Shown: in pieces, positions 1-64,000 of the stretch
How positions within the stretch are numbered: the first letter of the stretch is position 1
Layout of the letters: every line of letters starts with the position of its first letter
DNA from: Brachybacterium tyrofermentans
GTDB taxonomy: Bacteria; Actinomycetota; Actinomycetes; Actinomycetales; Dermabacteraceae
DNA: 64,000 nucleotides
NCBI RefSeq assembly: GCF_014897585.1
Contig: NZ_JABUXW010000002.1
Span: 1-64,000, forward strand
Direction of reading: 5' to 3'
Translations under genes and position numbers: made by a program
Notes under the pieces: model-generated
The model's input: the letters and a program-made list of their open reading frames with translations, nothing else
What the model was told of the DNA's origin: nothing
The model's database searches: none

Positions 1-1
1 C

Positions 2-37
2 AAGGTCAACCCCCGCACCGGCGAAATCGCGAGTTGA
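2..37 (+). CDS. 3' end of an upstream gene (partial)
   Basis: An open frame enters from the left edge and reads KVNPRTGEIAS before a TGA at 35-37. That TGA overlaps the TTG start proposed for the next gene (TTGA), which is the kind of translational coupling seen many times elsewhere in this window. Eleven residues are too few to name a product. It could also be a chance open frame, because the monooxygenase frame is itself open to the window edge. Confidence 0.3.
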   Translation, partial: KVNPRTGEIAS

Positions 38-1221
38 CAACTATAGGAGCGTCAACGCATTTCCCGATCGCCATCATCGGTGGCGGTCTCGGCGGCCTGA
101 CCGCAGCCCGTGTCCTGCACGCCCGAGGGATCGAGGCTGCGGTGTTCGAGCTGGAAGCCAGCCGATACGCCCGCGCTCAGGGAGGCATGCTCGACATCCA
201 CGACGACACCGGGCAGCGGGCACTCCATGCCGCCGACCTATGGGAGCAGTTCACCCCGCTCATCCATCGCGGTGGGGAAGCCATGCGCATCCTCGACCAC
301 CGTGGGACGGTGCTGCGTGACGAGGCGGACGATGGTCAGCTCATCCGCCCGGAGGTCGACCGCGGCCAGCTGCGCGACATCCTCCTCGTCTCCCTGCCCG
401 CCCGTACTGTCCACTGGGGTCGCAAGGTCTGCGCGGTGCGCACGGTGGACGGCTTCCCCGGGCGGCACGAGGTCGAGTTCACGGACGGCGAGGCGATCAC
501 CACCGACCTGCTCATCGGCGCGGACGGCGCCTGGTCCATGGTCCGTCCGCTGATGTCCGGCGCCCGCCCCGTCTACACCGGGATCTCCTTCGTCGAGGCC
601 GACCTGTTCGACGCCGACGAGCGACACCCCGCCGAAGCTGCGGCGATGGGCCGGGGCATGCTGTTCGCCTTCAACGGCCCGACCGGCGTGCTCGGCCACC
701 GCGAGATCGATGACACCCTGCACGTCTATCTGGGCCTGCGCGTCTCGGAGAGCTGGATCGACACGATCGACTTCGCCGACATCGCGGCCTCCAAGACGGC
801 TCTCCTCGCCCGGATCGACGGCTGGGACGACGCGCTGCGCGGCCTGATCGCCCACGCGGACACCCCGCTGACGCCGCGCCGCATCCACGCCCTTCCCGTC
901 GGCCACTCCTGGGAGCGGACACCCGGCACCACGCTCCTGGGCGACGCGGCGCACATGATGTCCCCGTTCGCCGGCGAGGGCGCCAACCTCGCCATGTACG
1001 ACGGCGCTCAGCTCGCCCTGGCGATCGCGGAGAACGCCGGCAGCACGGAGGAAGCCCTCGCCGCGTACGAGGCCGATCTCTTCCCGCGTTCTGCCGACTC
1101 TGCCCGCGAGTCGGCCGGGAGCCTGGACCTGCTCTTCTGTGATGACTCCCCCGGACCCTTGACCAGCACGTTCGAGGAGTTCGACCGCCAGTCCGCAGAG
1201 TCCGCACCGGTCACACGCTGA
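34..1221 (+). CDS. FAD-dependent monooxygenase, Tet(X)-like
   Basis: Class A flavin monooxygenase that would use NAD(P)H and O2 to hydroxylate a small aromatic or polycyclic substrate in the cytosol. The N-terminal dinucleotide-binding motif GGGLGG lies at residues 16-21, followed by a GGMLDIH stretch and an RGQLR-type segment. The second FAD motif GDAAHMMSPFAGEGAN begins at G303. The whole pattern (GG-LD-H, then GDAAH-PFAG-G-N) follows Tet(X) and related drug-modifying enzymes more closely than phenol hydroxylases; length (395) is also right. The start is uncertain: TTG at 34 overlaps an upstream stop, no ATG exists nearby, and the frame stays open to position 1. Drug inactivation is possible, but substrate cannot be read from sequence. 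Confidence 0.75.
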   Translation: MTTIGASTHFPIAIIGGGLGGLTAARVLHARGIEAAVFELEASRYARAQGGMLDIHDDTGQRALHAADLWEQFTPLIHRGGEAMRILDHRGTVLRDEADDGQLIRPEVDRGQLRDILLVSLPARTVHWGRKVCAVRTVDGFPGRHEVEFTDGEAITTDLLIGADGAWSMVRPLMSGARPVYTGISFVEADLFDADERHPAEAAAMGRGMLFAFNGPTGVLGHREIDDTLHVYLGLRVSESWIDTIDFADIAASKTALLARIDGWDDALRGLIAHADTPLTPRRIHALPVGHSWERTPGTTLLGDAAHMMSPFAGEGANLAMYDGAQLALAIAENAGSTEEALAAYEADLFPRSADSARESAGSLDLLFCDDSPGPLTSTFEEFDRQSAESAPVTR

Positions 1222-1281
1222 GCCGTCCAGCTGGCTATGACGGTCAGTCCGCAGTTGATCGCACCGTGCGACTGCGGGTGC

Positions 1282-2670
1282 TCAGGCCCGCAAGGACTCC
1301 GGCAGCAGATCCGCGTGGGCGGCGAGCAGCTCGTCGGTCATGGCGCGAGCGTCCTCGAGGGTCACCTGGGCGGCGGTCAGCGGGTCCATCGCGACGGCGT
1401 GATAGACGTTCTCGAGGTTCCCGGTCAGCGCGGCCTGCACGGCGAGGGTCTGCACGTTGACGTTGGTGCGGTTCAGTGCGGCCAGCTGCAGCGGCAGCTC
1501 GCCGACCGCGGTGGGCTGCACGCCGTTGGCGTCGACCAGGCAGGGCACCTCCACACAGGCGTCGGCCGGGAGGTTCGTGATCAGGGAACCGTTGTTGGGC
1601 ACGTTGCCGTGCACCACGCTGGGCACCCCGGTGACGATCGAGTTGATGATGCTGGCGCCGTATTCGACCGACGGGGCGAGCTCGGCCTTCAGCTGCTGCA
1701 GCTGCGTGTCGATGTCGCCCTGGTCGTCGTGCGCGGAGCAGATCTCGAAGTAGTCCCAGCGCTCGGGGATGTAGGACTCGGTGAGCTCGGGGGTCCTGCG
1801 GAAGTAGGGCAGGTACTCCGAGGCGTGGTGGCTGGACTCGGTCTCGAAGTACCCGAAGGCGTTCATGAGGGTGGTGCGCACCTGCTCGTTGCCGCCCTCG
1901 TAGACGTTGGACTGCTCGGCGGCCTCGCTGTGGTCGCCGTCGTCCCCGGCGAGGTCCGCGGCGCCGCGGTCGCGCTGGTGCTTCTGCGCCATCACCTCGC
2001 GCAGCCGCGGGTAGAGGTCCTCCCGCCCGCGGGAGAACTCCAGCACCCAGGCCTGGTGGTTGATGCCGGCGCAGCGGTAGCGCACCTCGTCGTAGGGCAC
2101 ATCGAGGGTGCGGGCGAGCATGCGGGTGGTGCCCTGCACGCTGTGGCACAGGCCCACGGCGCGCAGGCCGCGGGCGTTGAGATAGCTGGTGGCCATAGCC
2201 ATCGGGTTGGCGTAGTTGATGAAGGCGGCGTCCGGGCACACCTCGAGGGCGTCGTCGATGATCGCGTCGTAGGCGCCCACGGAGCGCAGGAAGCGGAACA
2301 CCCCGCCGGGGCCGACGGTGTCACCGACGGCCTGGTCGATGCCGTACTTCCGCGGGATCATCACGTCGTGCTCGTAGGACTCCAGGCCGCCCACCTGGAA
2401 GGTGATGATGACGATGTCGGCGCCGTCCAGCGCCGCGCGGCGGTCGCCGGTCTCCTCGACGGTCGCGCCGAAACCGTGGTGAGCGATCAGCTCGCGGGTT
2501 GCGCTCGCGACCGGGCCGAGCTTCTCGGGGCGCACGTCCATCAGCGTGAGTGTCGCGTCGCGCAGGGCGGGGAAGCTGAGGATGTCGCCGATCAGACGGA
2601 ACGGGAACACGAAGCCGCCGGCTCCGATGATCGTGATCTTGGGGTGGGCGAGGAAGGCGCTCTGGGTCAT
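1282..2670 (-). CDS. GH4 family alpha-galactosidase (MelA-like)
   Basis: Glycoside hydrolase of family 4, which cleaves alpha-galactosides such as melibiose in the cytosol using NAD+ and Mn2+ by a redox-elimination mechanism. The NAD-binding GAGG is at residues 16-19. The family metal ligands appear as C175 in GLCHSVQG and H205 in GINHQAW, and NYANPM is at 152-157. The product is 462 residues, the usual length. ATG at 2670 (MTQSAF) was chosen because family alignment begins there; an upstream GTG at 2697 would add nine unrelated residues. The gene is divergent from a MelR-type regulator 91 bp away, which supports alpha-galactoside rather than 6-phospho-beta-glucoside use. No sugar transporter adjoins it. 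Confidence 0.85.
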   Translation of the reverse strand: MTQSAFLAHPKITIIGAGGFVFPFRLIGDILSFPALRDATLTLMDVRPEKLGPVASATRELIAHHGFGATVEETGDRRAALDGADIVIITFQVGGLESYEHDVMIPRKYGIDQAVGDTVGPGGVFRFLRSVGAYDAIIDDALEVCPDAAFINYANPMAMATSYLNARGLRAVGLCHSVQGTTRMLARTLDVPYDEVRYRCAGINHQAWVLEFSRGREDLYPRLREVMAQKHQRDRGAADLAGDDGDHSEAAEQSNVYEGGNEQVRTTLMNAFGYFETESSHHASEYLPYFRRTPELTESYIPERWDYFEICSAHDDQGDIDTQLQQLKAELAPSVEYGASIINSIVTGVPSVVHGNVPNNGSLITNLPADACVEVPCLVDANGVQPTAVGELPLQLAALNRTNVNVQTLAVQAALTGNLENVYHAVAMDPLTAAQVTLEDARAMTDELLAAHADLLPESLRA

Positions 2671-2761
2671 GGATCCACGGTAGGGAGCCAGGTGCACGGA
2701 GGTCTCGCCTGATTCTGCGATGTTCTTCCAGGATCCTTCGATCTGCGCCTACTGTGGGCCC

Positions 2762-3700
2762 ATGCCCGCCCATTCCCTCACCGAACCCGTTGTCGAGACG
2801 ATGGCGCCCGCCCTGTGGTGCCGTCGTGGCGATCCGCCCACGATGCAGTCGATGCATCGTCACAACGACGTCGAGATCAACGTGGTGCTGCGCGGCGAGC
2901 TGCGCTATGTGTTCGCGGGCCGGCCGTTCGTGGTGCGCGAGGGGCAGGTCGCCATGTTCTGGGCGGCGCAGCCTCACGGCCTGGTCGACTCCCGCGCCGG
3001 GGACGTGTGCTGGGTGCACGTCCCGGTGAGCACGGTGATGGGCTGGAACCTGCCGGAGGCGGAGCTCGGCGCGCTGCTGCAGCCCTGGCCGGTGGTCACC
3101 GATTCGGCGCTGGTGCGGGCGCGGATGGAATCGATGATCCCCTCCTGGCTCGCAGAGTACGAGACGGCAGGCGGCTCCGCGGTCGCGCTGCTGGAGATCC
3201 AGGCGATGCTGCGCAGGATCCTGCAGGCGGCACCGGCGCGGGACGGCGCAGGGGCCGACGAGGGGCCTCGCTCCCCAGGGATCCCGTGCTCCTCCGACGA
3301 TCCGGATTCGCCCGGCACCCAGATCAGTCCCGTGGCCAGCGCGTTCCGTGAGGGCGGCTCCCGTCGGGTGCCGCCGGAGCGCATCGACCACATGATGGCG
3401 ATGGCGCAGTTCGTGATCGAGAACTACCGCTCCGCGCTCAGTGTGGAGGACGTGGCGCGCGCCGCCCATCTGACGCCCTCGCATGCGATGACCGTCTTCC
3501 GGGACACCGTCGGCGCCACCATCGGCGAGTACCTCACGATGTGCCGCGTCGCGGAGGCGCAGCGCCTGCTGATCACCACCGCGCTGCCCACCGCCGACAT
3601 CGCCGAGCGCAGTGGATTCGGGTCGCTCAGCAGCTTCTACGCCCACGTGACCGCCGCGTGCGGTATGCCGCCGCGGCAGTACCGGCAGCAGGCAGGGTAG
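2762..3700 (+). CDS. AraC-family regulator, MelR-like
   Basis: Sugar-responsive transcription regulator of 312 residues. The N-terminal cupin-like sensor carries a segment (HRHNDVEINVV, then MFWAAQPHGL) that closely parallels E. coli MelR. The C-terminal double helix-turn-helix runs from about residue 220 to the end (SVEDVARAAHL, then GFGSLSSFYAHV), followed by the usual GMPPRQYR. A linker around 165-200 is Pro/Ser/Gly rich and looks unstructured. ATG at 2762 is preferred over ATG at 2720 because TACTGT (2750-2755) sits six bases upstream, as expected for a leaderless transcript. It probably controls the divergent GH4 gene from the shared 91-bp region. Confidence 0.82.
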   Translation: MPAHSLTEPVVETMAPALWCRRGDPPTMQSMHRHNDVEINVVLRGELRYVFAGRPFVVREGQVAMFWAAQPHGLVDSRAGDVCWVHVPVSTVMGWNLPEAELGALLQPWPVVTDSALVRARMESMIPSWLAEYETAGGSAVALLEIQAMLRRILQAAPARDGAGADEGPRSPGIPCSSDDPDSPGTQISPVASAFREGGSRRVPPERIDHMMAMAQFVIENYRSALSVEDVARAAHLTPSHAMTVFRDTVGATIGEYLTMCRVAEAQRLLITTALPTADIAERSGFGSLSSFYAHVTAACGMPPRQYRQQAG

Positions 3701-3746
3701 GCGGGGCGATAAGGAGTGCACGCCGCGCTGTCGGCCCGCCCCGATG

Positions 3747-3762
3747 GACGTGAGCCCACGTC
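3747..3762. terminator. Short hairpin between convergent genes
   Basis: GACGTG and CACGTC form a 6-bp stem with a 4-base loop, 46 bp after the MelR-like stop and 39 bp beyond the stop of the convergent nuclease-like gene. There is no T-tract. It is a plausible bidirectional terminator, but short. Confidence 0.35.
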
Positions 3763-3800
3763 GTCTCGGCGTACCCGATCCATGTCGCAGATGGCAGCCG

Positions 3801-4889
3801 TTATGCGTCCTCCACGCCGAAGTGCTCGGCGAGGCGCTCCAGTGTGAACTCCTGGCGGAGCTTGCAGGCGCTGTTCTGGTTGGCGAACATGCCCTTGGTC
3901 CAGTAGGCCTGTTCACGGGGCACCGCGGTCTGCCAGCGCACGGGCACGACCCATTCGGCCATGTCGTCCTCCTGCTCCGTACCTGGGCCATGGGAGTAGC
4001 GGCCTGCGAGCTGGAGATCAGAGAGGAGCACCTGCTCTCCTTCGATCGTGGTCTTCGCGCGGTCGAATCTTTCCGCCTCCCCGATGACGGTTCCGATGCC
4101 GACATACCCGGATTCGGGTATATGCACGTTGACCCGCGCTCCGAGCGGAAGCGCCCGCAGTGTTCGCGAGTACCAGACGCCGCCTCCCGCAGAGATGAAT
4201 CCATAGTGGCGTGCGTCTTCCCAGTTGCGGCTCCCGGACTCCTCTCCGAAAGCGACGAACCAGTCCAGACCATTCCAGTCCGCCCGCTTGCTCTTTCGTC
4301 CGCTACCGACAGCGAGCGATGGGCCCTCCTCGCGGCTGACCAGCCAGGAGCGGGCGAGATAGTGGCGATCCTCGTCCTGGAGGTAGGAGAAGAACACCGC
4401 GTTGATCGGGACGCCGAAGTCGCGCAGGTAGTTCACGATCCGCTCGGAGCTGGAATCCAGTTCTGTCGCAACCACGGTGAGTTGCAGCTCGACGTTGACC
4501 TCGTCCGGGAGCGAGTCGCCGAAAGTGTCGGCGAATGCCGCTTCGAACGGAGCCTCGAGGTGATCGTTCGCAAGATCGATGACCTCCTCTCGGGTCAAGG
4601 TGGTCACCCAGGATCCGTAGTCGAGAACCTGGGCGACGACGTCCCGCGGGCTCCTGTCCCTTTTCAGCTCCAGGACGTGCAGGTTGCCGTCGACGTCGAT
4701 CGCGAGCAGATCGATGAACTTTCCGTACGGAGTGCGCACCTGTCGGCCGATGACCAGCAGCGGTGTTCCGAGCAGGGATGGGTCCTGTTCCAGGAAGTCC
4801 TCGAGGGTCGCCTCGCTGGGCAGGGTCGCAGCCGGAAGTCGACGGGGTCGATCTCCATCGATTCGCCAGAGTCCCATTTCGACGGGCAT
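3801..4889 (-). CDS. NucS/DUF91-like PD-(D/E)XK nuclease-domain protein
   Basis: Unknown 362-residue protein with a nuclease-type N-terminal half. Residues 56-95 read as a PD-(D/E)XK core: D60 in KFIDLLAID, E74-L-K76 in LELKRD, and Q87 followed by Y91 (AQVLDYGSW), the arrangement of the C-terminal catalytic domain of NucS (DUF91). The N-terminal DNA-binding domain of true NucS is missing. Instead about 250 residues follow, including RVNVHIPESGYVGIGTV near 270-290, which resembles a small beta-barrel. ATG at 4889 has a weak upstream GGA; M5 is an alternative. A second nuclease-fold candidate is encoded just upstream on the same strand. A role in DNA repair or in defence is inference only. Confidence 0.6.
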   Translation of the reverse strand: MPVEMGLWRIDGDRPRRLPAATLPSEATLEDFLEQDPSLLGTPLLVIGRQVRTPYGKFIDLLAIDVDGNLHVLELKRDRSPRDVVAQVLDYGSWVTTLTREEVIDLANDHLEAPFEAAFADTFGDSLPDEVNVELQLTVVATELDSSSERIVNYLRDFGVPINAVFFSYLQDEDRHYLARSWLVSREEGPSLAVGSGRKSKRADWNGLDWFVAFGEESGSRNWEDARHYGFISAGGGVWYSRTLRALPLGARVNVHIPESGYVGIGTVIGEAERFDRAKTTIEGEQVLLSDLQLAGRYSHGPGTEQEDDMAEWVVPVRWQTAVPREQAYWTKGMFANQNSACKLRQEFTLERLAEHFGVEDA

Positions 4890-4976
4890 GGTGCGGTCCT
4901 TCTCTCGGTGGCAGGCGGTGGGTTCCCTCAGTGTCGTCCACCGATGGCGACGCCGCAGTTAACGCCCTGGGGCTTC

Positions 4977-5600
4977 CTAGGAGTTCTGTTCCCGAGGCAG
5001 CTTCTCGGCGAGCAGCTCTCGCATCCGCCCCGGGGCGTCCACGTCGTCTATCCAGCTCTGTGCTTCGCCGTGGTGGATGCGCAGCGTCGGCTCCCAGCCA
5101 TGGAGGGGCGGAAGCAGATCAGCAAGCGCATCACGGAACGCCCGCTGCCGATGACGGCCGTGCTGGCCAGGAAAGAGCGGAGGCTTCCGCGCCCCGAAAC
5201 CGCCGCCCTCGAGCCGCGTCTTGGCCCGCGAGCGATCGATCCAGTCCTGTCGATCGAACGCGGTCCGTGCAGAGGCCGGGTAGGGCTGAAGGGTGAGCGC
5301 ACGGAATTCATTGAAATGCTGTGTCTCGTCGACCTCGAGAATGCGGCTGTGCCCGTCGGGGCCGAGAATGACTGCATCGAGGCTGCGCCGTTCCCGTGGG
5401 GGCATGACTTCCGGGAGGTCCGCCGCAGCCAATTGGCGGTAGATCGTTCTCACCAGGGGCCACGCGTCTCCGCAGTCGGTCGATCCGGGCCGGTTCAGCC
5501 ACGCCGGTGTGCGTGGCTTCTCGATCACCTGGTGCTCGGGCAGCGCGGCGCGCACAGCCGCGATCGTCGAACGCTGGAATTCAAGAGCCATAAGCCCCAA
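4977..5600 (-). CDS. Hypothetical protein, possible PD-(D/E)XK-like nuclease
   Basis: Unrecognised 207-residue protein. Around residues 70-110 it reads D75 (SLDAVIL) then E89-V-D91 followed by QHF (LEVDETQHF), a pattern shared with very short patch repair and DUF559-like endonucleases, in which EVD-x-x-QHF forms the active-site strand. The basic residue of a classic ExK motif is replaced by D91, which is known in some lineages. The remainder is rich in Arg/Pro and has no membrane segment. ATG at 5600 is taken as start; M4 (5591) is equally possible. It lies 87 bp upstream of the NucS-like gene on the same strand and may be co-transcribed with it. Confidence 0.5.
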   Translation of the reverse strand: MGLMALEFQRSTIAAVRAALPEHQVIEKPRTPAWLNRPGSTDCGDAWPLVRTIYRQLAAADLPEVMPPRERRSLDAVILGPDGHSRILEVDETQHFNEFRALTLQPYPASARTAFDRQDWIDRSRAKTRLEGGGFGARKPPLFPGQHGRHRQRAFRDALADLLPPLHGWEPTLRIHHGEAQSWIDDVDAPGRMRELLAEKLPREQNS

Positions 5601-5608
5601 GGTAGCGG

Positions 5609-5655
5609 GGCACCCGCCAATTGGTGGGTGCCATCCCGTCGCTGCGAGGCGACGG
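5609..5655 (-). terminator. Two consecutive hairpins after the acetyltransferase gene
   Basis: A near-perfect 24-bp palindrome (5609-5632, GGCACCCGCC/GGTGGGTGCC around AATT) and a second hairpin with 7-bp arms CCGTCGC/GCGACGG (5636-5655) lie directly behind the stop at 5673. Together they would stop transcription of the acetyltransferase gene before the nuclease-like genes. Confidence 0.5.
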
Positions 5656-5672
5656 CCTTCGGCGCGTAGCTC

Positions 5673-6242
5673 TCAGTCCTCGACGGTCCTGATCACCCGG
5701 GCCGGCGAACCGACGACGAGCGCTTTCGCCGGCACGTCCTTGGTGACGACGGAGGCGGCGGCGATGACGGCGTCGTCCCCGATGGTGACGCCGGGCAGGA
5801 TCGTCACGTTCGCGCCGATCCACACGTTGTTCCCGATCGTCACGGGGGCCGGGTGGAGGTCGCCGCGGCGGCTCGGGGCGAGGTCGTGGTTCAGGGTGGC
5901 GATCACGGTGTTGTGCCCGATGAGGCAGTCGTCGCCGATGTGCAGCCCGCCCTGGTCCTGGAAGCGGCAGCCGGCGTTGAGGAACACGCGCTTGCCCAGG
6001 TGGATGTTCTTGCCGAAGTCGGAGGTGAAGGGCGGGAACAGGGTGACGCTCTCGTCGATCTCACGGCCGGTGAGCTCGGCGAGCAGCTCTCGCACCCGGG
6101 AGGGTTCGTGATAGCCGCCGTTGAGCTCTCCCGTGACCTTCAGCGCCTCCTGGCTGGTGGCGTGCATGACCGCGTGCAACGGGGAGTTCGCCGGGATGGC
6201 CTGGCCGGAATCGAGGGCGTCCAGCAGGTCGGTGAGGGTCAT
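5673..6242 (-). CDS. Sugar O-acetyltransferase, maltose/galactoside type
   Basis: Left-handed beta-helix acetyltransferase of 189 residues, transferring acetyl from acetyl-CoA to sugar hydroxyls in the cytosol. After an N-terminal helical Mac-type region, hexapeptide repeats run from about residue 78 to 180 (IGDDCLIGHNTV, IGNNVWIGANVTILPGVTIG). The catalytic histidine is H119 in TLNHD. The end, VVGSPARVIR, is typical. ATG at 6242 is preceded by GGAAGG eight bases upstream. The frame is open much further upstream, but that part has no homology-like composition. The gene stands alone. Confidence 0.82.
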   Translation of the reverse strand: MTLTDLLDALDSGQAIPANSPLHAVMHATSQEALKVTGELNGGYHEPSRVRELLAELTGREIDESVTLFPPFTSDFGKNIHLGKRVFLNAGCRFQDQGGLHIGDDCLIGHNTVIATLNHDLAPSRRGDLHPAPVTIGNNVWIGANVTILPGVTIGDDAVIAAASVVTKDVPAKALVVGSPARVIRTVED

Positions 6243-6335
6243 GGGGCCGCCTTCCACGGAGGGTCGCGCCGGGGTGGCAGCGCCGCGACTCCCAGCGTAG
6301 CCAACACTGCCTGCGCGGACGCTCGACCGTCCTGA

Positions 6336-8420
<2,085 letters not shown>

Positions 8421-8486
8421 GATCGTCCAGCAGAACGGGACGGCGGACAGGGGGCGGGGCGGGCCGGAGACTCGTGGCCCACCTCG

Positions 8487-9086
8487 TCATCCCTGGATAT
8501 CTGAGAGCTCCTGCGCACGTGATTCGGGAACTCCCAGGATGAGCAGGCTGGTCATCGCCGCCGCGCTCGCACTGAGGCTCTCGCCGACACGGTTCCGATC
8601 CGCGATGGCGAACACGGCGGCGAAGGCCACCTGGCTGAGGACGTGCGCGGGCAGATGCTCACCGAAGACCCTGCTGTCCTGTCCTCGGCGCACGAGGTCG
8701 GCGAGGGTCTCGTCGACCGGCCCCAGCAGAGCATGGATCTCGTCGCCATGCTCGCCGCGCCGGAGGCTCAGCATCACCCTGTAACGGTGCGCCACGGGCC
8801 AGAGGCGGGCGATGAAATCGGCCCACACCCTCTCGGCCGAATCGTGGGAGGCGATCGCCTCGTCGAGCACGGAACCGACCTCCTCCGCGGCCCTCTGCGC
8901 GAGGGTGCGCACGAGGTCCCCGCGGGTGGGGAAGTAGCCGTAGACCGTGCGACGGACCACCCCGGCGGAGGAGGCGATCGCGCTCATGCCGAGATCAGGG
9001 TTCTGACCCAGAGCGTCGAGGGCGACGTCGAGGATGCGCGTGCGGGTGTCCTCTGTGGAGCGTGCCCGGTCCGATCGGTTCTGCAT
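8487..9086 (-). CDS. TetR-family repressor
   Basis: Repressor of 199 residues with a typical N-terminal helix-turn-helix (TRILDVALDAL, then MSAIASSAGVVRRTVYGYFPTRGDLV, about residues 14-58) and a ligand-binding C-terminal half of no recognised subfamily. ATG at 9086 is preferred because the next upstream ATG (9104) lies inside an operator. Two inverted repeats fill the space to the divergent epoxide hydrolase gene, indicating control of that gene and of itself. Confidence 0.85.
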   Translation of the reverse strand: MQNRSDRARSTEDTRTRILDVALDALGQNPDLGMSAIASSAGVVRRTVYGYFPTRGDLVRTLAQRAAEEVGSVLDEAIASHDSAERVWADFIARLWPVAHRYRVMLSLRRGEHGDEIHALLGPVDETLADLVRRGQDSRVFGEHLPAHVLSQVAFAAVFAIADRNRVGESLSASAAAMTSLLILGVPESRAQELSDIQG

Positions 9087-9096
9087 CGCCCCACTA

Positions 9097-9141
9097 TTGC
9101 ACATGGGTGTGCAGCGACGTAGATTGCACACCGCTGTGCAA
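9097..9141. promoter_or_regulatory. Two TetR-type operators (TTGCACA-n4-TGTGCAA)
   Basis: Inverted repeats TTGCACA-TGGG-TGTGCAG (9097-9114) and TTGCACA-CCGC-TGTGCAA (9124-9141) have centres 27 bp apart in the divergent region between the TetR gene and the epoxide hydrolase. The second copy is a perfect palindrome. Their position covers the space where both promoters must lie. Confidence 0.75.
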
Positions 9142-9180
9142 CGCTCCGTTGCACCGCTCACCCTCGAGGAGAGCAGCGCT

Positions 9181-10434
9181 ATGTCCCCATCGACTTCTGC
9201 ACGCGCAGACCTCATCCGACCGTTCACCGTCTCCGTACCGGCCTCAGAGATCGATGACCTGAAGCAGCGACTCGCGAGAACCCGATGGCCTGATCCGGAG
9301 ACCGTCTCGGATTGGTCGCAGGGCGTCCGCACCAAGGAGGCCAGAGCACTGATCGACTCTTGGGAGCGGGAGTACGACTGGCGTCGGTTCGAGCGCGAGC
9401 TCAATCGCTTCCCCCAGTTCCTGACCACGATCGATGGCGTGGATATCCACGTCATCCATGTCAGGTCGAAGAATCCGCACTCGATGCCTCTTCTCCTTTC
9501 CCACGGCTGGCCGGGGTCGAACGCGGACTTCCTCGAGCTGATCGGCCCGCTCACCGATCCGGTGGCCTTCGGAGGTGACGCCGAGGACTCCTTCGACGTC
9601 GTGATCCCGTCCCTGCCCGGATTCGGCTTCTCCCAGAAGCCGACCGAGACCGGATGGGACGTCGCTCGGATCGCCGCTGCCTGGGCGGAGCTGATGGAGC
9701 GGCTCGGCTATGAGAGATGGGCCGCTCAGGGCGGAGACTGGGGTGCCATGGTGACGACGGCCCTCGCGACGCTGGCACCGGCGGGGCTCCTCGGGATCCA
9801 CCTGAACACCCCCTACGCGGTCCCCGCACGGATCCCCGAGTCGCTCTCGCCCTCAGGGCGCCGCGCCGTGGAATCCATCGCCCTCTACACGGGCACCCTC
9901 GGCGGATCAAACCATGTTCAGGCGACGAAGCCCGAGACGGTGGGATTCGCTCTGGCGGATTCCGCGGCCGGACAGGCCGCCTGGATCTACGAGAAGTTCC
10001 ACTCCAAGACGGATAATCACGGACGTGCGGAGGATGCGCTCAGCACCGACGTCATGCTCGACGCCATCTCCCTCTACTGGTTCACCAACAGTGCCGCGTC
10101 GGCCGGGCGCATCTACTGGGAGAACAGCACGGCCAGCCTCTCCGAGCCGAAGCTCTCAGTGCCGGTCGCGGTGACCGTGTTCCCCCGCGACATTCCACGA
10201 CTGCCTCGACAGTGGATCGAGGACACCCACTCCGATCTGATCCACTACCGGGAGGCGACCGCCGGCGGACACTTCGCAGCTCTCGAGCAGCCCGAGGTCC
10301 TCACGAGCGAGATCCGCACCGGATTGAGGTCCCTCCATTCGCAGCGGTGCCGTCCACACAGCAGCGCCGTCCACATGGTCGAGTGCCAGGTCGAAGACAG
10401 GGCAGGACCCGGCTGCCCTACCGTGGGCCCATGA
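9181..10434 (+). CDS. Epoxide hydrolase, alpha/beta-hydrolase fold
   Basis: Hydrolase of the microsomal-type epoxide hydrolase family, adding water to epoxides. The N-terminal EHN region spans about residues 10-120. The oxyanion motif HGWP is at 108-111, the nucleophile is D186 in GGDWGAM, and the catalytic histidine is H364 in GGHFAALEQPE. Family members normally end about 15 residues after this; here some 35 Ser/Arg/Cys/His-rich residues follow (from about 382), reading into the promoter of the next gene, which suggests loss of an original stop or a late frameshift. ATG at 9181 follows GAGGAGAGC. The divergent TetR gene and two operators suggest induction by its substrate. Confidence 0.85.
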   Translation: MSPSTSARADLIRPFTVSVPASEIDDLKQRLARTRWPDPETVSDWSQGVRTKEARALIDSWEREYDWRRFERELNRFPQFLTTIDGVDIHVIHVRSKNPHSMPLLLSHGWPGSNADFLELIGPLTDPVAFGGDAEDSFDVVIPSLPGFGFSQKPTETGWDVARIAAAWAELMERLGYERWAAQGGDWGAMVTTALATLAPAGLLGIHLNTPYAVPARIPESLSPSGRRAVESIALYTGTLGGSNHVQATKPETVGFALADSAAGQAAWIYEKFHSKTDNHGRAEDALSTDVMLDAISLYWFTNSAASAGRIYWENSTASLSEPKLSVPVAVTVFPRDIPRLPRQWIEDTHSDLIHYREATAGGHFAALEQPEVLTSEIRTGLRSLHSQRCRPHSSAVHMVECQVEDRAGPGCPTVGP

Positions 10435-11183
10435 CCATCCTCCGTCAGGCCCGCCGCTGGGCTCTCCTCCTGCTCGCCGCGCTACTCGCACTCGTGGTGG
10501 TCGCCGGCGCCCTGCTCCTGGCGTGGAGCCGGTTCGGGCTCATGGAGGCCGAGCAGGGCCCGCTCGGACAGGTCGTCGAGGACTCCGGGGTCAGCGTCAC
10601 CGAGTCGAGCACCTCGCTGATCCTGCAGCCCGCCGGGGCGGGATCCTCCGCGACGGGCCTGGTGTTCTATCCGGGGGCGAAGGTCGAGGCCGACGCCTAT
10701 GCGGCACGGCTCGCGGACCTCGTGACCGAGCAGAAGATGACCGTGGTGATCGTGAAGCCCTGGTTGCATCTGGCTCTGTTCGACCGCCGCGGCCTGGACA
10801 CCTTCACCGCCGATCTGCCGGAGGTGGGCAGCTGGATCGTGGGCGGGCACTCCCTGGGCGGGGTGCGCGCCTGCCAGGTCGCCCGGGACGCCGATGCCCT
10901 CCTGCTGCTGGGCTCCTACTGCGCGAACGATCTCTCCGAGAGGGTGCTGCCCGTGCTGAGCCTTGCCGGCAGCGAGGACGGCTTGTCGACCCCGGAGAAG
11001 ATCGCCGATGCGCGCGACCTGCTGCCCGGGACGGCGACCCTGGTCGAGATCGAGGGCGCGAGCCATGCGAGCTTCGGTGACTACGGCCCGCAGGACGGCG
11101 ACGGCACGGCGAGCATCTCCGACGAGGAGATGGATGCGGAGGTCAGCGCGGAGGTCGAGGCGTTCGTCGACTCCTTCGGCTGA
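10431..11183 (+). CDS. Membrane-anchored or secreted alpha/beta hydrolase
   Basis: A 250-residue hydrolase with one N-terminal membrane segment or signal anchor (about residues 10-32). The nucleophile elbow is S141 in GGHSLGG, and a late GASHASFG supplies the histidine. The mature part resembles the alpha/beta-hydrolase fold-5 group of actinobacteria, whose substrates are unknown. Its ATG overlaps the epoxide hydrolase stop (ATGA). It also has TACCGT six bases before the ATG (10419-10424) and no Shine-Dalgarno sequence, so it may be transcribed separately as a leaderless message. Confidence 0.72.
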   Translation: MTILRQARRWALLLLAALLALVVVAGALLLAWSRFGLMEAEQGPLGQVVEDSGVSVTESSTSLILQPAGAGSSATGLVFYPGAKVEADAYAARLADLVTEQKMTVVIVKPWLHLALFDRRGLDTFTADLPEVGSWIVGGHSLGGVRACQVARDADALLLLGSYCANDLSERVLPVLSLAGSEDGLSTPEKIADARDLLPGTATLVEIEGASHASFGDYGPQDGDGTASISDEEMDAEVSAEVEAFVDSFG

Positions 11184-11190
11184 CCCACGA

Positions 11191-11228
11191 GAACGCGGGG
11201 CCTCTGCTGTGGCAGGGGCCCCGCGTTC
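11191..11228. terminator. Bidirectional terminator
   Basis: Perfect 12-bp arms (GAACGCGGGGCC and its complement) enclose a 14-base loop midway between two convergent genes, 8 bp after one stop and 29 bp beyond the other. There is no U-tract, as is common for high-GC actinobacteria. Confidence 0.75.
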
Positions 11229-11256
11229 TGGGCGTGCGGCCCGAGACCGCAGCAGA

Positions 11257-11700
11257 TCAGTCGTCGAGGTGCTCGACGGCGTAGTCGGCCTGCTCCTGCG
11301 TGAACTGCTCCCCGTACTCGGAGGTCAGCTGATCGCGGATCGCCTCCGGGGACATGTCCATCGAGTCCCGGTATGAGCGGGCGCTCTGCAGAGCGTTGTC
11401 GTTCCAGTCCGCCTCGATGGTGTCGATCGCGTACTGCGCCTCCTCGGCCAGGAACTGCTCGCCGTACTCCGAGGTGAGCTGGTCGTAGATGCCCGCCTTG
11501 GACATGTGCATGGTCTCCGAGTAGCTCTCGGCGGAGGCCAGCGCGTTCGCGTTCCAGTCCGCGTCGACGTTGTCCACGGCGTACTGCGCGGCCTCGTCGG
11601 AGAACTGGTCCGCATACTCGGAGGTGAGCTGGTCGAACAGGCCCTGCTTCGACATGTGCAGCAGGTCGGAGTAGCTCTGCGCGCTGTTCAGCGCCGAGGT
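11257..11700 (-). repeat. Three 150-bp coding repeats
   Basis: The C-terminal Ltp repeats keep a strict 150-bp period in the DNA, with best conservation around the codons for DQLTSEYxxQF. Such in-frame repeats can change copy number between strains. Confidence 0.7.
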
Positions 11701-12189
11701 GTGCTCGGCGGGGACGTCGTCACCGGCCGGAGCTTCCTCCTGGGTGGACTCCTGCTCGGCAGGTGCCTCCTCAGCGGCAGGCTGCTCAGCGGCAGGCTCC
11801 TCCACTGCAGGTTCCTCCTCGACAACGTCGTCGGTGGCGGCCTCCTCGGCAGGAGCGTCGGCCTCTTCCGCCTCCACGGGGTCGGCCTCAGCCGGCTCGG
11901 CGGCCGATGTCTCCGCGGACGTCGGATCGTCGCCGCCGGAGAAGACGATCGCCGAGCAGCCTCCCACGACGATCAGGAAGAGGACGATGCAGCCGCAGCC
12001 GGCAGCGATGAGCCCCTTCTTCTTCCCCGTCGTGACCGGCGGCACCGGCGGCATGCCGGGCGCGCCGTTCTCCGGGTAGCCGTGCGGGGCGCCGTTCTGG
12101 GGATAGCCGTTGGGGACACCGCCGAAGTTCGGGGCGGGCGGGAGATTCGAAGAACCCGAATCCTGGGGCGAGGGTGCATTGCTGGTCAT
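11257..12189 (-). CDS. Membrane-anchored Ltp-like protein with three repeats
   Basis: A 310-residue surface protein. Residues 1-55 are Pro/Gly/Asn rich and cytoplasmic, a KKK then one membrane helix follows (about 58-83), then an acidic Ala/Glu/Pro linker (88-163). The rest is three copies of an exactly 50-residue repeat starting near 166, 216 and 266 (SAxSYSxxMHMSKxGIYDQLTSEYGEQF). The repeat matches the host cell surface-exposed lipoprotein (Ltp) family. In Streptococcus phage TP-J34, Ltp blocks DNA entry by related phages; here the gene is chromosomal with no phage genes near it. ATG at 12189 has GGAG seven bases upstream. A superinfection-exclusion role is inference; a cell-wall role is equally possible. 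Confidence 0.75.
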   Translation of the reverse strand: MTSNAPSPQDSGSSNLPPAPNFGGVPNGYPQNGAPHGYPENGAPGMPPVPPVTTGKKKGLIAAGCGCIVLFLIVVGGCSAIVFSGGDDPTSAETSAAEPAEADPVEAEEADAPAEEAATDDVVEEEPAVEEPAAEQPAAEEAPAEQESTQEEAPAGDDVPAEHTSALNSAQSYSDLLHMSKQGLFDQLTSEYADQFSDEAAQYAVDNVDADWNANALASAESYSETMHMSKAGIYDQLTSEYGEQFLAEEAQYAIDTIEADWNDNALQSARSYRDSMDMSPEAIRDQLTSEYGEQFTQEQADYAVEHLDD

Positions 12190-12624
12190 TGCTGCACTCC
12201 ATTCTGGGTAGGGACGTCTACCCCTGGACACAGTCGTGCCAGGGCGACTGCTGAGAAGAGAGGCCGCGGGCGGGGTGCGTGGGCTCTGGAGCCGCAGCAG
12301 ATCTGCGACGAGCATCGGCGTCCGATCCGTGATCGGAGGGGGAACAACTACCGCTTGGGCCTTCACGGAAGAGATTACGGGCGGCGGCCGACAGATGAAG
12401 CACTTTCAGCTTCAACCACCCCTGTGCAGCACGTCACGCCCCTGCGCACACCCACTTCTCCCGACATCGCCGGGAGCCGAGCATGCCAAGGATTCCGGAA
12501 GCGCTTGCGAACGGACGAGCCGCCGGGTCGAATAGGAGCACCATCCCCTCGCGGCTTGGCGCACGGCGCCGGGGGTCGTCTCCCCGCTGCGATTCGCCGC
12601 CCTCCTCCTCGTCGAAAGATCGTC
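12190..12624. other. 435-bp intergenic region between divergent genes
   Basis: The space holds the promoters of the Ltp-like gene (minus strand) and of the following lipoprotein (plus strand). No convincing open frame or RNA gene was seen. A candidate plus-strand promoter is TTGCGA (12507-12512) followed after 17 bp by TCGAAT, but it is weak. Confidence 0.4.
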
Positions 12625-13344
12625 ATGCGCCGCACCGTCGCCACCCTCGCCGTTCCCCTGCTCCTCCTCACGCTGGCCGCCTGCAGCACGGAGTCCCCGC
12701 CGCAGGGTCCGCACGATCCCCCGGTCGCCGAGCAGCCTCAGGATCCCTCCGACGGAGGAGGGGGCTCTCCAGCCGAGGAGGAGGCCCCATCCGTCGAGGC
12801 GAGCCCGTCCGACGAGCCGGCGGGCACCGCGATCGAGTCCCTGTGGGTCGACGACTCCTGGACCATCGAGGACGTCGACGAGGACCTGTGCGCCTCGGGC
12901 ATCAGCGAGTCCGCCCACTCCGAGCAGGAGGACATGGTCGCGTGCGGGCCCACCGCCGCGGGCGCGGAGGCCTGCGCGCTCGAGGGCGACCAGGAGGTGC
13001 TGTGCATCGTGAACGCGATCGACAAGCAGGCGATCCGCTTCGACTCGCCCACGGCCGCCGATCCGAGCACCGAGGTGTGGCCCTCCGAGCAGGATCCGGT
13101 GCCGCTGTATGCAGAGCTGCCCGAGGGCGTGACCTGCTCGACCGTCTCCCACGATCATGACCAGCATTGGAACGGACTGTTCAGCTGGTTCGTCTGCGAT
13201 GACGGCTCCGAGCTGCTCACGGAGGACACCATCGATGCGACCTTCTCACGCGGCGACGGCGACCTGTGGACCGCCCAGAGGTCCGTCGATAAGGGCGAGC
13301 CCGAGGAGACCGCCGTGGAGTCGATGACGTACGCGGGCCGCTGA
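12625..13344 (+). CDS. Hypothetical lipoprotein
   Basis: A 239-residue secreted lipoprotein of unknown function. Residues 1-19 are a signal peptide ending in the lipobox LAAC, with C20 as the lipidated residue. A Pro/Ser/Glu-rich linker (about 22-66) leads to a globular domain with several cysteines (in DLCASG, VACGP, EACALEG, VLCIVN, VTCSTV and FVCDDG), probably disulfide-linked outside the cell. No known domain was recognised. ATG at 12625 starts exactly at the signal peptide. Confidence 0.7.
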   Translation: MRRTVATLAVPLLLLTLAACSTESPPQGPHDPPVAEQPQDPSDGGGGSPAEEEAPSVEASPSDEPAGTAIESLWVDDSWTIEDVDEDLCASGISESAHSEQEDMVACGPTAAGAEACALEGDQEVLCIVNAIDKQAIRFDSPTAADPSTEVWPSEQDPVPLYAELPEGVTCSTVSHDHDQHWNGLFSWFVCDDGSELLTEDTIDATFSRGDGDLWTAQRSVDKGEPEETAVESMTYAGR

Positions 13345-13449
13345 AGGGCGGGCGAGAGCCGAGCGTGGCACGGTCCGTGGAGCCGATGCGCTGACGGGGA
13401 GCCCGCCGCCACGTACGATCCGCACAACTCCCGAGCAGAGGTGGGCACC

Positions 13450-14259
13450 ATGAATCGTCTGGACATCGTCAGCACCGTCGCCGTCGCCGATGCCCTCGGA
13501 GCACCGTACGAGCTGGGCCTGCATCCGGGGCCGGGGCTGTCCTCGAGCTCGTTCACCATCGACACCCCGGAGGGGGCGGTGCGGCCGACGGTGCGGATAC
13601 TCGGCGGTGAGGCGCCATACGGGACCTGGACGGACGACACCCAGATCGTGCTGATGGTGCTCGATGCCCTGCGCCGCGCGCCCTCACATCCGGTCGCTGC
13701 GTACCGGGAGAACCTCATCGACTGGGAGCGCGGGGCGTTCACCCCGGCGGGCGAGAGGCTCGACGTGGGCATCCAGACCAGCAGCGCGATCGCGGACCTG
13801 AAGCGCGGTGTCGACCCCGCGCCGACGACCTCCTCAGGCAACGCATGCCTCATGGTCGCGATCGGGGTCTTCGCCCGCGGCAACGGCGCCGAGCATCTCG
13901 AAGCCCTGGTGCGCACCACCCACCACAGCGACAAGGCGGTCCACGACGCACAGCAACTGCTGGAGATCCTCGACGACGCCCGCGACGGGATCGAGCCGGT
14001 CCCGACGGTCGACGTGTCTCTGCTGCCGACGATGGAACCGACCGGCTTCAGCGAATCCACGCTGTACCTGGCGCAGTACGCCCTGCAGACGACGGAGTCG
14101 TTCCTCGAGGGCATGGACTCGATCACCACGGCCGGCGGCGATACCGATTCGATCGGCGCGGTCTACGGGGCGCTGTGCGCCGTCTCCGGCCGCGAGGCGC
14201 CGCAGGAGCTCAGGGAGTCACTGGTCGCCGCTGAGCTGCTGGAGCGGTTCGCCGGGTGA
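13450..14259 (+). CDS. ADP-ribosylglycohydrolase family protein
   Basis: DraG/ARH-type hydrolase (269 residues) that would remove ADP-ribose from proteins or small molecules using two Mg2+ or Mn2+ ions. Metal ligands appear as DD at 62-63 in WTDDTQ and D231/D233 in TAGGDTDSIGAV, the two signature motifs of the family; ADALGAPYE near the start is also typical. The start is ATG at 13450, with AGAGGTGG upstream; GTG at 13441 is less likely. No ADP-ribosyltransferase or macrodomain gene adjoins it, so the target is unknown. Confidence 0.85.
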   Translation: MNRLDIVSTVAVADALGAPYELGLHPGPGLSSSSFTIDTPEGAVRPTVRILGGEAPYGTWTDDTQIVLMVLDALRRAPSHPVAAYRENLIDWERGAFTPAGERLDVGIQTSSAIADLKRGVDPAPTTSSGNACLMVAIGVFARGNGAEHLEALVRTTHHSDKAVHDAQQLLEILDDARDGIEPVPTVDVSLLPTMEPTGFSESTLYLAQYALQTTESFLEGMDSITTAGGDTDSIGAVYGALCAVSGREAPQELRESLVAAELLERFAG

Positions 14260-14429
14260 CCGGCCCCTTCGCTGCGGGGCAGGAACGGTCCCGGCGGCGC
14301 GGCCCTCCGCTCACGACAGCCATTAAGCGCTGTCCCAGGGATGACGCATGACAAATACTGTTCTGCAGTTGGGTTCTGCCGACGATCGTCTCTTGACCCG
14401 ATGGTGCGGACACAGCGTCTACTGGATGC

Positions 14430-15128
14430 ATGGACTCCACCGCGCGGACGCGTCCCACCCGTCCCGGCTGGCCCGAGATCCTCCTCGGCGGCCTCGTCTA
14501 CCTCGCCGCGTTCGGCATCGTCGCCGTGGCTCTCCCCCGCATCGGCGATCCGGCGCTCGCGGGCATCGTCGGGCTCGTGGTCTCCGGGGCGATGGGGCTG
14601 GCCGCCTTCGCCGTCGCAGCACTGCTCCGCATCCGGGGCCTGAGGGCATTCGGCATCCGCCGAGCGAAGCTCCCCCATCTCCTCGCCGGAGCCGGTCTCG
14701 GAGTCGCGGCCTACGTGGTCGGCACGGTCCTGTCCATCGGCTTCATCCTGCTCACAGGATTCACCGAGAACGTGCAGTCGAGCTACCAGGCGGGGGCCGC
14801 GGCCGGCGCACTCGGGCTGCTGCTGTCGCTCGCCGCCGGGGCGATCATCACACCGCTCGGCGAAGAGGCCTTCTTCCGCGGTGTGCTCGCCAATGCACTG
14901 CTCGGGACGATGAGGCCCTGGATCGCGATCGTCCTCAGTGCCTCGATCTTCGCCGTGGCCCATGGCCTCAATCCCGTGCTGCCCACCGCATTCGTAGTGG
15001 GCCTGGCCTCGGGGCTCCTGTTCCATCGCACGGGCTCGCTGTGGCCGAGCGTGGTCCTGCACGGGTTCAACAACCTCACGGCGCTGCTCGTGCCCCTGGC
15101 GGCCGCACAGCTGGTCCAGGCGAGCTGA
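14430..15128 (+). CDS. CPBP-family intramembrane protease
   Basis: A 232-residue polytopic membrane protein of the CAAX/CPBP (Abi) family. Catalytic motifs are E145-E146-xxx-R150 (GEEAFFRG), H178 (FAVAHG) and H211-x2-N214 (HGFNN). About seven membrane helices are visible. In bacteria, relatives process peptides or protect against self-made bacteriocins; no bacteriocin gene is nearby. TCTACT lies six bases before the ATG and TTGACC further upstream, so a leaderless transcript is possible. Confidence 0.82.
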   Translation: MDSTARTRPTRPGWPEILLGGLVYLAAFGIVAVALPRIGDPALAGIVGLVVSGAMGLAAFAVAALLRIRGLRAFGIRRAKLPHLLAGAGLGVAAYVVGTVLSIGFILLTGFTENVQSSYQAGAAAGALGLLLSLAAGAIITPLGEEAFFRGVLANALLGTMRPWIAIVLSASIFAVAHGLNPVLPTAFVVGLASGLLFHRTGSLWPSVVLHGFNNLTALLVPLAAAQLVQAS

Positions 15129-15224
15129 CCAGGTCAGATCTGTGCGGCACGCGCACCCCGATCCGTCAACTCGGACATCACCTGCCTGGTCATCACCCCT
15201 GGACATGCATGCTCTACTGGACGT

Positions 15225-15611
15225 ATGAATACTCTTTCCTCCACCCGCCGCCGGATGACCCGTGACGAGGCGCTCGCCTGGAACACCGAGTGGTCTCCCG
15301 CCGACGTCACGCTGCTGGAGGAGAACTTCGACCGGGTCGGAGCGCACACCTTCTACCGCACCCAGTCCAACGGCAGCCTCACCGTGCAGGACAAGGCCGG
15401 CAAGTCGCTGATGTACATCCACCCCGGCTATGTGTCGTTCCCGGAGGGCCTGGCCCCGGAGGACCGCGCGAAGGCCGAGGTCCACGGCTTCGATCTCTCG
15501 ACCGTGCAGACCGGCGTGAAGGTGCCCGTCAAGGGCGAGGAGCAGCTCACGATCTGCCCCGACTGCTTCTATGCGATGCCGTACACCGGAGTGTGCGACA
15601 CCTGCGGCTGA
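15225..15611 (+). CDS. Hypothetical protein with C-terminal zinc ribbon
   Basis: A 128-residue cytoplasmic protein of unknown role. The C-terminus carries a zinc-binding CPDC...CDTC motif: C111-x2-C114 and C124-x2-C127. The N-terminal 100 residues are mixed alpha/beta without a known fold. Its ATG is preceded by TCTACTGGACGT, nearly the same as the bases before the CPBP gene (TCTACTGGATGC), which suggests the same kind of leaderless promoter. Confidence 0.65.
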   Translation: MNTLSSTRRRMTRDEALAWNTEWSPADVTLLEENFDRVGAHTFYRTQSNGSLTVQDKAGKSLMYIHPGYVSFPEGLAPEDRAKAEVHGFDLSTVQTGVKVPVKGEEQLTICPDCFYAMPYTGVCDTCG

Positions 15612-15649
15612 TCCGCGACATGATGGGTCCTTCCGCTTCAGGAGGACCC

Positions 15650-16147
15650 ATGATCACCAGCATCGGCCGACGGCTCACCCATGTTGTGTCCGTCGGCCTT
15701 CTGCTGTCCCTGGCCGCCTGCACCGGCGCCGCTCCCCCGCTGCCCGCCGACGGCGCCGTGTCCCACTACGAGGATGTCGCCACCGAGCTCGCGGCGGCGA
15801 TGGCGTTGGACGGCACCGCCTGGGTGCTCGCCCCGAAGACCCGCAAGGTCGCGGCCGACGAGGAGAGCTGCCTGTACACGCCGGGCACGTGGACCCCGGA
15901 GGAGCGCCTCCCCGCCCCGCCCGACGAGGATTCGTGGGGACCCCGCATCGCAGCCGTCAATCCCGTGCTCTCGCAGTACGGCTTCGAGGAGATCGACAGC
16001 GTGACGCCGAACGGCGGCCGCTCCATCCTGAAGACCACCGACGAGCTCGGGGCCACCGTGACCATCACGCCCGAGGGCGAGGTGCGCATCTGGGGTGCCC
16101 GCGTGGATGCCGATCCGTGCACGGCGGCGACGCTCGGCATCCAGTGA
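15650..16147 (+). CDS. Hypothetical lipoprotein
   Basis: A 165-residue lipoprotein with signal peptide and lipobox LAAC (C24). The mature part includes EESCLYTPGTW and a short C-terminal fold ending in a Cys-containing helix. Such small lipoproteins of unknown function are frequent in actinobacteria. The start is ATG at 15650, immediately after a strong AGGAGG; an in-frame upstream ATG would precede this site and lack a signal sequence at its end. Confidence 0.7.
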   Translation: MITSIGRRLTHVVSVGLLLSLAACTGAAPPLPADGAVSHYEDVATELAAAMALDGTAWVLAPKTRKVAADEESCLYTPGTWTPEERLPAPPDEDSWGPRIAAVNPVLSQYGFEEIDSVTPNGGRSILKTTDELGATVTITPEGEVRIWGARVDADPCTAATLGIQ

Positions 16148-16196
16148 GCACGCCGTACCAGAACTCGGTCCAGGAGCCCAGCGTCCCCTGAGCCCC

Positions 16197-17510
16197 TCAG
16201 GATCGCGAGCCGGCTCCGGACCGTCGGGCTTGCTGCTCGAAGAACGTCGGCGAGCGACGCACGTCGACCCCGCCCACCTTCTCGGCCTCCGCGGCCAGCT
16301 CGAACGCCCGCGTCTCGGGCAGGTACGGGAGGTTGTGCGGGCCGACCTCGCGGAACAGGGGCCCGGCGCTCGGGATCGCCCCGTGGCTCCCGATGCTCGT
16401 GATCTCGAGACGGCGGTTCAGGCGGTTGCCGAGATCCTGGTCGCGGAACGGCGGAACATCCGGCCAGGTGATCACGACGGTGTGGCGGTCGAGCACCTCG
16501 ATCCGCTCGATGTTCGCCCAGGGCACCAGGCCCTGGCCGTGCAGGATGTCGAACCAGCCCTGCGCAGTGATCGTCGCGCTGCGGGCCTCGTCGGTGCGCA
16601 GCACCCGTACCAGGCGGGGCGCGAGGATAGCGATGCCGAGGATCGGGGCCCACACCAGCAGCAGCCCGACCCACCACGAATCGCTGCCCTGCGCGATCAC
16701 GGCCAGGATGCCGATCAGCAGCAGGATGCAGGCGACCAGGGCCCAGGCGAGGCTGGCGATGTTGAGCCAGCGTCTGCTTCGCGAGGGAGCGAGCGCGTTC
16801 GGATCCGGGGACCAGTGCGCCTCCAATCGCAGGGCACGGACCTCTGCGGCTGTGGGGGCGAATCCTTCCGCGGCCCAGCGAGTCACGGCCTGCTGCGCCC
16901 CGGGGCGCCAGCGCACCCCCGCGCCGAGCCCGTCGGCCGGGCGCCCGAGGAAAGCGGCGGCATACGGCGCCTGCCGCACCACACCGATCTGTTCCCACGG
17001 CACCGGGTGCCGAATCTCGTCATGGCCCTGGGTGATCGTCAGCCCCGACGGGGAGACGGCGACCACGCCCGCACCGTCCGCGTAGAGACGGCTCAGGCGC
17101 GGCAGCGCGGTCGCGGTCGGGAGGGCGATCAGCACGGTGAGCATCACGGGGGCGAGCACCCAGCCCGGCGCGTCCAGGGACGCGAAGATCCCGACGGCGA
17201 CGAGACCGCTCACCGTCAGAGCGAGCGCGATCCATGAGACGACGATCGCGACGCCACGAGGACGGTTCGCCACGATGACCGCCTCGCCGAGCCGGCGGGG
17301 TTCCCGCACCTCCCGGTGGAACCCGGTAAGGGTGCTCGCCCAGATGATCGTGCCCAGCATCAGCACCACGAGGGTGACGGCGATGCGGAACCCGACTCCC
17401 TTGTCGCCGTCCCCGAACGGCACGGCGCCCAGGATGAGCAGGAACAGCACGGAGAGGACTCCGCGCACCGGCGGGATCGACAGGCACCCCATCGATGTCC
17501 GCGGGCTCAT
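16197..17510 (-). CDS. PH-like membrane protein (paralogue of the protein at 20172-21323)
   Basis: A 437-residue membrane protein of unknown function. Two or three N-terminal helices, a soluble domain (about 150-240, with SPSGLTITQGHDEI and PWEQIG), two more helices (about 250-300) and a second soluble domain (about 320-375, TAQGWFDILHGQGLVPWANI). Both soluble parts look like bacterial PH domains. It is clearly related to the protein encoded at 20172-21323: GWFDxLHxxGLxP, WSPDP and VRWxPGAxxAVxRW-EGF occur in both. ATG at 17510 is preferred over GTG at 17519 because GGAG lies about 10 bases upstream of the ATG. Confidence 0.6.
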   Translation of the reverse strand: MSPRTSMGCLSIPPVRGVLSVLFLLILGAVPFGDGDKGVGFRIAVTLVVLMLGTIIWASTLTGFHREVREPRRLGEAVIVANRPRGVAIVVSWIALALTVSGLVAVGIFASLDAPGWVLAPVMLTVLIALPTATALPRLSRLYADGAGVVAVSPSGLTITQGHDEIRHPVPWEQIGVVRQAPYAAAFLGRPADGLGAGVRWRPGAQQAVTRWAAEGFAPTAAEVRALRLEAHWSPDPNALAPSRSRRWLNIASLAWALVACILLLIGILAVIAQGSDSWWVGLLLVWAPILGIAILAPRLVRVLRTDEARSATITAQGWFDILHGQGLVPWANIERIEVLDRHTVVITWPDVPPFRDQDLGNRLNRRLEITSIGSHGAIPSAGPLFREVGPHNLPYLPETRAFELAAEAEKVGGVDVRRSPTFFEQQARRSGAGSRS

Positions 17511-17624
17511 CGTCGGCACGCTCCTGCCCGGTCGGAGGCCACGAGTTCCAGGAGGCAGACGGGCGAAGGCATGAGAGGGAGCGAGAACTGCACGCCGATA
17601 CGGTACGCCCCGCCGGCCGGGTCC

Positions 17625-18923
17625 TCAGGCGATCGGCTTGCGCACGAGCAGGCCGTAGCAGACGCCACCCAGCACGGCGATCACGCCGGCCACCAGGAAC
17701 GACGGGGTGTAGGAGCCGGTCGCATCAACGACCACGCCGGTGACGATGGGTGCCAGGGCGCCCCCGAAGTAGCCGCCGAAGTTCATGATGCCGCCGAAGC
17801 GCGCGGCGTGGGAGTCCGGGACGATGTCCGAGGAGATCGCCCAGGACTGGGCCTGCGCGGCCGCGACGATCGCCAGGGCGAGGCTGAGCACCAGGAGTGC
17901 CAGGGCGAGGTTGTGGACGAAGGGCACGATGCACAGGAGCACGCCGAGCGCGACGCAGCCGCCCACCAGGATCACCTTCTTGGAGAGCATCGAGCTGAGC
18001 TTGTATCTGCGCGCCAGCACGACCGTGACGCGGCCGGCGAAGATCGCACCGAGGGCTGCCGCCAGGTAGGGCACCGCGGCGACCCAGCCGGTGCTGGCGA
18101 TCGACACGCCGAGGGTGTTCTGCAGGAACAGCGGCAGGAAGGTCAGGAAGATGTTCCAGATCCAGATGGTGCTGAAGAAGCCGAGCATCAGGCCCCAGGT
18201 CTGCGGGTAGGTGAAGAACCTGAGCCAAGGGATCTTCACGGGCTCCTCGGTGGCGTCGTCACGGCCGGCCAGGATGTGGCGGTACTCGTCGTCGGAGAGG
18301 TGCTTGGAATCCTCCGGGGCCCGGTAGAAGGCCCAGAACGCCACGGCGAGGAGGACACCTGCTGCGCCGATGATGAGGAACATCGAGCGCCAGCCGAAAG
18401 TCAGCGTCAGCAGCGTGAGCAGGGGCGGAGCGATGGCCGAGCCCCACTTGGATCCGGAGTCCCAGATGCCGGCGGCCTGACCGCGCTCCTCGCGAGGGAA
18501 CCACTGGGTGGCGATCTTGCTCGAGTTCGGGGAGTTCGGGGACTCGCCGATGCCCAGCAGCACGCGGAAGGTCAGGAAGTGCGCCATGGTGTGACCGAAG
18601 GCCATCAGTGCTGTGGCAGCAGACCACATGCCCATCGCGACGAAGTACATGCGTCGCGGCCCCACCTTGTCGATGAGATAGCCGGCAGGCAGCTGGCAGA
18701 ACGCGTAGGTCCAGGAGAAGACGGCCCCCATGAGGCCGATGTCGGTGTTGGTGAGGCCGAGCTCCTCCATCATGAAGGGCGCCGCGATCGAGATCGAGCT
18801 GCGATCGAGGTAGTTCAGGAGACCCGCGAGAAGCAGCCATCCCAGGATCAGATAGCGCATGTTGCGCACTGCACGGTACTTCCGCGCGGGTCGTTTCGCT
18901 CGCGTCGTGGACGTCGATGTCAT
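17625..18923 (-). CDS. MFS transporter, anion:cation symporter (ACS) type
   Basis: A 432-residue, 12-helix major facilitator resembling hexuronate, galactonate and glucarate importers. Helix 1 carries YLDRSSISIAAPFM, and the stretch GIGESPNSPNSSKIATQWFPREERGQAAGIWDSG (split here by description only) follows the ACS pattern GxGEAxxxPxxxxxxxxWFPxxERxxAxGxxxxG. The start ATG at 18923 follows GGAG by 10 bases. A promoter with a consensus -35 and an overlapping palindrome lies about 160 bp upstream. No sugar-acid catabolic genes adjoin it, so the substrate is not known. Confidence 0.85.
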   Translation of the reverse strand: MTSTSTTRAKRPARKYRAVRNMRYLILGWLLLAGLLNYLDRSSISIAAPFMMEELGLTNTDIGLMGAVFSWTYAFCQLPAGYLIDKVGPRRMYFVAMGMWSAATALMAFGHTMAHFLTFRVLLGIGESPNSPNSSKIATQWFPREERGQAAGIWDSGSKWGSAIAPPLLTLLTLTFGWRSMFLIIGAAGVLLAVAFWAFYRAPEDSKHLSDDEYRHILAGRDDATEEPVKIPWLRFFTYPQTWGLMLGFFSTIWIWNIFLTFLPLFLQNTLGVSIASTGWVAAVPYLAAALGAIFAGRVTVVLARRYKLSSMLSKKVILVGGCVALGVLLCIVPFVHNLALALLVLSLALAIVAAAQAQSWAISSDIVPDSHAARFGGIMNFGGYFGGALAPIVTGVVVDATGSYTPSFLVAGVIAVLGGVCYGLLVRKPIA

Positions 18924-19305
18924 CGGCTGAATACTCCTTCGTAGACAGGGTGCCGCGGCGCGATGCCGCGCTGCGGGCGCGGTCCGTTCTCGGACAGCAG
19001 TGATCGAGGGTGGGGTGCCGTGGAGGGTGGAAGACCTCGTCGGTCTTTTCGTCGCACTGTGCTCCACGACACGACTCATGGATCCTATAGGACTTGTGTG
19101 CGATGTCAAGAAGATCACTCATCGCCTTTCCGCGTCGCTCCGCATATGCCCAGCACAGAGGGTGTCGGGGTGCGAAAGGCCCCCGAAAGCTGTAGGGGCG
19201 ATGCGATCGGAAGGTGGTCCACCTATAGGATCGTGTCCCTTAAGCGTTCCCGCGGGAACGTTCCTCTCGTTGTCCACCCTCCCGGAGCTACCGGCCGTGG
19301 GGGCT
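18924..19305. other. 382-bp intergenic region upstream of the MFS gene
   Basis: No gene was found. Besides the promoter/operator at 19082-19109 it contains a second copy of the operator core (CCTATAGG, 19222-19229, in inverted orientation, about 138 bp away) and a perfect 16-bp palindrome CGTTCCCGCGGGAACG (19245-19260). The latter lies 46 bp beyond the stop of the GH114 gene and may be its terminator or another binding site. Confidence 0.55.
19082..19109 (-). promoter_or_regulatory. Promoter and overlapping operator of the MFS gene
   Basis: On the minus strand TTGACA (19109-19104) is followed after 16 bp by TAGGAT (19087-19082), a near-consensus promoter. The perfect palindrome TCCTATAGGA (19083-19092) overlaps the -10. 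Such placement indicates repression by a dimeric regulator; CCTATAGG-type sites are compatible with the GntR family, but no regulator gene is adjacent. Confidence 0.65.
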
Positions 19306-20175
19306 TCAGCAGCTCTCGTAGAGGTACCCGGGCTCGCCGCTCGCGACCAGCTCCATGTCGCGCAGGATCGTCAGCGGCGCCCGGTCCGGATCCGCGCAGA
19401 TGTCGGCGAAGCTCAACCCGCCCTCGGCGAGGCTCTCCGGGTACTCGATCTGCAGCACGTGCTCGCCGTAGACGTCCGTGTAGGCGGAGCACTCGTCGTA
19501 TCTGCCGCATTCCTCGGTCACCGCGAGGTCGAAGCCGAGCTCGGTGTGGGCCGTCCCGGCGATCTCCGCGGCGTTCTTCTGGGCGATGGCCAGGCCGGAG
19601 GCGTGGGCGATCTCGACGTACCGTGCGGCGAGGCTCCGGGCGCCGTCCTCGTCGATCGCGTCGAAGCGGGTCCAGGTGTCGAGGTTGTCGATCTCCACCG
19701 CGTCGAATCCCGACTCGGCGCAGCCGGTGAGAACAGGTTCGAGGAGGTCGAGGATCCCTGCTCGCTGCTCAGCGGTCGAGGGATCCAGCACGTACTCGTC
19801 CGGCCAATCCGGGTCGGTGACGAGGTCACCGGCGGCATCGCTCAGCAGCAGTTCGGGATGATCGAGCCAGAGGGCAGCCTCGTCGGGCTGGGTCTGGAAG
19901 CCGTTGACGTAGCAGATGCTGTAGGCGCCAGGCTGCGGCTGCGCGCTCGCGTCGCGCACCACGACGGCGACGTCGGCCTCATAGGCCCCGCCGAGCTGGT
20001 AGTCGAAGCCGCCGGTGGACGGCGGGAGCGCCACGCCCGCAGCATCCGCGGCGTCGGTCGGCGGGGCCGACGGCTGTGGGGCCTCCGCCCCCGCACAGGC
20101 GGCGAGGGCGAGAAGGGAGAGGAGCACGGCCGTCGCTCGGGTGACTCGGGCCTGCCTCTCCGGGGTGATGCTCAT
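19306..20175 (-). CDS. GH114-like endo-alpha-1,4-polygalactosaminidase lipoprotein
   Basis: A 289-residue lipoprotein (signal peptide, lipobox LAAC, C27). The mature domain is a TIM-barrel of the GH114/TM1410 type: FDYQLGG near 56, ICYVNGFQ, FDAVEIDNLD and IAQKNA then TEECGRY carry the expected strand-end acids. Family members cleave alpha-1,4-polygalactosamine in matrix polysaccharides. The ATG overlaps the stop of the upstream PH-like gene (ATGA), so both are translated from one message. Confidence 0.78.
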   Translation of the reverse strand: MSITPERQARVTRATAVLLSLLALAACAGAEAPQPSAPPTDAADAAGVALPPSTGGFDYQLGGAYEADVAVVVRDASAQPQPGAYSICYVNGFQTQPDEAALWLDHPELLLSDAAGDLVTDPDWPDEYVLDPSTAEQRAGILDLLEPVLTGCAESGFDAVEIDNLDTWTRFDAIDEDGARSLAARYVEIAHASGLAIAQKNAAEIAGTAHTELGFDLAVTEECGRYDECSAYTDVYGEHVLQIEYPESLAEGGLSFADICADPDRAPLTILRDMELVASGEPGYLYESC

Positions 20176-21323
20176 GAGTTCCGGCGTGTCATCTCGTACG
20201 GCACCTCGAAGTCTCGTGCGGCTCGGCGTGCACAGGCGAGCGTGTCCTCGAGCGTCGGATAGATCAGCGTGCCACCGGCCAGCTGCACCTCGAGGCCGTC
20301 CTCGGCAGTGCGCAGAGCCATGATCTGGTCGAAGGGGATGAGACCTCGATCGTGCAGCACATCGAACCATCCGTGCCGGCTCACGCCGGCGTCATGCCGC
20401 TCCCGGCGCACCGCCCGGATCGCCTGGACCACGAAGAGCGGGACCCCCACCACAGGGATCCACCCGAAGGCGAGGAGCACGAACCAGTTCCCGTCCCGCA
20501 GCGTTCCCTCCATGACCAGCGCGCCGAACAGGAGCACTCCGAAGAACGCCATGATGAGCGCCATCCAGAGTGAGCGTACGAAGCGCCCCCACCGCACTGC
20601 TCGAGTGGGTTCGCGAGTGCGCGGATCCGGTGACCACGCGGCGTCCAGGTGCAGGGCGCGGGTCTCCACGAGGGTGGGCAGGAACCCCTCGGTCATCCAT
20701 CGCGCCACGGCCTCGCGCGCCCCGGGGTGCCAGCGGACATCGGGTGCGACCAGCGCCTCGAGGCGGCCCAGCGACTCACGGATCTCGTCGGGTTCCGGTC
20801 GCCGAGCAGAGAGCTCCGGGAACGGCTCCGGCTCCTCGTCCGGGTGTTCCGTGGAGATCACTCGAACGCCTCGCGTCGAGACGCCGATGCCGCCTGCGCG
20901 CGCCGACCTCCTCCGGCTGCGGCTCGGCAGCGCCGTGGCGACGATCAGCCCCGCCAGAGCTGCGGCGAGCACGACGGCCCTCAGCGGCGCAGGGGCGGGC
21001 CCGGCGAAGGCCGCCCCGGCGATCGGCGTCGCGACCGCCGTGAGCACCAGGCCGGCCCACGAGAGTGCCACCGCGAGGGGGCGCGGCCGCGAGGCGACGG
21101 TGAGCAGGCCGTCCGGCCCGTCGGGCGGTCGCAGGTCCCGGAGGAACCCCGACAGCGTCGTCGACCAGACGTAGACCGCGGCAAGGAGGATCACGGCCTC
21201 GATGGCCAGGATCATGGCCAGGTCGTCGATCCCGCGCGCGAGCCACCCCATTCCGAGCAGGAGCGCCACGGAGAGCGTGCCCTTGACCGGCGGCCAGTTG
21301 TAGAACCGTTCGTTCGCGGACAC
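20172..21323 (-). CDS. PH-like membrane protein (paralogue of the protein at 16197-17510)
   Basis: A 383-residue membrane protein of unknown function with helices near residues 15-55, 85-125 and 235-300. The C-terminal soluble domain starts with SRHGWFDVLHDRGLIPFDQI, matching its paralogue 3 kb away. The first PH-like segment seen in the paralogue is shortened and replaced by an acidic stretch (EHPDEEPEPFPE). GTG at 21323 is the only reasonable start (MSANERF); no clear ribosome binding site precedes it. It overlaps the GH114 gene by 4 bp, hinting at a shared envelope function. Confidence 0.6.
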   Translation of the reverse strand: MSANERFYNWPPVKGTLSVALLLGMGWLARGIDDLAMILAIEAVILLAAVYVWSTTLSGFLRDLRPPDGPDGLLTVASRPRPLAVALSWAGLVLTAVATPIAGAAFAGPAPAPLRAVVLAAALAGLIVATALPSRSRRRSARAGGIGVSTRGVRVISTEHPDEEPEPFPELSARRPEPDEIRESLGRLEALVAPDVRWHPGAREAVARWMTEGFLPTLVETRALHLDAAWSPDPRTREPTRAVRWGRFVRSLWMALIMAFFGVLLFGALVMEGTLRDGNWFVLLAFGWIPVVGVPLFVVQAIRAVRRERHDAGVSRHGWFDVLHDRGLIPFDQIMALRTAEDGLEVQLAGGTLIYPTLEDTLACARRAARDFEVPYEMTRRNS

Positions 21324-21601
21324 CGGGTCAGCGCTCGCAGCAGTCGAAGGGAATCATCATCACCGCGCCATCGTATTCGCCCCTCCCCTCGCTCCTACCC
21401 GGATACTCCGACCCCACCAGCGACGACGCCGGCGGCGGCGAGGTGCTGCAACGGGTGCTCGGGACGGCCTGAGCAGTCCGGCCGTCGGCGAGTGGACCGC
21501 ACGGGCGCCGCGGCACGACGGGGATCACGTGACGCCTCGCGCCCGTTCCTCGGAGTCCCGCGACGCCGTGGCCGCTGCTGGATTCGTCCGCAGACGTCCC
21601 G

Positions 21602-21877
21602 CTACTTCGTCTTCTCGCGCAGCACCGCCCGGCGAGCGCGGAACTCGTCCTCGTCGATCTCCCCGGTGGCGTAGCGCTCCCCGAGCGTCGACTCGGCGTC
21701 GCGGCGGGGAGCCTCCGCGTGCCAGCGGCGTCGGCGCACCGCTCCGGTGATGATGAATGCGGCGACGAGCAGCAGGAAGAGCAGCGGGAAGAACGGGAAG
21801 AAGAAGTGCGGTCCGTTCCAGGCGCCGTCGCCGTACGGGCCGCCTGCGGTCAGCTGGGTGATGGTCTGGGTGATCAT
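21602..21877 (-). CDS. Small SHOCT-domain membrane protein
   Basis: A 91-residue protein with one membrane helix (about 24-46, preceded by a Phe/Pro-rich FFFPFFP) and a C-terminal SHOCT motif (LGERYATGEIDEDEFRARR). SHOCT segments often mediate oligomerisation. ATG at 21877 has GAGG upstream. It is the first gene downstream of the histidine kinase gene on the same strand, separated by 118 bp. Confidence 0.75.
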   Translation of the reverse strand: MITQTITQLTAGGPYGDGAWNGPHFFFPFFPLLFLLLVAAFIITGAVRRRRWHAEAPRRDAESTLGERYATGEIDEDEFRARRAVLREKTK

Positions 21878-21995
21878 GGGAGGGATCCTCTCGGTTGATG
21901 GTGATCCCACCCTCCTGCGGATCGACGCCGTGGCCATCTGCCCGGAAGCGGCATCGCGGCTACGTCAGCGGGCGCAGTGCCGGGGCCGACGGGTC

Positions 21996-23183
21996 TCAGC
22001 CGGGGAGCACGGCGTGCACCGAGAACGTGCCGTCGTCGGCCCCGATCTCCACGCTCCCGCCGACATCGGCTGTGCGGCGACGGATCCCAGCGATCCCGAA
22101 TCCGTCGCGGAACTCCGCGAGGTGCGGCGCGGCGTTGGTGACGCTCAGCTCGATCTCCTGCTCACGGAAGGTCAGGTGCACGGTCGCCCTGCGCTCGGCG
22201 GCGTGCTTGACCACGTTGGTCAGCGACTCCTGCACGATCCGGTAGCCGGCGACGTCGACCGCCGGTGCCACGGGCCGACGCTCCCCGGTCAGCTGCAGCT
22301 CCACGTCGATCCCGGCCTCGCGCATCCGACCGCACAGCGCCTCCAGCCGGTCGATTCCCGGGGTGGGGGCGTGGGAGTCGGTCGAGGCGGCCTCCGGGGC
22401 GACGGCGGCGAGGGTGGCCCGCAGCTCGGCGAGCGCCTCGGCGCTGGCCCGGCTGATCACCTGCAGTGCTTCACGGGCCTGTTCGGGGCGGCGTTCGGCG
22501 ATGTGCAGGGCGATGTCCGCCTGCATCTGGATCGCGGCGAGGCCGTGGCCCACCACGTCGTGGACCTCTGAGGCCAGGCGCAGCCGCTCGGCGTCCAGGG
22601 CGGTGCGTTCACGCTCGTCGCGCTGTCGGGAACGGGCCTCGAGCGTGAGGCGTCTGGCGAGGCCGACGCAGTAGGGCACCACCACCCAGGCGGAGACCGG
22701 CAGCGCGCTCACCAGCGCCGTGAGCGCAGCAATCGGCGAGGCGGCAACCAGGGCGTGGGCCAGCAGCAGGAGAATCCCGATCCCCGCGGCGATCGCCGAA
22801 CGTGGCAGCGGCGCCCGGCGGGCGAGGGCGAAGGCGCTCACCAGCACGGTGACGAGGATCGGGCCGAAAGGGTTGCCGAGCGCCAGGAACAGCGAGGTCG
22901 AGCAGATGGCGAGCGCGAAGGCCGGGATCGGCCAGCGGCGCAGCGCGACCGCGAGCACGGCGAGGCCCGCGAGCAGGTAGGCCCAGCCATCGGGGACCGT
23001 GGCGGACACCCAGCTCCAGGGCCCGCCGCCCGGCCCGCCGTCGCCTGCGGGTCCCCACCTGCTGCCCGGCCCGTCGCCCGATCCCCACTGTCCTGCGACG
23101 CGCAGGGAGACGAGCACCAGCAGACCCACGGGCAGCGCGAGCAGCACGTCGCGAAGATGCGGAGGTCCCGGGCGCGCGCTCAT
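21996..23183 (-). CDS. NarL-type sensor histidine kinase
   Basis: A 395-residue membrane kinase with about five N-terminal helices and a Gly/Pro-rich extracytoplasmic stretch (about 33-58). The HisKA_3 dimerisation domain holds the phosphoacceptor H208 in SEVHDVVGHGL. The ATPase domain carries N323 (ESLTNVVKHA) and the G-box DGFGIAGIRRR. The DHp type is that of NarX/DesK/LiaS kinases. It is divergent from its cognate response regulator; the signal is not apparent. Confidence 0.9.
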   Translation of the reverse strand: MSARPGPPHLRDVLLALPVGLLVLVSLRVAGQWGSGDGPGSRWGPAGDGGPGGGPWSWVSATVPDGWAYLLAGLAVLAVALRRWPIPAFALAICSTSLFLALGNPFGPILVTVLVSAFALARRAPLPRSAIAAGIGILLLLAHALVAASPIAALTALVSALPVSAWVVVPYCVGLARRLTLEARSRQRDERERTALDAERLRLASEVHDVVGHGLAAIQMQADIALHIAERRPEQAREALQVISRASAEALAELRATLAAVAPEAASTDSHAPTPGIDRLEALCGRMREAGIDVELQLTGERRPVAPAVDVAGYRIVQESLTNVVKHAAERRATVHLTFREQEIELSVTNAAPHLAEFRDGFGIAGIRRRTADVGGSVEIGADDGTFSVHAVLPG

Positions 23184-23227
23184 GGGGCAAGTGTCCTCCA
23201 CGCCGCCGGACCCGTCGCCGACTCTCG

Positions 23228-23260
23228 TGCGTACGGCGGTGTACGTCCCCTTGCGTACGC
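23228..23260. promoter_or_regulatory. Repeated GTACG sites between kinase and regulator genes
   Basis: Three related sites, TGCGTACG, TGTACG and TTGCGTACGC, follow one another within 33 bp. GCGTACGC at 23253-23260 is an 8-bp palindrome. The cluster lies in the 129-bp divergent region and is a candidate binding site for the response regulator (autoregulation). Confidence 0.4.
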
Positions 23261-23312
23261 GCAGCGGCTGCTGTGCGCGGATACTGGTGCCCGAGACGAG
23301 GGAAGGACCCCG

Positions 23313-23963
23313 ATGATCCGCGTGCTGCTGGTCGATGATCAGGATCTGGTGCGGCTGGGCCTGCGCACGCTGCTGGAGACCGAGGACGGCTTCGAAGTCG
23401 CCGGCGAGGCGGCCGACGGGCTGGCCGCCGTGGACGAGGCCGTGCGCGCCGTGCCGGATGTGGTGCTCATGGACATCCGCATGCCCGGCATCGACGGGAT
23501 CGAGGCGACGCGGCGGATCGTGGCGCGTGCCGAGCTCGCCGCCGTGCGCGTGATCGTGCTGACCACCTTCGAGCGCGACGAGTACGTGTTCGAGGCGCTG
23601 CACGCCGGAGCTGCCGGCTTCCTCCTCAAGGACACCCCGCCGGCGCGGCTCCTGGAATCGATCCGCACCGTGGTCGACGGCGGGGCGCTGCTCGCCCCGA
23701 GCGTCACCCGCACCCTCATCGCCGAGTTCGTCGCCGAGCAGCGCCGACCCCTGTCCCCGCACCCGCGGATCAGTGATCTCACGGCGCGGGAGGCCGAGGT
23801 GGTGGGACTCGTGGCCCAAGGGCTGTCGAACCAGGAGATCGCCGAGCGTCTCGTGCTCAGCCCCGCCACGGCCCGCACCCACGTGAGCCGCGCGATGATC
23901 AAGCTCGGTGCCCGGGATCGCGCCCAGCTGGTGGTGTTCGCCTACCGGTCGGGGCTGGCGTGA
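23313..23963 (+). CDS. NarL/LuxR-type response regulator
   Basis: A 216-residue regulator. The receiver domain has the acidic pair D8/D9, the phosphorylation site D54 (VLMDIRMPG) and a KDTPP loop. The C-terminal LuxR helix-turn-helix (LTAREAEVVGLVAQGLSNQEIAERL, about 150-205, split by description) ends with AQLVVFAYRSGL. ATG at 23313 follows GGAAGGA. It pairs with the divergent kinase at 21996-23183. Confidence 0.92.
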   Translation: MIRVLLVDDQDLVRLGLRTLLETEDGFEVAGEAADGLAAVDEAVRAVPDVVLMDIRMPGIDGIEATRRIVARAELAAVRVIVLTTFERDEYVFEALHAGAAGFLLKDTPPARLLESIRTVVDGGALLAPSVTRTLIAEFVAEQRRPLSPHPRISDLTAREAEVVGLVAQGLSNQEIAERLVLSPATARTHVSRAMIKLGARDRAQLVVFAYRSGLA

Positions 23964-24051
23964 CCCGTGTCGGCAGAACCTGGCAGGCCTCGGAGACTAC
24001 GGTGAGCTGACGGATCAGCTGCATCCCCTTCCCGAGAGCACCGGAGTTCCC

Positions 24052-26034
24052 ATGCCGACCGATGGCCGCGACGAGCAGCTGCGCTCGCTCCTCACCGACG
24101 CCCTGGATCCTGCGCTGGCCCGCCCCGCTGTCCTCGAGGACATGCTCGCGTCCCTGCGGGACGCGGAGGCAGAGGGCGTCGGCTGGGGCGAGCGGATCCT
24201 GGCCGGAGCACCCGACGCCCACGCCCTCGTGGGCGATCAGCTCTACGGCCGTGGCCTCACGCCGGAGAACGTCGGCCCCGACCTCGCGCCGTACGTCGAG
24301 GCCTGGTCCGCACCCGGGACGGACCGCCAGGAGCCGCTGCTGCTCGAGCACTCCGCCTTCGCCGCCCCGGAGACGATCACCGAGCAGTACGACGCGATCG
24401 TGATCGGCTCGGGCGCCGGCGGCGGCATGGCGGCGCAGACACTCGCGCGGTCGGGCCGTCGAGTGCTCGTCGTCGAACGCGGCGACCTCCCCCGCCGCAG
24501 CGACCTGCTCATCGATCATCTGCGCACTCCTCGCTCCGGCAGCGGCCTGTTCCCGCACTCGGGTCCCGGACCGAGCGCCGAGGTGCGCGAGGCACGGATC
24601 GGCGACGGCCCCTGGCGGGACGTCGTCGCAGGCGCGGGTCTGTGGAGCAACAACGCGATGACCATCGGCGGCGGCACGCGGATGTACGGGGCGCAGGCCT
24701 GGCGGTTCGGCCCCAAGGACCTCACGATGGCCAGCACCTACGGCGTCCCCGCGGGCAGCTCCCTGGCGGACTGGCCGATCACGTACGACGAGCTCGAGCC
24801 GTACTACACGCGCGTGGAGCAGATGCTCGGCGTCAGCGGCGGCCCGTCGACCGACCCCTGGGAGGGACCGCGCAGCGCGCCGCTGCCGATGGGGCCTCTC
24901 GAGCGCTCCCCGCTCGGCGACCTGCTGGGCGGCGCGGCCGAGCGCCTGGGCTGGGGCACCCAGCCGGTGCCGCTGCTGATCAACACCCGCGAGCGCGACG
25001 GGAGGACGGCCTGCATCCGCTGCGCGCAGTGCGTGGGCGTGGACTGTCCCGTGGGGGCCCGCGCCGGCAGCCACAACACCACGCTCCCCGCGGCGCTCGC
25101 GACCGGGAACGCCCTCCTCCTCCCCTCGGCCCAGGCGGCCCGGATCCACGTCGGCCCGGGCGGCCGCGCCACGGCGGTGGACCTCGTCGGCGAGCGCGAC
25201 GGCGCTCTCTGGCGGCGCACGATCCGTACCGATCTCGTGGTCCTGGCGGCCGGCGCCATCGAGAGCGCCCGTCTGCTGCTGGACAGCGCGAGCGACCGGC
25301 ACCCCGGAGGGCTCGGCAACGACACCGATCAGGTGGGCCGGCATCTGCAGGGCCACGCCTACGGCGGCGCGGCGGCCCTGTTCTCGGAGCAGGTGGTGGA
25401 CCTGCGCGGCCCCGGTGTGGACATCTCCACGACCGATCACCGTCACGGCAACGAGGGCATCATCGGCGGCGGGATCCTGGCCGACGAGTTCGTGCCCACC
25501 CCCGCCAGCACCCAGCGCGAGCTGCGTCAGAGCGGGCTCCTCCCCGCCGGCACCCCCGTCGGCTCGCCGCAGATCGAACGGGCGATGCTGCGACTGGGCA
25601 AGGTCGTCGGCCCCATCCAGGAGGTCACCAGCGCCGATTCCCGCGTGCAGGTGAATCGTGCCCGACGGGATCGTCTGGGCCGCTCGATCGTGCGCCTGTC
25701 CGGGAGCCTCCACGCCGAGGACCTGCGTGGACGGGATCTGCTCTCCGCCCGCGCCGCCGACTGGCTGCGCGAAGCCGGCGCGATCGACGTGCGACCGCTG
25801 GCTCCGATGGCTCTGCCCACTCCTCCCAGCGGCGGGCAGCACCAGGCGGGGACCTGCCGCATGGGCGTCGATCCGGGCACCTCGGTGGTCGGGCCCGACG
25901 GGCGGGTGTGGGGGCACGGGAACATCGTCGTGGCCGACGGATCCACGCACGTCACCAACGGCGGCGCGAACCCGGTGCTCACGATCTATGCGAACGCCCT
26001 GAGGATCAGCGAGGGGATCGTGCGGGCGGGCTGA
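24052..26034 (+). CDS. GMC-family oxidoreductase
   Basis: A 660-residue FAD-dependent alcohol/sugar dehydrogenase. About 110 helical residues precede the FAD motif GSGAGGG (119-125); this extension recalls the small subunit of membrane gluconate dehydrogenases. A cysteine cluster C321-x2-C324-x2-C327-x4-C332 lies in the middle, as in long-chain alcohol oxidases and related GMC enzymes. The active site shows H597 (QHQAGTCRMG) and N640 (TNGGANPVLT). No signal peptide or cytochrome gene is present, so the electron acceptor is unclear. ATG at 24052 follows CGGAG. Confidence 0.82.
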   Translation: MPTDGRDEQLRSLLTDALDPALARPAVLEDMLASLRDAEAEGVGWGERILAGAPDAHALVGDQLYGRGLTPENVGPDLAPYVEAWSAPGTDRQEPLLLEHSAFAAPETITEQYDAIVIGSGAGGGMAAQTLARSGRRVLVVERGDLPRRSDLLIDHLRTPRSGSGLFPHSGPGPSAEVREARIGDGPWRDVVAGAGLWSNNAMTIGGGTRMYGAQAWRFGPKDLTMASTYGVPAGSSLADWPITYDELEPYYTRVEQMLGVSGGPSTDPWEGPRSAPLPMGPLERSPLGDLLGGAAERLGWGTQPVPLLINTRERDGRTACIRCAQCVGVDCPVGARAGSHNTTLPAALATGNALLLPSAQAARIHVGPGGRATAVDLVGERDGALWRRTIRTDLVVLAAGAIESARLLLDSASDRHPGGLGNDTDQVGRHLQGHAYGGAAALFSEQVVDLRGPGVDISTTDHRHGNEGIIGGGILADEFVPTPASTQRELRQSGLLPAGTPVGSPQIERAMLRLGKVVGPIQEVTSADSRVQVNRARRDRLGRSIVRLSGSLHAEDLRGRDLLSARAADWLREAGAIDVRPLAPMALPTPPSGGQHQAGTCRMGVDPGTSVVGPDGRVWGHGNIVVADGSTHVTNGGANPVLTIYANALRISEGIVRAG

Positions 26035-26194
26035 CCGGCCGATCATCTCCTGGCGGATGTCGACCGACGGGCCCGGCAACCGACCTCACCGTGTCCTGCG
26101 CGTCACGTGCAGCGCGCTGGTGCGTGCACCCCGGCGTAGCCTTCCTCCTGCGTTCCCGTCGGGGCGCCGATCCCCCTCGCGCCGAAGGCTTCGC

Positions 26195-27769
26195 ATGTCA
26201 CCGACTGAGCACAACGCCCCTGCCCCTGCCGCGACCAGCACCGACCGCGACCCACGGCTGGACCGTCCCTGGCCCGCGCTGTGGTCGATCGTGCTGGGCT
26301 TCTTCATGATCCTGGTCGACACCACCATCGTCACCGTCGCGATCCCCCGCATGCAGGCGGACCTCGGCACGGATCTGGCCTCGCTGCTGTGGGTGACCAG
26401 CGCCTATCTGCTCGCCTACGCGGTGCCGCTGCTGATCACCGGCCGCCTGGGCGACCGCTTCGGGATGAAGACGATGTACATGGCGGGCCTGGCCATGTTC
26501 ACCGCCTCGAGCCTGTGGTGCGGCCTCGCCGGCAGCGTCGAGATGCTCATCGTGGCCCGCGTGGTCCAGGGGCTCGGCGCCGGCATGATGACCCCGCAGA
26601 CGATGTCGATGATCACGCGCATGTTCGCCCCCAAGGACCGCGGGCAGGCGATGGCGCTGTGGGGCGCGACCGCAGGCGTCGCCACCCTGGTCGGTCCGAT
26701 CGCCGGCGGGCTGCTGGTGGACGGCCCCGGCTGGGAGTGGATCTTCTTCGTGAACATCCCCGTGGGCGTCCTCGGGCTGCTGCTGGCCTGGAAGAACGTG
26801 CCCCGCTTCTCCCGGCGTGCCCACTCCTTCGACTGGCTGGGCGTGGTGCTCTCCGCCGCGGGCCTGTTCCTGCTGGTGTTCGGCATCCAGGAGGGCAACA
26901 CCTACGACTGGGGCACGGTCACCGACTCCCTGCAGATCGGCCCGCTCGACACCCACGTGCCGATCAGCGTGCCCCGCCTGATCATCGCGGGCGCGCTCAT
27001 CATGGTGGCGTTCATCGTGTGGCAGGCGAAGAACCGGCGCGAGCCGCTGGTGCCCCTGTCGCTGTTCCGGGACCGCAACTTCTCCGTCGCGAACATCGCG
27101 ATCGCCATGATGGGCGCGACGGTGCTGACGCTGTCCTTCCCCATCACGCTCTACTTCCAGCGGGTCATGGGCATGTCCCCGACGCAGGCCGCGCTGATGA
27201 CCGTGCCGATGGCGCTGGTCTCCCTCGCCTTCGCCCCGTTCGTCGGGAAGTGGATGGTCACCCGCAACCCGCGCTGGATGGCGCTGGGCGGTTTCGTCTC
27301 CCTCGCCGCCGGTCTGTTCTGGCTGTCCCGGATCATGACGCCCGACGCCTCGATCGTGCTGCTCCTGCTGCCGTTCGTGCTCGTGGGCCTCGGCAACGCC
27401 TTCATCTGGGGGCCGCTGTCGCTGACGGCGACCCGCAACCTGCCACCCTCGCTCGCGGGCGCCGGCTCCGGGGTCTACAACGAGACCCGTCAGATCGGCT
27501 CCGTGCTGGGCTCCGCCGCGATCGCGACGCTCATGAACAACCGCATCGCCGAGCGGATCGCCGAGACCATGGGCGACGCCGGGGCTCAGGCACCCGCCGC
27601 CGGCGAGGGGTCGATGTCGGCGGATCTCCCCGAGATCCTCCACGCCCCCTTCGCCTCCGCCATGGCCGATGCCATGCTGCTGCCCGTGCTGCTGTCCCTG
27701 GTCGGCGTCCTCGCCGCCTTCTTCATCGGCAAGCCCGTGGACACCGGGGCGTGGGAGAAGGACGCCTGA
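26195..27769 (+). CDS. DHA2-type MFS drug exporter
   Basis: A 524-residue, 14-helix proton-coupled exporter of the EmrB/QacA group. Motif A (GRLGDRFGMKTMY), the helix-1 motif LVDTTIVTVAIP and motif C (LVGPIAGGLLVDGPGWEWIFFVNIPVG, paraphrased as GP-x-x-GG-L) are present. The stretch between helices 13 and 14 is long and Ala/Gly/Met rich. ATG at 26195 is the best start; upstream residues are Arg/Pro-rich noise. No regulator gene adjoins it. Confidence 0.88.
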   Translation: MSPTEHNAPAPAATSTDRDPRLDRPWPALWSIVLGFFMILVDTTIVTVAIPRMQADLGTDLASLLWVTSAYLLAYAVPLLITGRLGDRFGMKTMYMAGLAMFTASSLWCGLAGSVEMLIVARVVQGLGAGMMTPQTMSMITRMFAPKDRGQAMALWGATAGVATLVGPIAGGLLVDGPGWEWIFFVNIPVGVLGLLLAWKNVPRFSRRAHSFDWLGVVLSAAGLFLLVFGIQEGNTYDWGTVTDSLQIGPLDTHVPISVPRLIIAGALIMVAFIVWQAKNRREPLVPLSLFRDRNFSVANIAIAMMGATVLTLSFPITLYFQRVMGMSPTQAALMTVPMALVSLAFAPFVGKWMVTRNPRWMALGGFVSLAAGLFWLSRIMTPDASIVLLLLPFVLVGLGNAFIWGPLSLTATRNLPPSLAGAGSGVYNETRQIGSVLGSAAIATLMNNRIAERIAETMGDAGAQAPAAGEGSMSADLPEILHAPFASAMADAMLLPVLLSLVGVLAAFFIGKPVDTGAWEKDA

Positions 27770-27798
27770 GGCACGCCTCGCGCAGTCGACCCCGCCGC

Positions 27799-29328
27799 TC
27801 AGCGGTCCTTCCGCGTCCGGGAGACGGCGTCCTTCAGCCGCGTCGGGATGCGCATCGCGCGCTGTGAACGATCCGTCGCCTCGTCGGTCAGCCGCGAGAG
27901 CGTCACGAGGCGCTTGTCCAGTCTGGCCACGCGCGCCTCGGCCTTGAGCGCACGCTGCTCCGCGCCGTCCGCGCGCCGTCGGGCATCGTCGAGGGACTGC
28001 TCGACCTCGTCGAGGCGTCGGCCGAGCTGGGCGAGCTGGTCCTGGGTCGCCTTCTGCCGCTTGGCGGCCTCGCGACGGATCGCCGCCTGCGTCTGCTTCC
28101 GGCGCATGTCCCTGTCCTGCAGCACGGCGTGCCGCTGCGTCACCTCCGGGGGCTCCCCGGTCCATGTCGGCCGCACCACGGGCTGGAACGACGTGCTCTC
28201 GATCTTTCGCTCGTAGCCCGCGAGGGCGGTCTCCTGACCCGGGTCGTAGATGTGCTCGAAGCCGTTGTCGTGGATGAAGTCGCTGAGGACGCCGAACCGT
28301 TCGGCGTGGCCGCGGTTGAACTCGGTGAAATCCGCGTGGGAGTACAGCTCCTCCACCGAACGGGGCTCGTGCTCTGCGTCGCGGATCACGTACGGGATGC
28401 CGTGGTGCTGCGCGAGCTCGAGAGTGCGCGAGTCATGGGCCAGCATCACGCTGGGGGTGCCACCGAGCACCGCGGCGATGTTGCCGTGGGCCCGCGCCCC
28501 GAAGGAGAACGCCATCTGCGACATGCGCTCGATCCATGGATAGGCATCGACGAACATCTCCGCCCGCGCCGAGGTGAACTGCGGGTGGCTCCGAGCCAGC
28601 GGCAGGCGCGGATCGGAGCCGGCGAAGGGATCGGTGGCCCAGAGCATGAGCCCGAGGGAGCCGTGCTCCTGCGCCATGTACGTGGCCCGATAGTGACGCT
28701 CCGCATCCTCGATGAGGTCCCCTCCGAAGGGGTCCTTGGTCTCGAGGTTGTACGCGATCTGCGCTCCGCGCTCGAGGGTCTCGGGCACGTCGACCTGATG
28801 CCCGGGCCCGTGCAGCGCGAGCGATGGGCAGCCGACGACGACCACGTCGTGGAATCCCAGCGAGCGCAGGTAGTCCGCCGTCCTCTCTCCCCGCACGGAC
28901 AGGGCGCTGGACCCGTTCAGCACCGCCCGCGCGAAGCGCTTCACCGTCGGCTCCATAGCCTTGAGCGCCGCGGGGTCGCCGTCCATCGGGAGCTGCGCGC
29001 CACCCGAGAGCATCAGGAAGGGGATCGTCAGGCGCTCGAGGAACTCTGCGGTCCGCAGCAGCTGGCCCTCGAACTCCGGGCGGAAGGCGTTGGCCAGCGG
29101 CAGGATGAACCCGTCGTACTCATCGTTGACCGCATCGGCCATCTTCGCGGTGATGCGGTAGTAGTTGGCGTCGACCTCCGTGTCCCGGGTGGAGAAGAGC
29201 TTGTGCGCGGCGGCTCCGTAGACGAGGTTCCCGCTGTTGGTCCCGAGCAGGTTCCGGTCCAAGGTGTGGAAGGCGTCGACGACGTCGAACGGCGTCTTGC
29301 CGAGACGCATCAGGTATCGGGTGGTCAT
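27799..29328 (-). CDS. Polysaccharide pyruvyl transferase-like protein with coiled-coil tail
   Basis: A 509-residue protein. Residues 1-380 fit the polysaccharide pyruvyl transferase (WcaK/CsaB) fold: NSGNLVYGAA near 31, LNGSSALSVRGERTADYL, VVVGCPSLAL, and late FGARAHGNIAAVLGGTPSVMLAHDSRT, the donor-binding segment. Residues about 425-500 form a long charged coiled coil (RRLDEVEQSLDDARRRADGA) ending in a basic tail. Such proteins modify cell-envelope glycans; the coiled coil suggests oligomerisation. No other glycan genes adjoin. ATG at 29328 follows GAGAG. Confidence 0.72.
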   Translation of the reverse strand: MTTRYLMRLGKTPFDVVDAFHTLDRNLLGTNSGNLVYGAAAHKLFSTRDTEVDANYYRITAKMADAVNDEYDGFILPLANAFRPEFEGQLLRTAEFLERLTIPFLMLSGGAQLPMDGDPAALKAMEPTVKRFARAVLNGSSALSVRGERTADYLRSLGFHDVVVVGCPSLALHGPGHQVDVPETLERGAQIAYNLETKDPFGGDLIEDAERHYRATYMAQEHGSLGLMLWATDPFAGSDPRLPLARSHPQFTSARAEMFVDAYPWIERMSQMAFSFGARAHGNIAAVLGGTPSVMLAHDSRTLELAQHHGIPYVIRDAEHEPRSVEELYSHADFTEFNRGHAERFGVLSDFIHDNGFEHIYDPGQETALAGYERKIESTSFQPVVRPTWTGEPPEVTQRHAVLQDRDMRRKQTQAAIRREAAKRQKATQDQLAQLGRRLDEVEQSLDDARRRADGAEQRALKAEARVARLDKRLVTLSRLTDEATDRSQRAMRIPTRLKDAVSRTRKDR

Positions 29329-29506
29329 GGAATCGCTCTCTCTGGACACGGCAGGCGCACGGCCGCTGCAGGACCGACATCGCTCCTCCCCGCCGAGGCT
29401 ACTGGGCCGGGCGGGGCGACAAGCGGAGTTCGGGAAGAACGACTCCGACGCCTGCCCCGACGCTCCGGCCCGCCCCACCTGTGAGGCACGAGACGCGGGA
29501 ACCCCC

Positions 29507-29547
29507 TTGATGCGAAGTTGCATGAGTGCAAAACTGCACTGGTGCAA
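29507..29547 (+). promoter_or_regulatory. Leaderless promoter and operators of a tetR-exporter operon
   Basis: TTGATG (29507-29512), a 17-bp spacer, AAAACT (29530-29535) and six more bases lead exactly to GTG at 29542. Inside are TTGCA-tgag-TGCAA (29518-29531) and the palindrome TGCAC-tg-GTGCA (29535-29546). Repressor binding here would cover the spacer, the -10 and the first codons. Confidence 0.6.
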
Positions 29548-30156
29548 ACAGTTGAGTCCGGTCTTCGCCAGCGGCAGCGTCTCGAGACGCTCCGTGGTCT
29601 CCACCTGGCCGCTTCCGAACTGGCTGAGGAGGGCGGCCTCGCCGCGGCGACGGTCGATGCGATCGCCGATCGTGCCGGAGTCTCCCGCCGGACGTTCTTC
29701 AACTACTTCGCCAGCAAGGAGGACGCGATCCTCGGGCTGGTCCCACCGCGCGTCCCCGACGAGGTCCTCGAGTCCTCCTTCGAGGACAGCACGGACACCG
29801 ATGACCTGCGCCGTGCCGTGCACCTGCTCGTCGCCACGGCCCGCGCCTCGCGCATGACCGAGGGCGGCTACGCCCGGCGCCGGGAGCTCGTGGACCGCTT
29901 CCCCGAGTTCAACCACCGTCTCAAGCGTCAGGCGCAGGAGATCCAGGAACTCGTCCTCGATCAGCTCACCGAGCAGGACTCCCTGCTGAGCGGGCGCGTC
30001 GAGGGCCCCCTCGACAGAGCCCGCGCACTGGTCCTGATGGCCGCATCCATCATGCGTTTCGCCTACGAGAGCGATCCGCGAATCCTCGAGGAGGAGAACC
30101 TCTCCGCCTTCGACCACTCGATCTCCGTCTTCCGCTCACTCCTGAAAGAAGCCTGA
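29542..30156 (+). CDS. TetR-family repressor of the adjacent exporter
   Basis: A 204-residue TetR repressor. The helix-turn-helix covers about residues 12-58 (HLAASELAEEGG, then VDAIADRAGVSRRTFFNYFASKEDAI). The RRTFFNYF recognition segment and an MMxA-like C-terminus fit the AcrR/QacR-like group. GTG at 29542 is chosen because a promoter points precisely to it; TTG at 29518 would lie inside the operator. The stop overlaps the exporter start (TGATG), so repressor and exporter form an operon. Confidence 0.82.
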   Translation: MQTVESGLRQRQRLETLRGLHLAASELAEEGGLAAATVDAIADRAGVSRRTFFNYFASKEDAILGLVPPRVPDEVLESSFEDSTDTDDLRRAVHLLVATARASRMTEGGYARRRELVDRFPEFNHRLKRQAQEIQELVLDQLTEQDSLLSGRVEGPLDRARALVLMAASIMRFAYESDPRILEEENLSAFDHSISVFRSLLKEA

Positions 30157-31883
30157 TGTCCACTCGCGCTGACACCCACGCGCGGCCGCACTCCCCCACC
30201 GAGGAGTCGACCCCCTCGACCAAGACGATCGTCCTGCTCTTCGTCGGCCTCATGGTGACCATGCTGATGGCCTCCCTCTCGCAGACGATCCTCTCCACCG
30301 CCCTGCCCACGATCGTGGGCCAGCTCGGCGGCGTCGAGCAGATGACCTGGGTCATCACCGGCTATATCCTCGCGTCGACCGTGATGATGCCCGTCTACGG
30401 GCGCGTCAGCGACCTGTTCGGCCGCAAGCCCGTGCTGATCGCTGCGGTGCTGCTGTTCATGATCGGCTCCGTCGTCGGCGGGCTGGGCAACAGCATGGCG
30501 CTGCTGATCATCGCCCGCATCATCCAGGGCCTCGGCGGCGGCGGGCTGATGATCCTCTCGCAGTCCGCGATCGCGGAAGTGGTCCCGGCGCGGGAGCGCG
30601 GCAAGTACATGGGCGTCATGGGCGCGGTGTTCGCCGTCTCCTCCGTCGCCGGTCCTCTGGTGGGCGGCTGGCTCACCGAGGGCCCGGGCTGGCGCTGGGC
30701 GTTCTGGCTGAACCTCCCCCTCGGCGTGCTCGCGATCGTCGCGATCGTCCTGTTCCTGCACCTGCCCGCGCCGATCCGTACTCAGCGACCGAAGATCGAC
30801 TACCTCGGCATGATGCTCATCGCCGCCGCGACCGTCGCCGTCGTGCTCGTGTGCACCTGGGGCGGAAGCCAGTACGCGTGGCTCTCCCCGCAGATCATCG
30901 GGCTCCTCGCCGCCGCACTCGTGCTCGGAGCCCTCTTCGTCCGGGTCGAGGCCACGGCCTCGCAGCCCGTCATCCCGCTGGACCTCTTCAAGAACCGCAG
31001 CTTCGTGCTGGCCACCCTGGCGGGCCTGCTCACCGGCGTCGCGATGTTCGGCGTGCTCAGCTACATGCCCACCTACATCCAGATGGTCGCCGGGGTGGAC
31101 GCCACCGTGGCGGGCTTGCTCATGATCCCGATGATGGGCGGCCTGCTGATCTCCTCGATCGTCTCCGGCCAGCTGGTCACCCGCACCGGCCGCTACAAGA
31201 TCTTCCCCCTCATCGGCTCGGCGATCATGGCCGTCGCGCTCTATCTGATCTCCACCATGACCCTCGAGACCAGCAATGTCGTGATGTGCACGTACATCGG
31301 CATCTTCGGCATCGGCCTGGGGCTCGGCCAGCAGATCCTGATGCTGATCGTGCAGGATGCGTTCCCGGTGCGGATCCTCGGCACCGCCACCGCCTCCTTC
31401 AACTACTTCAAGCAGGTCGGCGCCACCATCGGCTCGGCGATCGTGGGCGCGGTGTTCGCCTCCCGCCTGGCGACCCTGCTCACCGAGAACCTCTCCGCGG
31501 TCGACCAGCCGTCCGGTGCCCCCGGCGGGGCGCTCAACGTGAATGGGCTGACCCCGTCCGCCGTCGCCGATATGCCCGATGCGTTCCGCATCCCGATCAT
31601 CACCTCGTACAACGAGGCGCTGCTGCCGATCGTGCAGTGGCTGATCCCGGTCGCCCTGGCTGTCGTCGTGGTCATGCTGTTCGTGAAGGAGAAGGCCCTG
31701 TCGACCAGCATCGACCGCTCCGTGGACGAGTCCTCGGTGGTGGGCACCGGCGACGGGGTCGCCATCGCGGCCTCGGCGCTCACCGAAGCCACCGTCGAGG
31801 ATGCCGAGCACCCGCACTGGGACGACGAGCACGAGACCGGGAACGTCTCCGGCGACCGGGTCCCGGTGTCCTCCGACAGCTGA
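30156..31883 (+). CDS. DHA2-type MFS multidrug exporter
   Basis: A 575-residue, 14-helix exporter with motif A ([13 protein letters not shown]), helix-1 [13 protein letters not shown] and motif C (AGPLVGGWL). The [21 protein letters not shown] segment is characteristic of the lincomycin/puromycin-type DHA2 group. A 60-residue cytoplasmic tail is acidic and Ser/His rich (from about 515). It is translated directly after its TetR repressor, overlapping by one base, which implies substrate-induced efflux. Confidence 0.9.
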
Positions 31884-31953
31884 CCACCGGTCGCCGTCCA
31901 CACCGATCCCGCCCGGTCCCCACCCGTCCCTGCCGACGAATACAGTGGCCACC

Positions 31954-33837
<1,884 letters not shown>

Positions 33838-33940
33838 ATCGTCCGACACACGGCGGTCTCGATCCGGCATCGTTACCGGTACCAGAACCCGATCCGGATA
33901 TCCTGAGCACTTCCGTCAGCGAAGTTCCAGGAGCTCCCCC

Positions 33941-35077
33941 GTGTCCCAGCCCCCCGCCTCCCCCATGCCCCAGTACGGCGGCCCGATGTCCACCCCGCCG
34001 TCGTCCCCGATGCCGCCCCCTCCGCCGCCGAAGAAGAAGCGCACCGGCCTGATCATCGGCATCATCGCGGGCGCGCTCTTCCTGATCGTCGCGGTGATCG
34101 TGGTGATCGCCCTGATCATCTTCTTCGCCGTGCGCAACGGTGGCGGCGGCGACACCACGGGCGGCGGCGGGGGCGGGGACAAGGCCGCGACGCCGGAGGA
34201 GCAGGCCACGACCCTGGTCACCGACTACATGGATGCCCTGGTCGCCGGGGACTCCGCCGCAGCTTTCGAGCTCGCGGCCGATCCGAGCGGGAGCGACGAG
34301 GTGCTGCCCGCGGCGGCCTATGACGCGGCACTCGCGGCCGCACCGATCGCCGACGTCGTCGTGGAGGCCCCCGCGATGGAGCCCGAGGGCATCGACGGCA
34401 CCGTGCCGGTGTCGTTCACCGTGGGCGGCGAGGCGACCACCTACGACTTCACCGTGAGCGACTACGACTCCGACGAGGTCTTCGAGCTGGATTCCCCCAT
34501 GTGGTCCACCTACACACCGGATTCCCTGGCCGGGCTCGGTGCCACGATCAACGGCGAGGAGCTGCCCACGGATGTCAGCCTCGCGATGCTGCCGGGGTCC
34601 TATGAGATCTCCTTCGGGGTGGAGGGCTTCGCCCCCTCGGTCACCGATCCGATGGTGTACACCGACTACGACACCGACGTCGAGTGGCCCGAGGCGACGC
34701 TGACCGACGACGGCCTGGCCACCTTCCGCGCCGCGGTGCAGAAGTCGGTCGATGCCTGCATCGCCCAGGACACCCTGAAGGCCGGCTGCGGCATCGGCGA
34801 GCTGCCGGCCACGACCGATGACGGCTACACGCTCACCGACGGCACGGTGAAGCGGTCCCTCCCCGAGGACAGCCAGCGCACCATCGACAAGATGACGGCG
34901 ACGCCCAGCTACGACGAACCCACCTTCGTCGAGGGCGAGTACATCGGCAGCATCGACACGACGATGGACTGCGAGAAGGACGGCAAGAAGGGCACCTGCG
35001 AGATGTGGATGGGCGGCGGTCTCGGCACCCCCTCCGTGGACATGGCAGATCCCGAGCATCCCGTCACCTGGAGCTGA
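33941..35077 (+). CDS. Membrane-anchored hypothetical protein
   Basis: A 378-residue protein: a Pro/Met/Ser-rich cytoplasmic head (1-28) ending in KKKR, one membrane helix (about 35-65), a Gly/Asp linker with poly-Gly, then a large acidic extracytoplasmic domain. TPEEQATTLVTDYMDALVAGD after the linker resembles the DUF4878-like or NTF2-like regions of actinobacterial lipoproteins. Later segments (TINGEELPTDVSLAMLPGSYEIS) look like a PEGA-like beta-fold. GTG at 33941 follows AGGAG by seven bases. A terminator hairpin follows the gene. Confidence 0.68.
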   Translation: MSQPPASPMPQYGGPMSTPPSSPMPPPPPPKKKRTGLIIGIIAGALFLIVAVIVVIALIIFFAVRNGGGGDTTGGGGGGDKAATPEEQATTLVTDYMDALVAGDSAAAFELAADPSGSDEVLPAAAYDAALAAAPIADVVVEAPAMEPEGIDGTVPVSFTVGGEATTYDFTVSDYDSDEVFELDSPMWSTYTPDSLAGLGATINGEELPTDVSLAMLPGSYEISFGVEGFAPSVTDPMVYTDYDTDVEWPEATLTDDGLATFRAAVQKSVDACIAQDTLKAGCGIGELPATTDDGYTLTDGTVKRSLPEDSQRTIDKMTATPSYDEPTFVEGEYIGSIDTTMDCEKDGKKGTCEMWMGGGLGTPSVDMADPEHPVTWS

Positions 35078-35101
35078 TCCGGAGCGGGACGGAACGACCT
35101 C

Positions 35102-35134
35102 GGAGCGGACCAGCACCTCGTGATGGTCCGCTCC
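35102..35134 (+). terminator. Hairpin terminator
   Basis: Perfect 11-bp arms (GGAGCGGACCA and its complement) with an 11-base loop, 24 bp after the preceding stop and 47 bp before the next start. Confidence 0.7.
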
Positions 35135-35180
35135 GCTGTTCCCCGCTCCGTCCGTCGTACCCCTGCGGCACACTGAGCGC

Positions 35181-35861
35181 ATGACCCTCGAACCCTCCGA
35201 CGACGCCGTTCCCGCGGAATTCCGCGAGCATCGCTGGCAGCGCGGCACCTGCCCACGCTGCGGCGGCGGCCAGGTGCTCCACCGCGTCATCGGCATGCCC
35301 GTGCCCGGGGCCATGGAGTCGTCCCCGTCCTGGGTGGTCTGGGCGGGCTGCACGGGCCTCGGCCCGGATCGAGAGTGCGGTGGCTGCGGCCACTCCTGGT
35401 GGGCTCACGACGTGGGCTTCGCCGACGACGAGGAGGAGCCCGAGGACCCGGCACCCCTGCGGGTGGTCGGCGCGGTGATCGTGCGCGACGACCGGTTCCT
35501 CGCCGCCCGGCGCCGCCCCGGGAAGAGCGCCGGCGGTCGCTGGGAGTTCCCCGGCGGCAAGATCGAACCGGGCGAGTCCCCGCAGCAGGCCCTGATCCGG
35601 GAGCTCCGCGAAGAGCTCGGCGTCGAGGTCACGGTGGGATGGCTGCTCGGCCGCGGGGAGGCCGATGCCGGTGACCGCGACCTCCATCTCGACTGCTATT
35701 GGACCCGCCTGGACCACGACGGCCCGCTCGCCAGCACCGACCACGATCGGCTCGAGTGGGTCACCCGTGATCAGCTGGCGACCAGGGACTGGGCCGACGC
35801 CGATGTCCCCGTCGTCGCCCAGATCCTCGAGGGTGCCGAGCCGCGATTCGATCGCCGCTGA
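35181..35861 (+). CDS. Zinc-ribbon/Nudix fusion protein (MutT-like)
   Basis: A 226-residue fusion. Residues 20-75 hold a treble-clef or zinc-ribbon with C24-x2-C27 and C66-x2-C69, separated by an unusually long 38-residue insert. Residues 93-215 are a Nudix hydrolase: the box runs from G126 with E132, R140, E141, E144, E145 and G147, and WEFPGGKIEPGE is the MutT/CTP-pyrophosphohydrolase version, which removes oxidised nucleotides. The ribbon might bind nucleic acid or serve structure. CACACT lies six bases before the ATG, so translation may be leaderless. Confidence 0.82.
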   Translation: MTLEPSDDAVPAEFREHRWQRGTCPRCGGGQVLHRVIGMPVPGAMESSPSWVVWAGCTGLGPDRECGGCGHSWWAHDVGFADDEEEPEDPAPLRVVGAVIVRDDRFLAARRRPGKSAGGRWEFPGGKIEPGESPQQALIRELREELGVEVTVGWLLGRGEADAGDRDLHLDCYWTRLDHDGPLASTDHDRLEWVTRDQLATRDWADADVPVVAQILEGAEPRFDRR

Positions 35862-35879
35862 CCGTGAGGCCGCTCCTGC

Positions 35880-37187
35880 TCAGCTCGTCCGGAGCAGCTC
35901 GCGCAGCAGGTCCGACTCCCCCTCGCCACCCGGGCGCTCCAACGCCGCGCGGAAGGCCGGGACGGCCCTGTCGTGCTCACCCAGGCGGCTGAGCAGCTCA
36001 CCGCGGATGACATGGAACGGACGGTGCGCATCGAGCTCCTCTGCGAGCGGCTCGAGGTCTGCGAGGGCCGCGGCCGCACCGTCGGCCTCCGAGATCGCGA
36101 CCACCCGCGCGAGCTGCACGATCGCCGTGGGCCAGTGGACCAGCAGGGCGTCGTAGAGCTCGACCACCTCGCGCCAGTCGATGTCCTCGTGCCGCGCGGG
36201 CACGGCGACGCACGCCGCGATCGCACCCTGGAGCAGATAGGGGCCGCGCCCGCCCTGGGCGAGCGCGCCGACCACGAGACGGTCCGCACGATCGATCAGC
36301 TCGCGATCCCACTGCGCACGATCCTGCTCCGCCAGGGCGATCGGACGGCCGCGTGCGCCGGTGCGGGTGGAGGCGCGTGCCCGCAGCAGCAGGGCCTGGG
36401 CGAGCAGGCCGCGCGGTTCCGTGCGTCCCGGCAGCAGGTCCACCAGCACCTCGAGCGTGTGCACCACGGTGTCGAGCACAGCGGCCCGCGACCCGGAGCC
36501 CTCCGGGGCCGGGCCCGGGGCCGCTCCGCCCGAGCCGGCTCCCGTGGCCAGCAGCACCGAGAGCACGTCCAGCACGTCGACCAGGCGGGAGTCGAGCTCC
36601 TCGGCGGGCGGCACGCGGCACGGGATGCGGCTGAGGCGGATGCGTTTCTTCGCCCGGGTCAGCCGGGCCGCCATCGTCGAGGTCTGCACGAGGAACGCGG
36701 CGGCGATCTGCTCGGTGCTGAGCCCACCCACGAGGCGCAGGGTCAGGACGATCCGCGAGGTGGGGGCCAGCGCAGGGTGGGCGGCGAGGAAGATCAGCCG
36801 CAGCCGTTCGTCGAGCACGACGGGAACGGACTCGTCCTCGATCCGTCGGTGGCCCGGGTGCTCGTCCTCGTCCCCGTCCTCGTCCTCGTCCTCAACTCCG
36901 TCGCCGGCACCGTCCCACACCAGCAGGGGCAGCTTGCGCTGCAGGGTCTGCGCGCGCCGCATCACGTCGAGCGCACGACGACGGGCCGCTGTGGTCAGCC
37001 AGCCTGCTGGGTTCTCGGGGACACCGCTGCGCTCCCAGGTCTCGAGCGCCTGCGCATAGGCCTCCTGCACGCTGTCCTCGGCGAGGTCGAGATCGCGGGT
37101 CAGCGCGACCGTCGCCGCGAGCACCGTGCTCCAGTGGGCACGGTGCGCCGTGGCGACGGCCGCCGCTGCGGCCCCGGGGTCCGTCAC
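35880..37187 (-). CDS. ECF sigma factor, ECF42 type with long C-terminal extension
   Basis: A 435-residue sigma factor. Region 2 (DLDLAEDSVQEAYAQALETW) spans about 30-70 and region 4 (LSTEQIAAAFLVQTSTMAARL) about 150-185. The remaining 240 residues form the helical, TPR-like extension of the ECF42 group, which is needed for activity in characterised members. An acidic loop (EDEDEDGDEDEHPG) separates the sigma regions. There is no anti-sigma gene, as is normal for this group; instead the start overlaps the upstream DGPF gene by 4 bp. Confidence 0.88.
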   Translation of the reverse strand: MTDPGAAAAAVATAHRAHWSTVLAATVALTRDLDLAEDSVQEAYAQALETWERSGVPENPAGWLTTAARRRALDVMRRAQTLQRKLPLLVWDGAGDGVEDEDEDGDEDEHPGHRRIEDESVPVVLDERLRLIFLAAHPALAPTSRIVLTLRLVGGLSTEQIAAAFLVQTSTMAARLTRAKKRIRLSRIPCRVPPAEELDSRLVDVLDVLSVLLATGAGSGGAAPGPAPEGSGSRAAVLDTVVHTLEVLVDLLPGRTEPRGLLAQALLLRARASTRTGARGRPIALAEQDRAQWDRELIDRADRLVVGALAQGGRGPYLLQGAIAACVAVPARHEDIDWREVVELYDALLVHWPTAIVQLARVVAISEADGAAAALADLEPLAEELDAHRPFHVIRGELLSRLGEHDRAVPAFRAALERPGGEGESDLLRELLRTS

Positions 37188-37555
37188 GCGGGGATGCTCC
37201 CGTGCACGCCGGGCTGCTCCTCGGCGCTCATGGGGCGCACCTCGACCCCGCCTCCCTGATGGATGATCGGATTGCGCCGTGCCACCGCGATCGCGGCGTC
37301 CAGATCGGGCACCTCGATCACGTAGAAGCCGACGATCACCTCGTTGACCTCCACGAACGGGCCGTCCACGAGGCTGTCGGCACGGATCGAGGTGGTCGCG
37401 TCGTGGTCCTCGAGCGGGCTGCCGAAGATCATCACGCCCTCGTCCATCAACTCCTTGCCGTGCGCGTCGTGCTCGGCCATCTGCGAGGCCAGCACCTCGG
37501 GATCGGTCGTGGCCTGATCGGTGGGGTGGTACAGGAACACGGTGTAACGGGCCAT
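37184..37555 (-). CDS. DGPF/YCII-related domain protein
   Basis: A 123-residue protein with the hallmark VDGPFVE motif (about residues 63-69) and a ferredoxin-like YCII fold. DGPF proteins are the constant partners and main targets of ECF42 sigma factors, though their biochemical role is unknown. GGAGG lies nine bases before ATG 37555 and abuts the alternative ATG at 37564, so 37555 is the better start. The stop overlaps the sigma gene start (ATGA). Confidence 0.85.
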   Translation of the reverse strand: MARYTVFLYHPTDQATTDPEVLASQMAEHDAHGKELMDEGVMIFGSPLEDHDATTSIRADSLVDGPFVEVNEVIVGFYVIEVPDLDAAIAVARRNPIIHQGGGVEVRPMSAEEQPGVHGSIPA

Positions 37556-37605
37556 CAGGATCATCCTCCTTGCGAGGCGGCGTCTCTCGCCGTCCTCACC
37601 CTGTT

Positions 37606-37671
37606 GTCGAACGGGATCGGCAGAATCGACAGTGCTGCAGATTCGATAGTGCTGAGACATCGACAGTCCTG
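37606..37671 (-). promoter_or_regulatory. ECF42-type promoter with three 17-bp direct repeats
   Basis: On the minus strand TGTCGA (37631-37626) is followed after 16 bp by CGAC (37609-37606), matching the -35 TGTCGA / -10 CGA-C pattern described for ECF42 targets. The -35 belongs to three tandem 17-bp repeats (cores at 37625, 37642 and 37659, ATCGACAGTGCTG-like). The predicted start of transcription is about 40 bp before the DGPF ATG. Confidence 0.7.
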
Positions 37672-37699
37672 CGACATCGGCTGCGCCCCGGGCGCCGGC

Positions 37700-38860
37700 T
37701 CAGCGCACCCCATCGGGGAACTCGGCCGGCTCGCCGGGCTGCGCCGCCGCGTCGAGGTCGATGCCGTAGTCCGCGGCGAAGTGCAGCTCGGTCCCGGCGT
37801 AGACCTCCTCGGCACTCTCGTCGAGATGGAACACTCGGGCTCCGCGCACGCGATGGTTCTCGGCTCCACCCGCGCCGTAGGCGCCGAAACCCGTGCCGGG
37901 ACCGTAGCCGAGCTGGATCCCGTAGTAGTTCCCGACATAGGTGTTGATGTGGTCGTGGCCCACGAACAGGCCCTTCACGTCGCCGCGCTGCCGCATCGCG
38001 GCGAACATGCCGGAGTTGAACGGCCCGGGGCACTCGTCCTCGTTCCGCTCCCCCACGAGGGAGTGCTTCGACACGGCGCGGGCGTGATCCGCCTCGGTGC
38101 GCGAATCGACGCTCGCGAACCACATGAAGCGGTGCTCCCACAGGGCGATGTGCTGGAACACCAGACCGGGGACCACGGCGGAGTTCTTCCGCTCGAGCTC
38201 CTCCGAGGTCCGCAGGTACCACTGGATCTGGTCGGGGCGCAGCCAGTCCCAGTCCGGGTAGCCCTCGAAGTCCTGGCCGGCGATCTCCTCGGGCGCATAG
38301 CGGCCGGAGTCCAGGAGCCACAGGGCGAAGGCATCGGAGCCGCCCTTCCCTGTGGCCTTGTCCTTGCCGCCCTGCCCTCTGCCCCTCGAGGAGCCGACGG
38401 TGAGCACCTGGTTGCCGCTGCCCGTGATGCCCTTCGCGCCGGGCGTGTTCACGTTGTGGCGGTACTGGGCGACGAAGTCCAGGTAGCCCTGCTCGTCCAG
38501 GCCGGTCGTCGCCGTGGAGTCCTCGTCGTGATTGCCGAAGGTGATCGCCCACGCGATGCCGCGGTCCTCCATCGGCCGCACGACGTTGTTGATCGCCTGC
38601 TTCGCCTCGAGCGCGGTGGTGGGTGAGCCGTCGATGACGTCGCCGTTGATGACCACGAAGTCCGGCGTCACGTCATCGAGCACGGCCTCCTGCAGGGCGA
38701 TCGTGCGCACGTCGGTGCGGTGGCCGTCCTGGGTGTCGTTGAACTGGACGACGGTGAACGTGCCGTCGTCGCGGAAGCTCAGGTCTCCGCGCACGATCCC
38801 CTCCTTCGGGTTCCTGCCGTGCGCGCCCTTCGTGGGCGCTGCCGAGGCGGATCCCATCAT
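37700..38860 (-). CDS. Calcineurin-like metallophosphoesterase, export signal truncated
   Basis: A 386-residue phosphoesterase with the metal-binding blocks FNDTQDGHR (D and H), NGDVIDG, GNHDED and, late, VGHDH. It resembles secreted purple-acid-phosphatase-like enzymes of actinobacteria. Immediately upstream of the ATG, in frame, the DNA reads AKCATGLAAAG and then MMGSASAAP: this looks like the hydrophobic end and cleavage site of a Tat/Sec signal peptide whose first half is gone, because the acyltransferase stop codon interrupts the frame 11 codons earlier. Only ATG 38860 or 38857 is available. The protein may therefore stay in the cytosol or be non-functional. Confidence 0.75.
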   Translation of the reverse strand: MMGSASAAPTKGAHGRNPKEGIVRGDLSFRDDGTFTVVQFNDTQDGHRTDVRTIALQEAVLDDVTPDFVVINGDVIDGSPTTALEAKQAINNVVRPMEDRGIAWAITFGNHDEDSTATTGLDEQGYLDFVAQYRHNVNTPGAKGITGSGNQVLTVGSSRGRGQGGKDKATGKGGSDAFALWLLDSGRYAPEEIAGQDFEGYPDWDWLRPDQIQWYLRTSEELERKNSAVVPGLVFQHIALWEHRFMWFASVDSRTEADHARAVSKHSLVGERNEDECPGPFNSGMFAAMRQRGDVKGLFVGHDHINTYVGNYYGIQLGYGPGTGFGAYGAGGAENHRVRGARVFHLDESAEEVYAGTELHFAADYGIDLDAAAQPGEPAEFPDGVR

Positions 38861-38893
38861 GCCTGCTGCGGCGAGCCCTGTCGCGCACTTCGC

Positions 38894-40147
38894 TCAGGAG
38901 CGCACGAGCCGTCGGCCCACGCGGGCCAGCAGCGCCTCGAGCGGCCCGCGTCCGCCCCGTGCGGCGAGCACCGCGCCGAGACCGACGGTGAGCGCGAGAT
39001 GCACCGTGAGGATCCCGAGCCCGGCGACGTACCAGGGCATCGAGGTCAGGTCGCCGCCGGACAGGAGGACAGCGGCGATCAAGGCAGCGCTCGTGAGCGC
39101 CACGTGGATCACGTACAGCGTCAGCGGGGCCGCTCCGGCGCTGCGCAGGATCCGGGCGGGCCGGCCCACGAGACGTCGACCAGGCGGGAGCAGCCCGAAC
39201 CCGACGGCGATCAGCGCCACCGCGACCCCGCCGGTGGCGAGCATGTCGCCCAGCGTGCCGGTGTGGGGCGCGGCCTGGTGCCAGGCACCCGGGGTCGCGG
39301 CGCCGAGAGCTCCGGCCACCACCGGCAGGATGTACCCGATCACGGCGGCGACGGTGCCGTTCGCCGCGGCGAGGACGGCGGCTCGCCGGGTCCGCCCGCT
39401 CTGCCGGACACGCAGCAGGCATCGCATGAGGACGACCCCGAGCAGCAGGTACGGCACCCAGGTGATCAGGGGGTACTGGCCGGTGAGCGCGATCCCACGC
39501 AGCACCGTCAGCGGTTCCCCGAGGCTGAGCAGGGTCACGGTCCCGAACTCGACGGGGCCCGGGACGCTCTGGGCGAGGGGGCGCCCGCCCACCGCGAGCA
39601 CCGCGATGAGCGGCACGAGGAGACGGGTGGGCACCAGCAGCAGGGGCGCCGTGATCATCATCGCCAGGCCGAACGGCACCAGCACCACCATCACCGAGGA
39701 GGGCAGCAGCTCCAGCAGCAGACCGATCAGGGTCACGCAGGCGCCGCGCACCATGACGGAGGCGACGGCGCCGCGGCGATCACCGCGCTCCAGCCGGCGT
39801 CGCGTGGCGAGCACGAGGCTGCAGCCGCCGATCACGGCGAAGAGCGTCGAGGACGGTCCTTCGGTGAGCACGTGGGCAACCCGGGCGAGCGGCCCCTGGA
39901 TCCCGCCGGCATCGGGCATCAGCGCCAGCGGCGCCAGCAGGTGAGCGGTCATCATCCCGATGATCGCGAGGAGACGCACCAGGTCGAGCGCCTCGATCCG
40001 ATCCGACGCGGGGCCGGGCCCGTGCGTCGAGTCAGGGCTGGCGCCGAACGAGGGGTCGGCTGTGGTCGCGGGCACGGTACCGAGCACCGTCGTCGAGCGG
40101 TCCTCGGCGACGGGGTCCGGTTCCGGGAGGAAGGGGGTCGATGTCAT
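38894..40147 (-). CDS. Multi-pass membrane acyltransferase-like protein (DUF418/HGSNAT type)
   Basis: A 417-residue membrane protein with roughly ten helices. After about 45 disordered residues, RIEALDLVRLLAIIGMMTAHL is the start found in heparan-alpha-glucosaminide acetyltransferase-like and DUF418 proteins; the late LTLYVIHVALT also fits. It probably acylates an envelope glycan or lipid. ATG at 40147 directly follows GGAGGC, which is too close for good initiation; GTG at 40180 is an alternative. Its last codons adjoin the truncated phosphoesterase signal region. Confidence 0.65.
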   Translation of the reverse strand: MTSTPFLPEPDPVAEDRSTTVLGTVPATTADPSFGASPDSTHGPGPASDRIEALDLVRLLAIIGMMTAHLLAPLALMPDAGGIQGPLARVAHVLTEGPSSTLFAVIGGCSLVLATRRRLERGDRRGAVASVMVRGACVTLIGLLLELLPSSVMVVLVPFGLAMMITAPLLLVPTRLLVPLIAVLAVGGRPLAQSVPGPVEFGTVTLLSLGEPLTVLRGIALTGQYPLITWVPYLLLGVVLMRCLLRVRQSGRTRRAAVLAAANGTVAAVIGYILPVVAGALGAATPGAWHQAAPHTGTLGDMLATGGVAVALIAVGFGLLPPGRRLVGRPARILRSAGAAPLTLYVIHVALTSAALIAAVLLSGGDLTSMPWYVAGLGILTVHLALTVGLGAVLAARGGRGPLEALLARVGRRLVRS

Positions 40148-40279
40148 GCCTCCAGGTTTCCGTGCACGGCCGCCGAGCACGTCGGAGCACGGGTCGACCC
40201 CGGATCCTCCTCGGGGAGGAGTGCCGGGGAAGGACGTGGTCCCTCCGTCGGACCCACCGTCCCCGCCGTCCCGACCGGC

Positions 40280-40669
40280 TCAGCCGGTCCGCACCGTGTC
40301 TAGCACGATCGACTCGTCACCGACCTCGGTGCAGGTGAAGGTGGTGTCCACGACCGTGAAGCTCTCTCCGGCGGCGCAGACAGGTTCCTCACCGCCCACC
40401 TGGAGGGTCGCCGTGCCACCTTCCGTGGCCTCGACCAGCCGTATCCGTTCCGTCGTCCCGTTGTTCTCGGTCCCCTCGCCGGCGTCCAGCGGGCGCGGCA
40501 GCTCGTAGAACTTCGTACCGGAGATCTCGATGTGGCAGCTCGAATCCGTCTCGCAGGTCGAGCTCCAGCTGTCACAGGCCGCGAGCGGGATGGTCAGCCC
40601 GACGATGGTGAGTGCGAGCAGCACCTGGCGCGGCCTGCGTCGACGACTGATCCGGGTTCCAGTGCTCAT
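40280..40669 (-). CDS. Small lipoprotein, tandem paralogue 1
   Basis: A 129-residue lipoprotein (basic start, helix, lipobox LAAC with C32, then DSWSSTC). The mature 98 residues contain further cysteines (SSCHIEISG, EPVCAAGESFT, FTCTEVGD) and end in SIVLDTVRTG. No known domain was recognised. AGGAG lies eight bases before ATG 40669. It is the downstream member of a duplicated pair. Confidence 0.68.
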   Translation of the reverse strand: MSTGTRISRRRRPRQVLLALTIVGLTIPLAACDSWSSTCETDSSCHIEISGTKFYELPRPLDAGEGTENNGTTERIRLVEATEGGTATLQVGGEEPVCAAGESFTVVDTTFTCTEVGDESIVLDTVRTG

Positions 40670-40804
40670 GCTCGCTCTCCTGCTCGCTCTCGTGCTCGTC
40701 CTGCGTCGGCTCGTGCCACCGTAGCTGGCCGCCGCACAGGGCGGCGATGGGGAGGACTCCCGGTTCGCCGCCCCGCACGCTCCTCTCCCCACCGACCGCA
40801 GCGT

Positions 40805-41200
40805 TCAGCCCTCGCGGACGGTGTCCAGCACGATCGAGTCGTCGCCGACCTCGGCGCAGGTGATGGTCGTGTCCGCGATGGTGAAGCTCTCACCGGCGGC
40901 GCAGACGTGCTCCTCGCCACCGATGACCAGCGTCGCCGTTCCTCCGTCGGTGGCCTCCTGGATCGAGATCCGATCCGGACGCCACGTGCTGTTGTCGACC
41001 CCTTCCTCCGCATCCAGCGGACGCGGCATCTCATGGGCTCTGTTCAGGCCCGACATCTTGATGTGGCAGCTCGACTCGACATCGCATGTCGAGCTCCAGC
41101 TGTCGCAGGCCGCGAGCGGGAGCGTCAGGGCGACGATGCCCAGCGCGAGGCCTGCGTGCCTCATCCCCCGTCGGGCGGTGCCGGACATCCGCTTCTGCAT
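40805..41200 (-). CDS. Small lipoprotein, tandem paralogue 2
   Basis: A 131-residue lipoprotein with lipobox LAAC at C32 followed by DSWSSTC, exactly as in its neighbour. Shared blocks are SSCHI, MPRPLDAEEG, GEEHVCAAGESFTIADTTI and EVGDDSIVLDTVREG. The middle (SGLNRAHE versus SGTKFYE) differs. ATG 41200 follows GGGGGAG; ATG 41233 (MITIDDDGGD) is less likely because the ribosome site lies after it. Both genes point the same way, 135 bp apart. Confidence 0.68.
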   Translation of the reverse strand: MQKRMSGTARRGMRHAGLALGIVALTLPLAACDSWSSTCDVESSCHIKMSGLNRAHEMPRPLDAEEGVDNSTWRPDRISIQEATDGGTATLVIGGEEHVCAAGESFTIADTTITCAEVGDDSIVLDTVREG

Positions 41201-41313
41201 GTCTCCCCCGTCGTCGTCGATCGTGATCATCTGATCGATCGCGAGGACTGCGCCGCTGCGGCGGGGAACTGCTCCCCCGCCGCCGCGTCGAGGCCCACGG
41301 ATCGCCCCTCCGT

Positions 41314-43008
41314 TCAGCCCGTCGCGCCGGCGCCCCACTCGCGCTGGAACGCCTCGCGTCGTGTCGCCTGCTCCACGGGGTCGGGCACGGGGAGCGAGGC
41401 GATCAGTTTGCGGGTGTACTCGTGCTGCGGACGCTGCAGCACATCGGGCCCGTGGCCGTCCTCGACCAGCTCGCCGCGCAGCAGCACGCCGATCCGGTGG
41501 GCGAGGGAATCGACCACGGCCAGGTCGTGGCTGATGAACAGCGCCGCGAAGCCCAGGCGGGCCTGCAGCTCCCGGAACAGCTCGAGCACCGTGGCCTGCA
41601 CGGAGACGTCCAGGGCACTGGTCGGCTCGTCGGCGATCAGCAGCTCCGGCTCGAGCACGAGCGCTCGGGCCAGGGAGATGCGCTGGCGCTGGCCTCCGGA
41701 GAGCTCGTGCGGGTATCTCGTCGCGTAGGACGCGGGCAGCTCGACGGATTCGAGCAAGGTCCTCACCTGCCGGGAGCGGTCCCCCGCGGACTGCCGGGGC
41801 TCGTGGACGATCAGCGGCTCGGCGATGCATTCCTCGATCGTCAGGTGCGGGTTGAACGAGGTCGCCGGATCCTGGAACACGAAGCCGATGCGCCGGCGCA
41901 CGGGCTTGAAGTCCTTCTCCCGCACCCCGTTCATCTCGTGCCCGAGCACCTGGAGGCTGCCTCCGGTGGCGCGTTCGAGACCCGCGATGGTACGGCCGAT
42001 GGTGGTCTTGCCGGAGCCCGACTCCCCCACCAGCCCGTACACCTCACCGGCGCGGATCTGGAAGTCCACGCCCTTGACGGCGCGGAACGGGGCCCGGCCC
42101 AGCCTGCCGGGGTATTCGATGACGAGGTCCTTCGCGACCACCACGGGAGCGGCGTCCTCGATCACCTGCTGCTGCTCGCGGCTCAGCGCCGTCCAGGCGG
42201 AGTTCCGTCCCAGGTGCGGGACCGCGGCCAGCAGCTTGCGGGTGTACTCCTCGCGCGGGCTGGCGAACAGCTCCTTCACCCCGGCCCGTTCGATGATGGA
42301 GCCGCGATACATGACCGCCACGGAATCGGCGAGGTCGGCGACCACGCCCATGTTGTGCGTGATGATGATGACCGAGGTGCCGAAGCGGTCGCGCACATCG
42401 CGCAGGAGCTCCAGGATCTCCGCCTGCACGGTCACGTCGAGCGCGGTGGTGGGCTCGTCGGCGACGATCAGCTCGGCGCCGAGCGCGAGCGCCATGGCGA
42501 TCATGATGCGCTGCTTCTGGCCGCCGGAGAACTCGTGCGGGTAACGGTCGATGCGCTCGGCCGGATCGGGGATCCCCACCGACTCGAGCGCCGCGATCGC
42601 CTCGGCGCGGATCTCCTTGCGGGTGATCTTCGGCCGGTGGGCCTTCAAGCCCTCCCCGAGCTGCCACCAGATGGGGAACACCGGGTTCATGGCGCTCGAG
42701 GGCTCCTGGAAGATCATCGAGACGTCCTCGCCCCGCAGCGCCCGCAGGCGCTTCCCGCTCAGCCCCACCACGTCGGTCCCGGAGACGAGGATCGCCCCGG
42801 AGTCCTCCGCCGTCTCGGGCAGCAGCCCGAGGATGGAACGGGCGGTCACGGACTTGCCGGAGCCGGACTCGCCGACGATCGCGAGGATCTCCCCCGGCGC
42901 GACGCTCACGCTCACGCCGTCGACCGCGTGGACGTCGCCGCCGTCGGTCGCGAAATGGATGTCCAGGTCTGTGATCTCGAGCCGGGGAGTGCTCTGCGTG
43001 CCGGTCAT
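41314..43008 (-). CDS. Peptide/nickel-type ABC importer, double ATPase
   Basis: A 564-residue protein fusing the two ATP-binding subunits (DppD- and DppF-like) that power an oligopeptide-type importer. The first ATPase has Walker A GESGSGKS (46-53), signature FSGGQKQR (160-167) and Walker B IVADEPTTALD. The second has Walker A GESGSGKT (328-335), signature LSGGQRQR and LIADEPTSALD. ATG 43008 overlaps the stop of the DppC-like gene. It is the last gene of a four-gene operon. Confidence 0.93.
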   Translation of the reverse strand: MTGTQSTPRLEITDLDIHFATDGGDVHAVDGVSVSVAPGEILAIVGESGSGKSVTARSILGLLPETAEDSGAILVSGTDVVGLSGKRLRALRGEDVSMIFQEPSSAMNPVFPIWWQLGEGLKAHRPKITRKEIRAEAIAALESVGIPDPAERIDRYPHEFSGGQKQRIMIAMALALGAELIVADEPTTALDVTVQAEILELLRDVRDRFGTSVIIITHNMGVVADLADSVAVMYRGSIIERAGVKELFASPREEYTRKLLAAVPHLGRNSAWTALSREQQQVIEDAAPVVVAKDLVIEYPGRLGRAPFRAVKGVDFQIRAGEVYGLVGESGSGKTTIGRTIAGLERATGGSLQVLGHEMNGVREKDFKPVRRRIGFVFQDPATSFNPHLTIEECIAEPLIVHEPRQSAGDRSRQVRTLLESVELPASYATRYPHELSGGQRQRISLARALVLEPELLIADEPTSALDVSVQATVLELFRELQARLGFAALFISHDLAVVDSLAHRIGVLLRGELVEDGHGPDVLQRPQHEYTRKLIASLPVPDPVEQATRREAFQREWGAGATG

Positions 43009-44039
43009 GCCGTCACCTTCTTCCGCTGCGCGCGCGAGCGCTTCCTGCGGGTGCGCAGTCGCGGGTCGTTGAGATCGTTGATGGATTCGCCCACCAGGGT
43101 CACGCCGAGCACGGCGGCCACGATCGCGAGGCCCGGGAAGAGCCCGGTCCACCAGATCCCGCTGGTCGCATCGCTCATGGCCCGGTTGAGGTCGTAGCCC
43201 CATTCGGAGGCGCTGGTCGGCTCGATGCCGAAGCCCAGGAAGCCGAGGGCGGCCAGGGTGAGGATCGCCTCGGAGGAGTTGAGGGTGAAGATCAGCGGCA
43301 GGGTGCGGGTGGAGTTGCGCAGCAGGTGGGTGCCCATGATGCGGCGGTGCCCGGTGCCGATGACCTTGGCGGCCTCGACGAACGGCTCGGCCTTCAGCCG
43401 TACCACCTCGGCGCGGATCACCCGGAAGTACTGCGGCACGAACACGACGGTGATGGAGATCGCCGCGGCCATGATGCCGCCCCAGGCGCCGGACTGGCCG
43501 CCGGAGATCACGATCGACATGACGATCGCGAGCAGCAGCGAGGGGAAGGCGTAGATCGCGTCGGCCAGCATCACCAGCACACGATCCAGCCAGCCGCCCA
43601 CGTAGCCGGACAGCAGCCCCAGCGCGACCCCCAGGAACAGGGACGCGATGACGGCGCACACCATCACGGCGACCGCGGTGCGGGTCCCCCAGATCACGCG
43701 GGAGAGCACGTCGAAGCCGGTCACCGTGGTGCCCAGCAGGTGCTCGGCCGACGGGGGCTGCTGGCCGCCGAACTTCACCCCGTCGACCCCGGTGGCCGCG
43801 AAGCCGTAAGGGGCCAGCAGCGGGGCGAACAGAGCTGTCAGCAGCAGCCCGACGACGAGCACGACGCCGGTGATGAGCATTCCCCGCTGGAGGCCGACGC
43901 TGCGACGCAGATGGCTGACCACGGGAAGTCGGAAGTACCAGGGCGAGCGGGCCGTGGCCGCGACGGTCGCCGATTCCACCGCGAGGTCCGCGTCGGTGCC
44001 GTCGCCCTCCCCGGGCGGAACAGGGTTCGAGAGCGTCAT
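43005..44039 (-). CDS. ABC importer permease, DppC type
   Basis: A 344-residue membrane subunit with an N-terminal OppC_N segment and five or six helices. The ATPase-docking loop is AAKVIGTGHRRIMGTHLLRN (about 230-250). It has a 40-residue cytoplasmic head. ATG 44039 lies one base after the DppB-like stop, and its own stop overlaps the ATPase start. Confidence 0.93.
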   Translation of the reverse strand: MTLSNPVPPGEGDGTDADLAVESATVAATARSPWYFRLPVVSHLRRSVGLQRGMLITGVVLVVGLLLTALFAPLLAPYGFAATGVDGVKFGGQQPPSAEHLLGTTVTGFDVLSRVIWGTRTAVAVMVCAVIASLFLGVALGLLSGYVGGWLDRVLVMLADAIYAFPSLLLAIVMSIVISGGQSGAWGGIMAAAISITVVFVPQYFRVIRAEVVRLKAEPFVEAAKVIGTGHRRIMGTHLLRNSTRTLPLIFTLNSSEAILTLAALGFLGFGIEPTSASEWGYDLNRAMSDATSGIWWTGLFPGLAIVAAVLGVTLVGESINDLNDPRLRTRRKRSRAQRKKVTA

Positions 44040-44040
44040 G

Positions 44041-45135
44041 TCAGTACCTCACTCGGGGGTCGATGAGGGCGGCGACCACGTCGACCACGAAGTTGGACAG
44101 CGCGACGATGACCGCGAGCATCATGACGATGCCCTGCACCGCCACGTAGTCGCGGGCCTTCATGTACTCGGCGAGCATGTAGCCCAGTCCGTTCCACTCG
44201 AAGGTGGTCTCGGTGAGCACCGCGCCGCCCAGCATCATCGCGATCTGCATGCCCATCACGGTGACGATCGGGATCAGAGCGGGACGCAGGGCGTGGCGCG
44301 TGGTGAGCCGGGACTCGGAGACCCCGCGGGAGCGGGCGGAGTCGATGTACTGCATCTCCAGGGTGCCGATCATGTTCGTGCGCACCAGGCGCAGGAAGAT
44401 CCCGCCGGTGAGCACGCCGAGCGCGATCGCCGGCAGCACCGCGTGCGACGCCACATCGATCAGCACGTCCACGCGGCCCAGCCGGAGCGCGTCGAGCAGG
44501 TAGAACGGGCTGGGGTTCAAGATCGAGCCCATGGTCAGCTCGCCGCGGGTCGAGATCCGCCCGGCGACCGGCAGCCATCCCAGGCCCGCGGAGAACACGA
44601 GCTTCAGCAGCAGGCCCACGAAGAACACGGGCGTGGCATAGCCGAGGATCGCGACGACCCGCAGCACGGCATCGGGCCAGCGATCGCGGGTGCGCGCCGC
44701 GATCATGCCCAGCGGCACGCCTGCGACGAGCGCCACGACCACGGCGTAGACGACCAGCTCGAAGGTGGCGCCGCCGTAGGTCGTGAGGATCTCGGTGACC
44801 GGGGTGCGATCCGTGTAGGACATGCCGAAGTCGCCCTGCAGCACGCCGCCGAGGTAGTCGAAGTACTGCACGATCAGGGGCCGGTCGTACCCTGCCTCGG
44901 CCCGCCGCTGCGCGAGCTGGTCAGGGGTGAGGCGGCCGCCGAGGGCCGCCGTGATCGGGTCGCCGGTGATCCTCATCAGGAAGAACACGACCGTCATCAG
45001 GATGAACACGGTCGGGATGATGAGGAGGAAGCGGACCAGGATGTAGCGGCCGAGACCCCCGCCGGACCGCTTGCGCCGGGGCGCAGGCGTGCTGGCGGGG
45101 GTGTTCTCGACCTCGGTGTCGAGGCCCGTGGTCAC
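44041..45135 (-). CDS. ABC importer permease, DppB type
   Basis: A 364-residue membrane subunit. YILVRFLLIIPTVFILM at about 30-46 is the canonical first helix, followed by the extracytoplasmic DPITAALGG loop; the EAA-type loop is YIDSARSRGVSESRLTTRHAL. GTG 45135 overlaps the stop of the binding-protein gene (GTGA), so the start is well fixed. The first 28 residues are Thr/Pro/Arg rich. Confidence 0.92.
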   Translation of the reverse strand: MTTGLDTEVENTPASTPAPRRKRSGGGLGRYILVRFLLIIPTVFILMTVVFFLMRITGDPITAALGGRLTPDQLAQRRAEAGYDRPLIVQYFDYLGGVLQGDFGMSYTDRTPVTEILTTYGGATFELVVYAVVVALVAGVPLGMIAARTRDRWPDAVLRVVAILGYATPVFFVGLLLKLVFSAGLGWLPVAGRISTRGELTMGSILNPSPFYLLDALRLGRVDVLIDVASHAVLPAIALGVLTGGIFLRLVRTNMIGTLEMQYIDSARSRGVSESRLTTRHALRPALIPIVTVMGMQIAMMLGGAVLTETTFEWNGLGYMLAEYMKARDYVAVQGIVMMLAVIVALSNFVVDVVAALIDPRVRY

Positions 45136-46775
45136 TTGCTGAGCGGGGCGAGGCGGAACTTGAACGAGGAGTCCAGGGTGACGCCCTGGACCTCGGACGT
45201 CGACACCGCGATCTGCGCGCCCTGCAGGAGCGGCAGGGTGGAGATCTCGTCGGCGACGATGTCCTGGATCTTCACGAACAGGGCCTCGCGCTCGGCGGGG
45301 TCCGCGGTGCCGCGCTGCTGGGCGATCAGATCGTTGACCTCGTCGTTGCTGTAGTGGTTCACCAGGAAGTTGTCGGTGAGGAAGAACGGCGTGAGGTAGT
45401 TGTCCGCGTCCGAGTAATCGGGGAACCAGCCCAGCTGGTACGCCGGGTAGACGTCGGTGGTGCGGTCCGTGGAGTACTGCACCCACTCGGTGGACTGCAG
45501 GTCCACGACGAACAGCTCCCCCTCCTCCAGCTGCGCCTTGACGGCGGCGTATTCGTCGCCCGAGGAGCTGCCGTAGTGATCGGGGTTGTACTGCAGGCTG
45601 AGCTTGACCGGGATCTCGACGCCCGCATCCTCGAGGCGCTGCTTGGCCTTGGCGGCGTCGGGGCCGCCCTTGCCGTCGCCGTAGAGGTCCTGGAACTGGG
45701 TCCCGTTGCCGGGCAGACCCTCGGGGATGTACGAGTACAGCGGGGTGTAGGTGTCCTTGTAGACGGAGGTCGCGATGGCCTGGCGGTCGATGAGGTCCGC
45801 GGCGGCCTGGCGCACGGCCTGCGACTTCTTCGGGTCGGCGTCCTCGGTCTTCGCACCGTAGGGCATGGTGTCGAAGTTGAACACGATGTAGCGGATCTCG
45901 CCGCCGGGGCCGTCGTGCACGGTGACCGCATCGTCCTTCGAGAGGTCCTCGATGTCGGTGGCCGAGAGGGAGCGCCACACGCAGTCGATATTGCCCTGCT
46001 GGATGTCGAGCTTCATGTTGTTCTGATCGGCGTAGTACGACATCGACACCTTCGCGGTGGTGGGGGCGCCGAACAGCCCCTTGTACCCCTCGAAGGCCTC
46101 GAAGGAGACCAGCTCGTTGAGCTTCCAGGTCGCGATCTGGTACGGCCCGCAGAAGGCCTTGCCGGAGACGATCTCGTCGTCGGGCAGCACCGCGTCGGCC
46201 GGGAACACGTCGGCGTCGACGATCGGGCCGGCCGGGCTGCACAGCACGTACGGGAACGTCTGGTCGCCCGGCTCCTTGAGGTGGAACTCGACGGTCAGGT
46301 CGTCGACCGCCTCGACCTTCTCGAGGTTCCCCAGCAGGCTCGACGGGCCGTTGGGGTCGGCGATCTTGAGCTGACGGTCGAAGGTGTGCTTGACGTCCTC
46401 GCTGGTGAGCTCGTTGCCGTTGGCGAAGGTGAGACCCTCCTGCAGGGTCACGGTGTAGATGTTGTCGCTCGTGAACTCGGCGGACTCGGCGAGGTCGGGC
46501 TCGGGCTTGCCGTCCTCGGAGCCGATCTTCGTGTTCATGAGGTAGCCGTAGACCTGCGTCCACACGGTCGAGGAACCGTTGTCATAGGCAGCGGCCGGGT
46601 CGAGCGCGGTGACCTTGTCGGTGGTGCCGACGGTCAGGGCGCCCTCGGCGTCACCACCGCCGCCGCTCCCGCCGCCGTCGTCCGTGGTCTTGGCGCAGGC
46701 CGACAGCAGCACGGGGATCCCCGCCAGGGACAGCAGAACTGTGCGTCGCTTGGGGGTGAAAGCGGCATCGAACAT
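45132..46775 (-). CDS. ABC importer substrate-binding lipoprotein (SBP family 5)
   Basis: A 547-residue binding protein with lipobox LSAC (C27) and a Gly/Ser linker. The SBP_bac_5 hallmark VTLQEGLTFANGNELTSEDVKHTFDR (paraphrased: LxxGLxFxNGxxLTxxDVxxTF) lies near 105-130. It delivers peptides, nickel-chelates or other small ligands to the importer; the ligand is not predictable. ATG 46775 follows GGAGG by six bases. It is the first gene of the operon. Confidence 0.93.
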   Translation of the reverse strand: MFDAAFTPKRRTVLLSLAGIPVLLSACAKTTDDGGGSGGGGDAEGALTVGTTDKVTALDPAAAYDNGSSTVWTQVYGYLMNTKIGSEDGKPEPDLAESAEFTSDNIYTVTLQEGLTFANGNELTSEDVKHTFDRQLKIADPNGPSSLLGNLEKVEAVDDLTVEFHLKEPGDQTFPYVLCSPAGPIVDADVFPADAVLPDDEIVSGKAFCGPYQIATWKLNELVSFEAFEGYKGLFGAPTTAKVSMSYYADQNNMKLDIQQGNIDCVWRSLSATDIEDLSKDDAVTVHDGPGGEIRYIVFNFDTMPYGAKTEDADPKKSQAVRQAAADLIDRQAIATSVYKDTYTPLYSYIPEGLPGNGTQFQDLYGDGKGGPDAAKAKQRLEDAGVEIPVKLSLQYNPDHYGSSSGDEYAAVKAQLEEGELFVVDLQSTEWVQYSTDRTTDVYPAYQLGWFPDYSDADNYLTPFFLTDNFLVNHYSNDEVNDLIAQQRGTADPAEREALFVKIQDIVADEISTLPLLQGAQIAVSTSEVQGVTLDSSFKFRLAPLSK

Positions 46776-46983
46776 GGGTTCCTCCAGAGGGCAGGCCGGT
46801 GCACGGGTCACGGCACTGTGACGGATCGACGCGGCTCCATGTGGCGGAGCACACGCATGGTGTGGCCTGCAACCTAACAGCGTTGCCCGCCCACCCCGCA
46901 TTCCTGGACGGTTTCCGGGGGCCTGTTGCGCAATCGTGACGGAGCCGGGCACCCCGCGCCGCGATCCTGTGCCTCGCGGCGCG

Positions 46984-47025
46984 GGACTGACAGCACCGGA
47001 CTGACAGCACGGGGCTGACCGCACA
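46984..47025. repeat. Three tandem 14-bp repeats
   Basis: Two copies of GGACTGACAGCAC(C/G) and a third, GGGCTGACCGCACA (11 of 14 matches), stand head to tail upstream of the lactonase gene. The third copy supplies CTGACC, which with TACGAT 18 bp later forms a candidate promoter. Confidence 0.5.
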
Positions 47026-47050
47026 CGACCTGCTGGCCTACGATCCGACC

Positions 47051-48016
47051 ATGATGACCCCCGCACGGGTTCAGCCCTCGTCCGCCCTCCTCACCCCCGG
47101 GGCGACGCTCGAGAAGGTCGCCACCGGCGCCACCTGGGCCGAGGGCCCGGTCTGGCTGCCCCAGCGCCGGGCCGTGCGCTTCAGCGACATCCACACGAAC
47201 CGGATCCTCGAGTACTCGGAGGAGACCGGTGAGCTGACCGTGTTCAGCGATGCCGCGGAGCACACCAACGGCCGCACCCTGGATCTGCGCGGCCGGGTCG
47301 TGGAGTGCTCCCACGGGCGCCGCGCCGTGCAGCGCGATGCTGCCGTCGGCCCCGGTGACGAGCATTCTCCGACCACGCTCGTCGACCGGTTCGGCGCCGT
47401 CCGCCTGAACTCTCCGAACGATGTGGTCGTCGCCTCCGACGGGGCGATCTGGTTCACCGACCCGGCCTACGGCATCAAGCGGCCCGTCGAGGGGCACGCC
47501 GGCGAGGAGGAGTACGGGGATCGCTATGTGTTCCGCTTCGACGAGTCCACCGGCGCCCTCACTCCCGTGGTGATCGACATCGAGGCACCCAACGGGCTCG
47601 CCTTCTCGCCCGACGAGTCCCTGCTCTACGTCGCGGACTCCTCGCTGTCCCCGGCGGACCCCGACGTCGAAGGCACCGAGCGGCCGCGCGGTCGCGCGAT
47701 CCACGTGTACGACGTCGTCGAGGGGCGCCATGCGAAGAACGGGCGGAGCCTGGTCGAGGTCACCCCCGGCCTGCCCGACGGGATCCGGGTGGACGTCGCG
47801 GGCCGGATCTGGAGCTCGAGCCTGTCCGGGGTGCAGGTGTTCTCCCCCGACGGCGAGCGCCTGCTGGACCTGCCCGTGCCGGAGAAGACCGCGAACCTGT
47901 GCTTCGGCGGGGAGGACGGGAGCACGCTCTACATCGTCGCGACGTCGAGCCTGTACCGGATCCGCACCACCACCCGGGATGCCAGCGCGACGGCACCGGG
48001 GCCCGCGGCCTCATGA
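47051..48016 (+). CDS. SMP-30/gluconolactonase family lactonase
   Basis: A 321-residue six-bladed beta-propeller enzyme that opens sugar lactones. Metal-site segments are AEGPVW (E30 area), LNSPNDVVV (N and D) and APNGLAFSPDESLLYVADSS, all typical of the family. Its ATG is preceded by TACGAT six bases upstream (47039-47044) with no Shine-Dalgarno sequence. The stop overlaps the next gene's start (ATGA). Confidence 0.87.
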   Translation: MMTPARVQPSSALLTPGATLEKVATGATWAEGPVWLPQRRAVRFSDIHTNRILEYSEETGELTVFSDAAEHTNGRTLDLRGRVVECSHGRRAVQRDAAVGPGDEHSPTTLVDRFGAVRLNSPNDVVVASDGAIWFTDPAYGIKRPVEGHAGEEEYGDRYVFRFDESTGALTPVVIDIEAPNGLAFSPDESLLYVADSSLSPADPDVEGTERPRGRAIHVYDVVEGRHAKNGRSLVEVTPGLPDGIRVDVAGRIWSSSLSGVQVFSPDGERLLDLPVPEKTANLCFGGEDGSTLYIVATSSLYRIRTTTRDASATAPGPAAS

Positions 48017-48831
48017 TCGAGGTCGGCGCGAACCCGAGCAGTCTCTTCACCCGGAAGCTGATCGCCCTCAGCGCGCTGACACTCGTTCTCCTCGGCGTGG
48101 GGATCCTGCTCATCGCCCTCGCGTTCCTCCACGGGTGGCCCTGGGGCGCGTTCCTCGGTGGTGGCATCGCCGTCCTGGGTGGGTTGATCTGCCTCAGCGG
48201 CGGCCTCGGGATGATCCGCGAGCGACGCATCGCCGGGGCCTCCTCCCGTCGGCCCCTCCAGATGGTGACCGTCGGACGTCCTCTGCCGGCCCCGACCACC
48301 CGGCGCGACCCGTGGGCGTGGGAGGACGTGGTGCGCGCCGTCGCCATGGCGTTCGCCGACACTCCGTACCTGGTGATGGCCGATCAGGACCAGATCCGCA
48401 TCTCGGCGAATCTGGCCGACGCCCGGTGGCGGCACCTGCTCACCGAGCGGAGCCTGTCGACGACGTTCGCCAGCACGCTCGTCCGCACGAAGCCGGGGAC
48501 GGCCCGCCGCCTGGACGTGGTTCACGAGGTCGAGGCCTCCGCCGGGCCGGCCGGGCTCGGTGCGGTCGCCGCACTGTCATCGGGCCGCAGCTGGCACTTC
48601 TCCCGCCGGAAGGACTGGGCGCTGAACCGGTACGGCTTCCACACGGTCGTCGACTACCGCTTCTCCACCGGCGATGTGAACGTGCCGCTGGACCATGTGC
48701 TGAAGACGGCCGGTTGGCGGCAGACCCTGGACGCCGAGTCCAAGGGGGCTCTCGTGATGGGCATCCTCGGTCTGTCCGCGGTCCCGCTGGTGCCCCTCGC
48801 CTTCCTCGTCAAGTGGCTCGTGGAACGCTGA
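48013..48831 (+). CDS. Hypothetical membrane protein
   Basis: A 272-residue protein with two N-terminal helices (about 14-42 and 45-65), a cytoplasmic domain of about 170 residues (WAWEDVVRAVAMAF, later FSRRKDWALNRYGFHTVVDYRF) and one C-terminal helix (about 247-268). No family was recognised. ATG 48013 overlaps the lactonase stop, so it is co-translated with it. Confidence 0.6.
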   Translation: MIEVGANPSSLFTRKLIALSALTLVLLGVGILLIALAFLHGWPWGAFLGGGIAVLGGLICLSGGLGMIRERRIAGASSRRPLQMVTVGRPLPAPTTRRDPWAWEDVVRAVAMAFADTPYLVMADQDQIRISANLADARWRHLLTERSLSTTFASTLVRTKPGTARRLDVVHEVEASAGPAGLGAVAALSSGRSWHFSRRKDWALNRYGFHTVVDYRFSTGDVNVPLDHVLKTAGWRQTLDAESKGALVMGILGLSAVPLVPLAFLVKWLVER

Positions 48832-48860
48832 CCTGCCGCGCGCCTCGTGCCCGTCTCCAG

Positions 48861-49622
48861 TCAGCTGAACCCGTCGACGTGCGGCATGGCCGGCGCCGTC
48901 AGCAGAGACCCGCAGCGACCGTCCTCCAGAGGGTCGCAGCCGATGTCGCTGCGGGAGATGTCGGTCCTGACGCGCACTTCCGCCGTGCCCGATCCGCGCG
49001 GAGGCTCCTGCGCGGCGACCGGGTGCTTCGCGAGGACCCCGTCCGGGAAGAGACCGGTCACCGGGGTATGGCCGACCTCCGGGGCGAACCCCGGCTCTCG
49101 CACGGAGGCATATCCGTCGTCGCTCTCCGCGACCATGCCGTGGGGAGCCTCCCCCAGCGGCGCGGACAGAGGCGTCCACGAGCTGTCGTCGGCGCTCTCG
49201 AGCGCGGCGACCATCTCGTCGACCGCTGCCGTCGGGTCCGACCATTCCATTGCGTACGTCGTCACCTCGGTCAACGAGCAGAGCTGCTCGGCGGGACCAC
49301 CCTCCGCGCCCGGGATGCCTGAGCACTCGATGTACCAGGTCTGGTCGATCGGCGCCCCGAGCACCGTCTCGATCGCCGCCTGCCTCTCTGCGGCGCGCTC
49401 CTCGAAGGGCTCGGCCTGCTCCGCGTACCCGGCCTCGGCGTCGGCCTGGGCCCGTGCGGCGATCGCACGTGCCTCCGCATCCGCCGCCGTCGCGGTCCCG
49501 GTGGTCGTGGGCCCGCCTCGCTGGACCAGCGCCGCCACCACGACCACGAGTGCGATCACGACCAGCACGGCGACCCCGGAGGATCCCGCGATCACCCACG
49601 TCCTGCGTGTCCGCTCCCCCAT
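48861..49622 (-). CDS. Membrane-anchored hypothetical protein, paralogue A
   Basis: A 253-residue protein with a short basic head, one membrane helix (about 9-33), an Ala-rich helical stretch and an extracytoplasmic domain. Blocks shared with the next gene are ETVLGAPIDQTWYIECSGI, EVTTYAMEWSDPTAAVDEMVAALE and the ending AMPHVDGF. It has a longer C-terminal part than its partner, with a CDPLEDGRC loop. ATG 49622 follows GGGGAG. Confidence 0.62.
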   Translation of the reverse strand: MGERTRRTWVIAGSSGVAVLVVIALVVVVAALVQRGGPTTTGTATAADAEARAIAARAQADAEAGYAEQAEPFEERAAERQAAIETVLGAPIDQTWYIECSGIPGAEGGPAEQLCSLTEVTTYAMEWSDPTAAVDEMVAALESADDSSWTPLSAPLGEAPHGMVAESDDGYASVREPGFAPEVGHTPVTGLFPDGVLAKHPVAAQEPPRGSGTAEVRVRTDISRSDIGCDPLEDGRCGSLLTAPAMPHVDGFS

Positions 49623-49675
49623 GACAGCTCCCCTCGTCCTGCTCGATGCTCTCCTGCCCCCGCCGCGTGCGCGAT

Positions 49676-50296
49676 TCATCGGAAACCGTCGATCCGGGGC
49701 ATCGCCGCCTCGTCGAGGACGAGGTCGGTGCCCAGGGCCTCGCCGCTCTCGATCGCCTCGAATCCCGGTTCATGTACGTAGGCCGTCCCGAGGTCTCCGG
49801 CTTCGGCGACCATCCCTCCCGGTTCCTCTCCGGGGTGCCTCGGGAGGGCCGTCCACGGCCCACCCCGCCCTGCGGTGACCTCATTCCCCGTGGTGGCCTC
49901 GGTGCCCTCGAGCACCGTGATGATCTCGTCGACCGCGGCATGCGGATCGGTCCAGTCGACCGCATACGTCGTCACCACGGAGAGATCGCAGAACTGGGCC
50001 GTCGGTACCGGCCCTCCCACGGCGATCCCTGAGCACCCGATGTACCAGGTCTCCTCGATCGACTGTCCGAGCACCGGCTCCCGAGCGGCCTGCCGCGCCG
50101 CGGCCTCCTCCTCGAACGGGCCGGACCATTTCTCGTAGCCCTGCTCCGCCTCCGTGCGGGCCCGCTCCGCAGGATGCGCGATCCCCCCTCGCCCGTAGTT
50201 CACCGCTGTGGCCACGATGGCCAGGACGACGGCCAGCACGACTGCCGTCACGACGGTCAGTGCCGTGCGTCGGCCGCGAGACATCTGCTCCCCCAT
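49676..50296 (-). CDS. Membrane-anchored hypothetical protein, paralogue B
   Basis: A 206-residue protein with a membrane helix at about 12-32, then a helical acidic stretch and the shared domain (VLGQSIEETWYIGCSGI, VVTTYAVDWTDPHAAVDEI, ending AMPRIDGFR). Conserved cysteines (in CSGI and the following CDLS or CSLT) may form a disulfide outside the cell. ATG 50296 follows GGGGGAG; M5 is an alternative start. It lies 53 bp upstream of paralogue A, probably in one operon. Confidence 0.62.
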   Translation of the reverse strand: MGEQMSRGRRTALTVVTAVVLAVVLAIVATAVNYGRGGIAHPAERARTEAEQGYEKWSGPFEEEAAARQAAREPVLGQSIEETWYIGCSGIAVGGPVPTAQFCDLSVVTTYAVDWTDPHAAVDEIITVLEGTEATTGNEVTAGRGGPWTALPRHPGEEPGGMVAEAGDLGTAYVHEPGFEAIESGEALGTDLVLDEAAMPRIDGFR

Positions 50297-50441
50297 GGTG
50301 CTCCCCCGCCATCGTGCCTCTGCTGTCACCCCAGCCGCTCGCGCGCCCCCCCCTGGGGTGTTTGCAAATGCTAACGCATGGCGGGTCGTGTCGGCCGCCC
50401 TGACGGATCCGCGGTCGCGACCGCTCTGGCAGCCCGGCCCG

Positions 50442-51401
50442 CTATCCCTCGCCCCACCAGCGCAGCACCCGCAGCGCCTCCAGGGTGATCCATTTCGACG
50501 ATTCGCCCTCGGGGACATCGACCTCGAACCACACCTCACCGGGCAGGACCTTCTGCTGGAGCCAGGTGCCGTCGGCCTGCTGCGCCTCGCGCACCATCGC
50601 CACGGCCTCCTCCATCCGGGATTCCTTCCGGCCGGCGAGCCGGAAGTGCTCGAGGGCGCGCAGCGCTGAGTAGATATGGCGCGGCGGGTAGAGGAAGTGA
50701 TCCACCCAGGGCCCGGGCATCTCCCGAGTGCTCAGGGTCCAGGCCAGGTGACGCTCCAGCAGGTACTCCTCGCCGGCGTCGCGCGCGGCCCGCGTGGCCC
50801 CGGTGCCTCCGGTGGCCTTTTCATGGATCAGGAGTGCGCGCAGCACGTTGAGGGTGGAATGGAAGCTGGAGCGCACGGATCCGCTCTCCCACTCGCAGTT
50901 CCAGCCCCCGTCCTCCATGCGGTGCTCGAGGAACCAGTGCGGCAGGGATTCGACGTCCGCCCCCAGCCACAGACCGTTCGCGAGCGTCATCGCGTTGATG
51001 CAGCAGTCCACCTCGCCGCCCCAGTAGGGCAGCGAGTCGTCGTACTCCCAGTGCGAGTTCTCCGCCAGCAGCTGCGCCGTGTTCCGCTCGATCAGCGGGG
51101 CGGGGTCCATGCCCCATTCGCGCAGCATGGTCAGGCTCCAGGTGGTCGCCGTCCACGGCTGGCCGGGCAGGAGCTGATTCTCGTGGTTCTCGAAGAAGCC
51201 CTTGGGGAAGAAGGCCCCGCCGGCCCATTGGCCGTCCGGGTCCTGCTTCGCGAGCAGAGCCGCCCCGAAGCCCTCCTGCGGGATCCGCGCCCGGGTCGCC
51301 TCCCACTGCTGCGTCGGCGCGTCGAGCAGGTCTCGCTCCACCTGCCAGCGCAGAGCAGGGTCGGAATCGAGGAGCCAAGCGATCACATCGGTGGGTGCCA
51401 T
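50442..51401 (-). CDS. Squalene-cyclase-like alpha/alpha-toroid protein
   Basis: A 319-residue protein made of prenyltransferase/squalene-cyclase-type helical repeats: DPDGQWAGGAFF (about 55), MEDGGWNCEWESG (about 170, a QW-like motif) and QQADGTWLQQ (near 280). It lacks the DXDD motif of true cyclases and is about half their length, so a terpene product is unlikely. Actinobacterial relatives are mostly annotated only by fold. ATG 51401 (MAPTDVIAWLL) has GGAT upstream; 51419 would add six residues. Confidence 0.65.
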   Translation of the reverse strand: MAPTDVIAWLLDSDPALRWQVERDLLDAPTQQWEATRARIPQEGFGAALLAKQDPDGQWAGGAFFPKGFFENHENQLLPGQPWTATTWSLTMLREWGMDPAPLIERNTAQLLAENSHWEYDDSLPYWGGEVDCCINAMTLANGLWLGADVESLPHWFLEHRMEDGGWNCEWESGSVRSSFHSTLNVLRALLIHEKATGGTGATRAARDAGEEYLLERHLAWTLSTREMPGPWVDHFLYPPRHIYSALRALEHFRLAGRKESRMEEAVAMVREAQQADGTWLQQKVLPGEVWFEVDVPEGESSKWITLEALRVLRWWGEG

Positions 51402-51559
51402 GGGACGATCCTGCCTCATGGGTGGACCGGAGGACCACCGTGCGGGCATTCCGGACACCCATGCACCACCCACGAATCGCCCGACCCGTGTGCAGATCGA
51501 GGTGTGATCCTCGAGCGCAGCCCCGGCCCCGGGGCACGACGGCGATCGGAAGGACCACG

Positions 51560-52462
51560 ATGGGTACGATCAACCGCCTGTTCGGGATGGCGAAGCAGGC
51601 CATCGACCAGAACTCCTCATCGCAGGACCGCTCGAGCGGATCGAGCAAGGGCTCGGACTGGCGCACCATGGTGCGCTCCGCCGCCGACGCGTTCACCGGC
51701 GAGGGCGACCGACACGACCAGCGCGGCGGCCGGCGAACAGACCCGACCGAGAGTCGGAGTGAGCACTACGCTCCGAGAAGGGCGCAGCATCTCCGGAGAA
51801 CTGGCGGACCGCAGGGGTCGGGGCTCTCGGACACCGACCGCCGCGCGATCGCCCGTTACGACTATCTGGTGCGCACAGCGGAGCCTGACCAGCTCGAGCA
51901 GGTCCATCGCGAGGCCTTCGAGCGCCTGACCCCGGAGCAGCGCGCACAGCTCGGCTCGACGATGCAGGAGGAGCTTCCCCTGTCGGAGCGGCCGCGAAGC
52001 GACGCCCCGCAGGACCTCGCCCGCTCGGCCACCCGTCTCGGTGTCCTCGATCCCCGGAAGCTGACGAGCCTGCTCACGCGCTCAGGGCGCGGCCCGGATG
52101 TGCGCAGTTCCGCTCCGCGGACCAGTGCCGATCAGAACGGCTCCCGCGCTCGCGGGGCGGGCGTATTCGGCGTCGGCGCGATCGGCACCGCAGGACTGCT
52201 CGGCGTCGTCGCCGGCGGCGCGGTCGTCACCAGCATCGGTGGTGCACTGTTGCAGGACGCGCTCGGTGAGGGGATCGACGTCGACAGCCTCACCGAAGGC
52301 TTGGGCGAGGATCTCGGCGGGTTGCCCGACGGCGTCGAAGGGCTCGGGAGCATCGAAGAGCTCGAGGGTCTGGGCGGCAGCGTCACTGATATCGGGGAAC
52401 AGGCCTCCGGATTCGGCGATCAGGTGTCCGACCTGGGCCTCGGGGACCTGTTCGGACGCTGA
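51560..52462 (+). CDS. Hypothetical protein with C-terminal membrane segment
   Basis: A 300-residue protein of unknown role. A disordered Ser/Arg/Gly head (15-90) precedes a helical domain (DRRAIARYDYLVRTAEPDQL, HREAFERLTPEQRAQL; about 92-175), then a Gly/Ala/Val hydrophobic stretch (198-232) and an acidic Gly/Leu tail. Similar actinobacterial proteins are often labelled cation-transporting ATPase without having ATPase motifs, and none is visible here. ATG 51560 follows GGAAGGA. Confidence 0.6.
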   Translation: MGTINRLFGMAKQAIDQNSSSQDRSSGSSKGSDWRTMVRSAADAFTGEGDRHDQRGGRRTDPTESRSEHYAPRRAQHLRRTGGPQGSGLSDTDRRAIARYDYLVRTAEPDQLEQVHREAFERLTPEQRAQLGSTMQEELPLSERPRSDAPQDLARSATRLGVLDPRKLTSLLTRSGRGPDVRSSAPRTSADQNGSRARGAGVFGVGAIGTAGLLGVVAGGAVVTSIGGALLQDALGEGIDVDSLTEGLGEDLGGLPDGVEGLGSIEELEGLGGSVTDIGEQASGFGDQVSDLGLGDLFGR

Positions 52463-52487
52463 TCCGCGTCATGTCTCCGACCAGAGA

Positions 52488-52862
52488 TCAGAGCTGGTAC
52501 GGGCCGAACCGCGACCAGGCCACGAGCACGGAGAGGATTGCGAGCACGATCGAGGGCAGCGCCGCCGCGAAGCCGTCACCGCGGCGGATGTGCACGAGCG
52601 CTGCGAAGACCATCGTGATCGCGAGGCCGGCCGCCGCGAAGGCCACCAGGATCGTGGCGACCCCGGTGAGCGCGGGCAGGATCAGCCCGACGGCTCCCAG
52701 GATCTCGAGCACGCCGATGCCCACGATCACGCTGTGCGGGAAATCCTCGGCGTAGGGGGTGCGCTCGACCTGTTGCGCGCGCGGGATGAGCAGCTTCGCC
52801 AGGCCCGACCCGATGAACACGGCGGCGAGCAGGAAGGCGAGGATCCACAGGACCAGGTTCAT
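52488..52862 (-). CDS. DoxX-family membrane protein
   Basis: A 124-residue protein with four membrane helices and the DoxX features FIGSGLAKL near the start, GVLEILGAVGLILPAL in the middle and a C-terminal helix. Relatives take part in redox or detoxification complexes, but many are uncharacterised. ATG 52862 follows GGAG. It is convergent with the gene before it. Confidence 0.82.
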   Translation of the reverse strand: MNLVLWILAFLLAAVFIGSGLAKLLIPRAQQVERTPYAEDFPHSVIVGIGVLEILGAVGLILPALTGVATILVAFAAAGLAITMVFAALVHIRRGDGFAAALPSIVLAILSVLVAWSRFGPYQL

Positions 52863-52915
52863 GACGTCGTCTCCTTCGTCGGGGCCTCCAGTATCCTCCC
52901 GCGGGACCAGTGGTG

Positions 52916-53647
52916 TCAGGTGATCGCCGTCGTCATCTCCCGATATCGTGCGACGACCACCGAGGCCACCGCCGGATCCGCACCCAGCGGAGCTGAGACC
53001 AGATCCGCGCCGCTGCGCTGCACCAGCCCCGCGAAATGCCCCGGGGCGAGCACATAGCTCACGGCGACCACCCGCCGGGCCCCGGCGGCCCGTGCCGCGG
53101 CGACCGCCTCGGGCAGCCGGGGCCGGACCCCCGCCCCGTAGCCGAGGGTGATCGGCGCAGGGAGCTCCGCCTGCAGGAGGTCCCGCATCCGTTCGACGGC
53201 GCGGGCCGAGGCAGGATCCGTCGAGCCCGCCGCAGCGAGCACGACGTGGTCTCCCGGCCGGAACCCGGCATCGCCACCCGGCAACGCCGCGAGTCGGCTC
53301 GTGAGGACATCGACGAGCTCCGGATGCGGACCCAGCGCCGGCGCGGCCGTGGCCTGTGGATACGGAGCGCACGCAGCACCGATGTCGACCCGTGTGTGAT
53401 GACCTGGCGACAGCAGCAGCGGCACGACCACCACCGGGCTGTCGGCCGCGACACGGGCGACGACCCCGCTGATCTCCGGCCGCTCGACGTCGACCACGGC
53501 GTGCTCGACCCGCACCCCGGGCAGCTCCCGCGCCGCCTGGGCGATCAGAGCGGCGATCGTCGTCCGACCGGCCGCTGACCGGGTGCCGTGCGAGCAGGCG
53601 ATCAGCACCGGAGGGCCCACCGTGGCCGCCTCCATGACCGCACTCAT
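52916..53647 (-). CDS. cbiX: Sirohydrochlorin chelatase-like protein (CbiX)
   Basis: A 243-residue two-lobed chelatase. The metal and tetrapyrrole ligands occur as SHGTRSAAG (H20 region), PLLLSPGHHTRVDI and, in the second lobe, LGYGAGVRP and SYVLAPGHFA. With CobA upstream in the same operon its likely role is inserting Fe2+ into sirohydrochlorin to make siroheme for NirB. A separate precorrin-2 dehydrogenase is not encoded here. ATG 53647 overlaps the hemD stop. Confidence 0.82.
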   Translation of the reverse strand: MSAVMEAATVGPPVLIACSHGTRSAAGRTTIAALIAQAARELPGVRVEHAVVDVERPEISGVVARVAADSPVVVVPLLLSPGHHTRVDIGAACAPYPQATAAPALGPHPELVDVLTSRLAALPGGDAGFRPGDHVVLAAAGSTDPASARAVERMRDLLQAELPAPITLGYGAGVRPRLPEAVAAARAAGARRVVAVSYVLAPGHFAGLVQRSGADLVSAPLGADPAVASVVVARYREMTTAIT

Positions 53648-54480
53648 GACCGCACCTCGTAGTGGTGCACGAGAGCGCGCACGAGAGATCCCAGACGGCC
53701 CCTGTCCGGCATCAGGACCGGGAGGCCGCGCGCCTCGACCGGGCCCGCGGTCACCGCTCCGATGCAGGCCATCACCAGCTGACCCGAGAGCGCCCGGTCC
53801 CGGATCGCCGCGAGGACGCTGAGCCGTTCCGACTCCTCCAGCCAGGCAGACGCCGCGGGGGCTGCGGTCAGCACCACCGCATCGACCTCTCCGACCGCGG
53901 CGCGCCGTACCGACCGCTGCAACGCCGCCGGGTCCCGCGGCGGGATGGAGCGGTACGGGGCCACGGCGACCACCTGGGCACCGCGGCGGCGCAGGAGCTC
54001 GTCGAGGCCGTCGGCCCCTGTGCCATGGTGCTGGATCGCGATCCGTCGCCCCCTGGCCCCTCCGGCCAGGAGATGATCCCCCACCTCGGCGGTGGTCTCG
54101 GTGTCCGCCACCCACGCGGTGAGCAGTCCCGCCTGTCGCACGGCACCGTGCGCCTTCGCTCCGCGCGCCACGATCCGGGCTCCGGCGAGCGCTGCGCGCA
54201 GATCCGTCCCCAGCCCGGCGGCGTCGGCCGCCTCCATCCAGCCTCGGAACCCGACACCGGTGAGCGCTGCGACGATCTCCGGCGGCTCGGCGATCAGGTC
54301 ACCGGTGCGCTCGATGAGCAGTCCGTCCTCGTGAAGGCGGAGGGTCGACAGGGCCGGGGCGTGCTCGATCGTCGCCCCGTGACGACCGAGGGCCGAGGCG
54401 AGCTCCTCGGCACGACGTTCGACGGCGAGCACGATGGTGCGGCCGTCCAGGGCTGTCGTGAGCTGCGGGGCGGCGCTCAT
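53644..54480 (-). CDS. hemD: Uroporphyrinogen-III synthase
   Basis: A 278-residue HemD-type protein that cyclises hydroxymethylbilane to uroporphyrinogen III. The fold shows RRAEELASALGRHGA near the start, a central VAPYRSIPP and VDAVVLTAAPAASAWLEE (paraphrased: V-x-LTA-x-A), typical although HemD sequences are poorly conserved. In this operon it would raise precursor supply for siroheme; a second HemD in a haem cluster elsewhere is expected. ATG 54480 overlaps the cobA stop. Confidence 0.8.
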   Translation of the reverse strand: MSAAPQLTTALDGRTIVLAVERRAEELASALGRHGATIEHAPALSTLRLHEDGLLIERTGDLIAEPPEIVAALTGVGFRGWMEAADAAGLGTDLRAALAGARIVARGAKAHGAVRQAGLLTAWVADTETTAEVGDHLLAGGARGRRIAIQHHGTGADGLDELLRRRGAQVVAVAPYRSIPPRDPAALQRSVRRAAVGEVDAVVLTAAPAASAWLEESERLSVLAAIRDRALSGQLVMACIGAVTAGPVEARGLPVLMPDRGRLGSLVRALVHHYEVRS

Positions 54481-55250
54481 GCGAGGGCGTCCACCCGCAC
54501 GGCATCCACCGGCTCGCTCGGTCGCGCCGGGAGCAGCAGCCCGGCACGGGCCACCTCGCCGATCACGATCACCGCGGGGCTGCGCACCCCCGTCTCCCGG
54601 GCGGCCGCGACGATCCCGCCGAGAGACGCCCTGGTGGTCCGCTGCCGGTCGGTGTGCCCGTCCTCCACGATCGCGACAGGCCGCGACGCCGGTGTCCCGT
54701 GGGCGAGAGCGTCGGCCACCAGCCGCTCCAGGCCCGCGACCCCCATCAGCACGATCGTGGTCACGGTGCTGTCCCCGAGCGCGGCGAGCGTCGCCGTGCT
54801 CAGCGGGCCCTGCCCGTGCACGATGTGGACCGTCCCGGCAGTGCCCCGGTGGGTGACGGGGATGCCGGCGGCCTGCGGAACGGCGATCGCACTGCTGACC
54901 CCGGGCACCACCTCGACCTCGATGCCCGCGGCCAGGCAGGCCGTGAGCTCCTCTCCCCCGCGGCCGAAGACGAACGGGTCTCCGCCCTTGAGCCTCACCA
55001 CGCTCCGGCCGGCGCGGGCGTGCTCGATGAGCAGCGAGGTGATCCGCTCCTGCGGGACCGGGTGGTGACCGGGGTGCTTGCCGACGTCGATCACCTCGGC
55101 GCACCAGCCCAGCTCGGCGATTGCCTCGGGACCGGGCCCGAGGCGGTCGGCCACGATGACGTCCGCTTCTGCGAGCAGGCGGTGGGCGCGCATCGTCAGG
55201 AGATCCACCGGCCCGGGACCGCCGCCGACCAGGGAGACCTTCCCGGTCAT
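54477..55250 (-). CDS. cobA: Uroporphyrinogen-III C-methyltransferase
   Basis: A 257-residue SAM-dependent methyltransferase that makes precorrin-2, the first step of the siroheme branch. Motifs are VGGGPGPVDLLT (8-19), RLKGGDPFVFGRGGEE (near 88-103) and VPGVSSA, all diagnostic. It is the stand-alone SUMT, without the CysG dehydrogenase/chelatase domains. ATG 55250 overlaps the nirD stop. Confidence 0.95.
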   Translation of the reverse strand: MTGKVSLVGGGPGPVDLLTMRAHRLLAEADVIVADRLGPGPEAIAELGWCAEVIDVGKHPGHHPVPQERITSLLIEHARAGRSVVRLKGGDPFVFGRGGEELTACLAAGIEVEVVPGVSSAIAVPQAAGIPVTHRGTAGTVHIVHGQGPLSTATLAALGDSTVTTIVLMGVAGLERLVADALAHGTPASRPVAIVEDGHTDRQRTTRASLGGIVAAARETGVRSPAVIVIGEVARAGLLLPARPSEPVDAVRVDALA

Positions 55251-55627
55251 CTCACCCTCCCCCACAGGAGGTACACGGTGCCCCGATCCTGGCGGGCCTG
55301 CCAGGTGCGCAGCCGTGCCGGGTCCTTGCCCCGCGGATCGAGGCAGGCGCCGGTTCGCAGGTCGAAGACCTGCTTGTGCATCGGGGATGCGATCGTGGGC
55401 GCGTCCCCGTGCGAGCCGACGATGCCGCGGGAGAGGACGTAGGCGTCGGAGTAGGGATCGCGATTGCAGGTCGCCCGGATGCTGCCGTCGGCCAGCAGGA
55501 ACAGGGCGATCTGGGCGTGGTCGACGAGTGCGGCGCGCCCCCGCTCGATCTCGAGATCGTCCACCGAGCACACCGGGCGCCAGGTGGGCCCGGTTCGCGT
55601 CGTGGGTTCGAGGGTCTGCATGTTCAT
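55247..55627 (-). CDS. nirD: Nitrite reductase small subunit
   Basis: A 126-residue Rieske-like NirD subunit. PVCSVDDLEIERGRAAL and DRDPYSDAYVLSRGIVG then SPMHKQVFDLRTG match the family; as usual for NirD, a full set of Rieske ligands is absent. It partners NirB in cytosolic NADH-dependent reduction of nitrite to ammonium. ATG 55627 overlaps the nirB stop and has GGAGG upstream. Confidence 0.93.
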   Translation of the reverse strand: MNMQTLEPTTRTGPTWRPVCSVDDLEIERGRAALVDHAQIALFLLADGSIRATCNRDPYSDAYVLSRGIVGSHGDAPTIASPMHKQVFDLRTGACLDPRGKDPARLRTWQARQDRGTVYLLWGRVR

Positions 55628-58197
55628 CGTCGTACCTCCAGTCGGGTGCCGGCGATGAGGACCTCGCCGGATCGTCGTTCCTCGCCGCTCGCCGGCCGGA
55701 CCTGCCCCCGGGCGGGGGTGTAGGCCAGCGAGGGATCCGGGGTCTGCGGGGCGTTCACGAACGAGCGGAACCGCCGCAGCTTCTCGGGGTCGGCGAGGGT
55801 CGCCGCCCATTCGTCCTCGTAGTCCTCCACATGACGGTCCATCGCGGCGTCGAGATCGGTGCAGATCCCGAGGGAGTCCTCGAGGACCACCTCCCGCAGG
55901 GTGCCGATCCCGCCGTCGAGCGCCTGGAGCCACGGCGCGGTGCGCTGCAGCGTGTCGGCGGTGCGGAGGTAGTACACGAAGAACCTGTCGATGGTGCGCA
56001 CGAGAGTCTCGTCGTCCAAGCCCTCGGCGAGCAGCTCGGCATGGCGCGGGGTCGCCCCGCCGTTGCCGCCCACGTACAGGTTCCAGCCCTGCGCGGTGGC
56101 GATGATCCCGGCGTCCTTGCTGCGCGCCTCCGCGCACTCACGGGCGCAGCCGGAGACGCCGAGCTTGAGCTTGTGCGGGGCGCGCAGACCGCGATAGCGC
56201 AGTTCCAGGCGCACGGCCATGGCGGTCGAGTCGAGCACCCCGTAGCGGCACCAGGCCGACCCCACGCAGGACTTCACGGTGCGCAGCGATTTGCCGTAGG
56301 CCTGCCCGGACTCGAACCCCGCGGCCACCAGCCGCTCCCAGATCGGCGGCAGCTCCTCGAGCCGCGCGCCGAACATGTCGATGCGCTGGCCGCCGGTGAG
56401 CTTGGTGTACAGCCCGAAGTCCCGGGCGATCTCGCCGATCACGATCAGGCCCTCCGGGGTGACCTCCCCGCCCGCCATCCGCGGGACCACGGAGTAGGTG
56501 CCGTCCTTCTGCATGTTCGCCATGACGTGGTCGTTGGTGTCCTGCAGGGTCGCGTTCTCCCCCTCGAGCACATGGCGCGGGGCGAGGGTCGCCAGGATGC
56601 TCGCGAGCGCCGGCTTGCAGGTGGCGCATCCGCGTCCGCTGCCGAATCGCCCGATGATCGCCGAGAACGTGGTCAGGCCCGAGACCTGCACGGCGTCGAA
56701 CAGCTGACGGCGCGAGAGATCGAAGTGCTCGCACAACGCGGTCGAGACGGCACGTCCCATCCCGGCCAGCTCGGTGGTGACGAGGCCCTTGACCGCGAGC
56801 ACGCAGGAGCCGCAGGTGGCGCCGGCCCGGGTGCAGGCCGCGACGGCACCGGCATCCTCGCAGCCCTCCTCGTGCACGGCCTCCCGGATCCGGCCGGCGG
56901 TCACCCCCGCGCAGGAGCAGACGACGGCCGCATCGGGCAGCTCGCCGCTCGGGGCGACCACACCGCCCTCCGGCAGGAGGTAGGCGGCCGGATCCGCTCC
57001 GAGCGCGCTCCCCACCAAAGGCCGCAGGGCGCCGTACGCAGAGGCGTCGCCCACCAGCATGCCGCCCAACAGCGTGCGGGCGTCGTCGGAGAGCACGAGC
57101 TTCTTGTACACCCCTCCGACGGGGTCCGCGTAGACCACGTCGAGCGCGCCGGGTGTGGTGGCGAAGGCGTCGCCGAAGCTCGCCACGTCCACCCCGGAGA
57201 GCTTGAGCTTGGTGGAGAGGTCAAAGCCGGTGAAGGTGGAGTCCCCGCCGAGCAGACGGTCCGCCGCCACCTCGGCCATCGCGTAGCCGGGGGCCACCAG
57301 GCCCACACAGCGGCCCTCGAAGGAGGCGACCTCCCCGATCGCCAGGATCGCGGGATCGCTGGTGCGGCAGCCGGCGTCGATCTCCACCCCGCCGCGCTCG
57401 GCGCAGTCCAGTCCCGCAGCGCGCGCCAGCTCATCCCGTGGGCGGACGCCGACGGTGAGGACCACCAGGTCAGCAGGGTCGCTGGACCCGTCGGCGTACT
57501 CGATGCCGACCACCTGCCCGTCGGCCCCCGCGGCGAGACGGGTGGTGCGGGCGCTCGTGCGCAGGACGATGTCGCGCTGCTCGAGGAGACGGCGCAGGGC
57601 GGTGCCGGCCGGAAGGTCGAGCTGGGCCGACATCACGCGGTCGCCCGACTGCACCACGGTCGCCGCGGCGCCGAGTCCCTGCAGGGCGCCGGCCGCCTCG
57701 AGCCCGAGCAGCCCGCCGCCGATGACGACTCCGCGCACCGCGCGTCCCCGTCGGCGCGCAGCGGCCTCGACGTGCTCGACGTGCGCGCGCAGCTGCCGGA
57801 CGTCGTCCAGGGTGCGGTAGACGAACACTCCCGGCAGCTCGGCGCCCTCGATCGGCGGTCGTGCGGCCGCGGACCCGGTCGCGAGGACGAGGCGGTCGTA
57901 GCCGTGCACCTGCCCGCTGCGGGTGACGACCTGGCGCTCCTCGCGGTCGATGCGGGCGACGGGGTCCCCGGCGAGGAGGCGCACGCGCGGATCCTGGAAC
58001 GGCTCGGGATCCAGGGACAGCGACCCGGGATCGGCGCCGTCGACGTACCGGCTCAGCCCCACCCTGTCGTAGGGAGCGCAACCCTCCTCCCCGAGCACGG
58101 TCACCTCGAGACCGTCCCCGGCCCGGGAGAGCAGGCTCTCGACGAGACGGTGGGCGACCATCCCGGCGCCGACCACCACCAGGCGGGTGGCGCTCAT
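55624..58197 (-). CDS. nirB: NADH-dependent nitrite reductase large subunit
   Basis: An 857-residue flavo-iron-sulfur-sirohaem enzyme reducing nitrite to ammonium. In order: FAD domain (VVGAGMVAHR at 7-16), NADH domain (VIGGGLLGLEAAG near 158), BFD-like [2Fe-2S] domain (VCSCAGVTAGRI, then CTRAGATCGSC), and the sulfite/nitrite reductase halves with the siroheme-[4Fe-4S] cysteines in KSCVGSAWCRYG and SGCARECAEARSKD. ATG 58197 overlaps the nirC stop. Confidence 0.96.
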   Translation of the reverse strand: MSATRLVVVGAGMVAHRLVESLLSRAGDGLEVTVLGEEGCAPYDRVGLSRYVDGADPGSLSLDPEPFQDPRVRLLAGDPVARIDREERQVVTRSGQVHGYDRLVLATGSAAARPPIEGAELPGVFVYRTLDDVRQLRAHVEHVEAAARRRGRAVRGVVIGGGLLGLEAAGALQGLGAAATVVQSGDRVMSAQLDLPAGTALRRLLEQRDIVLRTSARTTRLAAGADGQVVGIEYADGSSDPADLVVLTVGVRPRDELARAAGLDCAERGGVEIDAGCRTSDPAILAIGEVASFEGRCVGLVAPGYAMAEVAADRLLGGDSTFTGFDLSTKLKLSGVDVASFGDAFATTPGALDVVYADPVGGVYKKLVLSDDARTLLGGMLVGDASAYGALRPLVGSALGADPAAYLLPEGGVVAPSGELPDAAVVCSCAGVTAGRIREAVHEEGCEDAGAVAACTRAGATCGSCVLAVKGLVTTELAGMGRAVSTALCEHFDLSRRQLFDAVQVSGLTTFSAIIGRFGSGRGCATCKPALASILATLAPRHVLEGENATLQDTNDHVMANMQKDGTYSVVPRMAGGEVTPEGLIVIGEIARDFGLYTKLTGGQRIDMFGARLEELPPIWERLVAAGFESGQAYGKSLRTVKSCVGSAWCRYGVLDSTAMAVRLELRYRGLRAPHKLKLGVSGCARECAEARSKDAGIIATAQGWNLYVGGNGGATPRHAELLAEGLDDETLVRTIDRFFVYYLRTADTLQRTAPWLQALDGGIGTLREVVLEDSLGICTDLDAAMDRHVEDYEDEWAATLADPEKLRRFRSFVNAPQTPDPSLAYTPARGQVRPASGEERRSGEVLIAGTRLEVRR

Positions 58198-59075
58198 CGC
58201 ACGACCGCCACGGGCTGGGCGCTGGTGGGGGCGGGAGCGGCGGCAGGGCTGGCGGCCGGGCTGACGGCCGGCACCCGCGCCGGGGCGGTGCGGTGGTGCG
58301 TGGCATACAGCACCAGACCCACGAAGACGACACCGCCGACGAGGTTGCCCAGCACGGTCGGGATCTCGTTCCAGACCAGGTAGTCGCCGATCGTGAAGTC
58401 CGCGCCGAGCAGAAGCCCCGAGGGGAACAGGAACATGTTCACCACGGAGTGCTCGAAGCCCATGGAGAAGAAGAGCATCACGGGCATCCACATCGCGATG
58501 ACCTTGCTGATCAGAGCGTCGGACATCATCGCGGCGATGACCCCGGTGGAGACCATGACGTTGCACAGCACCCCGCGCAGGAAGAGGGTGAGCATGCCGC
58601 CCGCACCGTGCTCGGCATAGCCGACGGTGCGGCCATGGCCGATCTCGCGGATCGCGAGCCCGACCTCGTTCGGGGCGGTCGAGAAGGCGTAGGTGAAGCA
58701 GATCGCCATCACCAGGGCGACGGTGAACGCTCCCGCGAAGTTCCCGACGAAGACGAGGCCCCAGTTGCGCAGGATCGACCGGACGCTCGCCCCCGGTCGG
58801 CGGGCCAGCAGTGCCAGCGGAGCCAAGGTGAAGACCCCGGTGAGCAGGTCGTAGCCGAGCAGGTACAGCAGGATGAAGCCGATGGGGAACAGCAGCGCGC
58901 CGAGCAGCGGCTGCCCGGTCTGGACGGTGACCGTGACGGCGAAGGCGGCCCCCAGCGTGAGGAGCGCGCCGCCCATGAAGCCGCGGATCAGGGTGTCGCG
59001 CGTGGACAGCAGCAGCTTGCCGGCACCGGCATCGATCATGCGTCCGACGAGGTCAGCGGGCTTGACGTAGGACAT
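58194..59075 (-). CDS. nirC: Formate/nitrite transporter family channel (NirC-like)
   Basis: A 293-residue FNT-family channel with six membrane helices. GNFAGAFTVALV, LCNVMVSTGVIAAM and FFSMGFEHSVVNMFLFPSGLL are conserved, the last containing the central histidine loop. It should bring nitrite in for the reductase encoded behind it. The C-terminal 35 residues are Ala/Pro/Val rich. ATG 59075 follows GGAG and is the first gene of the six-gene operon. Confidence 0.92.
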   Translation of the reverse strand: MSYVKPADLVGRMIDAGAGKLLLSTRDTLIRGFMGGALLTLGAAFAVTVTVQTGQPLLGALLFPIGFILLYLLGYDLLTGVFTLAPLALLARRPGASVRSILRNWGLVFVGNFAGAFTVALVMAICFTYAFSTAPNEVGLAIREIGHGRTVGYAEHGAGGMLTLFLRGVLCNVMVSTGVIAAMMSDALISKVIAMWMPVMLFFSMGFEHSVVNMFLFPSGLLLGADFTIGDYLVWNEIPTVLGNLVGGVVFVGLVLYATHHRTAPARVPAVSPAASPAAAPAPTSAQPVAVVR

Positions 59076-59113
59076 GCGCACTCCTGGGGAGGTGGGGATC
59101 GAGCTCGCCGCCA

Positions 59114-59172
59114 AACTATGGGCGGCGCCGGGGATCCCCTAGGGCCAGGGTGTTGCGTGACCTTCCTGTGAC
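59114..59172 (-). promoter_or_regulatory. Candidate nir operon promoter and GlnR-like direct repeat
   Basis: On the minus strand CATAGT (near 59121-59116) could be a -10 about 40 bp before nirC. Upstream, GTCAC-n6-GTCAC (59172-59157) has the 11-bp spacing and GTnAC core of GlnR half-sites, and nirBD operons are GlnR targets in several actinobacteria. A 10-bp palindrome GGGGATCCCC (59130-59139) lies between. Only one repeat pair matches, so this is tentative. Confidence 0.35.
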
Positions 59173-59212
59173 ATTCCGTCCCAGGGACGGACGCACAGTC
59201 TGCGGTGCCGGG

Positions 59213-60232
59213 TCAGTAGGAGGCGCGCACCAGTCGTTCGTGTCCGGTCTCCTCGAGCACCGCGATGTCGGAGTTCGCCTTGAGGAAGTCGGAGAAGGAG
59301 CGGAACCCGAGGGTCTTCTCGCTGAAGGACGGGTCCATGCGGCGCATGTGCGACTTCACCGCAGAGCTGTGCAGCCACTCGCTGTCGCCGCGCCCGCCCA
59401 GCTGCAGCGCGCGCTGGAGCAGACGGGTCGCCGCCTCGCGCGGATCCTCCGAGCTCTCGATGTCGTCGTCATCGACGGCGTCGGCTGCGGCGTCGGCCGC
59501 CTCGGCTGCGGCGGCATCAGCAGCGTCCTGGGCCGACTGCGCCGTCGCGTCAGATCCTGCGGACCCGGCGGACCCGGCGGACCCGCTGGAGTCGCCGCCG
59601 CCCCGGCCCCGTCCGCTGCCGCTGCTCTGGCCCCGGCGGGTGCGGGTCCTCGTGGGTGCCTCGGGACGCTCGACGCCCGGGAGGTTGTCATAGGCCTCGA
59701 ACTCGTCGCAGGCCGCGGCGAGGGACTTCGCGGTGGAGCCTGCCACACCCATCGCGATGACGTAGCGGCCGAGGCGGCGGCAGCGCTGCGCAAGCGGGAC
59801 GAAGTCGGAATCGCCGGCGACGATCACCACGTGGGTGAGGTCAGGGATGCGGAACATGTCCTCGACGGCGTCCACGGCGAGGCGGATGTCGGCGCCGTTC
59901 TTCGCATAGGCGGCGGCCGGGAACAGCTGCACGAGGTCCACGGCGCGGGCGACCAGCTGCGAGCGGTACTCGGCGTTGACCGGGGAGGACCAGTCGGCAT
60001 AGGCGCGGGTGAGCATGAGGGAGCCGAAGGAGGCGGCGTAGTCGATGATCGCGCCAACGTCGACCGTCGCCTTCGCGAGGCGCTCGGCGATCTCGGGCTC
60101 CGTGGGATCCTCGGCGATGCGCTGACGGTCGCGGCCATAGGCATTTCGTCCGTGCACCCGGTCGTACCAGGACATCACGATGTTGTCGAAGTCCAGGTAG
60201 ACGGCGACGCGGGGATCAGAGAGTTCGGCCAT
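59213..60232 (-). CDS. NYN-domain RNase-like protein with C-terminal OST-HTH/LOTUS domain
   Basis: A 339-residue protein. Residues 8-165 are a NYN (PIN-like) nuclease domain with acidic residues D14 and D16 (VYLDFDNIV), D115 (NGADIRLAVD) and D141/D143 (VAGDSDFVPL). A low-complexity Ser/Gly then Ala/Asp linker (about 185-262) leads to an OST-HTH/LOTUS domain (about 265-339, SAVKSHMRRMDPSFSEKTLGF, split here; ends HERLVRASY), which in other proteins binds RNA. The target RNA is unknown. Confidence 0.85.
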   Translation of the reverse strand: MAELSDPRVAVYLDFDNIVMSWYDRVHGRNAYGRDRQRIAEDPTEPEIAERLAKATVDVGAIIDYAASFGSLMLTRAYADWSSPVNAEYRSQLVARAVDLVQLFPAAAYAKNGADIRLAVDAVEDMFRIPDLTHVVIVAGDSDFVPLAQRCRRLGRYVIAMGVAGSTAKSLAAACDEFEAYDNLPGVERPEAPTRTRTRRGQSSGSGRGRGGGDSSGSAGSAGSAGSDATAQSAQDAADAAAAEAADAAADAVDDDDIESSEDPREAATRLLQRALQLGGRGDSEWLHSSAVKSHMRRMDPSFSEKTLGFRSFSDFLKANSDIAVLEETGHERLVRASY

Positions 60233-60818
60233 GGGTCCAGTCTGCCCCGTGCGAGCACCGGCAGATACCGACGCGCCGTGGAGATCGGTGTGCGCAGTGA
60301 GGGCTGGCGCACGTCGCGGGCGTGGGAGCTGACCGACAGGGGAGTGCAGGCGCTGGGTGATGAAGACCCTTCGGGGCGCCCTGAGCGCTGCGCGTCGCTC
60401 CACCATCCCCTGCACACCGTTCCGCAGTGACCGATTCCCCTGATTTGACCCAGCCTTCGAGCCGATTTCCGGACGGCCCCACACGTGCATTCTTCGCGCG
60501 CGCCGTGAGAATTCCGTAGAGCGCTTCTCCTGCACAGCCTGAGGGACGGTGCGCGGCATCGTGCCGAGCCACAGACGGAGACCGCCCCACCCGCACCTCA
60601 CCGCCCGCCACCCTCAGCGAACCCATGTGGCGATGGGTCGACGTCACTCCAGGTCCCGGGAGCATTGACGCCGCCTCGACCGGCCGCACCCGAGTCCGAT
60701 CTGCAGAACATCGGCGGCGAGTCCGCTGCGTGCCCACCGCGAGTCCATAGCGATCCTGCGGCGACTCTGCGGCGACTCCCCCGTGATGCCACGACGACCC
60801 TTCCTCCCCAGAGACACT

Positions 60819-60883
60819 TTATCCACAGTGCCAGATCATCATTTTGTGGATACCGCTCGGGAACATTATGGAAGTTATCCACA
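60819..60883. promoter_or_regulatory. Cluster of three DnaA boxes
   Basis: TTATCCACA occurs perfectly at 60819-60827 and 60875-60883, and TGTGGATAC (one mismatch to the reverse consensus) at 60845-60853. Three boxes in 65 bp, about 30 bp apart, are far above chance in such GC-rich DNA. The cluster lies 5 bp upstream of a candidate -35 element. No dnaA, dnaN or partition gene is near, so this is probably not oriC. Confidence 0.6.
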
Positions 60884-60887
60884 CCCC

Positions 60888-60916
60888 TTCATCGGGGTCA
60901 TTCCGCCGACTACGAT
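60888..60916 (+). promoter_or_regulatory. Candidate promoter of the DUF222-HNH gene
   Basis: TTCATC (60888-60893), a 17-bp spacer and TACGAT (60911-60916) give a reasonable actinobacterial promoter about 65 bp before the chosen start. The last DnaA box ends five bases before its -35. Confidence 0.4.
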
Positions 60917-60989
60917 CGAAGCAGTCGGATTCAGGGCGCAGGACCGCACCGCGGCCAGGCGACAGAGGGCAGCAGAGGGGGTGCAGGGC

Positions 60990-62681
60990 ATGAGCGCGCA
61001 GAGTCACAGCGTGCCGTTCGTTGAGGAGCCGGATGACGACGAGAGCACGGTCGACGACGAGAACGCAGTCGACGACGGGATCGCAGTCGACGAGCGGGCG
61101 TTCCTCGACTCGCTCCCGCGACGCCTGCAGATCGTCGATGCCCGCTCTCCCCTCACCCGCGATGGCCTTCCTGACCGCACAGAGTGCGGGAAGGACCCGG
61201 AGCTGGGCGCTGCCGCACAGCGGGTCTGGGATGCCGAGAAGTCCAGCGCCCGCGCCCTCGCCGGCAGGTATCGCGCGCTCGCCGAGCTCTTCGACTGCGA
61301 GAGGGAGGATGACGAGGACGAGGAGGACGTCACGACGGCGCGTGCCGCGATCGCGCTGCGCGTCACCCACGGCGTCGCCCGATGGGAGCTGCGCTCGGCG
61401 CATCGCGCGGCCCATCATCTGCCCCGCACGTTCAGCCTGCTGGAGGGCGGCCGCTTCCCTTCCTGGTGGTTCCAGCGCATGGTGCGTGAATCGGAGGATC
61501 TGAGCGAGGAATCGCGACGTCAGCTCGACCTCGCCGTCGCCACCTGGTCCACGGACATCCCGGTGGACCGCTTCATCACGCTGCTCGGCGCCCTGGTGGG
61601 CCTGCTCGCCCGCCGAGAGGAGGAGCTCGAGGAGGCACCTCCGCTGCCGCGGGAGATCACCATCGCCCCGGACACCACCCGCGGGGCCGGTTCTCTGGTC
61701 GCACGTGGCCCCATCCCGGAGATCCTCGCGTACTGGAAGCGGCTGGATGAATCGGCCCGAGCGATCCAGGCAGCGCAGCGGAAGGCCCTTCGGGACGACA
61801 CGGAGATCCCGTACGACGTGGACGACCTGGTCACCTCGACAGGTCGTCCGCTCCCCCTGGACCGCCTGCGCTACGAACTCCAGCTGAACGCCACCTTCGA
61901 TACCGGGGACGTCCCGATCCCGGGCCCACGGTTCCGGCTCAACGTCACGGTGCCCGCCCTCACCCTGCTCGGCGCCTCGGACGCTCCCGGCATGCTGGAC
62001 GGCACCACACCGATCCCGCCCGAGATGGCCCGTCTGCTGGCCGGTGGGCAGGAGACCTGGTTCCGCGTGCTGACCGATCCCTGCTCCGGCGCATTCCTGC
62101 CCCTCCCGGCGGACCGCTATCAGCCCAGCCAGACGGTGCTCGAGCACCTGCGGCTGCGCAACGCCACGTGCGCCGTGCCCGGCTGCACCCGCCCTGCGTC
62201 CTGGGCCGCCGAGTGCGATCACCTCGAGGAGTTCGACCACGAGCACCCCGAGCGCGGTGGCCGCACCGAGCTGGAGAATCTCCACATGCTGTGCTGGCAG
62301 CACCACCAGGACAAGACCGCCGGGCTCCTCGACCCCGCCCGGATCCCCACCGCCACACGCGAACCCGGCCGAACCCGCTGGCGCCTCGGCCGCACGGGCG
62401 ACCACGCCATCGTCGCCGACGACGTCGACCTCGCCACGCGGATCGCGGTCGAGGAGCTCGAGGCCGCCTGGCGGACGCATCTCGCACGGCGCACGCAGAG
62501 GACGGCACAGGGGGCGACGCAGGCGGGTACTGAGAAGACTGCGACGAAGGATGCCGACCCGGCGACCACGCCGGCGTCGCTGCCAGCCCCACCGCCCGAA
62601 CCACCACCGGAGCCGCCATGGAGCCTGCGGCCGGAGAGCCCGCCAGGACCCTGCGATCCGGAGGATCCACCGCCCCCGTGA
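60990..62681 (+). CDS. DUF222/13E12-family HNH endonuclease
   Basis: A 563-residue protein of the actinobacterial DUF222-HNH group. An acidic head (EEPDDDESTVDDENAVDD) precedes the DUF222 domain (about 75-340). The HNH nuclease domain shows C394-x4-C399 (CAVPGC), C409-D-H411, then NLHMLCWQHHQDKT with C435, H438 and H439, consistent with a zinc-bound HNH fold. The tail is Pro/Glu rich. Many copies occur in some genomes; cellular role is unknown. ATG 60990 follows GGGG; GTG 60981 is an alternative. Confidence 0.85.
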   Translation: MSAQSHSVPFVEEPDDDESTVDDENAVDDGIAVDERAFLDSLPRRLQIVDARSPLTRDGLPDRTECGKDPELGAAAQRVWDAEKSSARALAGRYRALAELFDCEREDDEDEEDVTTARAAIALRVTHGVARWELRSAHRAAHHLPRTFSLLEGGRFPSWWFQRMVRESEDLSEESRRQLDLAVATWSTDIPVDRFITLLGALVGLLARREEELEEAPPLPREITIAPDTTRGAGSLVARGPIPEILAYWKRLDESARAIQAAQRKALRDDTEIPYDVDDLVTSTGRPLPLDRLRYELQLNATFDTGDVPIPGPRFRLNVTVPALTLLGASDAPGMLDGTTPIPPEMARLLAGGQETWFRVLTDPCSGAFLPLPADRYQPSQTVLEHLRLRNATCAVPGCTRPASWAAECDHLEEFDHEHPERGGRTELENLHMLCWQHHQDKTAGLLDPARIPTATREPGRTRWRLGRTGDHAIVADDVDLATRIAVEELEAAWRTHLARRTQRTAQGATQAGTEKTATKDADPATTPASLPAPPPEPPPEPPWSLRPESPPGPCDPEDPPPP

Positions 62682-62693
62682 GAGCGGGTCAGG

Positions 62694-63050
62694 TCACTCG
62701 GTCGTCGCCGCGGGCTTCGTGCCGATCTGCAACGACTGCCGCTTGCGATGCACGGTCAGGTACTCCAGACCGTGCTCACCCGCGAGGAAGCCGCGCACGG
62801 TGCGCCGGGGCAGGAGCGCGACGTCACCGCTGCGCAGCGGCTCCTCGCCATGCTCCGTGATGAGGGTGCCCGCGCCGCGCACCACGTGGACGAAGGTGTC
62901 GACCTCCGCGCCCACATGCGTCTCGATCCGGTCACCGGCGGGCAGGCGGATCAGGTTCGAGTCGAGCTCACGATCCGGTTCGGCGATGGACCACACGGCG
63001 CCACGGTGCGGCTGCTCGGGCAGATCGTCGGTATTGGTCAGGATCGGCAT
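62694..63050 (-). CDS. Small cupin-domain protein
   Basis: A 118-residue single-domain cupin. Motif 1 reads GDRIETHVGAEVDTFVHVVRGAGTL (paraphrased: H-x-x-x-D-x-F-x-H-V-x-x-G) and motif 2 GDVALLPRRTVRGFLAG; one of the usual metal-binding histidines is replaced by Arg in motif 2. It could bind a small ligand or metal weakly; function is unknown. It lies between the convergent HNH gene and a LysR gene reading in the same direction. Confidence 0.78.
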   Translation of the reverse strand: MPILTNTDDLPEQPHRGAVWSIAEPDRELDSNLIRLPAGDRIETHVGAEVDTFVHVVRGAGTLITEHGEEPLRSGDVALLPRRTVRGFLAGEHGLEYLTVHRKRQSLQIGTKPAATTE

Positions 63051-63153
63051 GTGCTCTGCTCCCAGCGGTCGGTGTCACTCGCGAACGTACACGTCGTGCC
63101 GGGGAACCCGGCCTGGCTGGATAGCCATGGGGTGACGACGCGGGTCGGGGCGA

Positions 63154-64000
63154 TCAGGGGGCGGGTCGCCTGGGGGCTGTCGCGACGGCGACGGCGACGA
63201 GATCAGCGGCCGGCCCGGTGAGGGTGCGCGGGCCCTTCCAGACCGCGGTGAGCGGTCGGCGGAGTCGCGCCCCGGCCACGGGCACCCGGCACAGCTGACC
63301 GGTCTCGAGCTGCGCCCGCACGGCCAGCATGCTCAGCACCGCGGGCCCGGCCCCGGAGGAGACGGCGACCCGCACCGCCGCATTGCTGCTGAGCTCCTGC
63401 ACCGGCGGAGTGCTCGCCGCCGCCGGAACCAGCTCTTCGAAGGCGTCGCGGGTCCCGGATCCGCCCTCGCGCACCACGAGCGGAGTGGCCGCGAGCTCCT
63501 CGAGCGCCATCGGCTCGGCGCGCTCCGCGTGCGCCGCCCAGGGGTGGTCCGGGGAGACCACCAGCACCAGCTCGTCCTCGCGCAGGGTGCGGGCATGGAC
63601 CCAGCGGGGCACGTGCGGGGTCTCGATGAAGCCGAGCTGCAGCTGCCCGCCGCGGATCTGCTCCAGCACCTGCGTGGAGTTCAGCACTCGCAGATCCACC
63701 CGCACGCGAGAACTGGTGCGGCGCAGGTCGGTGAGCCATGCCGGCATGAGGTGCTCGGCGATGGTCATCGACGCGCCGACCTGCAGGTCAAGGGTGTCGT
63801 CGTCCCTGCTGTGCCGCAGCCAGGCCGCAAAGTCGTCGGCCGCCTCGAGCAGCTCGCGGGCATGGGCGGCGTAGAGCAGCCCGGCCGACGTGGGCCGCGA
63901 GCCCCGCGGGTTGCGATCCAGCAGCGGCATCCCGGCCTGCGCCTCGAGCTGGCCGATCATGCGGCTGGCGTTGGGCTGGTACATGCCGAGGCTGCGAGCG
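63154..64000 (-). CDS. LysR-family regulator (5' end outside window)
   Basis: The visible 281 residues lack only the first part of the DNA-binding domain; ARSLGMYQPNASRMIGQLEAQAGMPLLDR is the second half of the winged helix-turn-helix (split in description), continuing out of the window. The effector domain (about from residue 90) contains LQVGASMTIAEHLMP, QLGFIE and VSSGAGPAVLSMLAV, close to CysL/CbbR-type LysR proteins. The true start lies beyond 64000; the ATG at 63984 is internal. Its usual divergent target would also lie outside. Confidence 0.88.
   Translation of the reverse strand, partial: ARSLGMYQPNASRMIGQLEAQAGMPLLDRNPRGSRPTSAGLLYAAHARELLEAADDFAAWLRHSRDDDTLDLQVGASMTIAEHLMPAWLTDLRRTSSRVRVDLRVLNSTQVLEQIRGGQLQLGFIETPHVPRWVHARTLREDELVLVVSPDHPWAAHAERAEPMALEELAATPLVVREGGSGTRDAFEELVPAAASTPPVQELSSNAAVRVAVSSGAGPAVLSMLAVRAQLETGQLCRVPVAGARLRRPLTAVWKGPRTLTGPAADLVAVAVATAPRRPAP

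Follow-up and report, generated by a model that had tools for sequence, protein, structure and literature searches.

The window, by which we mean the whole 64-kb stretch of Brachybacterium tyrofermentans DNA that was analysed, contains a gene for a DUF222-HNH protein preceded by a cluster of sites that match the DnaA-box consensus. The original prediction had placed two exact copies of TTATCCACA and one inverted GTATCCACA ahead of this gene, together with a promoter candidate made of TTCATC and TACGAT, and each of these elements was confirmed at its position. That observation is correct, and understated: a partner half-site, a helical phasing of the boxes and a tie to PafBC-type promoters go beyond it. 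The features of the locus are the following, with the corresponding sequences of the three closest relatives (loci L156, L157 and L158).

60801–60810, forward strand: partner half-site TTCCTCCCCA, with its CCTCC core starting 16 bp ahead of box 1; CCTCCACA, CCTCCATG and CCTCCCCA in L156, L157 and L158
60819–60827, forward strand: box 1, an exact TTATCCACA, forming with the partner a two-part element that spans 60801–60827; TTTTCCACA in L156 and L157, TCGTCCACA in L158
60845–60853, reverse strand: box 2, inverted GTATCCACA with one mismatch, reading TGTGGATAC on the forward (gene) strand; the same in L157 and L158, TGCGGATAC in L156
60856–60864, forward strand: CTCGGGAAC, exact in L156 and partial in L157 and L158
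60875–60883, forward strand: box 3, an exact TTATCCACA starting 36 bp ahead of the −10 candidate; TTGTCCACA in L156 and L157, TCATCCACA in L158
60888–60893, forward strand: TTCATC, a possible −35; CCTTTC in L156 and L158, TCTTCC in L157 (aligned stretch, by eye)
60911–60916, forward strand: TACGAT, the −10 candidate (TAnnnT); TAGTCT or TACTGT in L156–L161 (by eye)
60990–62681, forward strand: DUF222-HNH gene, starting at ATG 60990 (HNH domain, E = 1.8e-4)

The longest open reading frame, from GTG 60783, overlaps the boxes. In 6/6 aligned relatives the conserved start is ATGAGC, which corresponds to ATG 60990 here, so that the boxes most likely lie between genes. The Pfam scan did not report the window protein for the PF02720 profile; its membership of the DUF222-HNH (13E12) family comes from its HNH domain and from homology, at 36–45% identity, to a group of proteins that includes several PF02720 matches. 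A search for relatives with the single window protein as query returned no loci, and an alignment-based query returned 70 loci encoding relatives, all titled Brachybacterium apart from a Helcobacillus, a Gordonia and three contigs from one Actinomycetales MAG. The closest, in L156, L157 and L158 (74, 63 and 60% identity), were taken as orthologues on identity alone. Neighbouring ORFs at 55624–60240 by eye resemble a nitrite reductase, a formate/nitrite transporter and an NYN protein on the other strand.

At up to one mismatch, the 64 kb contain a fourth match at 53355 and none besides that and the three boxes. The bare count is unremarkable (4 matches versus 1.84 expected, with 13/100 shuffles reaching 4). 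The layout is kept in L156–L158, where by eye a spacing of 36 bp leads from the third box to the −10, the same as in the window; in L159, L160 and L161 a box and the −10 are by eye 47, 47 and 46 bp apart, a spacing larger by about one helical turn.

Exact boxes are concentrated upstream of DUF222 genes. The 4.6-Mb genome from which the window comes holds 23 exact copies of TTATCCACA and 15 DUF222 genes, counting that of the window (15 PF02720 rows in 14 genes); 15/23 boxes are found at most 2 kb upstream of one of these genes, against 0.15 expected, and 15/15 point in the gene direction. Across six genomes of the genus, 49/85 exact boxes fall in the 2 kb ahead of a DUF222 place (∼0.5 expected), 47 of these 49 in the gene direction. 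The expected figures are binomial and descriptive, since they assume independent boxes and related paralogues are not independent; the window gene entered by homology, and the count without the window is 47/83. For these counts adjacent PF02720 rows in one frame were merged, and the PF02720 cut-off was E 0.1 for five genus genomes and E 0.001 for the own genome. Seen from the genes, one or more exact copies of TTATCCACA stand within 2 kb at 41/74 DUF222 places, and the other 33/74 have none (with a box, per genome: 11/15, 9/11, 4/12, 3/9, 7/12 and 7/15), and highly diverged DUF222 paralogues are among the carriers. The original prediction had named loss of the boxes upstream of relatives as one result that would speak against it; instead they recur, with substitutions in L156–L158 and exactly at these 41 places. 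TTRTCCACA in the gene direction was found within 800 bp upstream at 45 of the 70 loci; five of these 70 hold less than 800 bp there.

Outside the genus, 0/1 and 1/39 exact boxes of two genomes lay at DUF222 places; an exact TTATCCACA stood at 0/6 DUF222 places in G024 and 1/11 in G028, and in G024 a composite with TTGTCCACA precedes a DUF222 gene (L232). TTRTCCACA was absent from 16/20 upstream regions of a further set outside the genus. Exact boxes of the own genome apart from DUF222 places include those at C24:237941–237961, C89:23473 and C5:27321, of which the C89 box is also accompanied by a partner, CCTCCGCA.

The boxes keep a helical phase relative to promoter elements. In 123 upstream regions of the genus, with the box defined as YYNTCCACA, the distance from the box to TGTCRG-N10-[T/G]A was 20–21 bp (3 pairs), 30–31 bp (7), 41–42 bp (4) or 44 bp (1), which places 14/15 pairs in the first three classes. 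The distance to TAGnnT was 36 bp (6 pairs), 46–47 bp (9) or 56–59 bp (19), together 34/43 pairs, the other nine lying elsewhere. For a control word the pair counts were 1 (TGTCRG) and 5 (TAGnnT). The Rayleigh R at 10.5 bp was 0.88 for TGTCRG and 0.72 for TAGnnT; with each distance counted once it was 0.82 and 0.51, and 0.38 for the class-wide set, and the best-fitting periods were 10.9, 10.6 and 9.7 bp, respectively. For all three sets these figures are descriptive, treating boxes as independent against a null uniform over 10–65 bp. When the −10 was not demanded the spacing was looser: 35 box to TGTCRG pairs, 20 of them at 20–42 bp and 15 at 44–66 bp. With TAnnnT as the −10, and with start sites predicted from it, the box centres would fall near −44, −55 and −65. 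Activators that touch RNA polymerase sit at such positions.

The arrangement recurs beyond the genus. A looser pattern matched in 119/297 genomes of the order; in the 137 distinct rows of the distance set, among the matches listed, the spacing peaks at 31–33 bp (53 rows), with smaller peaks at 22–24 bp (20) and 43 bp (10). Among 30 order loci that we fetched, TA occupies the −10 place in 9/9 with a spacing of 31–32 bp and is missing from it in L143 (33 bp). The 22–24 bp peak is probably background, because TA stood at the −10 place in none of the 22–25 bp loci examined (L126, L127, L141, L147, L150–L152 and L155), and as a genuine spacing class we consider it doubtful. Throughout the class, TTGTCCACA followed by TGTCGG-N10-TA was matched in 64/394 genomes, compared with 3/394 for a permuted box and 10/394 for an inverted box in the same search. 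Among the matches listed (first places per genome), 84 distinct rows, left after the omission of identical rows and a few near-identical ones, have 61 at 31–33 bp and 7 at 21–22 bp. The distribution is uneven, with the composite in 1/35 genomes of family f22 (G440) among the matches listed, and work in such a lineage would miss it.

The genes served are largely repair genes. Twenty-five first downstream ORFs, hand-picked for a range of families (at each locus, the longest ORF with a start a short way downstream; L140 was dropped), were scanned with Pfam, and 20/25 were DUF222 proteins (10), RecA (5) or helicases (5). The helicases are UvrD (L228, own genome), RecD2 (L265), RecQ (L253) and two DEAD/Helicase_C proteins, L260, which has a sub-threshold RecQ zinc domain, and L274. 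The other five were an NRPS, an MFS protein, phosphoglucose isomerase, ribosomal S6 and an ORF with no family. One recA locus (L234) represents many similar loci of family f36, as judged by eye.

Several further observations were made in this search. One genome, G538 (family f58; L255–L258), has eleven box and TGTCGG-N10-TA composites, one of them before an NRPS-type gene, and also four inverted-box composites. Among the inverted-box rows, which include those of G534, G538, G353 and G642, 8/17, three of them identical, are at 30 bp, and those in G642 lie at 41 bp; the inverted site, too, seems to keep helical phase. The recA of L267, which has such a promoter, contains an intein that includes a LAGLIDADG-like domain. 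Immediately before the outer box in L237–L242, L247, L249, L250, L252 and L254 (family f36, recA by eye) stands a TCGAAC..TGTTCGG-type palindrome, which we take to resemble the actinobacterial LexA (SOS) box. The recA promoters of this family seem to stack an SOS box, DnaA-type boxes and a PafBC-type element.

The TGTCRG-N8-TAnnnT arrangement resembles RecA-NDp, the promoter of the damage activator PafBC; such promoters of mycobacteria were reportedly described by Gamulin in 2004. The TGTCRG-N10-TA arrangement and the DNA-repair genes are common to both, and the own genome encodes PafBC, as one 688-aa PafBC-like fusion with two WYL domains whose residues 24–672 match the solved PafBC 6sj9 (E 1.7e-40). 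The sites described here differ in having a DnaA-type box that lies farther upstream by about one to three turns of the helix. TGTCRG with TAnnnT is present in part of the genus (15 pairs) and of other families, and we infer that these genomes use PafBC. The window promoter itself lacks TGTCRG, and with it the PafBC/RecA-NDp pattern of TAnnnT 16 bp after the TGTCRG start; by eye, GGTCATTC occupies the expected place, and the box and the −10 candidate are retained. By analogy with its relatives, this promoter may nevertheless respond to damage. In mycobacteria, DUF222-HNH genes belong to the 13E12 family.

According to passages of three papers (PMC6789036, PMC11804915, PMC8223512), PafBC acts via RecA-NDp and a −26 motif, and the motif reaches beyond mycobacteria; the word DnaA is absent from their main texts. 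In a passage of PMC9380542, the M. smegmatis motif is apparently not conserved in S. venezuelae, according to an initial search. Mitomycin C, as passages of PMC8151990 have it, induces five putative HNH endonucleases in M. tuberculosis in a manner dependent on RecA and not PafBC, and this RecA dependence speaks against PafBC-driven HNH genes in that species. These mycobacterial proteins, which may include DUF222 members, are HNH proteins tied to DNA damage like those described here; unlike here, their induction is RecA-dependent, and the same passages mention no box. The motif string in PMC8607333 is, in the excerpt concerned, part of a LexA probe. In the open-licence literature we found no paper with both PafBC and the DnaA box, none joining a DUF222/HNH endonuclease with the DnaA box or PafBC with 13E12, none on 13E12 with RecA-independent DNA damage and none on the DnaA box with an HNH endonuclease promoter in Actinobacteria, and none of the titles among the matches listed there deals with DnaA boxes at damage promoters.

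Between dnaA and dnaN of the own genome (C11:96176–96196) stand TTGTCCACA and TTATCCACA, their starts 12 bp apart. Because these are the same 9-mers, DnaA is the best candidate for the binder, and judging from the sequences it is most likely the protein that recognises the boxes. The variants seen (TTG, TCA and TTT) fall, we assume, within the actinobacterial DnaA-box spectrum. A chromosomal origin in the window had been thought unlikely, and the locus is not one: dnaA and dnaN lie on contig C11, the window on C38. A cluster of five boxes in 82 bp (TTATCCACA twice, TTGTCCACA twice and CCATCCACA) was found at G000:C11:107837–107918 (L065, L275). We rejected it as oriC, for it lies ∼2.8 kb beyond parB while dnaA and dnaN flank C11:96176–96196; it could be a second DnaA-binding control site, apart from dnaA–dnaN. 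DnaA-regulated promoters are known elsewhere, at E. coli dnaA and uvrB and in the B. subtilis DnaA regulon. Like the present sites, these place DnaA boxes close to the promoters of genes for replication or repair; here, unlike there, the boxes are phased, lie mostly in one orientation, have a PafBC-type promoter adjacent and occur in several families.

Another protein is possible as the binder because of two properties of the Brachybacterium sites. One is orientation, which is nearly fixed, and DnaA binding does not need fixed orientation. The other is the partner: CCTCC(A/C)CA precedes many genus boxes, with NNNTCCACA starting 15 or 16 bp later in 45/45 partner-box pairs of a first genus set (in 36/55 regions) and 54/55 of a second (in 41/68 regions), two sets that are not independent because the named loci (L156–L225) and the genus genomes may partly share species. 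Reversed sequences, used as control, gave 0 pairs. TTRTCCACA stood without the partner in 23/47 and 21/58 cases in these two genus sets, and no partner was found beside the dnaA–dnaN (oriC) boxes or the parB-side cluster of the own genome. The boxes could then be the operator of another transcription factor with a motif resembling a DnaA box, the full site in Brachybacterium being the partner followed by NNNTCCACA; so tight a two-part motif, the near-fixed orientation and the bare oriC boxes would all suit it. Beyond the genus, however, the 9-mer is retained on its own, the partner being found at 15 or 16 bp in 0/48 composite matches in the loci of the order and class searches, and the 9-mer equals the boxes between dnaA and dnaN, with variants inside the actinobacterial DnaA-box spectrum. 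We regard such an operator as possible, but on the unlikely side.

Titration, which the original prediction had offered as a second role, would have the boxes soak up DnaA as a reservoir without regulating the gene. Exact boxes are rare in the genome, and the share of them found at DUF222 loci suits this idea; datA-type titration sites are likewise clustered boxes away from oriC. Here, by contrast, the boxes are placed and oriented relative to promoters, and titration needs neither near-fixed orientation, nor helical phasing to the −10, nor recurrence at recA and helicase promoters, which makes it improbable as the main role. Less probable again is a binding site of the DUF222-HNH protein itself, for autoregulation or as a nuclease target: the density of boxes at DUF222 genes within the genus would fit, but other families have a box in similar phase ahead of recA and helicase genes, and highly diverged paralogues carry the box. 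Coincidence, or common descent of duplicated upstream DNA, is very nearly discounted, for although paralogues may carry copied promoters and several rows of the class search are near-identical relatives, the arrangement recurs before different genes, in several families and with diverged spacers, and the permuted and inverted controls reached 3 and 10 genomes versus 64 of 394.

With moderate confidence, then, we read these boxes as a control site that sits in phase with damage-type promoters and is probably bound by DnaA. A protein recognising YYNTCCACA, most likely DnaA, would bind ∼44, 55 or 65 bp before the predicted transcription start, on one helix face relative to RNA polymerase, and would adjust promoters of the PafBC/RecA-NDp type, most likely by activating or gating them. 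DUF222-HNH nuclease genes would thereby be tied both to damage, through PafBC, and to replication state, through DnaA, and the same double tie would hold for recA and helicase genes (recQ, recD2, uvrD) of other actinobacterial families. The original prediction is partly upheld, in the recurrence of the boxes at relatives, and its link from DnaA to replication status is one that we, too, put forward as a possibility.

More tentatively, we speculate that throughout the Actinomycetes DnaA may be a phased co-regulator at PafBC-type damage promoters, including that of recA, such that the damage response and the lineage-expanded HNH nucleases would read DnaA-ATP, as a measure of replication-initiation capacity, together with single-stranded DNA. 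If so, there would be a testable idea of when DUF222-HNH nucleases get made, and two controls that have been studied separately, that by the replication initiator and the damage response independent of LexA, would meet in one promoter architecture.
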